Positions 1 through 42,123 of a stretch of 42,123 nucleotides of DNA are shown in pieces (within the stretch, counting starts at the first letter, position 1; each line of letters starts with the position of its first letter). Location of the stretch: contig SCUU01000114.1 in NCBI GenBank assembly GCA_004297065.1, forward strand, positions 1 to 42,123, written 5' to 3'. The notes under the pieces were generated by a model. That model was not told the DNA's origin. It searched no databases and was given only the letters and a program-made list of their open reading frames with translations. A program made the position numbers and the translations under genes. The DNA is from Gallionellaceae bacterium (GTDB taxonomy: Bacteria; Pseudomonadota; Gammaproteobacteria; Burkholderiales; Gallionellaceae).

Positions 1-325
1 GATGCCAGAGGTTCATTTTTCATCGCGTCAGTCCCGCGTAAAGTAGCGGCAGCTTTTGGTTTCGGCCGCTGCGCTTAACTTCGCTGCGCGAAGTTAGCCT
101 GCACCGAAAGCTGGCTCTCCGAAACAAGTCCGCAGATGCCAGAGGTTCATTTTTCATCGCGTCAGTCCCGCGTAAAGTAGCGGCAGCTTTTGGTTTCGGC
201 CGCTGCGCTTAACTTCGCTGCGCGAAGTTAGCCTGCACCGAAAGCTGGCTCTCTGAAACAAGTCCGTGGATGCCAGAGGTTCATTTTTCATCGCGTCAGT
301 CCCGCGTAAAGTAGCGGCAGCTTTT
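1..325. repeat. 134-bp tandem repeat (2.4 copies) containing the 3' end of cbbO and a hairpin
   Basis: gatgccagaggttcatttttcatcgcgtcagtcccgcgtaaagtagcggcagctttt occurs at 1, 135 and 269 (period 134). The 77-bp intervening part contains ttaacttcgctgcgcgaagtta (9-bp stem) and outer gtttcgg/ccgaaac arms. Confidence 0.95.
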
Positions 326-2699
326 CCGGCAACCGTTCCACCTGATCCACCACCATGTAATTTTTTGCGCCGAAGATGCGCGACACGTATTGGTCGGCAC
401 GCGGATCGAGGGTCATGCAATACGTCACGATGCCGCTGCGCCCCGCCTCCTCTACCGCCTTTTTGGCGTCGTAACGCAAATACTGCGGGTCGCGTATATC
501 CACGTCGGCAGGCTCACCGTCGGTAATCACCAACAGCAGTTTTTTTGCGGAACGCTGATGTTTCAAGTGATGCGTGGCGTGGCGCATTGCCGCGCCCATG
601 CGCGTGGAAAGCTGGCCCGTCATGCCCGCCAGACGCGCCTTGGGCAATTCGTTGTAGGGTTGGTCAAAATCCTTGAAACGGTAGTACTCCACGTCGTGCC
701 GCCCGTCCGAGCAAAAGCCGTGGATGGCGAAGGGGTCGCCGATTTTGTTGATGGCATCGGCCAGCAGCACGGTGGCCTGGCGCGTCAAATCCAGCACGGT
801 GTGTTCTTGCCCCGCCACTTTCTCATTAGTGGATTCGGACAAATCCAGCAGCACCATCACCGAGATGTCGCGGATTTTGCGCACGCTGCGCATCATAATG
901 CGCGGGTCGGGCTGCATCCCCATGCGTAAATCCACCAGGCTGGCGAGTGCCGCATTGATGTCGATCTCGTCGCCATCTTCCAGCTTGCGGATGCGCGTTA
1001 CACCCTGCGGCTGCATCGCATCCAGCAAAAATTTCATCTGCGAAATGATGCGTTTGTGCTTGGCCGCGATGTCGTCAATGACCTGCAGTTCTCCTGCTTT
1101 GGGGCGTTTCTCCAGCACCGTTGCCCAGCTTGGACGTTCTAGCTGAATCTGGTAATCCCACTCGGCATAGTGGAAGGGGTCGGACACGGGTTCCTTGCCT
1201 TCCAGTTCGTTGTAGGATTTGCCGCCGCTTTCGTCGCCGATGTTTTCGTAGGGATACAACTCGCTACCCAACACCCAGATTTCCTGCGCGTCATCGCCTG
1301 CCAGCTCGCAGTCGATCTCATTCGCCATTTCCATCACGCTGACATACTTGCGCACCTGCTGCACCGTCTCGTAGCCCGCGCTCATGGATTTGTTGAAATC
1401 GAACTCTTCAAACTCCCAGAAATAGCGGTTGTCGTCGCGGTAGGGCGCGGTCAGCACATCGCTGCGCGCATTGAAATTCAGCCCCTTGTCCTTGATGCTG
1501 TGCGCCAGCGTCACGCCGATGTCCCACGACACCAAGTTGCTATCCAGGCGGGCTTGCGCCCCTGCAAACAGCACGCGCCCTTGCGCAATCCACGGATCGT
1601 TGTCCAGATAGCTCTCATCCAGCAGTGCATGCGCCAGACGGTTGAGGTAATCGCCCACGGTGGCGGTTTGCGCGGAGGTGGCGGTATGCAATTTACCCCA
1701 TAGTTGCTTGAGGCCGGGGAAGCGGCGGATCGCCAGGGCTTCGACGCGCGCATCTTCGATCACGCTGATGATCGCCATCTGCAAGGGGTTGAGCCCCTCC
1801 GCCGAAATCGGGGTCTGCGTGGAAACCAGGTGCGCGGCGCAATGCGCGGCGGCAGCGCGGTAGACTTCCAGGCCGGGGACGTGTTTCTTACCCTCACCCG
1901 AACCCTCTCCCCAAGGGAGAGGGGCCAAACGTTGCCCGCTTGCAGCGGGCACAACAAAATCATCATACGCATCGGGCAAATGCAACAAATAGCCTTCGAT
2001 ATAGGGCTTGTAGCCTTCGCGGGTTTCAAAGTCGCCGCTGGTGGGGCGCATAAAAAAGTCGCGCGCCCACAGTGCGCGCAAATACATGTTGATGCGCCGT
2101 TGCACATCCACAAACAGCGTACCCTTGCGCTCTTTTTGCAGCATGGCGCGCGATTCTTTGGAAGCCAGATTGAAGTAGTTGATCTGGGCTTCGTAATCGG
2201 TGCGATGCGCGTGCGCGCCCCACAGTGCCCAGCGGCGTAGACCGCCCAAGGTAAGCTGCCCGAACAACACTTCCAGATTGTTGAGCATGGGGCGCAGGCC
2301 GCGTGGCGCTTGACCGATCAGGTGATTCAGGAATTGCAAATAGTTAAGGAACAACTGCGTATCGCCCAAACGTTTGGCGGCGGTGGGCGCGGTGGAAAGC
2401 ATCAGCTCGATCACCGCGCCAGAGGTGCGCGAGGCCAGCTCCAACGCGGACTGCGCCAGATCGCTGACTACTGTCTCACCCACTTCGTGCGCCACCTGCG
2501 GCGCGCTGTTGACCCAGATCAGCACCATGTCGTGGCCGCGCCCCAGGCGGCCCAATGCCGCCGCGCCCTTCAGGTAGTTATCCAGACCGCGCGCGGAAAA
2601 CACCTTGGTGGCGTTGCCCCACTCCGCCGCAATCGCCTGATGGCAAACTTCGGGCAGGTCTTCCAGCAGCTCGCGGTAATCCTCCAGATGGATAGCCAT
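288..2699 (-). CDS. cbbO: CbbO, VWA-domain RuBisCO activation protein
   Basis: 803-aa ORF directly downstream of cbbQ; C-terminal VWA-like region (VMVLLDLSESTNEK..., LLLVITDGEPADVD). Confidence 0.93.
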   Translation of the reverse strand: MAIHLEDYRELLEDLPEVCHQAIAAEWGNATKVFSARGLDNYLKGAAALGRLGRGHDMVLIWVNSAPQVAHEVGETVVSDLAQSALELASRTSGAVIELMLSTAPTAAKRLGDTQLFLNYLQFLNHLIGQAPRGLRPMLNNLEVLFGQLTLGGLRRWALWGAHAHRTDYEAQINYFNLASKESRAMLQKERKGTLFVDVQRRINMYLRALWARDFFMRPTSGDFETREGYKPYIEGYLLHLPDAYDDFVVPAASGQRLAPLPWGEGSGEGKKHVPGLEVYRAAAAHCAAHLVSTQTPISAEGLNPLQMAIISVIEDARVEALAIRRFPGLKQLWGKLHTATSAQTATVGDYLNRLAHALLDESYLDNDPWIAQGRVLFAGAQARLDSNLVSWDIGVTLAHSIKDKGLNFNARSDVLTAPYRDDNRYFWEFEEFDFNKSMSAGYETVQQVRKYVSVMEMANEIDCELAGDDAQEIWVLGSELYPYENIGDESGGKSYNELEGKEPVSDPFHYAEWDYQIQLERPSWATVLEKRPKAGELQVIDDIAAKHKRIISQMKFLLDAMQPQGVTRIRKLEDGDEIDINAALASLVDLRMGMQPDPRIMMRSVRKIRDISVMVLLDLSESTNEKVAGQEHTVLDLTRQATVLLADAINKIGDPFAIHGFCSDGRHDVEYYRFKDFDQPYNELPKARLAGMTGQLSTRMGAAMRHATHHLKHQRSAKKLLLVITDGEPADVDIRDPQYLRYDAKKAVEEAGRSGIVTYCMTLDPRADQYVSRIFGAKNYMVVDQVERLPEKLPLLYAGLTR
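1891..1952. repeat. Palindromic element inside cbbO
   Basis: ccctcacccgaaccctctccccaagggagagggg (9-bp stem at 1903-1923), then tgcccgcttgcagcgggca (8-bp stem at 1934-1952). Confidence 0.8.
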
Positions 2700-2709
2700 C
2701 GCACAGCCC

Positions 2710-3513
2710 TCAGAAGAAGGTGGTTACAGCCGCATCCAGCGCGTCGCGCATGTCGGGGTCGTCCGTGATCGGGCGTACCAGCGCCACGCGACAAGCCTTT
2801 TGCGCCATCACGCCCTTATCGATGAGGCTGCCCGCGTAAATCAACATACGGGTAGAAATACCTTCGTCCAGACCGTGTCCTTTGAGGTTGCGCGCACGCT
2901 CGGCGATGGACACCAGCTTGCCCGCCACCTCCGCCGATACGCCCGTTTCATGCGCGACGATTTCGGTTTCAATGTCATGTGCCGGATAGTTGAAGTCCAG
3001 TCCGCCGAAACGTTGTTTGGTGGATTGCTTCAAATCCTTCATCAGGCTCTGGTAGCCGGGATTGTAGGAGATCACAATCTGAAAATCGGGATGCGCCTGT
3101 ACCAGTTCGCCTTTTTTCTCCAGCGGCAACATACGGCGATTGTCGGTCAGCGGATGGATGACCACCGTGGTGTCCTGGCGCGCTTCCACGATTTCATCGA
3201 GGTAGCAAATCGCACCATGGCGCGCGGCAGTCGCCAGCGGGCCATCCTGCCAGCGCGTGCCCTGCGCATCGAGCAGAAAACGCCCCACCAGATCGGACGC
3301 TGTCATGTCTTCGTTACACGCCACGGTGATCAGCGGCTTGCCCAGCTTATGCGCCATGTATTCCACAAAGCGCGTTTTGCCGCAGCCGGTCGGGCCTTTC
3401 AGCATCATCGGCATCCGCACGCCGTAAGCGGCTTCGAATAGCTCTACCTCATCGGCCACGGGACGGTAGTACGGCTGTTTGTTGATACGGTATTGATCCA
3501 CAACGTTACTCAT
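2710..3513 (-). CDS. cbbQ: CbbQ, MoxR-type AAA+ ATPase (RuBisCO activase)
   Basis: Start at [16 protein letters not shown]; Walker A GPTGCGKT; located between cbbS and cbbO. Confidence 0.95.
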
Positions 3514-3587
3514 GTCGCTCTCCTGTTTTGACGGAATACACACGAATCAGCACGGTTGCTGATTGCTGCGCACTCTGGGCGCCCGAT

Positions 3588-3622
3588 AAAAAACCCCCGC
3601 CGTCCGGCGAGACAACGAGGGC
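3588..3622 (-). terminator. Terminator/attenuator between cbbS and cbbQ
   Basis: Minus strand reads GCCCTCGTTGTCTCGCCGGACGGCGGGGGTTTTTT: GC-rich hairpin followed by a T run. Confidence 0.75.
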
Positions 3623-3647
3623 TTCTTTTTCAGCAGCGATAAAACGC

Positions 3648-4004
3648 TTAAACCGTTTTGCCCCGGAAGACCACCATGTTGGTGCCTTGCGATTGCGCGA
3701 AGTTGTCGTAGGCCAACAGGCGAACGTGATTGTTCGGGTTGGCTTTATGGCAAGCTTCCGCCTCTTTGATGACAGCATCCACGTTGGTTTCGCCAAACAT
3801 CGGCAGCTTCCACATGTACCAGTAGTTATCCATCAGGTGTTCGGGTTCGGTGTGTTCAATCGCCGGATTCCAACCTTTTTTCACGATGTATTCCACTTGT
3901 TTGCGGATCTGCTCGGTCGTCATGGCCGGCAAATACGAAAACGTTTCAAACTTGCGGCTGGCCGGGTCAGACACGCGGGATTTGTAATCTTGCATTTCGC
4001 TCAT
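3648..4004 (-). CDS. cbbS: RuBisCO small subunit (form I)
   Basis: 118 aa, [45 protein letters not shown]... Confidence 0.97.
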
Positions 4005-4071
4005 TTTTTTTCCTTTCGGTTAACTAGTAGCTGGTGCGATAGCGCGCTCGCGCGCACCATCGCCTGTTGGC

Positions 4072-5493
4072 TTATTTATGCGCAACGTCCAGTTTGTCCA
4101 CGGTGTCGAATTCGAACTTGATTTCTTTCCATGTTTCCATGGCGATTTTCAGTTCCGGGCTGGAAGCGGCGGCTTTGGTCAAAATGTCCTTGCCTTCTTT
4201 TTCCAGCTCGCGACCTTGATTGCGTGCTTCCACGCAGGCTTCGAGAGCCACGCGGTTGGCTGCCGCACCCGCAGCGTTGCCCCATGGGTGACCCAATGTG
4301 CCGCCACCGAATTGCAAACAGGCATCGTCGCCGAAGATGTTCACCAGGGCCGGCATATGCCATACGTGGATACCGCCGGAAGCGACCGGGAATACGCCGG
4401 GCATAGAACCCCAATCCTGGTCAAAGAAGATACCGCGCGACCGGTCTTCCTTGATGAAGCTGTCGCGCATCAAGTCAACGAAGCCCAGCGTGGGAGCGCG
4501 GTCGCCCTCCAGCTTGCCGACCACGGTGCCGGAATGCAGGTGGTCGCCACCGGACAGGCGCAGCGCCTTGGCCAACACGCGGAAATGAATGCCGTGGTGC
4601 GGGTTGCGGTCGATCACGGCATGCATCGCGCGGTGGATGTGCAACAACATACCGTTATCGCGGCACCAGTTGGCCAAGCCGGTGTTAGCACAGAAGCCGC
4701 CGGTCAGGAAATCGTGCATGATGATCGGTGCGCCGATTTCCTTGGCGTATTCTGCGCGCTTGTACATTTCTTCCGGAGTAGGAGCAGTCACGTTCAGGTA
4801 GTGGCCTTTGCGCTCGCCGGTTTCACGTTCCGCCTTCAGGGTCGCTTCCTGCACGAAGTCGAAACGGGCACGCCAGCGCATGAACGGTTGGCTGTTAACG
4901 TTTTCGTCATCCTTGGTCAAATCCAGACCACCGCGCAAGCACTCATAAACCGCACGACCATAGTTCTTGGCGGACAAACCCAGCTTGGGCTTGATCGTGC
5001 AACCCAGCAACGGGCGACCATATTTATTAAAAATGTCGCGTTCTACTTGAATACCTTGTGGCGGACCGCCGCAGGTCTTCACGTAAGCGATCGGAAAGCG
5101 CACGTCTTCTAGGCGCAAAGCACGCAATGCCTTGAAGCCGAACACGTTGCCCACCAGCGAGGTGAACACGTTGACCACGGAGCCCTCTTCAAACAGGTCG
5201 ATCGGGTAGGCGACGAATGCGTAGAAACAGGTATCATCGCCGGGCACGTCTTCGATGCGATAGGCGCGGCCCTTGTAGTGATCCAGGTCGGTCAGCAAGT
5301 CGGTCCACACCGTGGTCCATGTGCCAGTCGAAGATTCGGCCGCCACTGCAGCGGCCACTTCCTCGCGCGGCACGCCCGCTTGCGGGGTGATTTTGAAACA
5401 CGCCAGAATGTCGGTATCCTGAATCTTGTATTCCGGTTCCCAGTAAGTCTGCCGGTATTCTTTTACCCCGGCGTTGTAGGTTTTCACTGCCAT
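4072..5493 (-). CDS. cbbL: RuBisCO large subunit (form I)
   Basis: [22 protein letters not shown]..., active-site segments [16 protein letters not shown] and [17 protein letters not shown]; aaggagc RBS upstream of 5493. Confidence 0.98.
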
Positions 5494-5618
5494 TGCAAGC
5501 TCCTTCATTCATGTTGACTTTACCCCCCGCCGAACGGAGGACTTGTGGCTCTTGAGAGCGTGCGGGAACTATAACCAATGAAAATCATAAATAATAATTG
5601 TATTTTTCGATGCTAACG

Positions 5619-5634
5619 ATAGACTGCAATCTAT
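5619..5634. promoter_or_regulatory. Candidate CbbR (LysR-type) binding dyad
   Basis: atagactgcaatctat (T-N11-A-type inverted repeat) in the cbbL-cbbR intergenic region. Confidence 0.5.
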
Positions 5635-5653
5635 GGTTTAACGGAGCCCCTAC

Positions 5654-6616
5654 ATGGATCACGCCAGAATGATGAAGAATGCAACCTTGCGCCAGCTCAA
5701 GGTATTCGAGTCCGTGGCGCGCAACCTCTCCTTCACCCGCGCGGCGGAGGAACTCTACCTCACCCAGCCCACGGTATCTATTCAGCTCAAGCAGCTCACC
5801 GAGTTGGTCGGGCTACCGCTGTTCGAGCATATCGGCAAGCGGATATACCTCACCGACGCCGGACAAGAACTGCTCAATGTGTGCCGCGGAATTTTTGACG
5901 GTCTCGCGCGCTTCGAGATGCTGGTCTCCGACATGAAGGGCGTGAAAGCAGGCAAACTGCGGGTCGCGGTGATCACCACCGCCAAGTATTTTGTTCCGCG
6001 CCTCCTCGGCCTGTTCTGCCAGCGCTTTCCCGGTATCGATGTGTCGCTCAAGGTGAGCAACCGCGAGCGGGTGTTGCAGCGCATGGCCGACAATCAGGAC
6101 GACATATATGTACTCGGCACTCCCCCCGAAGATATGGACATAGAGGTAGAGCCCTTTCTGGAAAATCCGCTGGTCGTGCTGGCACCCGGCAAGCATCCGC
6201 TGGCTGCAGAAAAGAATATCTCGCTGCAGCGCCTGGCGGACGAGCCCTTTCTGATGCGCGAACCCGGATCCGGTATCCGCCTGGCCACCGAACAGTTTTT
6301 TGCCGAACGCGGGCTGGAACTGAAAGTCCGCATGGAGCTCGGCAGCAACGAAGCGATCAAGCAGGCGGTGGTGGGCGGGCTCGGTCTTGCCGTGCTGTCG
6401 GCCCATACGCTCACGCTTGGCCACAACAGCGAGGAACTGGCCATTCTCGACGTGCAGAATTTCCCCATCCGGCGCCACTGGTATCTGGCTTACCCCAAAG
6501 ACAAACAGTTGTCGGTGGTCGCTTTGGCCTTCCTGGAATTTCTGCACAAGGAGAGCAAGCTGATCGGCGAGAAATATCTGCATGGAATCCCGGGCTTCCC
6601 GTCGCAGAGAAACTGA
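5654..6616 (+). CDS. cbbR: CbbR, LysR-family regulator
   Basis: LysR HTH RQLKVFESVARNLSFTRAAEELYLTQPTVSIQLKQL; divergent from cbbL. Confidence 0.92.
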   Translation: MDHARMMKNATLRQLKVFESVARNLSFTRAAEELYLTQPTVSIQLKQLTELVGLPLFEHIGKRIYLTDAGQELLNVCRGIFDGLARFEMLVSDMKGVKAGKLRVAVITTAKYFVPRLLGLFCQRFPGIDVSLKVSNRERVLQRMADNQDDIYVLGTPPEDMDIEVEPFLENPLVVLAPGKHPLAAEKNISLQRLADEPFLMREPGSGIRLATEQFFAERGLELKVRMELGSNEAIKQAVVGGLGLAVLSAHTLTLGHNSEELAILDVQNFPIRRHWYLAYPKDKQLSVVALAFLEFLHKESKLIGEKYLHGIPGFPSQRN

Positions 6617-6750
6617 AGATACATTGCGTTCGCCTGTCGCCTCCAGACTGCAGGACAACCTTTTTTGCGGCTTTTTTCACACTACGACAATATTCCCATC
6701 CGTGATCCGTCTTCACGGGCATAGATACGACACTGGCTGCGAATGCGCTG

Positions 6751-7296
6751 ATGACCGAACAGGATAAACGCATCACCGAGACCCTCTCGCAAGAACGCGG
6801 GCGGCTGCGGAATTTCATTCGGCGGCGCGTGCCGGATGCGAACGAGGCAGAGGATATCCTGCAGGACGTGTTCTTGGAGTATGTCGGGGCTTACCGGTTG
6901 CCCGAGCCGATCGAGCAGGTCGGTGCGTGGTTGTTCCGCGTGGCGCGCAATCGCATCATCGACCGTTTTCGCAAGAAGCGCGAGATGGCATTGCCGGAAA
7001 TGCCGGGCGAGGAAGAAGACGGACATTGGCTGGAAAAAGTGCTGCCGTTGGCGGATGCTGGGCCGGAAGTGGCCTATGCGCGGTCGGTGTTGCTGGAAGA
7101 GCTGTGTGCCGCGCTCGGAGAGTTACCCAAGGAACAGCGCGACGTATTCATCGCCCATGAACTGGACGGACGCAGTTTCAAGGAACTGGCAGCCGAAAAA
7201 AATGTGGCGGTGAACACGCTGCTGGCGCGCAAGCGATATGCGGTGCTGCATCTGCGGGCACGGCTGCAAGCGATATATGACGAATTCAATCTTTAA
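6751..7296 (+). CDS. ECF-type RNA polymerase sigma factor
   Basis: DANEAEDILQDVFLEYVGAY...VGAWLFRVARNRIIDRFRKKRE (region 2) and LPKEQRDVFIAHELDGRSFKELAAEKNVAVNTLLARKRYAV (region 4). Confidence 0.9.
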   Translation: MTEQDKRITETLSQERGRLRNFIRRRVPDANEAEDILQDVFLEYVGAYRLPEPIEQVGAWLFRVARNRIIDRFRKKREMALPEMPGEEEDGHWLEKVLPLADAGPEVAYARSVLLEELCAALGELPKEQRDVFIAHELDGRSFKELAAEKNVAVNTLLARKRYAVLHLRARLQAIYDEFNL

Positions 7297-7307
7297 GGAG
7301 AGCAAAA

Positions 7308-7655
7308 ATGGGTATGAGCTGCAAGGCAGAATGCTGGAAGATAGGCTTATTGGTGGTGGCAGGTATCGCGGCGCTGGGCTGGGTGGTGATGGCGTTGTGG
7401 AACTGGTTGCTGCCGACAATGTTCTTCGGCGTCAGGGAGATCGATTATGTGCAGGCGATGGGTGTGCTGTTGCTGAGCAAGATATTGTTCGGCGGATTCC
7501 GCGGGCACTGCGGCGGCCATCGCAAGTGGCATCGGCATCGCGTCGTGAGTCAATACATGGAAAACATGACGCCGGAGGAGCGCGAAAAATTCCAGAGCGC
7601 CATTCTCGGCTGGTGCGGCAGAGGCAAACAGGCAGACACGACGTCGAAGGAATAA
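7308..7655 (+). CDS. Small membrane protein with His/Cys-rich segment, linked to the ECF sigma gene
   Basis: 115 aa; two hydrophobic segments then GGFRGHCGGHRKWHRHR...MTPEEREKF; 12 nt after the sigma gene with aaggag RBS. Confidence 0.75.
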   Translation: MGMSCKAECWKIGLLVVAGIAALGWVVMALWNWLLPTMFFGVREIDYVQAMGVLLLSKILFGGFRGHCGGHRKWHRHRVVSQYMENMTPEEREKFQSAILGWCGRGKQADTTSKE

Positions 7656-7656
7656 C

Positions 7657-7866
7657 ATGACGAGGCGCATCCTGTTGCTGGGGGCGACCGGATGTACCGG
7701 ACGACTCGCCCTCGAATACGTCTTGTCGCAAGGCATGGAAGTGGCGGCACTGGCACGCAGTGATCGAAGGTTCGCCGATGAATGCGGACGATGTCAGGAA
7801 AACCATCGTGGGCTGCGACGCGGTGGTCAGTGCGTTGAACAACAATCGCACGTCGGATAATTTTAG
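7657..7866 (+). pseudogene. Truncated, frameshifted NAD(P)-binding (SDR/NmrA-like) protein remnant
   Basis: MTRRILLLGATGCTGRLALEYVLSQGMEVAALARS in one frame, then IEGSPMNADDVRKTIVGCDAVVSALNNNRTSDN in another; remainder of fold absent. Confidence 0.8.
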
Positions 7867-7994
7867 ATAAGAAACACTTTCAGGAACACCACTATCCGTC
7901 TAAAACCAAAGCTCCCCCTGCTTCATTCAAGAATATGCACTGATATTTCTATCAAACGGATCACAAAAGGTTGTGTTTTTGTCGTCCATTTATG

Positions 7995-8402
7995 TCAGGC
8001 ATTACCCGCCCCCTGATTGCGCATAAAATCGGCCACCTTCTGAAACGCCAGCAACAACTCTTGGCGCAACGCCTCATCCTCCACCACATCGTTCACCGCC
8101 TGCGTCATACACATCATCCACTGGTCGCGCTCTTCATCGCCGATGGCGAACGGCAGGTGGCGCTGGCGCAGGCGCGGATGGCCGAATTTCTCCACGAACA
8201 ACTGCGGCCCGCCCATCCAGCCGGACAGGAACATGAACAATTTGTCTTCCGCCCCTTTCAAGCTGATGTGGTGCATCTTGCGGATGCGGTGTACCTCGGG
8301 CAATTCGTCCATCAGGTAGTAGAAGCGTTGCACCAGTTCGCGCACCTTCGCTTCGCCGCCGATGCGCTCGTAATGGGTGTTCTGATTTTCGCTGATCCGC
8401 AT
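7995..8402 (-). CDS. Group 2 truncated hemoglobin-like protein
   Basis: YERIGGEAKVRELVQRFYYLMDELPEVHRIRKMH...FLSGWMGGPQLFVEKFGHPRLRQRHLPF. Confidence 0.88.
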   Translation of the reverse strand: MRISENQNTHYERIGGEAKVRELVQRFYYLMDELPEVHRIRKMHHISLKGAEDKLFMFLSGWMGGPQLFVEKFGHPRLRQRHLPFAIGDEERDQWMMCMTQAVNDVVEDEALRQELLLAFQKVADFMRNQGAGNA

Positions 8403-8422
8403 AATTTTCCCGTTATTTCTAT

Positions 8423-8481
8423 CCGCAGATTACGCAGATTCACGCAGATTTTTTAATCTGGCTAATCTGCGTAATCTGCGG
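8423..8481. repeat. Dispersed inverted repeat CCGCAGATTACGCAGATT...AATCTGCGTAATCTGCGG
   Basis: Both arms visible; same arms recur at 14205-14234 and 14313-14332. Confidence 0.85.
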
Positions 8482-8493
8482 ACAAAAAGTTTT

Positions 8494-9430
8494 TCAATCC
8501 GTAAAAAATCTATCCTGCATTTCTTCCAACCCCGCGCTGTGCAACACTTCCTGCAAACGCTCCGCCGCGCGCTGGCGCGGCAGGTTCTTGTATTGCGCGA
8601 TGATGAGCTCGTTCTTCATCGAATGCTCCCAGCCCACCAGCTCGGTCACCGTCACCTGATAGCCGTGCGCTTCCAATTGCAGGCAACGCAGCACGTTGGT
8701 GAGGTGACTGCCGAATTCGCGCGTGTGGATCGGATGACGCCACAACTCGATGAGCGCATCTTTCGCCAACTGTTTGCCTTTGTTCTTGCGCAGCACCGCC
8801 GCCACTTCGGCCTGACAGCACGGCACCAGCACGATGAACTGCGCCTGTTTCTTCAACGCGAAATGGATCGCGTCGTCGGTGGCGGTATTGCACGCGTGCA
8901 GCGCGGTCACCACGTCCACCTTGGCGGGCAGCTTGTCCGAGACGATAGATTCAGCTACCGACAAATTCAAAAACGACATGCCGCCGAAACCGAGCTGCTG
9001 CGCCAGTTCGCGCGAATGGGTGACGAGCTCTTCGCGGGTCTCGATGCCGTAGATGTGGGAGGCTGCCACCTCATCCCCCCTCCCCCCTTGAAGGAGGGAG
9101 AGTTCTGACGCCCTCCCTTTCAAGGGGAGGGCTGGGGTGGGGATGGGTGAAGGACTCAGCCCCTTGAAGAACAAATCGTACAAAATAAATCCCAGATACG
9201 ACTTGCCCGCACCGTGATCGACCAGCGTGATCGCGCCTTTTTCTTGCTGCACTTCTTGCAGCAAAGGCTCGATGAACTGGTACAGGTGGTACACCTGCTT
9301 CAACTTGCGGCGCGAATCCTGATTCATCTTGCCGTCGCGCGTGAGGATGTGCAGCGCTTTCAGCAACTCGATGGATTGGCCTGCGCGGATTTCGGGATAT
9401 TCGGGGGGAGGTGTTTTTTTCATAGCGCGC
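8494..9430 (-). CDS. SAM-dependent methyltransferase-like protein
   Basis: ITLVDHGAGKSYLGFILYDLF (motif I-like), IYGIETREELV, VDVVTALHACNTATDDAIHFAL. Start set to MRAMKKTPPPEY. Confidence 0.75.
9067..9153. repeat. GC-rich palindromic element within the methyltransferase ORF
   Basis: cctcatcccccctccccccttgaaggagggag...gccctccctttcaaggggagggctggggtggggatgg; encodes LSPSPIPTPALPLKGRASELSLLQGGRGDEV in frame. Confidence 0.8.
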
Positions 9431-9431
9431 A

Positions 9432-11333
9432 TTATCCTTGATGTCTGACTCTTGGCAACGGATCGAGCACTGCGAGAATAGATGCTGGTAGCGGCGGCAA
9501 CTGTCCGCAAACTTGCGCCGCCAGCACTTCGCCCGCAATCCCGGCAGTAAGCAGGCCGCGCGTGCCGTGGGCGAGGCTGCAATACAACCCTTGCTGCACC
9601 TTGCCTATCAGTGGCATCGAACCGGGAGCAGAACAGCGTATAGAGGCTCTGCCGTTCAATTGAGCCTCATCCCGCGCCCCCAATGCCTGCCGCAAAGAGG
9701 GAGCATATTCCGCCAAGCTCGTCAGATTCTCCGCATGGTCGGCAGCGCGCACCTCGGTAGATTCATCCTCAAAGGCATGCGTCGCGCCAATCACATGCGC
9801 GCCATGCACGGACGGTGCGCAATAGCCGTCTCCGCATACGACAGTCTGCAAGGCTTTGCTTGCCCCGGTTTCCGGCAATACGGTGATTTGCCCGCGCACC
9901 GGAATCAGCGGGAAGTGCGCGAACGGCGCGAGTTTCTTGGCCTCATGTGCGCAACACACCAGCGCGACCTCAGCCTCTTGGCTCCACGCCTCACCTTGCG
10001 CATCCAGCCCGCTTGCGCGCCACCCTGTAGAGTTTTGTTCCAATGCGGCCACCTCGTGCCCCAAGCGTTGGCTGATGCGGGTATCGCGCACGAGCGCCGC
10101 ACATAATGCCGGCGGCACTACCCAGCCGCCGGAGGGGAACCACAGCCCGCCGTATTGCATTTCGACACCCGCCAGATGTCCCGCCTGCACCGCATCGACG
10201 AATTGCAGCAGATGCGTCGGCCATTCCTTTTCCGCCAGATGCGCGATGCGTTTTTTCTCCACCGGCTTGCAGGCCAATTGCAGCAGGCCGCACTCGGCGC
10301 GCATCGCGCCATCCACCGGCGACACCTCATCCAACCACTGGAGCGCATACCCGTAAGCGGCCAGCACGAAACGATGCAGCGGGTTGTCGCCCGCGCCGAA
10401 GCGCGCATGCAGGATGCCGCGCGGGTTGCCGGAGGCGGCGCTGGCGAGCTGCGGGGCGCGCTCGATGAGGGTGACCCGGATGCCGCGCTGCGCGAGCGCG
10501 TAAGCGGCGGCGCAACCGGCGATGCCGCCGCCGATGACGAGGGTGGTGCGGGGAATGCTCCCCTCCCCACTCGCGGGGGAGGGGCTGGGGGAGAGGGGGT
10601 GAGAAACTCCAAAGTATTCACCCTCTCCCGTCAAGGAAGAGGGAGTGAGTTTCAGTCCTGTCATCATCTCGCGCTTGCGCCCGAAGCCCGGCACTCTTTC
10701 CACCACAAAGCCCGCCTGCCCCAAGCCGCGCCGCACCCAGCCCGCGCTGGTATACGTCGCCAGGGTTGCCCCGTCGCGCGAAGCGCGCGCGATGTTTGCC
10801 GGCACCTCACCGCCCCACATTTCTGGATTTTTTGCGGGAGCGAAGCCATCCAGGAACCACGCATCCACGCTGCCCGCAGGCAGTTGCGGCAACGTCTCCG
10901 CCACATCGTCCAGCGCCAGCGTCAGCCGGATGCGCCCGCCCGCAAAGCTCCATCTGTTCCAGCCCGGTACGCGGCGGCACCAGCGCGCCAGCAACACTTC
11001 AGCCTGCGCGCCAAATTCCGGCCACAGCGCCAGCGCCGCACGCAGCTCATCGTCGTGCAACGGAAATTTTTCAACGCTGAAAAAATCCAGGCTCGCACCC
11101 GGCGGGGCGGACTGCTCGAACAATTGCCAGACACAAAGAAAGCTCAGCCCCGTACCGAAGCCCGTCTCGCCGATACAAAAGTTCTCGCCCGCACGCAAAG
11201 AGGCAAAGCGTTCCGCCAAACGGTTGCCCCGCAAGAAGACGTGGCGCGTTTCCTCCAGACCCGAATCGCGCGAGAAATACACATCGCCAAAACGCGCTGA
11301 ATAAGGTTGACCACCAGTCCATTCGAGCGACAT
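9432..11333 (-). CDS. mnmC: MnmC, bifunctional tRNA 5-methylaminomethyl-2-thiouridine methyltransferase/FAD oxidoreductase
   Basis: N-terminal MTase (CIGETGFGTGLSFLCVW; WFLDGFAPAKNPEMW) fused to FAD oxidase (TLVIGGGIAGCAAAYALAQRG). Confidence 0.93.
   Translation of the reverse strand: MSLEWTGGQPYSARFGDVYFSRDSGLEETRHVFLRGNRLAERFASLRAGENFCIGETGFGTGLSFLCVWQLFEQSAPPGASLDFFSVEKFPLHDDELRAALALWPEFGAQAEVLLARWCRRVPGWNRWSFAGGRIRLTLALDDVAETLPQLPAGSVDAWFLDGFAPAKNPEMWGGEVPANIARASRDGATLATYTSAGWVRRGLGQAGFVVERVPGFGRKREMMTGLKLTPSSLTGEGEYFGVSHPLSPSPSPASGEGSIPRTTLVIGGGIAGCAAAYALAQRGIRVTLIERAPQLASAASGNPRGILHARFGAGDNPLHRFVLAAYGYALQWLDEVSPVDGAMRAECGLLQLACKPVEKKRIAHLAEKEWPTHLLQFVDAVQAGHLAGVEMQYGGLWFPSGGWVVPPALCAALVRDTRISQRLGHEVAALEQNSTGWRASGLDAQGEAWSQEAEVALVCCAHEAKKLAPFAHFPLIPVRGQITVLPETGASKALQTVVCGDGYCAPSVHGAHVIGATHAFEDESTEVRAADHAENLTSLAEYAPSLRQALGARDEAQLNGRASIRCSAPGSMPLIGKVQQGLYCSLAHGTRGLLTAGIAGEVLAAQVCGQLPPLPASILAVLDPLPRVRHQG
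10557..10647. repeat. GC-rich palindromic element within mnmC at the domain junction
   Basis: cccctccccactcgcgggggaggggctgggggagagggggtgag...tcaccctctcccgtcaaggaagaggg; encodes [30 protein letters not shown] in frame. Confidence 0.8.
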
Positions 11334-11399
11334 TACCTACCCCTCTCTATCTTCGCCATGCAACTACAAAGCCGGCACCGCATCTGCTACATTCGCCCC

Positions 11400-12113
11400 A
11401 TGGCTAAATTATCTCTGGATCGCATCCTGCAAGCGCAGGGCTTCGGTGCGCGCAAATGGTGTCGGGAACTGGTCGCCGAAGGCGAAGTCGCCATCGCGGG
11501 CGAGACCATACACGACTACCGCCGCGAATTCGAGACTGCCGGCTTGAGCTTCTGCGTTTATGGCGACGAATGGCTTTACCGGGATCGGGTGTACATCGCC
11601 TTAAACAAACCGGCCGACTACGAATGCTCGCGCAAACCCAGCCACCATCCCGGCGTGTTGAGTCTGCTGCCGGAACAATTTTTGAACCGCGAAGTGCAGC
11701 CTGTCGGACGTCTCGACCACGACACCACCGGACTGCTGCTGATGTCCGACGATGGCACATTCATCCACACACAATCTTCGCCCAAGAGCCACATCCCCAA
11801 AGTGTATGTCGCCACCACGCACGATCCGGTTACGAACGGGTTAATCGAAGCAATGCTAAAGGGCGTCAAGTTGCACGACGAGCCGGCACCGCTGTCCGCT
11901 CTGGTGTGCAGGCAACTCGGAGAGCATCAACTCGAAATTGTACTGGAACAGGGAAAGTATCATCAGGTGAAGCGCATGCTAGCGGCGGCGGGAAATTACT
12001 GTGGCTCGCTGAATCGCTCACAGATCGGCAAACTCACCCTCGCCTCGCTGGAACTGGATGAAGGGGAATGGTGCTATCTGAGTACGGAACAGATGGCGTT
12101 GCTGGCTGCATAA
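11400..12113 (+). CDS. rsuA: 16S rRNA pseudouridine synthase, RsuA-like
   Basis: S4-like N-terminus (MAKLSLDRILQAQGFGARKWCRELV), VQPVGRLDHDTTGLLLMSDDG motif, QGKYHQVKRML. Confidence 0.9.
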   Translation: MAKLSLDRILQAQGFGARKWCRELVAEGEVAIAGETIHDYRREFETAGLSFCVYGDEWLYRDRVYIALNKPADYECSRKPSHHPGVLSLLPEQFLNREVQPVGRLDHDTTGLLLMSDDGTFIHTQSSPKSHIPKVYVATTHDPVTNGLIEAMLKGVKLHDEPAPLSALVCRQLGEHQLEIVLEQGKYHQVKRMLAAAGNYCGSLNRSQIGKLTLASLELDEGEWCYLSTEQMALLAA

Positions 12114-12123
12114 CCGCAAACAA

Positions 12124-12183
12124 TGTAGGGGCGAGACCTGCTCGCGATCTTTCAAGATGTCGCGAGCAGGGCTCGCCCCTACA
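12124..12183. repeat. Long palindromic intergenic repeat
   Basis: tgtaggggcgagacctgctcgcgatctttcaagatgtcgcgagcagggctcgcccctaca. Confidence 0.9.
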
Positions 12184-12197
12184 TAAAACCCACCAAC

Positions 12198-12224
12198 AAA
12201 AAAGCAGCCGAAGCTGCCTTTTTT
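12198..12224. terminator. Bidirectional terminator between rsuA and efp
   Basis: aaaaaagcagccgaagctgcctttttt. Confidence 0.8.
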
Positions 12225-12241
12225 ATTGCTGCCGACCCCGC

Positions 12242-12802
12242 TTAAGCGCGTTTCTTGAATTCGTTGCTGCGGGTGTCGATTTCGATCTTGTCGCCGATTT
12301 CGATGAACGCCGCAACCGGCAATTCAAAACCGGTGTTGATTTTGGCGGGCTTCATCACCTTGCCGGAAGTGTCGCCGCGCACGGCTGGCTCGGTGTAAAC
12401 GACTTCGCGCACGATGGTGTTGGGCAACTCGACCGAGATGGCCTTGTCGTTGTAGAACACCACTTCGCAGGTGTCTTCCATGCCGTCGGCCAGGTAGTTC
12501 ACCGCGTCGCCGAGGTTTTCTTTTTCCACTTCGTACTGGTTATATTCCCCATCCATGAACACATACATCGGATCGGCGTAGTAGGAATAAGTGCATTCCT
12601 TCTTGTCCAGAATGATCTGATCGAACTTGTCGTCGGCAGCGAAGATCGCTTCGCTGGGCGCGTCGGTCAGCAAGTTCTTGAATTTGAATTTCACCACCGA
12701 GCCGCTACGGCCGGAGCGGCTATATTCGGCCTTTTGTACGACCAGCGGCTGGTCTTTGACCATGACCACGTTACCTGCACGAAGTTCTTGAGCGATTTTC
12801 AT
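12242..12802 (-). CDS. efp: Elongation factor P
   Basis: 186 aa [44 protein letters not shown]; Arg at position 32. Confidence 0.97.
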
Positions 12803-12840
12803 TTGACTCTGCCTAAAGCTAAATTTCGAAGGCGCGCATT

Positions 12841-14091
12841 CTATGCAACCTGACGGGAAAAAGCCAGCAAATTCAATGCGAGGTTGTTATCAGCCAATTC
12901 TGCCGACCACGCCCGCGCATGGCGCTCCAGCTCAAGGCGTTGTGCGGCAAATGCCTGCCATGCGCCGGCGATGTCGCCCTCCCCGTTCCAGGCCAGCCAC
13001 AATGCTTCGTTCGCCTGATGTGCTGCCGCAGGCAAACCCGCGCCGTACAAGCCGCTCAACGCACGCAGTTTGTGCATGTGCACACCGTCATGCTGCGGAT
13101 AGATGTGCCAAATAAAAGGCTTGCCCGCCCACTGCGCCCGCACACAAGAATCCTCACCGCGCACGAAATTGATGTCGCATGCCCACAGCAGTTCGTCATA
13201 GCGTTCCTGCTCGACGAAGGGTAACGCCTGCACATGCAGATTGCCGCGTTGCCACGCATCGCCCGCCTTGCCTGACGACAGCCCGAAGAAAGCTGCCACT
13301 TGCGGCAACACGCGCCCCTCCGGCACGCAACACACTACGCGCATCGCCCCCTGTTCCCATGCCCTTAGCAAACTGGCGACCGCCGCGTTCTCGTAGCTGA
13401 ACAACGAGATACGCAATTCGCCGGCGCTGCGTTCGGGCAGATTCAAACCATGCCAATAGGCTTGCTGTTTGGCGATATCTGCCTGGAAGACATCGCGTCG
13501 TTGCAACAGTTCGCGCTCCAGCAACAGGCCACCAGTCTTGGCGGTAAAACCGGGAAAGAAAAAATATTTCTCCAGCGGCAAACGCAGATGCGGCGACGGT
13601 AGCTTGTGCGCGCCCTCCACCCAATCCTCCGCTGAAAGGTATTCGAGATTGAGCCAAACGGGTTTGCGTTCCTGCGCCGCCATCGCCTCAATGTAAGCCT
13701 CCGGCAACTTGCAGGCAAAGGCTTCGATCACTAACTCGGCTACCACCCTCTCCCCCAGCCCCTCTCCCGCAGCGGCTTTGCCGCCTAGTCGATTGGCTAG
13801 TTGCTTTTTCAGAGGGTGGCCGCCAGGCCGGGAGAGAGATTGCCAAGAGAATGATGCACCCCACCTCCGCACTTCCACCCCGCGACAGTGCTGCTTATCC
13901 AGCGCAGCATCCACTTCCGGGCACAGCTTGCCGAAGCTGCACAGATCGTCCACCCACAGGCGCACATGGATGCCATGCTCATGCACCAACTGCCGTGCCA
14001 AGCGCCAGCTCACGCCGATGTCGCCGTAGTTATCCACCACGGCACAGAAGATGTCACAGGTTTGGGGGTGAGAATTAATAGCGGGAGTCAT
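12841..14091 (-). CDS. earP: EarP, EF-P arginine rhamnosyltransferase
   Basis: [24 protein letters not shown]..., adjacent to efp encoding Arg32. Confidence 0.92.
13743..13844. repeat. Composite palindromic element within earP
   Basis: ccaccctctcccccagcccctctcccg...cgggagagag with a truncated copy of the ctagtcgattggctag hairpin repeat in its loop (13769-13812). Confidence 0.75.
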
Positions 14092-14204
14092 TATTCCATT
14101 CTACGTGCAATCAACGCGCCCGTACCAGCGCACATTTGTCGGCGAGCGTAAATCCGAAGCGGAGAGCGATCCGGGCAAGATCAACCTAGAAACCGCAGTT
14201 CTAT

Positions 14205-14332
14205 CCGCAGATTACGCAGATTAACGCAGATTTTCATGCTGTTAACCGCAGAGGCGGCATCACCCCAAAGGTGGGCAAAAGTATCGAGGCAACGACTTGG
14301 TTTTAATCGGTGTTAATCTGCGTAATCTGCGG
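14205..14332. repeat. Second copy of the CCGCAGATTACGCAGATT inverted repeat with longer loop
   Basis: ccgcagattacgcagattaacgcagatttt (14205-14236) and gttaatctgcgtaatctgcgg (14312-14332). Confidence 0.85.
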
Positions 14333-14374
14333 ACAACTGATTTTTTTAGGATCAAAATGCTGCGCGCTTGCCCC

Positions 14375-15268
14375 TCACCGATCACGCCCTATCGGCACAT
14401 ATGCCAACCACTGCGCGCCCCAGCGATGCAGGCACAAACCCAGCAATATACACAGCGTCCCCAACCACACCTGCGGCAGCACCTCCTCGTTGTTGAGCCC
14501 ATGGCCCAGCAACAGTGCCATCACCGGAGTGATGAGCGTAATGAGCGCGATGCGTCCCGCCTCCATGTGCTTGATGAGGTAGTAATAGAGCACAAAGCCC
14601 AGCACCGAGCCGAACACGCCGAGATACACCGTCGCGGCGACGGCACGCTCCGGCAACGCCGCCGGCACATGTCCATCGGCCAGGAGCCACGCCATGAAGA
14701 ACAGCGGCAACGCCACGACCAGGGTACCCAACGTCATCGCTAACGGGGGACTATCGTCGCCGATGCGCTTGAGCCACACCAGCCCCAACGATTGTGCGGA
14801 CACGGCCACGAACAGGGCGACCAGCCCCGCCGATGAGCCCTCGCCCAAGCCCAAGCCGCCACGGAACACCAGCGCCAAGCCGAGCAAACCGAGCAACATG
14901 CCCGCCAGCTTGCTCGGTGTAAACGCTTCTTCCTTGAGCCACACCATCGCACCCAAACTCGTAATGAGCGGCGACAGACCGAACAGCACGGAGATCATGC
15001 CGGAACTGATGTATTGCGCCGACCAATAGGTGAGCGCCATCGCGCCGAACATGCTCACGCCGCCCGCCACATAGGCCAGCAGCGCTTTGCGGTGCAGCGG
15101 GAAGCGCACGCGGAACAGCGCCAGCAACACCGCACACAGCAGCACGCCGATGGCCATACGCGAGAACACCGCGAAGCTGAACCCGACGCCCAGCGCGCTC
15201 CACTTGATGGCGAGCGGCGTGGTAGACCAGATCAGAATGACCGAAACGAATGCGGCTGGAAGCGACAT
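14375..15268 (-). CDS. EamA/DMT-family transporter
   Basis: 297-aa polytopic protein, MSLPAAFVSVILIWSTTPLAIKWSALG...; duplicated EamA-type halves. Confidence 0.9.
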   Translation of the reverse strand: MSLPAAFVSVILIWSTTPLAIKWSALGVGFSFAVFSRMAIGVLLCAVLLALFRVRFPLHRKALLAYVAGGVSMFGAMALTYWSAQYISSGMISVLFGLSPLITSLGAMVWLKEEAFTPSKLAGMLLGLLGLALVFRGGLGLGEGSSAGLVALFVAVSAQSLGLVWLKRIGDDSPPLAMTLGTLVVALPLFFMAWLLADGHVPAALPERAVAATVYLGVFGSVLGFVLYYYLIKHMEAGRIALITLITPVMALLLGHGLNNEEVLPQVWLGTLCILLGLCLHRWGAQWLAYVPIGRDR

Positions 15269-15299
15269 GATGCTCTCCTCGGCTCAAATCATACGACCC

Positions 15300-15325
15300 C
15301 GTTCGCCCTGAGCCTGTCGAAGGGA
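15300..15325. repeat. Dispersed repeat cgttcgccctgagcctgtcgaaggg
   Basis: Near-identical sequence at 40541-40566. Confidence 0.75.
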
Positions 15326-15341
15326 AACGGCCAGAAACAAA

Positions 15342-15368
15342 AAGGCCACAGAGATTTTCTGTGGCCTT
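15342..15368 (-). terminator. Minus-strand intrinsic terminator
   Basis: aaggccacagagattttctgtggcctt; minus strand continues with tttttgtttc. Confidence 0.7.
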
Positions 15369-15398
15369 GGAAGTTGCTCGACTACTGTTGCTTGAACG

Positions 15399-15497
15399 TT
15401 AATTCTTCTCCAGACCACTCTGCGCGTGCAGCCACACCATACGCAGTTTCGCGCATGGGACGACTCGGGCGTGACGAATGGCTTTAAAGATGTTCAT
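15399..15497 (-). CDS. Candidate small ORF (32 aa)
   Basis: MNIFKAIRHARVVPCAKLRMVWLHAQSGLEKN*, terminator 31 nt downstream; below the ORF-track length cutoff. Confidence 0.35.
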   Translation of the reverse strand: MNIFKAIRHARVVPCAKLRMVWLHAQSGLEKN

Positions 15498-15597
15498 GGG
15501 CGGGGATTATCGGGGTACGCGTCAAGGAATGTCAATGCGATCCTCAAAACAAAGCGGGCAGGGCTAACGCCCTGCCCGCTCATGCTGAACCGACTGC

Positions 15598-15975
15598 TTA
15601 CTTGCCTGCGTCAGCCAGGCATTTCTTCATAAAACTGCTTTTTGCTGCACCGGTCAGTTTCTTCTCGGCTGCTTTGGCAGCGCATGCTGCGCCAGCGTCC
15701 GGCGCTTGGGCCGCAGGGGCTGCGCTACCGGCTTCGCATTTCTTCATGAAGCTATTCTTTGCGGCTCCCGCCAATTTCTTCTCGGCGGCTTTGGCGTCGC
15801 AACCAGAAGCGGCAGTGACAGCAGTCGCCGCTTCCGTTTCACACTTTTTCATAAAACTATTCTTTGCGGCTCCTGCTAATTTCTTTTCGGTCGCTTTCGC
15901 ATCGCATGCGGTTTCGGCAAATGCGAGATGGGCGGAGAACAAAGTGATAATGGCGGCGGCGATCAGTTTTTGCAT
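15598..15975 (-). CDS. Secreted PsiF-repeat-like protein with three Cys-containing repeats
   Basis: Signal peptide MQKLIAAAIITLFSAHLAFA; three repeats C(D/A)AKA(A/T)EKKL(A/T)GAAK(N/S)SFMKKC. Confidence 0.85.
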   Translation of the reverse strand: MQKLIAAAIITLFSAHLAFAETACDAKATEKKLAGAAKNSFMKKCETEAATAVTAASGCDAKAAEKKLAGAAKNSFMKKCEAGSAAPAAQAPDAGAACAAKAAEKKLTGAAKSSFMKKCLADAGK

Positions 15976-16065
15976 GGTAATTTCCTTTGTGGTTAAAAAT
16001 TCTATAGTTGAAAAAATCGGCGGTGCCGTTTTCTGCGCTGCACCGTGTCCATACCCGCCGCAGCG

Positions 16066-18063
16066 TTAAACGCCCTGGTCCGGAAGCGCGATCTCCGGCA
16101 ATCCGTAGCGCCAATCGAAGTTGCCCTCGTCATTAAAGAATATCCGTTCTTGCGGGAGCCCCTGTGCGCGCAAGCGGGTCCGGATATCGTCCGCCTTGAG
16201 CTTGTGGAATTCGGAGAGCCCGTTGTAGACGACCATGGTATGCGCCAGTGTTTCGCCCGTTACCTCGCCGATCTCGCAACGCACGCCGCTTCCGCTTTTC
16301 TCGCGCGCCGCCAGCAGATATGCCAACTCCTGCTGAAATGCCTGTTCCCGTCCCTGTTGCTCCTTCTTTTCGGCATCCAGTTTATCCACCGCGCTGCTCG
16401 CCTTGGCGAATTTGGCTACCATTTTTTGCCAGTTATCCATGTGCGCTTCGGTCAGTTTTACGCTCCCCTGCTTGATGCTCGTTGCAAGCGCAAGAAACTT
16501 GGCGACTTCCGCGTCCGACTTTATCAGGCTCAGCTGCTGATCTTTCGCCGCGACAATTTTTTTGCAATCGGCTATCGCCTTGTGGACCTGCCTGATCTGC
16601 GTATCCAGAATCGACAGGTCGGGCACCACCATGGAAATAACAGTTTCTTTTCCGCGACAAGAAGTGGACGACTTGATCTGGACGGTCTTGCCCGCAATGC
16701 CGCAGCCTTCCGCGCTTACCACCTGTACAGTTTCGGCAATGATCTCGCAATTCACGGCACGCTCGACCAGCACCGACTCGCCCAGTATCAGGCAACTCTC
16801 GGCATATTTCACCGTGACCCGGCCTTCCCACGCCTCGATAATGGAATTGAAAGCGCGTCCGTTTGACGTGACATCGCCGCCGTAACTTTTTGCGCTGCCG
16901 TTCGATAAATTGCTTTCCAGCAGGATAAGGCCTCCCCGCGAAACGATATTGCCGTAGACGTCCGCACAAAAGGTCATATTTTTGCCTTCGACGGAACGTC
17001 CCTCCTGCACCTCGCCGTGTTCGATAAACTCGTTTCCGGACAGGGAAAGATCGCCCGTCGTTTTGACGCTGATCCCGCCCTTGTTTTCGATCTTTTCGGT
17101 GACGGAAATATGATTGTTATCGACATCAAGAGAAAGGAAGCCCTCTCTGGCCGCCAAGATGAATTCACTCCCGTTCTGTTTTTCCACGCGCGTGCCGCTA
17201 CCCGCCAATGCATGCAGATCGATGTCATTGGGAATGGCCGGCTCGACCATCGCCCCGTTTACCTTGTATCCGGGCTTGCCGAGTACACGCGGTTTTTTCT
17301 TCAACAGGCGTGCGCCCATTTCTATCTGCGGAAAGCGGTTCTGGAATTTGCGCAAATCCGCCTTGCCGCTGGCCAATATTTTCGGTGAATTATCGCGGTG
17401 CAATACCGGACTCGCCTCTTCGATTTCCGCATCGCAACCCTCTGTTGCGTCGAGTTGGGTTGCGACAGCCATGCGCACCGTTTCACGGCGGGCAATCACG
17501 CTGGCGACGGCATCGATTGCGATACCGTAACGAACCCCCTTCAGCCACATGTCTGCAATGAACTCGTCCAGATCGAGACTGGTAGGCTTCAACTCCGACT
17601 TGCGCTCCGAACCCACGATAGGTGCCACGCCATCGGCACCCGGCGCACCATACACCGGCGCTTCCGTGACGACCTCAATCTCGACCGGCTCGAAAAAATA
17701 CTCTGCGCGCCTATACCCGGCATCCACTTTCACGGCTTTGTACAATGCCTTGCGCGCGGTGGGGAAAGCGACGACATCCTCCGCCAAGCGCACTTTGGCA
17801 TTGATGCCGTGAGCATCCAAGATCGCGTCGTAATCGTAAAGCAGCCCCATCAGAAAACGATAATCCAGCCCAAGGAACATCGCCCCCGCGCCGAACAGCC
17901 GGTCAATGAACTGCTCAAACCCGCCGCCCACGGGGAAAAGGGATAGATCGACGAAGATGCCGTCCGCTTTCCGGGGCAAATAGTCGGGCAGCGATATCTC
18001 ACCCGCCTTCAGGTCAACCGGATTGCCGATGTTCGACTGCTGCATCACAAAGTCCCCTGACAA
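16066..18063 (-). CDS. FapA-like (DUF342) protein
   Basis: 665 aa with KPGYKVNGAMVEPAIPNDIDLHALAGSGT and beta-helix-like segments GNIVSRGGLILLESNLSNGSAKSYGGDVTSNGRAFNS, then coiled coil. Confidence 0.82.
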   Translation of the reverse strand: MSGDFVMQQSNIGNPVDLKAGEISLPDYLPRKADGIFVDLSLFPVGGGFEQFIDRLFGAGAMFLGLDYRFLMGLLYDYDAILDAHGINAKVRLAEDVVAFPTARKALYKAVKVDAGYRRAEYFFEPVEIEVVTEAPVYGAPGADGVAPIVGSERKSELKPTSLDLDEFIADMWLKGVRYGIAIDAVASVIARRETVRMAVATQLDATEGCDAEIEEASPVLHRDNSPKILASGKADLRKFQNRFPQIEMGARLLKKKPRVLGKPGYKVNGAMVEPAIPNDIDLHALAGSGTRVEKQNGSEFILAAREGFLSLDVDNNHISVTEKIENKGGISVKTTGDLSLSGNEFIEHGEVQEGRSVEGKNMTFCADVYGNIVSRGGLILLESNLSNGSAKSYGGDVTSNGRAFNSIIEAWEGRVTVKYAESCLILGESVLVERAVNCEIIAETVQVVSAEGCGIAGKTVQIKSSTSCRGKETVISMVVPDLSILDTQIRQVHKAIADCKKIVAAKDQQLSLIKSDAEVAKFLALATSIKQGSVKLTEAHMDNWQKMVAKFAKASSAVDKLDAEKKEQQGREQAFQQELAYLLAAREKSGSGVRCEIGEVTGETLAHTMVVYNGLSEFHKLKADDIRTRLRAQGLPQERIFFNDEGNFDWRYGLPEIALPDQGV

Positions 18064-18136
18064 CGCCCATCCGGCTTGGGGCGAAGCGGGATGATCGAAA
18101 TCAAACGCATGGACAGCACCGACCCGCGTTTTTTAT

Positions 18137-18493
18137 TCACAGATACGCATCTACTCTGCGCAGGCGATCCGCGATCACGCGCATGACATACAGCGCGAAA
18201 TTGGGCGTTTGCTGGATAAGGAAATTGAACCGTTCGCGTTCAATGGCTAAAACTTTGCAATCGCTCTTCGCCATCACCGTTGCCGAACGCGGCGCATCGT
18301 CGATCATCGCCATCTCGCCCAGAATTGTGCCGGCCTCTGCCGTCTCCACGACCCTGTTATGTACCGTAATTTCGGCTGTGCCCGACATGAGGACGTACAT
18401 CAAGCCGCCTTGCTCCCCCTGCTTAAACAGCACCTGTCCTGCCGGCAGGGCTTGCAACTCGGTTTCATGACGAAATAATTCTGCTGGATTCAT
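18137..18493 (-). CDS. Cyclic nucleotide-binding domain protein
   Basis: LPAGQVLFKQGEQGGLMYVLMSGTAEI...GTILGEMAMIDDAPRSATVMAKSDCKVLAI. Confidence 0.88.
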   Translation of the reverse strand: MNPAELFRHETELQALPAGQVLFKQGEQGGLMYVLMSGTAEITVHNRVVETAEAGTILGEMAMIDDAPRSATVMAKSDCKVLAIERERFNFLIQQTPNFALYVMRVIADRLRRVDAYL

Positions 18494-18609
18494 AAATAGC
18501 TACCTCAAGGTATTGTTAGCGTGACGATTCTAGCTGGAAATTTAAAACTAAGACGAATGCAACACAGACGCCAGCCCCTTGCATCTGCGGCGAAAAACGG
18601 GGCTACCCT

Positions 18610-18942
18610 TCATTCTTGCAAGGCGTTCGCGATCAGTTTTTGCAATTCGCCCGTCTCCGACATGGCGAGCATGATATCGGAGCCGCCGATCAGTTCTCCC
18701 TTGATATAGCACTGCGGAAAAGTCGGGAAGTCGGCATAGAACTTCAAATAGTCATACGCCTCCTGGTCTGCCAGCACATTCACCGCGACATACTTCTCCA
18801 CGCCGCAATTCTTCAGCACCTGTGCCGCACGCCCCGAAAAACCGCATTGCGGAAACTGCGGTGTCCCTTTCATGTACAACACGATTGGATTCTCGGTAAC
18901 GGTCTTTCTGATTTTCTCCAACGCGATCTGCTTTGCATCCAT
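18610..18942 (-). CDS. grxD: Monothiol glutaredoxin, Grx4 family
   Basis: NPIVLYMKGTPQFPQCGFSGRAAQVL...FPTFPQCYIKGELIGGSDI. Confidence 0.95.
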   Translation of the reverse strand: MDAKQIALEKIRKTVTENPIVLYMKGTPQFPQCGFSGRAAQVLKNCGVEKYVAVNVLADQEAYDYLKFYADFPTFPQCYIKGELIGGSDIMLAMSETGELQKLIANALQE

Positions 18943-18960
18943 GCTCTATCCCCAAAATAA

Positions 18961-19230
18961 TTACGCCCGTTTAGCCCACTGTTCCGGCGTAAAGGTCTGC
19001 ATCGACAAGGCATGGATGATCTCCATCCTGTCGCCCAATACCTGAAACACCAGCCGTTGCTGCTGCAACAACCCCTTACCCTCAAATGCCTTGCTCACGA
19101 TCACCGCATCGAAATGGCGACCATCGCCATCGACCTCGATGTATTCGCATTCCAGCCCTTGCTGGATATAGCCCTTAACGTTATCCGGCGTCACTTTCAC
19201 TGCACTCCCCCGATCTGAAAACGCATTCAA
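18961..19230 (-). CDS. BolA/IbaG family protein
   Basis: GLECEYIEVDGDGRHFDAVIVSKAFEGKGLLQQQRLVFQVLGDRM...IHALSMQTFTPEQW; next to grxD. Confidence 0.92.
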   Translation of the reverse strand: MNAFSDRGSAVKVTPDNVKGYIQQGLECEYIEVDGDGRHFDAVIVSKAFEGKGLLQQQRLVFQVLGDRMEIIHALSMQTFTPEQWAKRA

Positions 19231-19237
19231 CTTTCAA

Positions 19238-20029
19238 TCATTTGCCGACATTAATGATGCCCTTGAAGTCGTAAGGCACAACGATGGATTGCACCTTGCC
19301 TTCTTTCACCCCCTCGGCAATATCCTGCAAAGCCTTGGCTTCCATGTAGCGCACGTTCTGGCCGTTGCTGCTCAACAACGACAAGCGCTCGGCCTCTTTC
19401 CGCGCAATATCCACTTCCACTTGTTTGGCCTTCAGGTTATTTTGCGCCGTGATAACCGCGTTGGCGGAAGCGATGATATTCCCCGCCGGCTGGATGTTGC
19501 GCACCTGCACCTTGGTGATCGTCAGCGACGTGTCCAGCTTTTCTTCAGCCAGTGCGGCGGTGATGTATTTTGCCGTATCGGACTCGATCTCGGCGCGGGC
19601 AGAAATCGTCTTCAGCGCGTCATGTTTGGCGGCGGCTTTATATGCCGCGCTTCTGGCAACCGTGGTCAGGTAGTTATACATCAGCACGATGTCGTTGCTC
19701 TCATCGCGCGTGTGAAAAGCACGGCTCTTGGTCGTATATATCTCGCCGACTGCCGCCGGGTTGATGCTGTAAATGACAGTGATGTCCATGTCGTCCAGGG
19801 TCGAGTTGTCCGCCGTTTGCGGGTGCATGTTATCCAACACCAGCGCAATATCCCGCACCGGGAACGTCAACACACTGCCGATCACGGTCTGGTTGAAAGA
19901 GCCCGGCTGCAACTCGGTCGTATTCACCTGCTTGTCGAAACCGACACGCAACCCGACCTCGCCCGTCTCGATCCGCTCGCAACCGGACAACACCGCTACA
20001 GCCAACAGCAATACGACGATCTTCTTCAT
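19238..20029 (-). CDS. SPFH/prohibitin-family lipoprotein
   Basis: Lipobox LLAVAVLSGC; band-7-like body ALAEEKLDTSLTITKVQVRNIQPAGNIIASANAVITAQNNLKAKQVEVDIARKEAERL. Confidence 0.82.
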   Translation of the reverse strand: MKKIVVLLLAVAVLSGCERIETGEVGLRVGFDKQVNTTELQPGSFNQTVIGSVLTFPVRDIALVLDNMHPQTADNSTLDDMDITVIYSINPAAVGEIYTTKSRAFHTRDESNDIVLMYNYLTTVARSAAYKAAAKHDALKTISARAEIESDTAKYITAALAEEKLDTSLTITKVQVRNIQPAGNIIASANAVITAQNNLKAKQVEVDIARKEAERLSLLSSNGQNVRYMEAKALQDIAEGVKEGKVQSIVVPYDFKGIINVGK

Positions 20030-20042
20030 TTTGCTCTCCCTT

Positions 20043-20219
20043 TCAGAATAAATAGACGATCAACAACACCAGGCACAACGCCAACGTAGCCGTCCCCAAG
20101 CCATAGGCGACGCAACGATACAAAGTCATTTTTTCGCTTTTGCCCATTCTACTGAACACATATAAACCGGTTGTGACGGCAATCCAGACGAGCAAATAAA
20201 AGAAAATTCCGCGAACCAT
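20043..20219 (-). CDS. Small predicted membrane protein (58 aa)
   Basis: Manual translation: MVRGIFFYLLVWIAVTTGLYVFSRMGKSEKMTLYRCVAYGLGTATLALCLVLLIVYLF*; two TM segments; missed by the 60-aa cutoff. Confidence 0.65.
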   Translation of the reverse strand: MVRGIFFYLLVWIAVTTGLYVFSRMGKSEKMTLYRCVAYGLGTATLALCLVLLIVYLF

Positions 20220-20273
20220 AAGCGACCCCTATGTTGCAATTGGACAACTCAGCCTGCGTCCGAAACGCCCCGA

Positions 20274-20591
20274 TTATTCTATTTCCGCAACGAAGTCACA
20301 ACCCGCACCAGCCGCAATGCGCGAAGCGAAGAAGCGTCCGCCACGCTCGCGCCATCGCACCGGAATCCAGCCCACATAACGATCCGGGCAAACCGCCATG
20401 CCGCATACATAACGGCTCTCCCGTTCCCGCCACATCAGCGCGCGGCAGCGGCCACTGAACTGAAGCAGGAAAACATACGCCACCGGACACGGCTCCGCCG
20501 CGCAGCATGCCCCGCAACCATTGCAGAGCGCACCATGTCCGGGTTTATCCGGCGCCAGTGAGTGCAGTTCGATCACCCGTGTTTTATTCAT
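20274..20591 (-). CDS. YkgJ-like cysteine-cluster protein
   Basis: MNKTRVIELHSLAPDKPGHGALCNGCGACCAAEPCPVAYVFLLQFSGRCRALMW... Confidence 0.75.
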   Translation of the reverse strand: MNKTRVIELHSLAPDKPGHGALCNGCGACCAAEPCPVAYVFLLQFSGRCRALMWRERESRYVCGMAVCPDRYVGWIPVRWRERGGRFFASRIAAGAGCDFVAEIE

Positions 20592-20776
20592 TCTAGCCAA
20601 ATGGAGCAGGTAGCCTGGACTCTGGTGAAGCACAGCCGCCATCCAGGTAGCCTGTACACTCCCGGATTTGAGGAACGCCATTGTACGGGCAATGGCGAAT
20701 TTGCCAAATGGCAAAGCATCACTTCCCGTCACCCTATCGATTCATTCTTTCCCCGGTACAGGTATAATTCGCGCCA

Positions 20777-21994
<1,218 letters not shown>

Positions 21995-22033
21995 GGTTGC
22001 GGTGGAGGCTAACCTTCAGGCTCTGCCGCAACC
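21995..22033. repeat. Hairpin after the aminotransferase gene
   Basis: ggttgcgg...ccgcaacc, 8-bp perfect arms starting immediately after the stop codon. Confidence 0.7.
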
Positions 22034-22035
22034 AA

Positions 22036-22092
22036 AATCTCAAGAATGCGCTGGAACGCATCGCCAAAGTGCTGAGCCGAGGCTCGATATGA
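22036..22092 (+). pseudogene. Decayed second copy of the aminotransferase 3' end
   Basis: Encodes NLKNALERIAKVLSRGSI* versus NLKAALERIAKALA* of the intact gene; about 29/42 nt identical by hand alignment. Confidence 0.6.
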
Positions 22093-22177
22093 TTACTGCT
22101 CTGCTTGGGCATATCCTGCGCGCCATCGAGCACGACAATACGTGCTCCCCACCTTGCCTGAGTTGGGCGCTTTTTAT

Positions 22178-22399
22178 ATGAAGCTAACCAATGACAACTA
22201 TATCATCTTGATTGGCACTAAGAACTCCACGGAGCGCTATTACCGCGACAAGACCGGTTGGTTGAAGGTTAGCGCGCGTGGCCGAACGTTCCGGATGACC
22301 GCAGAGCAGGTCCTGAATCACGTCCTGCCTGCTCTAGCCGGCATTAAACCAAACCTAATTATTAAGGTGGAACATCACGACCCACTCTTCCAAAAATGA
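22178..22399 (+). CDS. Hypothetical cassette-encoded protein (73 aa)
   Basis: MKLTNDNYIILIGTKNSTERYYRDKTGWLKVSARGRTFRMTAEQVLNHVLPALAGIKPNLIIKVEHHDPLFQK; starts 16 nt from the cassette left boundary. Confidence 0.6.
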   Translation: MKLTNDNYIILIGTKNSTERYYRDKTGWLKVSARGRTFRMTAEQVLNHVLPALAGIKPNLIIKVEHHDPLFQK

Positions 22400-22406
22400 A
22401 CGGAGC

Positions 22407-22477
22407 GCCCAACCCGGCGCTGCAGCGAACAGCCACCCGCAGCTACGCTGCGGCTGGCTGTCGCTGAGCTTCATCGG
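22407..22477 (+). other. attC-like recombination site
   Basis: GCCCAAC-ccg-GCTgCAGCGAaCAGCCA-CCGCAGCtacGCTGCGG-TGGCTGTCGCTGAGC-ttcatcgG: arms pair with two extrahelical bases. Confidence 0.7.
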
Positions 22478-22692
22478 TGTCCATCAAAATTCAGTGCCTG
22501 ATAGAAGACCATAATGTCTCTGCGGATCAGATCGTAGCGGCACTTGCCGGCGACCCTTTCGTTTCGGCACAAATCATCAAGACGGCAATCCCCCTATCCA
22601 GCTTTCCCCCCGACGCCCTCTCCTCAATCCTGATGGGACTACTGGTGGGACAACTAGCCATCCCACTAGGCAACCACAAGACGGTTGCCTAG
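22477..22692 (+). CDS. Hypothetical short ORF (GTG start), 3' end inside a repeat
   Basis: VSIKIQCLIEDHNVSADQIVAALAGDPFVSAQIIKTAIPLSS...; C-terminus GLLVGQLAIPLGNHKTVA is coded by hairpin repeat 22642-22703. Confidence 0.35.
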   Translation: MSIKIQCLIEDHNVSADQIVAALAGDPFVSAQIIKTAIPLSSFPPDALSSILMGLLVGQLAIPLGNHKTVA

Positions 22693-22703
22693 TGGTTGCT
22701 TAT
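22642..22703 (+). repeat. CTAGCCA/ATAACC-type hairpin repeat, copy 2
   Basis: ctggtgggacaactagccatcCCACTAGGCAACCacaagacGGTTGCCTAGTGGttgcttat; perfect 13-bp stem, 7-nt loop. Confidence 0.85.
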
Positions 22704-22753
22704 AAGCCCGCACACCCCACCCGCCGTTGGCGGGCAGAGTACAAGAGCGGCAA

Positions 22754-22990
22754 CCCTCACCCAAACCCTCTCCCGGAGGGAGAGGGATCGATCGCCCTTT
22801 CCCCCTCTGGGGCTGCGGAAGGGTCGCTGCGTAGCAGCGGGGCACCCACCGGCGTACTCCTTGCGGGTGGAAAGTTGGATAGAGGGCTGGAGGCGAACGA
22901 GAAGCGGGGTAAGCAGGCAATCCGCGAAGCGGATGCTCGCAAAGGCAATCTTGAATCCTCGGGAGAAAGGGCAAACGAACCGCTGCGCGA
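22754..22990. repeat. Composite GC-rich palindromic repeat block
   Basis: ccctcacccaaaccctctcccggagggagaggg plus gagaagcggggtaagcaggcaatccgcgaagcggatgctcgcaaa, the latter repeated at 36018-36061. Confidence 0.8.
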
Positions 22991-23003
22991 GTTTCACGTT
23001 AGC

Positions 23004-25862
23004 CTAACGCCCCGCGCGCAGAACCGGCTCCGTCGGCGTGCCGGACAGAACCAGCGACGCGGTTCCCGCGCGCGCCTTTAATTCCACCGTAAAACGCCCG
23101 CTTAATTGCGCACCGTTGCCGACTTCAAACGAGCCGCTACCGCTGAGTATCCCGGAAGATATTTTCAATTGCTGGAAACGCAGCCCACGACTATTCGTCT
23201 GGAAATTACCGGCCAACTCGTCGAAATGCGTGCGCCCGCCGGATGCGCTCTGCCTACCCCCCTGGCGCGCGGTCTCGACCATATCCATGCCGTTGATGAC
23301 ACCTTTCGAGAGCACAAACGAACCGTCCATTTGCGGGGCATCGGCAAGCTTGCCCAGCTTGATGCCGGAAACCGCAAAGTTGCTTTCGCCGCCCAATGCT
23401 CCCGCCACACCGAACTTTGGAAATAATTTTTCCGCCTCGATGCTGCTTGCCTCGACGCGCCCCTGCAATTGCCATCCCTTCTGCCAATACAACTTCGCAT
23501 TGCCGTGCAAAAATCCGCCATATGCCTGTCCCTCAACGGTAACGAAATTCGCGCCTGCTGCACCGATTTCTCCCTTGGCAGTCAGATCATCGAATAACAC
23601 ATTCGGGAACAGCGGGAACGCAGTCGCATGCGCATTCAATGTGATTTGCCAGCGATCCTGCATAGGTTGGAGTGTGGCGTCGAATTTGGCATCGCCACTC
23701 TTAAGCATTGCCTTCGTCACGTTGCCCCGCTCATCGACATCGATTTCCCCGCTGAATTCCGGGAGAGCAATTTCTTCACTGGACACCTTGGCGCTCTTTA
23801 TTGTCAGATGCGCCGCAGGGTAATTCTTATTAGCGCCAACCGCCTGCAACCAGGCCAGCTCTTTATCGAAGGTGGCACCGTTCAAAACGACCTCCCTCAA
23901 TTCAACATTGCGTATTGATTTAACTTCCGAAAAAAGCGAGAAGAGATCAAAAGTCACCACCGCACTGCCCACCTTCAACTCTTGCCCCGCGCCGACGGTT
24001 ATTTTTTCCAATTGCAGCCTGGGCAAGGGCAAAGTCGAGGCCCGCAGATTGCCCACATGCACCGGTTGTTTTAACTGGGCGGAAAGTTTCTGCTCTAGCG
24101 TTGGAATATAGCCGCCCAACGGCATCACATAAGGAAGGAATACAAGCGACAGAGCGGCCAACACAAATAACCCTGCCGCGATTTTTCCCCATGGCAATGA
24201 TTTACGGCGGGTACTCTCAACCCTTTGCGGAGTCGCTTTGACAGGTGCAGCCGCCGCTTGTACCGGACGCGCCGCCCCGATCCTGGCCTGATCTTGCGCG
24301 CGTTGCTCGGCCGCCGCCCACGCCTTCGCCTGCTCCTCGGCCAACCTTTGCTCTTCCCTGCTCGTCTTCAAAACGGCAGCTTCTTGCTCGGCTTGTTCGA
24401 CTCGCGCTGGCGCGGGCTTAACCCCTTCACCCTCTCCATGGCGATGCGCTTCCGGCACAGTCTCAGATTGCGGGATTGCGTTCTCAACATGAGACGGTGC
24501 AGTGGCCTGCGCTTCGGCGGCAGCCTTCGCGGCTTCTGCCTCTGCCCTGATCCGATTGGTTTCGTGTTCCGCCCTCTGACGCGCGACCTCCTGCCTTGCA
24601 TGCTCTTCCGCCAACGCTCTTGCCTCGGCTTCTGCTTGCGCCCGTGCGACTTCCAATTCTGCCTTAACACGTACCGTCGTTTCCTGTTCGGCCCTCAAGC
24701 GCGCAGCTTCTGCCTCCTGTTTGGCACGCTCTTCCGCCAAAGCCTTGGCTTCTGCTTCCTGTCTGGCTCGCTCTTCTGCTAACGCCCTGGCTTCCGCCTC
24801 GGCTTTAGCCTTCGCGGTCTCCAATTCGGCCCTCATGCGCGCAGCTTCCTGCTCTGCTCTAATGCGGGCGGTCTCGGCTTCTTGTCTGGCACGCTCTTCT
24901 GCCAAGGCTCGTGCCTCGGCCTCGGTTTTGATCCGCGCGGCTTCTTGCTCGGCCCTCAAGCGCGCAGCTTCCGCTTCCTGTCTGGCATGTTCTTCTGCCA
25001 GGGCTCTAGCCTCAGCTTCCGCTCGTGCTTTCGCTGCCTCCAGTTCGACCCGCATGTGTGCGGCTTCCTGTTCCGCCTTCAAGCGCGCCGCCTCCGCTTC
25101 GGCCTGAGCTTTGGCCGCGGCTTCCAATTCCGCCCTGACTCGCGCAGCTTCCTGCTCGGCCTTTATACGCGCCGCTTCGGTTTCCCGTTTCACCCGTATC
25201 TCGGCTTCTGCTTTAGCACGAGCGGCGATCTCTGCCTGTTGACGAATCAGAGCTTCCGCTTCGGCCTTGACTCTTGCAGCCGCTTGTTCGGCGCGCACGC
25301 GCGCTTCCGCTTCCTGCTTTGCCCTGGCCTCGGCCTGTTCTCGCACCAGTGCATCCTGTTTGGCGCGCACATCAGCCTCGGCTTTATTCCTGGCGGCGAT
25401 TTCGGCTGCCAATTTCGCATTGGCTTCCGCCTTGGCTTCGGCTTCGGCACGCGCTTTAGTTTTGGCCGCCTCGACTGCGGCCTCCAGCTCGGCACGGGCA
25501 CGCGCCTTGTCCGCACCCAGCGTTGCACTGCTTTGCACCGGAGCACTGGAAAGCCCGGTGAAATCCAACTCCCCGTCCGATGCCGGCGCAACAATTCTCG
25601 GCTTGGCTATCTGCGGTTCGGCAAACGGCTTATCCTTGTCGCGAATATATCCGCCTACCACCAGCTGGCTGAACACATCCTCGATAACGGCACGCAAGCT
25701 CGGCGCGGCACGTTTTGAAACCTCATCAAAAGTAGACCTGTCATCGATCAAAAATAGCGCACGTTTGATATCTCCAGACAAACTTTCTCCTTTGCCTTTG
25801 CCCTTGACCTCATCATCACCTTTACCTGTTTTGACAAAAACCGTTTTCTTGTCCATGTTCAC
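23004..25862 (-). CDS. AsmA-like inner-membrane protein with a very long Ala/Glu/Arg coiled coil
   Basis: 952 aa: soluble N-terminal domain, long ARAEAEARALAEERARQEAEAARLRAEQEAAR-type repeats, TM SLPWGKIAAGLFVLAALSLVFLPYV, AsmA-like C-terminal region. Confidence 0.8.
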   Translation of the reverse strand: MNMDKKTVFVKTGKGDDEVKGKGKGESLSGDIKRALFLIDDRSTFDEVSKRAAPSLRAVIEDVFSQLVVGGYIRDKDKPFAEPQIAKPRIVAPASDGELDFTGLSSAPVQSSATLGADKARARAELEAAVEAAKTKARAEAEAKAEANAKLAAEIAARNKAEADVRAKQDALVREQAEARAKQEAEARVRAEQAAARVKAEAEALIRQQAEIAARAKAEAEIRVKRETEAARIKAEQEAARVRAELEAAAKAQAEAEAARLKAEQEAAHMRVELEAAKARAEAEARALAEEHARQEAEAARLRAEQEAARIKTEAEARALAEERARQEAETARIRAEQEAARMRAELETAKAKAEAEARALAEERARQEAEAKALAEERAKQEAEAARLRAEQETTVRVKAELEVARAQAEAEARALAEEHARQEVARQRAEHETNRIRAEAEAAKAAAEAQATAPSHVENAIPQSETVPEAHRHGEGEGVKPAPARVEQAEQEAAVLKTSREEQRLAEEQAKAWAAAEQRAQDQARIGAARPVQAAAAPVKATPQRVESTRRKSLPWGKIAAGLFVLAALSLVFLPYVMPLGGYIPTLEQKLSAQLKQPVHVGNLRASTLPLPRLQLEKITVGAGQELKVGSAVVTFDLFSLFSEVKSIRNVELREVVLNGATFDKELAWLQAVGANKNYPAAHLTIKSAKVSSEEIALPEFSGEIDVDERGNVTKAMLKSGDAKFDATLQPMQDRWQITLNAHATAFPLFPNVLFDDLTAKGEIGAAGANFVTVEGQAYGGFLHGNAKLYWQKGWQLQGRVEASSIEAEKLFPKFGVAGALGGESNFAVSGIKLGKLADAPQMDGSFVLSKGVINGMDMVETARQGGRQSASGGRTHFDELAGNFQTNSRGLRFQQLKISSGILSGSGSFEVGNGAQLSGRFTVELKARAGTASLVLSGTPTEPVLRAGR

Positions 25863-26023
25863 TCATCGTAATCAAGGTGCCAAGCACCGCCCGCAATGGC
25901 GTAATGATACGCCCACACCGCCCCGAGAGTCGCGCGATAATCTCTACCCGTCCGACGCATGGATAGCAAGCCTAAGGCGGGCAACTCGCCACCCTGAAAA
26001 TTTCTCCGCCGCAGAGTAAGTTG

Positions 26024-26052
26024 TTGACAACCAAGCGGTGAAGTAGTATCTA
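26024..26052 (+). promoter_or_regulatory. Sigma-70-like promoter
   Basis: TTGACA-17 nt-TATCTA upstream of GGAGG and ATG at 26076. Confidence 0.5.
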
Positions 26053-26075
26053 GAAAAAACTATGTGGAGGTTATT

Positions 26076-26837
26076 ATGTCCATCACCCTCGGCAGCATGA
26101 CCCGTGCCGCAACCTTAAACCCAAGTGCCAATTTGGCCGTTGCCAAGCACGGCGGCATAGCAATTGATCCGTTTGGTGCTGCCAACCAGCGCGTAGAGCA
26201 ACAACTCAACCCAACGGCGGTCAAATTATCTTCATTCTCGCAAATAAAGTCCGGATTTGCCGATGTACAAACTGCGGCGAAGGATTTATCCGATCCCAAG
26301 AAAACGGCCACCAGCAGCGATATTGCCAAGGCTGCGCAGTCGTTCGCAACTGCATATAACGCTGCAAACAATGCAGTGGATGCAGCCGTAAATGGCGACG
26401 GCAAAAAGAGCGGATCTCTTGCTGGCGATGTACGGGCGCGTATCGCAAGCACCGGCTTGCGGAGTATTGTAACGGGTGGCAGCAACGCGACCGACCTAAA
26501 GAAAATCGGCATCAGCCTGAAACCCGACGGAACACTCGCTGTCGATACAACAGCGCTGCAAAATGCGATTCAAACCAATCCCAATGCGGTTAAGGATACC
26601 CTTTCCAAAATAGGTAAACAGGCTGAACAAGTATCAGCGAAAGAGTTGGCAACGACAGGCAATGTGGGTAGCTCCGTCAACACACTAAGCAACATCAGCA
26701 AAAATCTGGAGGCACAGTTAGCAGAACAAAAACGACTTGCAACCGCATCTCAGGATGCAGTGCAACGCCAAGTCGCCAACATCACTAACACGACAGCAGG
26801 TGGAGTTGCTTCCTATCTCCAGACGCGTTCGCTGTAG
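26076..26837 (+). CDS. FliD C-terminal-domain-like protein
   Basis: DLKKIGISLKPDGTLAVDTTALQNAIQTNPNAVKDTLSKIGKQ resembles FliD_C; GGAGG RBS 5 nt before ATG 26076. Confidence 0.6.
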   Translation: MSITLGSMTRAATLNPSANLAVAKHGGIAIDPFGAANQRVEQQLNPTAVKLSSFSQIKSGFADVQTAAKDLSDPKKTATSSDIAKAAQSFATAYNAANNAVDAAVNGDGKKSGSLAGDVRARIASTGLRSIVTGGSNATDLKKIGISLKPDGTLAVDTTALQNAIQTNPNAVKDTLSKIGKQAEQVSAKELATTGNVGSSVNTLSNISKNLEAQLAEQKRLATASQDAVQRQVANITNTTAGGVASYLQTRSL

Positions 26838-26867
26838 CGATGGGCAGGTAAACAGGACAACGATGCA

Positions 26868-27209
26868 ATGAGTGCTCTATCCGTCAATTCGATCAACAAC
26901 ACATATGCGCAAACCTCTGTCGCACAACAGCGGGTGGCGGTTGACCGTGCGAACGTACTCAAGAGTGAAGCGCAACTAAGCCAGGATCAGGCACAGTTGG
27001 ATAAAGACCTGACATACCTTTCTGCCCTACAGCGAAAGACCCAAGGCATTCAGCAAATCCAGGGAACTCAAGCGCAAACGACAGCACTGGATCGGATCGC
27101 CAAAAACGCACAAGTCGCGCAACAATCATCACAACAGGCGGCAACCTCGCTCTCGTCCGCCACCTCCGCCAGTCCGGCAGTGGGAGGCAACGTCAATGTC
27201 GTCGCCTGA
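26868..27209 (+). CDS. Hypothetical coiled-coil protein downstream of the FliD-like gene
   Basis: 113 aa Gln/Ala/Ser-rich MSALSVNSINNTYAQTSVAQQRVAVDRANVLKSEAQLSQDQAQLDKDLTYL... Confidence 0.6.
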   Translation: MSALSVNSINNTYAQTSVAQQRVAVDRANVLKSEAQLSQDQAQLDKDLTYLSALQRKTQGIQQIQGTQAQTTALDRIAKNAQVAQQSSQQAATSLSSATSASPAVGGNVNVVA

Positions 27210-27245
27210 TTCGTTATTCTGATACTTGGCGGCACCCTATTCAAC

Positions 27246-28943
27246 TCAGGGATTGCGAAAAAATTGAAAGTTGTTTCGGCCTTTCTCCTTCGCCATATAC
27301 ATCGCCGCATCTGCGTGTTTTAGCAAAGCAAACCTATCTGCCCCATGCATAGGATAAATACCGATGCCGATACTGGTTCCGATGTTGGCCCGATACGTTC
27401 CAAGCATAAATGGCTGTCCGATCAACTCGATCACTTTCTGCGCCACTGTTGCGGCATCCTTTTCGTCATTGACGTTGTTCAGCAGGATCACGAATTCGTC
27501 CCCCCCCAAACGCGCTACCGTATCCGACTCTCGGACACATTTCTGCAAACGTTCCGCAACCGCCAGCAGCAAAGTATCTCCGACATGATGCCCCATCGTA
27601 TCGTTAACAATCTTGAAACGATCCAGATCGAGAAAAATAAGGGCAAACTTACCCTGATTGCGTTTGGCTCCCGCGATCGCCAGGTCGATATGGTCATTCA
27701 ATAGCGTGCGATTGGCCAGATGCGTCAGCGCATCGTAATGGGCGAGGTGCTGGATTCGGTCGAAAGAGGCTTTGCGCTCGGTGATATCGGAGAACAGCGC
27801 GATATAGTTCGTAATAGCGCCTTGCTCATTGCGCACAACTGCAATCGACAGCCACTTTGGATAAATTTCGCCGCTTTTCCGTCTATCCATGATTTCGCCC
27901 TGCCAGCAACCCGCTTCCAGCAGTACCCTCCACATCTCCCGATAAAAATCCGCACCTTGCCGCCCCGATTTCAGGATACGGGGATTCTTGCCAATCACCT
28001 CTTCTGCCGAATAACCAGTGATGTCGGTAAAGGCCTTATTGACCTGCATAATGTTATTGTCGATATCAGTAATCACAATCGCTTCGGCACTATTCACAAA
28101 TACCTGCGCAGACAGCCTGAGCTTATCCTGCCCTTCTTTGACCTGGTTTACGCTCTTCTGCAAACTGTCGGACAGTGCATTAAATGCCTGCGCCATCCGG
28201 CCTATTTCATCATCGCCCTCAATATCAACGCGACGTGAAAGGTCGCCATCGACTTGCATTGCCGTCATCACCTCCTGCAATTCTTTTACCGGTCGCGTAA
28301 AAGCACGCAACATTTGATCAATGACAAAGAACAGGATTATTTGCAGAATCAATTGACCGAACCACAGCCATTGGTTAATGGACGCTATCATGTCGGTTTC
28401 GTCAGTCAGATCGAGTACGATGTTGGCGGCACCGTTCACGCTTCCCTCTTTCACGTCATGGCAAGTCAAACAGTCGGTACCTTTAAAATTATGGCTTGCC
28501 ACGAAAGGGATAACGGCTCTCAGCGTATGAGATTTTGCGACTTTACGCTCGAAGTAAGGCTTGCCCGTATCTAGCACGGACTGGTCGATTGCATCCTTGG
28601 GCTGTTCCTCTGGAAGCCCCGCGCCGAATTGTTTTTTGACCTGTTCTGCTCGAAATATCCGCAGTTCTTTGATCCCTTGAGACTTGCCCATTTTATCAAT
28701 GAACAATGTCCGGATTTCTGGATCGCCTATCTGTCCGGTCAGCATCAACATATTCATACCGTTGATAATGCCGTCAGCCGTTTCAAAAGCGCGGACTTTG
28801 GCCGACTCGATAATCTTCTCCTCGAAGTTGGACATAACCCAGCGCTGAGCAAATGCCAAAATAATCACGAGGCTCACCTGTATCAACAGCGTCAGCTTGA
28901 TTTGAATACTGAGCGACCCCCACCATTTTGCAATCATTGGCAT
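27246..28943 (-). CDS. Diguanylate cyclase with periplasmic heme-c-type sensor, HAMP, PAS and GGDEF
   Basis: Periplasmic GTDCLTCHDVKEGSVNGAA (CxxCH), HAMP, PAS (FVNSAEAIVITDIDNNIMQVNKAF), RLGGDEFVIL. Confidence 0.92.
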   Translation of the reverse strand: MPMIAKWWGSLSIQIKLTLLIQVSLVIILAFAQRWVMSNFEEKIIESAKVRAFETADGIINGMNMLMLTGQIGDPEIRTLFIDKMGKSQGIKELRIFRAEQVKKQFGAGLPEEQPKDAIDQSVLDTGKPYFERKVAKSHTLRAVIPFVASHNFKGTDCLTCHDVKEGSVNGAANIVLDLTDETDMIASINQWLWFGQLILQIILFFVIDQMLRAFTRPVKELQEVMTAMQVDGDLSRRVDIEGDDEIGRMAQAFNALSDSLQKSVNQVKEGQDKLRLSAQVFVNSAEAIVITDIDNNIMQVNKAFTDITGYSAEEVIGKNPRILKSGRQGADFYREMWRVLLEAGCWQGEIMDRRKSGEIYPKWLSIAVVRNEQGAITNYIALFSDITERKASFDRIQHLAHYDALTHLANRTLLNDHIDLAIAGAKRNQGKFALIFLDLDRFKIVNDTMGHHVGDTLLLAVAERLQKCVRESDTVARLGGDEFVILLNNVNDEKDAATVAQKVIELIGQPFMLGTYRANIGTSIGIGIYPMHGADRFALLKHADAAMYMAKEKGRNNFQFFRNP

Positions 28944-29030
28944 TGCCTTTTTTTAATCAAAATCTTGACGCCCGCCATCATTGTAACTTATCACACACTT
29001 GTTCCGTTAAAACTCATTGATAACACAAAT

Positions 29031-29060
29031 AAAAAACCCGCCAGACTCGCATCTGGCGGG
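29031..29060 (-). terminator. Terminator of the comEA-like gene
   Basis: aaaaaacccgccagactcgcatctggcggg; T run on the minus strand. Confidence 0.85.
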
Positions 29061-29076
29061 CGTCGCAAAGCAGCGT

Positions 29077-29463
29077 TTATTTCTTGTCGGCCTTCGCTTT
29101 CTTTTCCGCTTCTTTAGCTTCTTTTTTTGCTTGTTTCTCAGCGGCTTTGGCTGGTTTGTCTTCGGTTTTCGCTCCAGCCTTGTCCGCCTTCTTCGCCGCT
29201 ACAGAAGAGCCGCCGCTGACGGTAAATTCGGAGCGCATCTTTTCTACAGTCTTATCGCCGAAACCTTTAACGTTTTTCAAGTCGTCAACGCTCTTGAACG
29301 AACCATTCTTCTGGCGATAATCGATGATTGCCTGGGCCTTGGCCGGGCCGATACCCTTTACGCTATCCAATTCGTCTTTAGTGGCCGTGTTCAAATTCAC
29401 CGCTGCAAACGCAGCGCCGACGAATGCAAAAAACATCGCAACAACCAACAAAATTTTCTTCAT
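29077..29463 (-). CDS. ComEA-like helix-hairpin-helix protein with Lys/Ala/Glu-rich tail
   Basis: Signal peptide; [48 protein letters not shown]; tail [39 protein letters not shown]. Confidence 0.9.
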
Positions 29464-29525
29464 GACTTTCCTCTCATTAAAATTTAGGCGACACCTGCCG
29501 CCCGCTAACAACGAACTACAAACGA

Positions 29526-30524
29526 TTAAGTTGACGCGCGCAACAAATGATTCACGTAACGCCCCGTCCCCTGTTCCACAGTCAGGAACGGATCGGCGAA
29601 TCCGGCAGTGCGCAAGGCATGCACATCGGCCTGGGTGTAGCTTTGGTATTTCCCTTTCAACTGCTCCGGGAAAGGGATGTAACGCATCAACTGTTGCTCA
29701 AGCATCTGCTCCAGCGTCAACGCGGCTTCTCCCTTGTCCGCACGCAAGGTATTGATGGTCGCCACCGCGACATCGTTGAAGCTCTGCGCCTTGCCGGTAC
29801 CGAGATTAAAGATGCCGGATTTATTGGAATGCTCAAGGAAGAACATGTTCACCTTGACCACGTCCTCGACAGAAATGAAGTCGCGCAACTGCCCGCCGTT
29901 GGCGTAACCTTCGCAGCCCTCGAACAGCTTCACATAGCCGTCCGCGCGGAACTGGTTGAAGAAGTGGTATGCCACCGAAGCCATGCGCCCCTTGTGCTGC
30001 TCGCGCTGTCCGTACACGTTGAAATAGCGCAGGCCGACGATCTGCCCGGTACGGCTATGCCAGCGGCGGCGTATCACCTGGTCGAACAGGAATTTTGAAT
30101 ACGCATACACATTGAGCGGGGCCTCATGCTCGCGGCTTTCCTTGAACACCGGCCCCATACCGTACACCGATGCCGAAGAGGCATACAGAAATGGAATCTC
30201 TTCGTTCTGGCAATGGTTCATCACATCCAGCGAATAGCGATAGTTGTTCTCCATCATGTAACGGCCATCGCTCTCCATGGTGTCCGAACAGGCACCCTGA
30301 TGCAGGATGCCGCGCAGGATGCCGTCGAACGAACCTCCATTCAGCTTGTCGAGGAAATCTGCCTTGTCCATAAAATCGGCGATCCCGCAATCGGTGAGAT
30401 TCTTGAACTTGTCCGCCTTGGTGAGATTGTCCACCGCGATGATATTGGTCTCGCCGCGCCCGTTCAGCGCTTTCACCAAGTTTGAACCAATAAAACCGGC
30501 TGCTCCCGTCACGACGTAGTACAT
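29526..30524 (-). CDS. hldD: ADP-L-glycero-D-manno-heptose-6-epimerase
   Basis: [43 protein letters not shown]...; 332 aa. Confidence 0.95.
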
Positions 30525-30525
30525 A

Positions 30526-31467
30526 TCAACCCCTTATATCTTCAAGTATCTCTTCACGCGACACCACTGCCGTACCCAGCTTGCCCACCACGACCCCCGC
30601 TGCACGGTTGGCGATGCGCACCGCCTCCGGCATGTCCGCACCGCTCGCCAGCATCACCGCCAGCGTCGCAATGACCGTATCCCCCGCACCGCTCACATCG
30701 AATACTTCGCGCGCCTGCGTTGGCTCGTGCAACACATCCCCTGCGCGGAACAGCGACATTCCTTCTTCGCTACGCGTGACCAACAACGCATCCAGCTTCA
30801 ATTCCGCACGCAACTTCTGCGCTTTTGCGCTCAACTCGGCCTCGTCTTGCCAACTGCCCGCCACTTCACGGAATTCGCTGCGATTCGGTGTAAGCAAGGT
30901 CGCCCCCTGATAACGCGCATAGTCATCGCCCTTGGGATCGGCCAAAACCGGCTTGTCTGCGGCACGTGCCAAGCGAATCATCTCGGCGATATGCTTCAAC
31001 CCGCCTTTGCCATAATCGGACAGCACCACCACATCGCAGCCGGGCAGTCTGTCTTTAAAATCCGCCAGTTTGGCTTGCAACACTTCGTGGCTCGGCGGCG
31101 TCTCGAAATCGATGCGCAGCAACTGTTGCTGGCGCGCGATGGCACGCAACTTGACGATAGTGGAGATGCTGGCATCGCGATGCAGCAACGCGTCAACGCC
31201 CCCCTGCCCGGCCAGCAAGCGTTGCAGACAATCGCCCGCCTCGTCGGCCCCGACCACCGACAGCAAAGTACACCGCGCACCGAGCGATGCGATGTTGCGC
31301 GCGACGTTGGCTGCCCCGCCCGGGCGCTCTTCCACTCGACTGACTTTGAGCACCGGCACAGGCGCTTCCGGCGAAATACGCGTTACATCGCCGAACCAGT
31401 AGCGATCCAGCATCACATCGCCCACGACCAATACGTGGGCGCCCGCAAACGATGGCAATTGACTCAT
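30526..31467 (-). CDS. rfaE1: D-glycero-beta-D-manno-heptose-7-phosphate kinase
   Basis: [63 protein letters not shown]. Confidence 0.94.
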
Positions 31468-32165
31468 GCCCGTCCCCCCATTTCATTACTAATCTGCTGC
31501 AATGCCAGCAAGGGATCGGCAGCCCTGGTGATCGGACGCCCGATGACCAGATAGCTGGCCCCCTTCTCCAGTGCGGCACGCGGCGTCATGATGCGCGACT
31601 GATCGTCTGCCGATGCGGCTGCCGGACGGATGCCCGGGGTCACCAAACAAAATTTATCACCGCACTGGCGGCGCAGTAGCTCGGCCTCTTGCGCGGAACA
31701 CACCACGCCGTCCAAACCGCTGGCTTGCGTCAATCCCGCCAGACGCGATACCTGTTCCGCGGGCGTCACGGCAATGCCCAATTCCACAAGGTCTGCCTGC
31801 GCCATACTGGTCAACACCGTGACGGCAATCAATTTCGGTGGCCGGGCAAAGTTCGCCAGCCCTTCGCGCGCGGCCTCCATCATGCGCCTGCCGCCGGAGG
31901 CATGCACATTGACCATCCACACGCCCAGGGTCGCCGCCGCTTTACAGGCCTGCGCCGTGGTATTGGGGATGTCGTGAAATTTCAGGTCGAGAAATATCTC
32001 GAAGCCGCGCTGCTGCAACTGCGCCACCAATTGCGGCCCCGCCGCGGTAAATAGCTCCTTGCCAACCTTGAGGCGGCACAATGCCGGATCGATACGCGCA
32101 ACCAAGGCCAAGGCCGAAGCCGCATCGGGATAATCCAGCGCAACAATAATTTTCGGATCGTTCAT
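31464..32165 (-). CDS. pyrF: Orotidine 5'-phosphate decarboxylase
   Basis: [51 protein letters not shown]. Confidence 0.96.
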
Positions 32166-33337
32166 ACAACTCCCCCGGTTTCTTCAGTACGGCGCGGCGA
32201 ATAAGTCTCCCAACCGTAGCAGGCCGGGCAATGCCAATAGAATTGCCGTGCTTTGAAACCGCAGCGTTTGCAGCGATACATCGCCAGACCGCGGGTACGC
32301 TGATACACCAGATTTTTCACCAGTTCGACATCCGCGCGGCGTTCGGTTTTCACCTCCAGCAGCGTCGCCTCCAGCAATTTGTCCAGCCCCAGCAATGTGG
32401 GATGCACCCGCAATTCATCGCGTACCAGCTTGTAGGCTGCGGGGGCACCGTCACGCTGCAAGACCGCATTGAACAGCACATTCATCAAATCGATTGAAGG
32501 ATATTTCGCCAGATAATTCTGTAGCAGCGTGATTCCGTCATCCTCATTCCGGCTTTGGCGGTATGCCGCCAATAGACGTTCTGCCACCAGCGGCAGGTAT
32601 TGCGCATCCTGAGCCTCGATCCGCTTCCAGATTTCGATGGCGGGCAACGCATTCCCGGCCGCCAGCGCGATGTCGCCCAACATGATGGTGGCCCGCACGC
32701 CTTGCGGATTGGCGACGAGCGCCTGCTCCAAATGAACCGTTGCCGCATCCATCTGCTTCTTGGCAAGCTCGGTCGCCGCCAGTTCGCAGTAGAAAAAAGC
32801 CGTCTCTTTACCGTGCGGCTCGCCCGTCAGCGCGGTCAGGCGCTGGCTGATGTCGATGGCCTTGAGCCAGTCTTTTTCCTTTTGGTAAATTTCCAGCAGA
32901 AAATCGAGCGCCTCTTTTTCGTAGCGCGTCGATTGCAAACTGGCGAGAGTGGATTCAGCCCTGTCAAAAATACCGGCCTTCAAATAATCCTGCGCCAATT
33001 CAAATAGTGCCTGCTGCCTTTTTTCCTCGTCCAGATCGCCGCGCTCCACCAGATTCAGGTGCATGCGTAGGGCGCGATCCACCTCGCCGCGGCGACGGAA
33101 CAAACTGCCCAGGGCGAAATGCAGCTCGATAGTCTGCGGATCGACTTTGACCACTTCGATAAAGGCCTCGATGGCTTCGTCCTGCTGTTCGTTCAGCAGG
33201 AAGTTTAATCCCTGAAAATACGAGCGCGGCAATGCGCTGGATTCGGACAACAACTCCTTGATGTCGATGCGTGCCGCCAACCATCCCATGCCGAAAAACA
33301 ACGGGAAGACCAACAACATCCAGGGTTCAAATTCCAT
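32162..33337 (-). CDS. lapB: LapB, LPS assembly TPR protein with rubredoxin-like zinc site
   Basis: TM N-terminus, TPRs, C-terminal [26 protein letters not shown]. Confidence 0.94.
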
Positions 33338-33366
33338 ACTCGCGTGCGTTCAGGTGTAAGGGGGGG

Positions 33367-33654
33367 TTAAACGGAGGTACGCTGCCTGCCATCCAGACCG
33401 GCCAGCTTGTTTTTCAGTTGCAAATCGCGCCGCAGGGCGGCCAGTTCGCGGCGCTGGCGGAACATATTGCCCAGCATGGCCAATATGCCGATCAACACAC
33501 CGGCAGTAAAAAAACACAACAAAATAACGACCAGTGAAGTTTGCCACTCGTAGCCGAAAAAATACCTCAGCATGACCGGTTGATCATTTTTCACAGCGAA
33601 GCCCAGCAGTAAAATAAACAGCACTGCACGCAACGGCCAGACCAAATAGCGCAT
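33367..33654 (-). CDS. lapA: LapA-domain protein
   Basis: MRYLVWPLRAVLFILLLGFAVKNDQPVMLRYFFGYEWQTSLVVILLCFFTAGVLIGILAML. Confidence 0.9.
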   Translation of the reverse strand: MRYLVWPLRAVLFILLLGFAVKNDQPVMLRYFFGYEWQTSLVVILLCFFTAGVLIGILAMLGNMFRQRRELAALRRDLQLKNKLAGLDGRQRTSV

Positions 33655-33701
33655 CTTTACTATACCCGTAACAGATGGATACAACGATACCATGAACCCA
33701 T

Positions 33702-33739
33702 AAAAAATTGGCGGCCCATCTCGCGATAAGCCGCCAATC
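33702..33739 (-). terminator. Terminator downstream of ihfB
   Basis: aaaaaattggcggcccatctcgcgataagccgccaat; T run on the minus strand. Confidence 0.8.
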
Positions 33740-33758
33740 CATTTACCCCTGCATTACA

Positions 33759-34046
33759 TCATGACTGGGGATAATCCACCCGCTCACGCAACTCTTTTCC
33801 CGCCTTGAAATGCGGCACATACTTGGACGGCACTTGAACCTTGTCACCCGACTTGGGGTTGCGCCCGAGACGGGGAGGACGGTAGTTCAAGGCAAAGCTG
33901 CCAAAACCGCGAATCTCGATGCGCCCGCCACGGGACAAGGTGGCGGACATGCTGTCGAGGATCACCTTGACGGCGAGTTCAGCATCCTTGCCCAGCAGTT
34001 GGGTGTAGCGCTCGGCCAGTTTGGCGATGAGATCAGAACGAGTCAT
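33759..34046 (-). CDS. ihfB: Integration host factor subunit beta
   Basis: [51 protein letters not shown]. Confidence 0.97.
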
Positions 34047-34062
34047 AGTTCACAACTCCCGA

Positions 34063-35766
34063 TTATGCATCAGCCTTGCTGGAGTCCATCTTGGCCTTGA
34101 GCAAAGCACCCAGATTGGTCGTACCTGCAGAGCTGGTATTTTCCGCTGCAAATTTCTGCATTGCGGATGCTTCTTCAGCCTTGTTCATCGCCTTGATCGA
34201 CAGGTTGATACCGCGGTTTTTGCGGTCCACATTGATAATCAACGCAGTTACCGTATCGCCTTCTTTCAGGTGGCCGCGAATATCTTCCACGCGGTCGGCA
34301 GAAACTTCAGATGCTTTCAGGTAGGCTTCCACATTGCCTTCCAGCGCGATCACGGCACCCTTGGCGTCCAGCGACTTGACGGTGCCGGTCACCACCGCGC
34401 CCTTGTCGTGCCCGGTTACGTAGCCGCCGAACGGATCACCTTCCAGTTGCTTCACGCCGAGGGAAATACGCTCACGCTCGACGTCGATTGCCAACACAGT
34501 TGCTTCCAGTTCGTCGCCCTTCTTGTAGTTGCGCACGGCTTCTTCGCCGGCAACAGACCAGGACAGATCGGACAAGTGCACCAGACCGTCGATGCCGCCT
34601 TCCAGACCGATAAACACGCCGAAGTCGGTGATGGACTTGATTTGCCCCTTAACTTTGTCGCCCTTCTTGTGGTTCAGCGCGAAGTCGTCCCAAGGATTGG
34701 ACTTGCACTGCTTCATGCCCAGGGAGATACGGCGGCGCGCTTCGTCGATTTCCAGAATCATGACTTCGACTTCATCGCCCAGAGAAACAACTTTGGACGG
34801 ATGTACGTTCTTGTTGGTCCAATCCATTTCGGACACGTGTACCAGACCTTCGATACCTTGCTCGATCTCGACGAACGAACCGTAGTCGGTCAGGTTGGTC
34901 ACCTTACCGAACATGCGTGTACCTTGTGGGTAACGACGTGCCAAACCGTTCCAGGGATCGTCGCCCATTTGCTTGATGCCCAGAGAAACGCGGTTCTTCT
35001 CCTGGTCGAATTTCAGAATCTTGGCTTCAACTTCGTCGCCGACAGTCAGCACTTCGGATGGGTGCTTCACGCGACGCCATGCCAGGTCGGTGATGTGCAA
35101 CAGGCCGTCAATACCGCCCAGATCAACGAACGCGCCGTAGTCGGTGATGTTCTTGACGATACCCTTGACGACTGCGCCTTCTTTCAGATTTTCCAGCATG
35201 GACTCGCGGTCGGCACCCTGGGTCGCTTCCAGCACGGCGCGGCGGGAAACCACCACGTTGTTGCGCTTGCGATCCAGCTTGATAACCTTCAGCTCCATCG
35301 TCTTGTTTTCGTATGGCGTGGTGTCCTTGACAGGACGTGTGTCCACCAGCGAACCGGGCAAGAATGCGCGGATGCCGTTCACCATGGCAGTCAGACCGCC
35401 CTTGACCTTGCCGCTGACGAAGCCTTCAACCACGCGGCCCTCTTCCATCGCCTGCTCCAGGTCGATCCAGGCAGCCAAGCGCTTGGCTTTTTCGCGCGAC
35501 AAGCGCGTTTCGCCGTAGCCGTTTTCCAGCGACTCAATTGCCACGGTGGTGAAATCGCCCGCTTTGACTTCGACGTTGCCCGCCGCGTCTTTGAATTCTT
35601 CAACGGGGATAAAACTTTCGGACTTCAGTCCGGCATTCACTACAACGACGTTTTGTTCGATACGCACAACTTGCGCGGTGATCAATTCGCCTGCGCGCAT
35701 TTCTTTGCGCGTCAAACTCTCTTCAAACAGGGAGGCAAAACTTTCCATTTCGGCAACAGCGGTCAT
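34063..35766 (-). CDS. rpsA: 30S ribosomal protein S1
   Basis: Six S1 repeats; start [18 protein letters not shown]. Confidence 0.97.
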
Positions 35767-35929
35767 TTTCGATTTACTTTCAGGTGTTCCCGTAAACCAC
35801 ACGGGGGTTAGTTAATCATCCTGCATGGCGGAGAGCCATGCGGGGCCTAGCTTAATGGGCTCGGGGCTTACCTGCACTTACAACAAACCCGTCACCATTT
35901 TTCCTTCTCCCCAAGCCCCCTGTCCAACT

Positions 35930-35988
35930 CTGGTAGAACGACTAGCCATTCGACTAAGCACGATGAAGCCGTGCAAGTCGCTGGTTAT
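35930..35988 (+). repeat. CTAGCCA/ATAACC-type hairpin repeat, copy 3
   Basis: ctggtagaacgactagccattCGACTaaGCACGatgaagcCGTGCaAGTCGctggttat. Confidence 0.85.
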
Positions 35989-36062
35989 CCCCCGCAAGCG
36001 GGAGAAAGGGCAAACGAGAAGAGGGGCAAGCAGGCAATCCGCAAAGCGGATGCTCGCAAAAA
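35989..36062. repeat. Repeat module shared with 22754-22990
   Basis: gcgggagaaagggcaaacgagaagaggggcaagcaggcaatccgcaaagcggatgctcgcaaa. Confidence 0.8.
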
Positions 36063-36067
36063 CCATT

Positions 36068-36772
36068 TCAACTTACCGCACGGTAGCGATCCAGCACTTC
36101 CTGCACCGCCTGCCCGATGTTCAGAGAGGTCGTATCCAGCAAACTCGCACCTTGCGCCTGTTGCAGAGGAGCCACGCTACGCTGGGCATCCCGCTCGTCG
36201 CGCAGCCGTATATCCTGCAAAAGGGCGGCGATATTAGCACCCATCCCTTTTTCTTTCAACTGCTTATAACGGCGCTCGGCGCGCGCCTCCGCGCTGGCCG
36301 TCAAAAATATCTTCAACACCGCATCGGGAAACACCACCGACGCCATGTCGCGTCCGTCCGCCACCAGCCCCGGCGACTGCCGGAAAGCGCGCTGCCTATC
36401 CAGTAAAGCCGCGCGCACCTTGGGCAAGGCCGCAATTTTCGAGGCCGCCGAACCGGCTTCCTCGGTGCGCAACTCGTCGCCCACTGTCACCCCGTCCAGC
36501 CAGATGTCATCCCCCCCGAAGCGGATGTCCACCTGTTCCGCCAATTCCGCCAACTGCTCTTCCGCTTCCAGCACGATGCCACGCTTTTGCGCAGCCAGCC
36601 CCAACAGGCGATACAGCGCCCCGCTGTCGAGATAGTGCATGCCCAGCGCCGTCGCCACGCGTTGCGCCACCGTGCCCTTGCCGGATGCGGAAGGGCCGTC
36701 GATGGCGATGACGGGAATATTTGAACTAAGCACTTGCAACCTCCTGTAAGAAAAACTTTGGCAATCTATCAC
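36068..36772 (-). CDS. cmk: Cytidylate kinase
   Basis: [43 protein letters not shown]; start codon uncertain. Confidence 0.93.
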
Positions 36773-36886
36773 GACATGTCATAGCCGGACAAAGCCAGCC
36801 GCATACCGCCTTGATTATTTGCCACGCCCACGGCACGATGCGGGCCGTACAGCATTTGTCCATGCGAATTATCGGAAAGATACGAC

Positions 36887-37639
36887 GTGAAACTAATCAA
36901 TGCCATTTTCCCGCTGGCCATTTTTCTCTCGACCAACGCTCTGGCATCCGAGAGCGATACCAATCGTATGCAGGGCGATTTGGGACTCTTCGCCAACGTA
37001 TCCTCAAGCCCCATCAGGGGCGTCTCCAATAGCGCCACGCTTTTACCTTATGCCTATTTCGACTATGGGCGAGTATTTACCCGTATCGACACATTCGGCG
37101 TCAAAACCCTGCCCCTCGGATATGGGCATCTGGAACTGGTTGGCAGAATAAAACTCGACGGTTACCAGGCCACCGACAATACCGGGCTGAAAGGGATAGC
37201 TGACCGCCAAAATCCAGTCCCAGTCGGCATTGGGACTTTCCAGTTGACACCGCTGGGCGGTTTGTTTCTTTACGCCTTATACGATGTAAACCGCTCACGC
37301 GGAAATATCTACGAAGCCGTCTATGCCGCCAAATTCCCTCTGGGAAAAATGGCCGTCTATCCGCAAATCGGTATCGAACACTATTCGGGCGACTACACCC
37401 GCTACTACTACGGCATATCCGCCGCCGAATCCGCCGCAAGCGGCTATGCCGCCTATACCCCCGTGGCGTCCACCAACCCCTCACTGAGAGCCATGCTTGA
37501 AGTTTCGATTAGTGGCGGCTGGTTTGTGAATCTTTACCTGCAACGCAAATGGCTGGGAGCCGCCATCACCGGCAGTCCGCTGGTCACAACACAATTTTCA
37601 GACAATGGCTTTATCTCCATCGCGTACCGTTTTAAATAG
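36887..37639 (+). CDS. MipA/OmpV-like outer membrane protein
   Basis: Signal peptide MKLINAIFPLAIFLSTNALA; beta-barrel pattern ending in FISIAYRFK. Confidence 0.7.
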   Translation: MKLINAIFPLAIFLSTNALASESDTNRMQGDLGLFANVSSSPIRGVSNSATLLPYAYFDYGRVFTRIDTFGVKTLPLGYGHLELVGRIKLDGYQATDNTGLKGIADRQNPVPVGIGTFQLTPLGGLFLYALYDVNRSRGNIYEAVYAAKFPLGKMAVYPQIGIEHYSGDYTRYYYGISAAESAASGYAAYTPVASTNPSLRAMLEVSISGGWFVNLYLQRKWLGAAITGSPLVTTQFSDNGFISIAYRFK

Positions 37640-37668
37640 CGAAAGACTTGCATCTGCCCGCTGCGTTT

Positions 37669-38964
37669 TCAACGGACGGCCACAGAAGACAAGCACTCGA
37701 AATAATCCGGGAACGTTTTTGCCACGCACTTGGGATCGTTGATACGCACACCCGCCCCGCCGAATGCGACCAGCGAGAAACACATCGCCATGCGGTGGTC
37801 ATCGTAGGTATCGATAGCGGCATACTTGATTTCAGCGGGCGGTGTCACGCGAATAAAATCCGCGCCCTCCTCCACCGTCGCGCCCACTTTGCGCAACTCA
37901 ATCGCCATCGCCGCGATGCGGTCGGTTTCCTTCACGCGCCAACTGGCGATATTGCGCAAGGTCGTCGTGCCGTCGGCGAACAGCGCCGCCACCGCCAGCG
38001 TCATCGCCGCATCGGGAATGTGGTTGCAGTCGAGGTCGATGGCTTTCAGTTTGCCGCTGGCTGGTGCGCGCGCCTCGATCCAGTTATCGCCCATCGTGAT
38101 GGTCGCGCCCATTTTTTCCAGCGCTTCGGCAAAACGCACATCGCCCTGCACACTGGTTTTGCCAACCCCCTCGACGCGCACTGGCCCGCCACCGATCGCA
38201 CCCGCAGCCAGAAAATACGAAGCAGATGAGGCATCGCCTTCAACAAATACCTCTTTGGGCGAAACATAGCGGCTCCCTGCCGCAACCGTAAAGCTATTCC
38301 AGCCGTCACGTTGCACGGCGACACCGAAATTCGCCATCATCGCCAGCGTGATCTCGATGTAGGGTTTGGAGATCAACTCGCCTACCACCTCGACCTTCAC
38401 CGTGCGCTCAAGCAACGGCAATGCCATCAAGAGCCCACTCAAAAACTGGCTAGAGACATCGCCGCGAATTTTCACCGTATGCCCGTCAATTTTGGCAGGC
38501 TCGATTTTCAACGGCGGAAAACCCTCGTTGCCCAGATAGCGAATATCCGCACCGAGTTGACGCAGCGCATCCACCAGGTCGCCGATGGGGCGCTCGTGCA
38601 TACGAGGCACACCCGACAATTCATAGTTTCCACCAGACAATGCCAGCGCAGCAGTCAACGGGCGAAATGCAGTCCCCGCATTGCCGAGGAACAGCTTGGC
38701 ATCCTTGTTCGGGAAATCCCCACCACAACCTGTGATGCGATAGGCATTGTCGCCCAGCGACTCCACCTTCACGCCCAGCGTGCGTAACGCATCCAGCATG
38801 CGCTCGGTATCATCGGAGTGCAGCAGATCGCGCACGACCGTCGTGCCTTGCGCCAGCGCCGCCAGCAGCAACACGCGATTGGAGATGCTCTTGGAGCCGG
38901 GCAGACGCACTGTGCCGTGCGCAGACAACAAAGGAGGAAGATCGATAAATTCGTGCTGAGTCAT
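37669..38964 (-). CDS. aroA: 3-phosphoshikimate 1-carboxyvinyltransferase (EPSP synthase)
   Basis: [51 protein letters not shown]. Confidence 0.97.
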
Positions 38965-38981
38965 ACGATGAATAGTTTAGA

Positions 38982-39839
38982 TTATTGCGGAGTCCAGGCG
39001 CTGCGCACTTCGCGCGCCAGACTGAATATCTCTTCCAGTTTGGCGGCGTCGTTGTTTTCCAATGCTTGGTGCAGGACATAAAGTTCGGCGGCATATTGCT
39101 GCAATTCGCGCATCATGGCATCGCGGTTGGCGAGGCAGATGTCGCGCCACATTTCGGGCGAACTGGCGGCGATACGGGTGAAATCGCGGAAACCGCTGGC
39201 AGCGAAGGAAAGCAACTGATCTCGGTTGCCGCGCTGCGCAATGTCATGCACCAAGGCAAACGACAGCAGGTGTGGCAAATGGCTGACTGCGGCAAATACT
39301 TCATCGTGCTGTTGCGGCATCAATTCGGAAACATTGGCACCGCACATCTCCCATGCCTTGCGCACACGCGCCACGGTATCTTTGGAGTTCTCCGGTAGCG
39401 GCGTAAGCACAACTTTCTTGCCTTGATACAGATCGGCCATCGCAGCAGCCGCACCGCTCCTCTCCGCCCCTGCGATAGGATGGGCGGGAACAAATTGCGC
39501 AAGCTTGCCGCCCAGATGCGCGCGCGCCGCAGCCACTACGTCGCCCTTGGTGCTGCCGCCATCGGTGACTAATGTGTGAGTACCGAGATACGGTGCGATG
39601 CGAGCAAACAACTCCGCCATCTGCGCCACGGGCGTGGCGAGCAACACCAGATCGGCATCGCGCACTTCGCGCGCCACATCGCTGCCGATACGGTCGAGAA
39701 TGCCGAGTTGTTTGGCTTGCTCAAGCGTCGATGAACTTCGCCCGAAACCGACCACTTCGATAACGGCTCCGGCTTTACGGAGTGCAAGGGCGAACGACCC
39801 GCCAATCAGTCCGACACCAAAGATGACAATTTTTTTCAA
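38982..39839 (-). CDS. tyrA: Prephenate dehydrogenase
   Basis: MKKIVIFGVGLIGGSFALALRKAG..., DGGSTKGDVV, FVPAHPIAGAERSG. Confidence 0.94.
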   Translation of the reverse strand: MKKIVIFGVGLIGGSFALALRKAGAVIEVVGFGRSSSTLEQAKQLGILDRIGSDVAREVRDADLVLLATPVAQMAELFARIAPYLGTHTLVTDGGSTKGDVVAAARAHLGGKLAQFVPAHPIAGAERSGAAAAMADLYQGKKVVLTPLPENSKDTVARVRKAWEMCGANVSELMPQQHDEVFAAVSHLPHLLSFALVHDIAQRGNRDQLLSFAASGFRDFTRIAASSPEMWRDICLANRDAMMRELQQYAAELYVLHQALENNDAAKLEEIFSLAREVRSAWTPQ

Positions 39840-39867
39840 TTAACACATCCTTAAACGATTCTTGCGC

Positions 39868-39933
39868 AGGGTGGGCACGTTTTTGTGCCCACCCTGATGG
39901 TCGCAACGCGTGGGCACAAAAACGTGCCCACCC
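39868..39933. repeat. Pair of GGGTGGGCAC palindromic repeats
   Basis: agggtgggcacgtttttgtgcccaccct and gtgggcacaaaaacgtgcccaccc; same family at 40411-40471 and 40896-40965. Confidence 0.85.
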
Positions 39934-39952
39934 TGCCGGGTTGCGTCGATTT

Positions 39953-39997
39953 CGTAGGGTCCGATTGCGCACCATGGTGCATGAAATGCACCCTACG
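39953..39997. repeat. CGTAGGGT...ACCCTACG palindromic repeat
   Basis: cgtagggtccgattgcgcaccatggtgcatgaaatgcaccctacg. Confidence 0.8.
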
Positions 39998-40247
39998 CTC
40001 GCTGACTTTCACGGCGTAAGTCATCTTCCGAATCATCCAGCAACACAACATCGTGGCGCATCGCATCCAGCAAAAAAGCAACGCGGGGAACGCCTAGCCA
40101 GCGAGATACCATCCCGGAGGAAATACGCCCGTCGCGAAACAACCCCAAAGCCGCTTCACGGCGCACCAACTGCGCCATGTCTTCGGCATTGGTGTTCAAG
40201 CCAATCAGCAACTCGGCAGGGCATTCAATTTCGATTACGTTTTGCAT
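39993..40247 (-). CDS. UPF0175-family small protein
   Basis: 84 aa, IEIECPAELLIGLNTNAEDMAQLVRREAALGLFRDGRISSGMVSRWLGVPRVAFLLDAMRHDV. Confidence 0.7.
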   Translation of the reverse strand: MQNVIEIECPAELLIGLNTNAEDMAQLVRREAALGLFRDGRISSGMVSRWLGVPRVAFLLDAMRHDVVLLDDSEDDLRRESQRA

Positions 40248-40333
40248 AGCGACTCCTTAGCTTTAATGGAGATAACATCTGAATTTAACTTAATCCAAAC
40301 CCGCCCCGTTAATTCAATTTTCGCAGAGTGGGC

Positions 40334-40397
40334 ATAACCAGCGACTTGGCTGTCGTCTTTATGACAGCCTTAGTCGAGTGGCTAGTAGTCACATCAG
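40334..40397 (-). repeat. CTAGCCA/ATAACC-type hairpin repeat, copy 4
   Basis: ataaccagCGACTtGGCTGTCgtctttatGACAGCCttAGTCGagtggctagtagtcacatcag. Confidence 0.85.
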
Positions 40398-40494
40398 ACA
40401 GTTTCATCGTTAGCCCACGCGGTTGATTCAACATGACGTTACCGCGTGGGCACAGAAGTGTGCCCACCCTACCCGGCTGGGCACTACTAAAAAT

Positions 40495-40523
40495 TCGTCA
40501 TTCCCGCGAAGGCGGGAATCCAG
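40495..40523. repeat. Common small palindrome cgtcattcccgcgaaggcgggaatccag
   Basis: attcccgc-gaag-gcgggaat hairpin. Confidence 0.7.
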
Positions 40524-40540
40524 TTTTTGTTTGTTAATGC

Positions 40541-40566
40541 CGTTCGCCCTGAGCCTGCCGAAGGGC
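40541..40566. repeat. Dispersed repeat cgttcgccctgagcctgccgaagggc
   Basis: Second copy of the 15300-15325 repeat. Confidence 0.75.
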
Positions 40567-40609
40567 ATCGCATGTAAATATCAAAACCAAAATCAACATC
40601 GCCGGGGGT

Positions 40610-40895
40610 AGCCCGGCAGCTAGTCACTTTCTTTTGCTTCGCCAAAAAGAAAGTAACCAAAGAAAAGGCGTCCCCGGTTTGCCGCCGCTGCGCGGTGCCC
40701 TGCGTTGCTCGACTGGTCAGGCGGCTGCGGAACTCGCGCTACGCGCTCAAACATAACCAGCGACTTGGCTGGCGTCGTTTGCCAGCTTAGTCGAATGGCT
40801 AGTAGTTTCACCAGTCCTCGCCGACTACCCCTGACCAGCCTGCGCTACTCGGCGGCGCTCAGGGGAGGTAAAGCGAAAACCAAAAACCCTAAAAC
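40610..40895. repeat. Long dispersed repeat beginning cactttcttttgcttcgcc
   Basis: cactttcttttgcttcgccaaaaagaaagtaaccaaagaaaaggcgtccccggtttgccgcc...; split by the hairpin repeat at 40753-40814. Confidence 0.65.
40753..40814 (-). repeat. CTAGCCA/ATAACC-type hairpin repeat, copy 5 (nested)
   Basis: ataaccagCGACTtgGCTGGCgtcgtttGCCAGCttAGTCGaatggctagtagtttcaccag. Confidence 0.85.
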
Positions 40896-40982
40896 GTAGG
40901 GTGGGCACGTTGTGCCCACCATCTGTTCAATTGCCGCGTGGGCACAAAATCGTGCTCACCCTACTGGGCTACGCGAGCCAGG

Positions 40983-41975
40983 TCAAAAGGGGATGTCGTC
41001 ATCAATGCTATTGCTTTTGCTCAATTCTCTCCGCTCAATCTTTGCCCATGAATCATTCCAGCTAGCCGGGCTTATTGGTTTAAGTTGCCCGTCAGTGGTA
41101 AATAAATTCTTTTTTATCGACAAAATTTGAATTTCTTTTTTTGTTTTCCCTGAAACATCTCTAACCCATTCCATATATTCATGGTCATCCCATTCGTCAG
41201 CAGGAATTGCTGAATACGCTTTCGCATACTCAAGCCAATCGTTAAGTTCTTTTAGATTCGTAAAATACACTCTGTATTTATTATTTATTAATGTCTTTAT
41301 CGCATCAAATATAGGATGATTGCTAAACAGTATTTCTTCAACCGCTGTATTTCCCTTTGTTTTTTCGTCAGTTAAAAACTTAACAAGTTGATCTACCGTT
41401 TGCAAACTTCTCTGTAATTCTTGAGTTAGCGAGGTTTTAACCTTATTTGAATCTTCAACAAGCAATCTTTGAAAAAGTCCTGCTAACTGCTCTCGCAAAA
41501 TTGTTGTTAAATCTGTTCCGGTTTCAAAAGAAAATATTGGATTGCCCTTAGGCAATGCATAAATTTCCTCTAAAAAAGAATAAACACGCGGATCATTAAC
41601 CGCAGTAAATCTAACACCCTTAACATCTTTGTTCGCTTGATAGTATTTAAATTCAGATAGAACACTTGATTCGACAAAAATGTAGACTTGCTTACCAAGA
41701 TCATAGGCTGTTTTCAATTCACGCTGGCTTATCGAATATTCCGAATCTGTTGCAGCACTGCCAAACTTTCCTCCAATTACTGAAATCAAAATATCGCAAA
41801 AATCTATCTCTCGATATGCATAAACCTCTGGCTTTTCTTCTCTTCCATAGGAAATATGGCCTTGTTCGTGTCGTACAGGCTCGTAACCAAATGAAGTAAT
41901 AAAGCGGTCTAAATCCTCTCGAATAACTTTCAAGTCGAAATAGGTTGAGCTTACGAATATTCTAGGTCTTGCCAT
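40983..41975 (-). CDS. DUF4062-domain protein with SSB-tip-like C-terminus (DDDIPF)
   Basis: MARPRIFVSSTYFDLKVIREDLDRFITSFGYEPVRHEQGHISYGREEKPEVYAYREIDFCDILISVIGGKFG...SIDDDIPF*; AT-rich relative to flanks. Confidence 0.85.
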   Translation of the reverse strand: MARPRIFVSSTYFDLKVIREDLDRFITSFGYEPVRHEQGHISYGREEKPEVYAYREIDFCDILISVIGGKFGSAATDSEYSISQRELKTAYDLGKQVYIFVESSVLSEFKYYQANKDVKGVRFTAVNDPRVYSFLEEIYALPKGNPIFSFETGTDLTTILREQLAGLFQRLLVEDSNKVKTSLTQELQRSLQTVDQLVKFLTDEKTKGNTAVEEILFSNHPIFDAIKTLINNKYRVYFTNLKELNDWLEYAKAYSAIPADEWDDHEYMEWVRDVSGKTKKEIQILSIKKNLFTTDGQLKPISPASWNDSWAKIERRELSKSNSIDDDIPF

Positions 41976-42010
41976 TTGAATTCTCTTTGCAATGAAGAGC
42001 CACGGCGGTT

Positions 42011-42123
42011 TCAAGCACCAAGTGCAAATAACGCAGCGTGATGCTGCCTAAAGTCAAAAGCGTCTGGCATAAACAACTCGACCGGACATTTGAAACCGAG
42101 TGACTTGCGTGGACGGGTGTTCA
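42011..42123 (-). mobile_element. C-terminal end of an IS30-like transposase, truncated by window edge
   Basis: Minus strand reads NTRPRKSLGFKCPVELFMPDAFDFRQHHAALFALGA*; NxRPRKxLGFKxP is typical of IS30-family C-termini. Confidence 0.75.

What the first reader, a model, noticed from the sequence alone, without database searches (positions are those of the whole stretch)
40983..41975. DUF4062 protein ending in an SSB-like DDDIPF tip
The ORF ends SNSIDDDIPF*. DDDIPF at the extreme C-terminus is the SSB acidic tip that binds RecQ, PriA, ExoI and others in E. coli. DUF4062 is a TIR-like N-terminal domain often found in suspected defence proteins. The gene is AT-rich, flanked by repeats and an IS30-like remnant. 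Hypothesis: an acquired defence or sensor protein that docks onto SSB-binding proteins or mimics SSB.
Basis: partly seen in the sequence, partly recalled or inferred. Interest (0 to 1): 0.82.

Follow-up and report, generated by a model that had tools for sequence, protein, structure and literature searches.

The report
NADase with an SSB-like tail tip
A bacterial gene for a suspected self-sacrificing anti-virus enzyme ends in the same short "docking tail" that the cell's single-stranded-DNA-binding protein uses to hold its partners, and distant relatives have kept that tail, so the enzyme probably uses it to plug into (or bait) proteins that work on replicating DNA.

Summary
Window 40983-41975 (minus strand) encodes a 330-aa DUF4062 protein ending SIDDDIPF. 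Of 20 family members (homologs at 38-78% identity, two phyla, temperate phages), 20 end in Phe and 18 in Pro-Phe, preceded by an acidic run. The linker before the tip varies (14-47 aa) and is unconserved. In the nearest ortholog the DDDIPF codons differ by four silent changes and one D-to-E. None of 522 unrelated ORFs ends in PF. In the window's own genome only SSB and this gene code for DDDIPF-stop. Two further DUF4062 lineages carry such a tip, one nearly matching its own host's SSB tail (SRKLDDEIPF against SRDLDDEIPF). DUF4062 was shown in 2026 to be a TIR-like NADase (Swarozyc; a preprint). The catalytic Glu is invariant here (E86) and the model gives a TIR fold. This clade has another C-terminal domain, of no recognised fold, and some members sit as single genes in P2-like prophages. 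Best reading: an NADase effector whose tail mimics the SSB C-terminal tip, docking it on host or phage proteins that bind SSB. Tip conservation is shown. Binding, defence and NADase activity of this protein are inferred. A new variant of a known kind.

The parts
40983..41975 (-). Whole CDS, 330 aa, DUF4062 protein with SSB-Ct-like tip
   Evidence: homologs start at the same MA(R/K)PR
41706..41963 (-). DUF4062 TIR-like NADase domain core, residues 5-90 (fold extends to about residue 150)
   Evidence: Pfam PF13271 E=4e-16; model matches TIR domains in the PDB
41718..41720 (-). Predicted catalytic Glu86 codon (aligns with KpSwz E97)
   Evidence: invariant in 20/20 family members; aligns with the mutated Ala of the KpSwz E97A chain
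41367..41519 (-). Long helix (stalk), residues 153-203
   Evidence: AlphaFold2 secondary structure
41022..41360 (-). C-terminal auxiliary domain, residues 206-318, no recognisable fold relative
   Evidence: model pLDDT 85, pTM 0.74; no PDB match at E<=0.001
40986..41021 (-). Disordered tail, residues 319-330
   Evidence: pLDDT < 50 for 320-330; linker variable between homologs
40986..41003 (-). SSB-Ct-like tip DDDIPF, residues 325-330
   Evidence: 4.6/3.8/1.9/3.1/2.9/2.5 bits at -1..-6 against about 1 bit upstream; silent codon changes in the ortholog
42011..42123 (-). IS30-type transposase C-terminal remnant just upstream, reaching the contig end
   Evidence: by-eye reading; not scored by Pfam
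40938..40962 (.). One of four copies of a palindromic intergenic repeat, 20 bp behind the stop codon

Best explanation
The gene encodes a single-protein abortive-infection effector of the DUF4062 (TIR-like NADase) family. The N-terminal domain is the NAD+-hydrolysing executioner, held off until it clusters (shown for the relative KpSwz, inferred here). A helical stalk and a clade-specific C-terminal domain carry a short disordered linker ending in a true SSB C-terminal-tip mimic (acidic run + [I/L/V]PF-COOH). The tip is under purifying selection (shown). It most likely inserts into the Phe pocket and basic ridge of proteins that dock on host SSB (inferred). Those may be host fork/repair proteins or, more attractively, phage replication/recombination proteins that must bind host SSB (phage lambda Red-beta is a known SSB binder). 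Binding to such a multimeric partner would gather NADase domains and trigger NAD+ depletion (inferred from the KpSwz-portal mechanism).
For: Tip kept in 20 family members (homologs 38-78% identical) while the linker varies 14-47 aa. Four of six tip codons changed silently in the ortholog, against five of six residues replaced just before it. At least three separate tip-bearing DUF4062 groups on a tree built without the tip. Host SSBs of eight carrier genomes end in the same kind of tip, and the DUF4062 tip resembles its own host's SSB tip more than other hosts' (exact permutation P=4e-4 for 8 pairs, 1.6e-3 after removing one of a same-genus pair; exploratory). The tail is predicted disordered, not packed on the protein. 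Catalytic Glu conserved. TIR fold. DUF4062 = NADase antiphage effector activated by clustering on phage portal (PMC13174449). SSB-Ct binding rules: terminal Phe essential, Pro-to-Ser (ssb-113) weakens binding (PMC10164576). Red-beta CTD binds SSB (PMC8303780). Cargo-gene positions in P2-like phages and near type I R-M genes.
Against: No binding, NADase or phage data for any member of this clade. Tip affinity for known partners is only micromolar (3-4 uM for RecG), so avidity must be assumed. Two homologs have degenerate ends (NLF, AIF). One clade member with another C-domain lacks the tip (L045). The KpSwz preprint does not mention SSB, so the trigger cannot be carried over. The contig edge lies about 150 bp upstream of the start codon, so the full neighbourhood here is unseen.
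Confidence: 0.55

Rival explanations
1. Localisation/guard model: the tip docks the protein on host SSB-interacting proteins at forks and the trigger is something else (for example phage takeover of the fork, sensed by the C-terminal domain); the tip only places the sensor.
For: The tip resembles the local host's own SSB tip, as expected if host proteins are the partners; prophage-borne members would sit next to host replication machinery they themselves use.
Against: No evidence separates it from the bait model; the C-terminal domain has no recognised ligand.
Confidence: 0.3
2. Regulatory model: the tip binds a basic pocket on the protein itself, or the OB domain of SSB, and keeps the NADase off; ssDNA or phage SSB releases it.
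For: SSB's tip is an exchangeable ligand, and phage SSB or ssDNA triggers several other defence systems (titles and abstracts).
Against: The full-length model gives the tail pLDDT < 50, with no sign of docking on the body.
Confidence: 0.1
3. The tip is a chance or neutral C-terminus of a defence NADase that senses phage only through its auxiliary domain, as KpSwz does.
For: KpSwz senses the portal through its auxiliary domain; L045 lacks the tip.
Against: Conservation and silent codon changes, recurrence in separate lineages, 0/522 background.
Confidence: 0.03
4. Not defence: a nucleoside-2-deoxyribosyltransferase-like metabolic or regulatory enzyme recruited to replication sites by its tip.
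For: NDT structures are among the weaker fold matches, and the DUF4062 preprint notes NDT kinship.
Against: The Glu of the NADase site is conserved; a DUF4062 relative depletes NAD+ on infection (PMC13174449); homologs sit in prophages and defence islands.
Confidence: 0.05

Closest known systems
Swarozyc (KpSwz; DUF4062 antiphage NADase; PDB 10wc, 11cq, 11cv; PMC13174449)
   Same: N-terminal DUF4062 TIR-like domain, catalytic Glu, stalk helix, single-gene effector of similar length (330 against 326 aa in the solved chain)
   Different: Only the first ~100 residues match by sequence; the KpSwz auxiliary domain is a winged-helix portal reader, here an unrelated domain with no fold match; the KpSwz preprint describes no SSB-like tip
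Bacterial SSB (PF00436)
   Same: Variable linker followed by acidic-(I/L/V)PF-COOH tip; in one host (G529) the two tails agree in 9 of the last 10 residues
   Different: No OB fold, no ssDNA-binding domain
Deinococcus DdrB
   Same: A non-OB-fold protein once credited with an SSB-like C-terminal motif (PMC3834827)
   Different: ssDNA-annealing protein; its motif was found dispensable for radioresistance; not an NADase
Defence systems that sense phage ssDNA machinery (AbpAB, Retron-Eco8, Hna; titles and abstracts)
   Same: Read out phage DNA replication/SSB biology
   Different: None was found in the held papers to carry an SSB-Ct tip itself

Membership tests
DUF4062 (PF13271) TIR-like family | Profile match above the curated cut-off | tested here: met
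   59.3 bits against 24.7
DUF4062 (PF13271) TIR-like family | TIR-like alpha/beta fold | tested here: met
   Model matches RPS4, RPP1, TIR-STING and SARM1 TIR domains, probability up to 1.00; model confidence moderate (pTM 0.47)
DUF4062 NADase | Catalytic Glu (KpSwz E97) | tested here: met
   E86 invariant in 20 family members and aligned with the E97A position
DUF4062 NADase | NAD+ hydrolysis | not testable with these tools
   needs enzyme assay
Swarozyc proper (KpSwz type) | HTH/winged auxiliary domain that binds phage portal | tested here: not met
   Significant sequence match to KpSwz stops at about residue 104; C-terminal domain model has no PDB match at E<=0.001
Swarozyc proper (KpSwz type) | Phage defence | not testable with these tools
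   needs phage challenge
SSB (PF00436) | OB fold | tested here: not met
   no Pfam match other than DUF4062
SSB-Ct-type tip | Acidic run + hydrophobic + Pro-Phe at the extreme C-terminus, conserved, behind a variable linker | tested here: met
SSB-Ct-type tip | Binds SSB-interacting proteins through the terminal Phe | not testable with these tools
   needs peptide binding assay

The most novel reading that the evidence does not exclude
The SSB C-terminal tip has been captured repeatedly by immune effectors as a bait: phage proteins that must bind host SSB to replicate or recombine pull in and cluster an NADase, so a phage could escape only by giving up host-SSB binding. The tip then tracks the local host SSB sequence. 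A protein kinase in a related genome that also ends in FDDDIPF would be another user of the same bait.
Probability: 0.3. Interest if true: 0.9.

Novelty: new variant of a known kind. Interest (0 to 1): 0.75.

Why it matters
If right, it shows immune effectors exploiting a host interaction hub that phages can hardly avoid. It also makes the question 'what triggers the DUF4062 NADases that lack the portal-reading domain?' testable with single-residue changes (delete F330; P329S).

Tried and rejected
Chance C-terminus: rejected. SSB paralog: rejected, no OB fold. Member of a catalogued defence system in PADLOC: no hit (the library predates Swarozyc). Close relatives on plasmids, phage records or E. 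coli genomes: only distant, partial or no matches. More tip-clade genomes in a class-wide sample of 243: none beyond the window's own. Fold relative of the C-terminal domain: none. Papers on an SSB-Ct tip in defence proteins: none found in the held library. Rfam in the flank: none.

Full report
What is there. The ORF at 40983-41975 (minus strand) gives a 330-residue protein ending ...SKSNSIDDDIPF*. The window is one whole contig of a 3.1-Mb genome from the neighbourhood of Gallionellaceae (nearest ortholog in a Gallionellaceae MAG). Pfam finds only DUF4062 at residues 5-90, E=4e-16. GC drops from about 55% to 33-41% across the gene, palindromic intergenic repeats lie behind it, and an IS30-like transposase end (by eye) lies directly in front at the contig edge. 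In the ortholog's genome the gene sits elsewhere, downstream of an outer-membrane efflux protein and next to a hydroxyacylglutathione-hydrolase-like gene, without that element.

Is the tip real? I collected relatives from genomes and viral contigs. Right-anchored on the stop codon, 20 sequences (window protein included; homologs at 38-78% identity) give Phe 20/20, Pro 18/20, D/E at -4 in 19/20, at -5 in 17/20 and at -6 in 15/20. Information is 4.6, 3.8, 1.9, 3.1, 2.9 and 2.5 bits for the last six positions, and about 0.4-1.5 bits for positions -8 to -24. The distance from the last conserved Trp (W306) to the end varies from 14 to 47 residues. A fixed tip behind a variable linker is the anatomy of SSB's own tail (PMC10164576). 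Against the 78%-identical ortholog, codons 325-330 differ by four or more base changes of which four codons are silent and one is D-to-E, whereas five of the six codons just before (319-324) are amino-acid changes. None of 522 unrelated ORFs on the fetched loci ends in PF. In 60 related genomes an exact DDDIPF-stop pattern is found at most about once per genome (40 of 60 have it). Of the 29 fetched loci read, 27 are recognisable SSB, one is a contig-truncated frame with an SSB-like tail, and one is a protein kinase; the window gene is a further non-SSB site. The reversed-pattern control had no hits.

More than one lineage. A tree of the N-terminal 200 residues (tip not in the data) puts 20 tip or tip-like members and one tipless member (L045, different C-terminal part) in one starred clade. 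Three longer proteins (L023, L024, L055: SSDDIPF, LPDDVPF, DIDDLPF) form a second group, and L074, among KpSwz-like proteins, is a third. The fewest changes are 4; starred branches force 3. Gain and loss are not told apart.

Match with the host's SSB. SSBs of eight carrier genomes end in DDDIPF, EDDIPF, ADDIPF, PDDIPF, NGDIPF or LDDEIPF. The DUF4062 tips follow: host SRDLDDEIPF against SRKLDDEIPF; host SLQPDDIPF against SLLPDDVPF; the Planctomycete with few acidic residues in SSB (SNGDIPF) has few in its DUF4062 (LNEIPF). Own-host pairing beats all but 0.04% of permutations (0.16% after dropping one of two same-genus genomes). I thought of this test after seeing the first match, the set is small and hosts are related, so it is a lead, not proof.

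What the protein is. A May 2026 bioRxiv preprint (PMC13174449) shows that DUF4062 domains are TIR-like NADases, that bacterial ones from defence islands protect E. coli against phages (named Swarozyc), and that KpSwz is switched on by clustering on the phage portal through a winged-helix auxiliary domain. The preprint text does not mention SSB. A profile of the present clade finds KpSwz in the PDB (E=9e-8) over residues 3-104, and the clade's invariant E86 falls on the residue that is Ala in the solved chain, in keeping with the E97A mutant used there. AlphaFold2 gives a TIR-like N-domain (PDB matches to RPS4, TIR-STING, SARM1), a long helix 153-203, a compact C-terminal domain (pLDDT 85 when modelled alone) without any PDB match at E<=0.001, and an unstructured tail. 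So this is a DUF4062 effector with a different auxiliary domain: it is not a KpSwz-type Swarozyc by architecture, but plausibly works like one.

Setting of relatives. Several are single genes within temperate phages. In L041 and L039 the gene lies between tail-completion and baseplate-assembly genes of P2-like phages; L038 lies in the same tail region, flanked by a tail-completion and a baseplate-wedge gene, and L044 has matching neighbours by sequence. L017 sits between terminase and portal. The second lineage (L068/L069) is next to an AAA ATPase matching PADLOC candidate PDC-M29A, in L068 inside a type I restriction-modification operon; L043 has a TIR-TM gene nearby. This is what cargo defence genes look like. 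The clade is rare: about 1% or less of genomes sampled, none full-length on plasmid records or in E. coli.

Mechanism. Shown: tip conserved by selection; catalytic Glu conserved; TIR fold predicted; disordered tail predicted. From the literature: SSB-Ct peptides dock by their terminal Phe into a pocket with a basic lip and ridge, deletion of Phe abolishes and P-to-S (ssb-113) weakens binding; phage lambda Red-beta binds host SSB through its CTD; a related DUF4062 is activated by clustering on an oligomeric phage protein. Inferred: the tip hangs the NADase on SSB-binding proteins, and multimeric ones (phage annealases form rings and filaments) would cluster it. Host-protein docking and phage-protein bait are both open.

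Novelty. The family and its defence role became known in 2026; the SSB-Ct tip on such an effector was not found in the held papers. New variant of a known kind.

Noticed in passing
L155:1501-2634 (-), also L166:8056-9189 (genome G092, same family as the window): A 377-aa Ser/Thr protein kinase (PF00069 E=9e-32) ends FANFDDDIPF; single gene between housekeeping genes, a second non-SSB user of a perfect SSB tip.
   Followed up: partly
L170:2661-3347, L174:271-882, L177:2869-3240, L179:702-1097, L175:2250-3005: Proteins without any Pfam match that end in DDDIPF, found in genomes with two or more DDDIPF-stop sites; four of the five have a Pro/Gln/Asn-rich linker before the tip, perhaps phage or plasmid ssDNA-binding proteins.
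   Followed up: partly
L068:5030-7851 and L069:2588-5453: Shared cassette: a 405-411 aa DUF4062 protein with SSB-like tip, an AAA ATPase (PADLOC PDC-M29A, distant AriA/GajA) and a ~137-aa protein (PDC-M29B in L068); in L068 inside a type I R-M operon.
   Followed up: partly
L043:10134-10940: A TIR-TM defence candidate (PADLOC E=1e-66) lies 4 kb from the DUF4062 gene.
   Followed up: no
window 39866-39936, 40446-40470, 40938-40962: Palindromic intergenic repeat AGGGTGGGCAC..GTGCCCACCCT, four copies in 1.1 kb.
   Followed up: no
L074:706-1764 (-), genome G529: KpSwz-like DUF4062 protein whose last ten residues SRKLDDEIPF differ by one from its host SSB's SRDLDDEIPF.
   Followed up: yes
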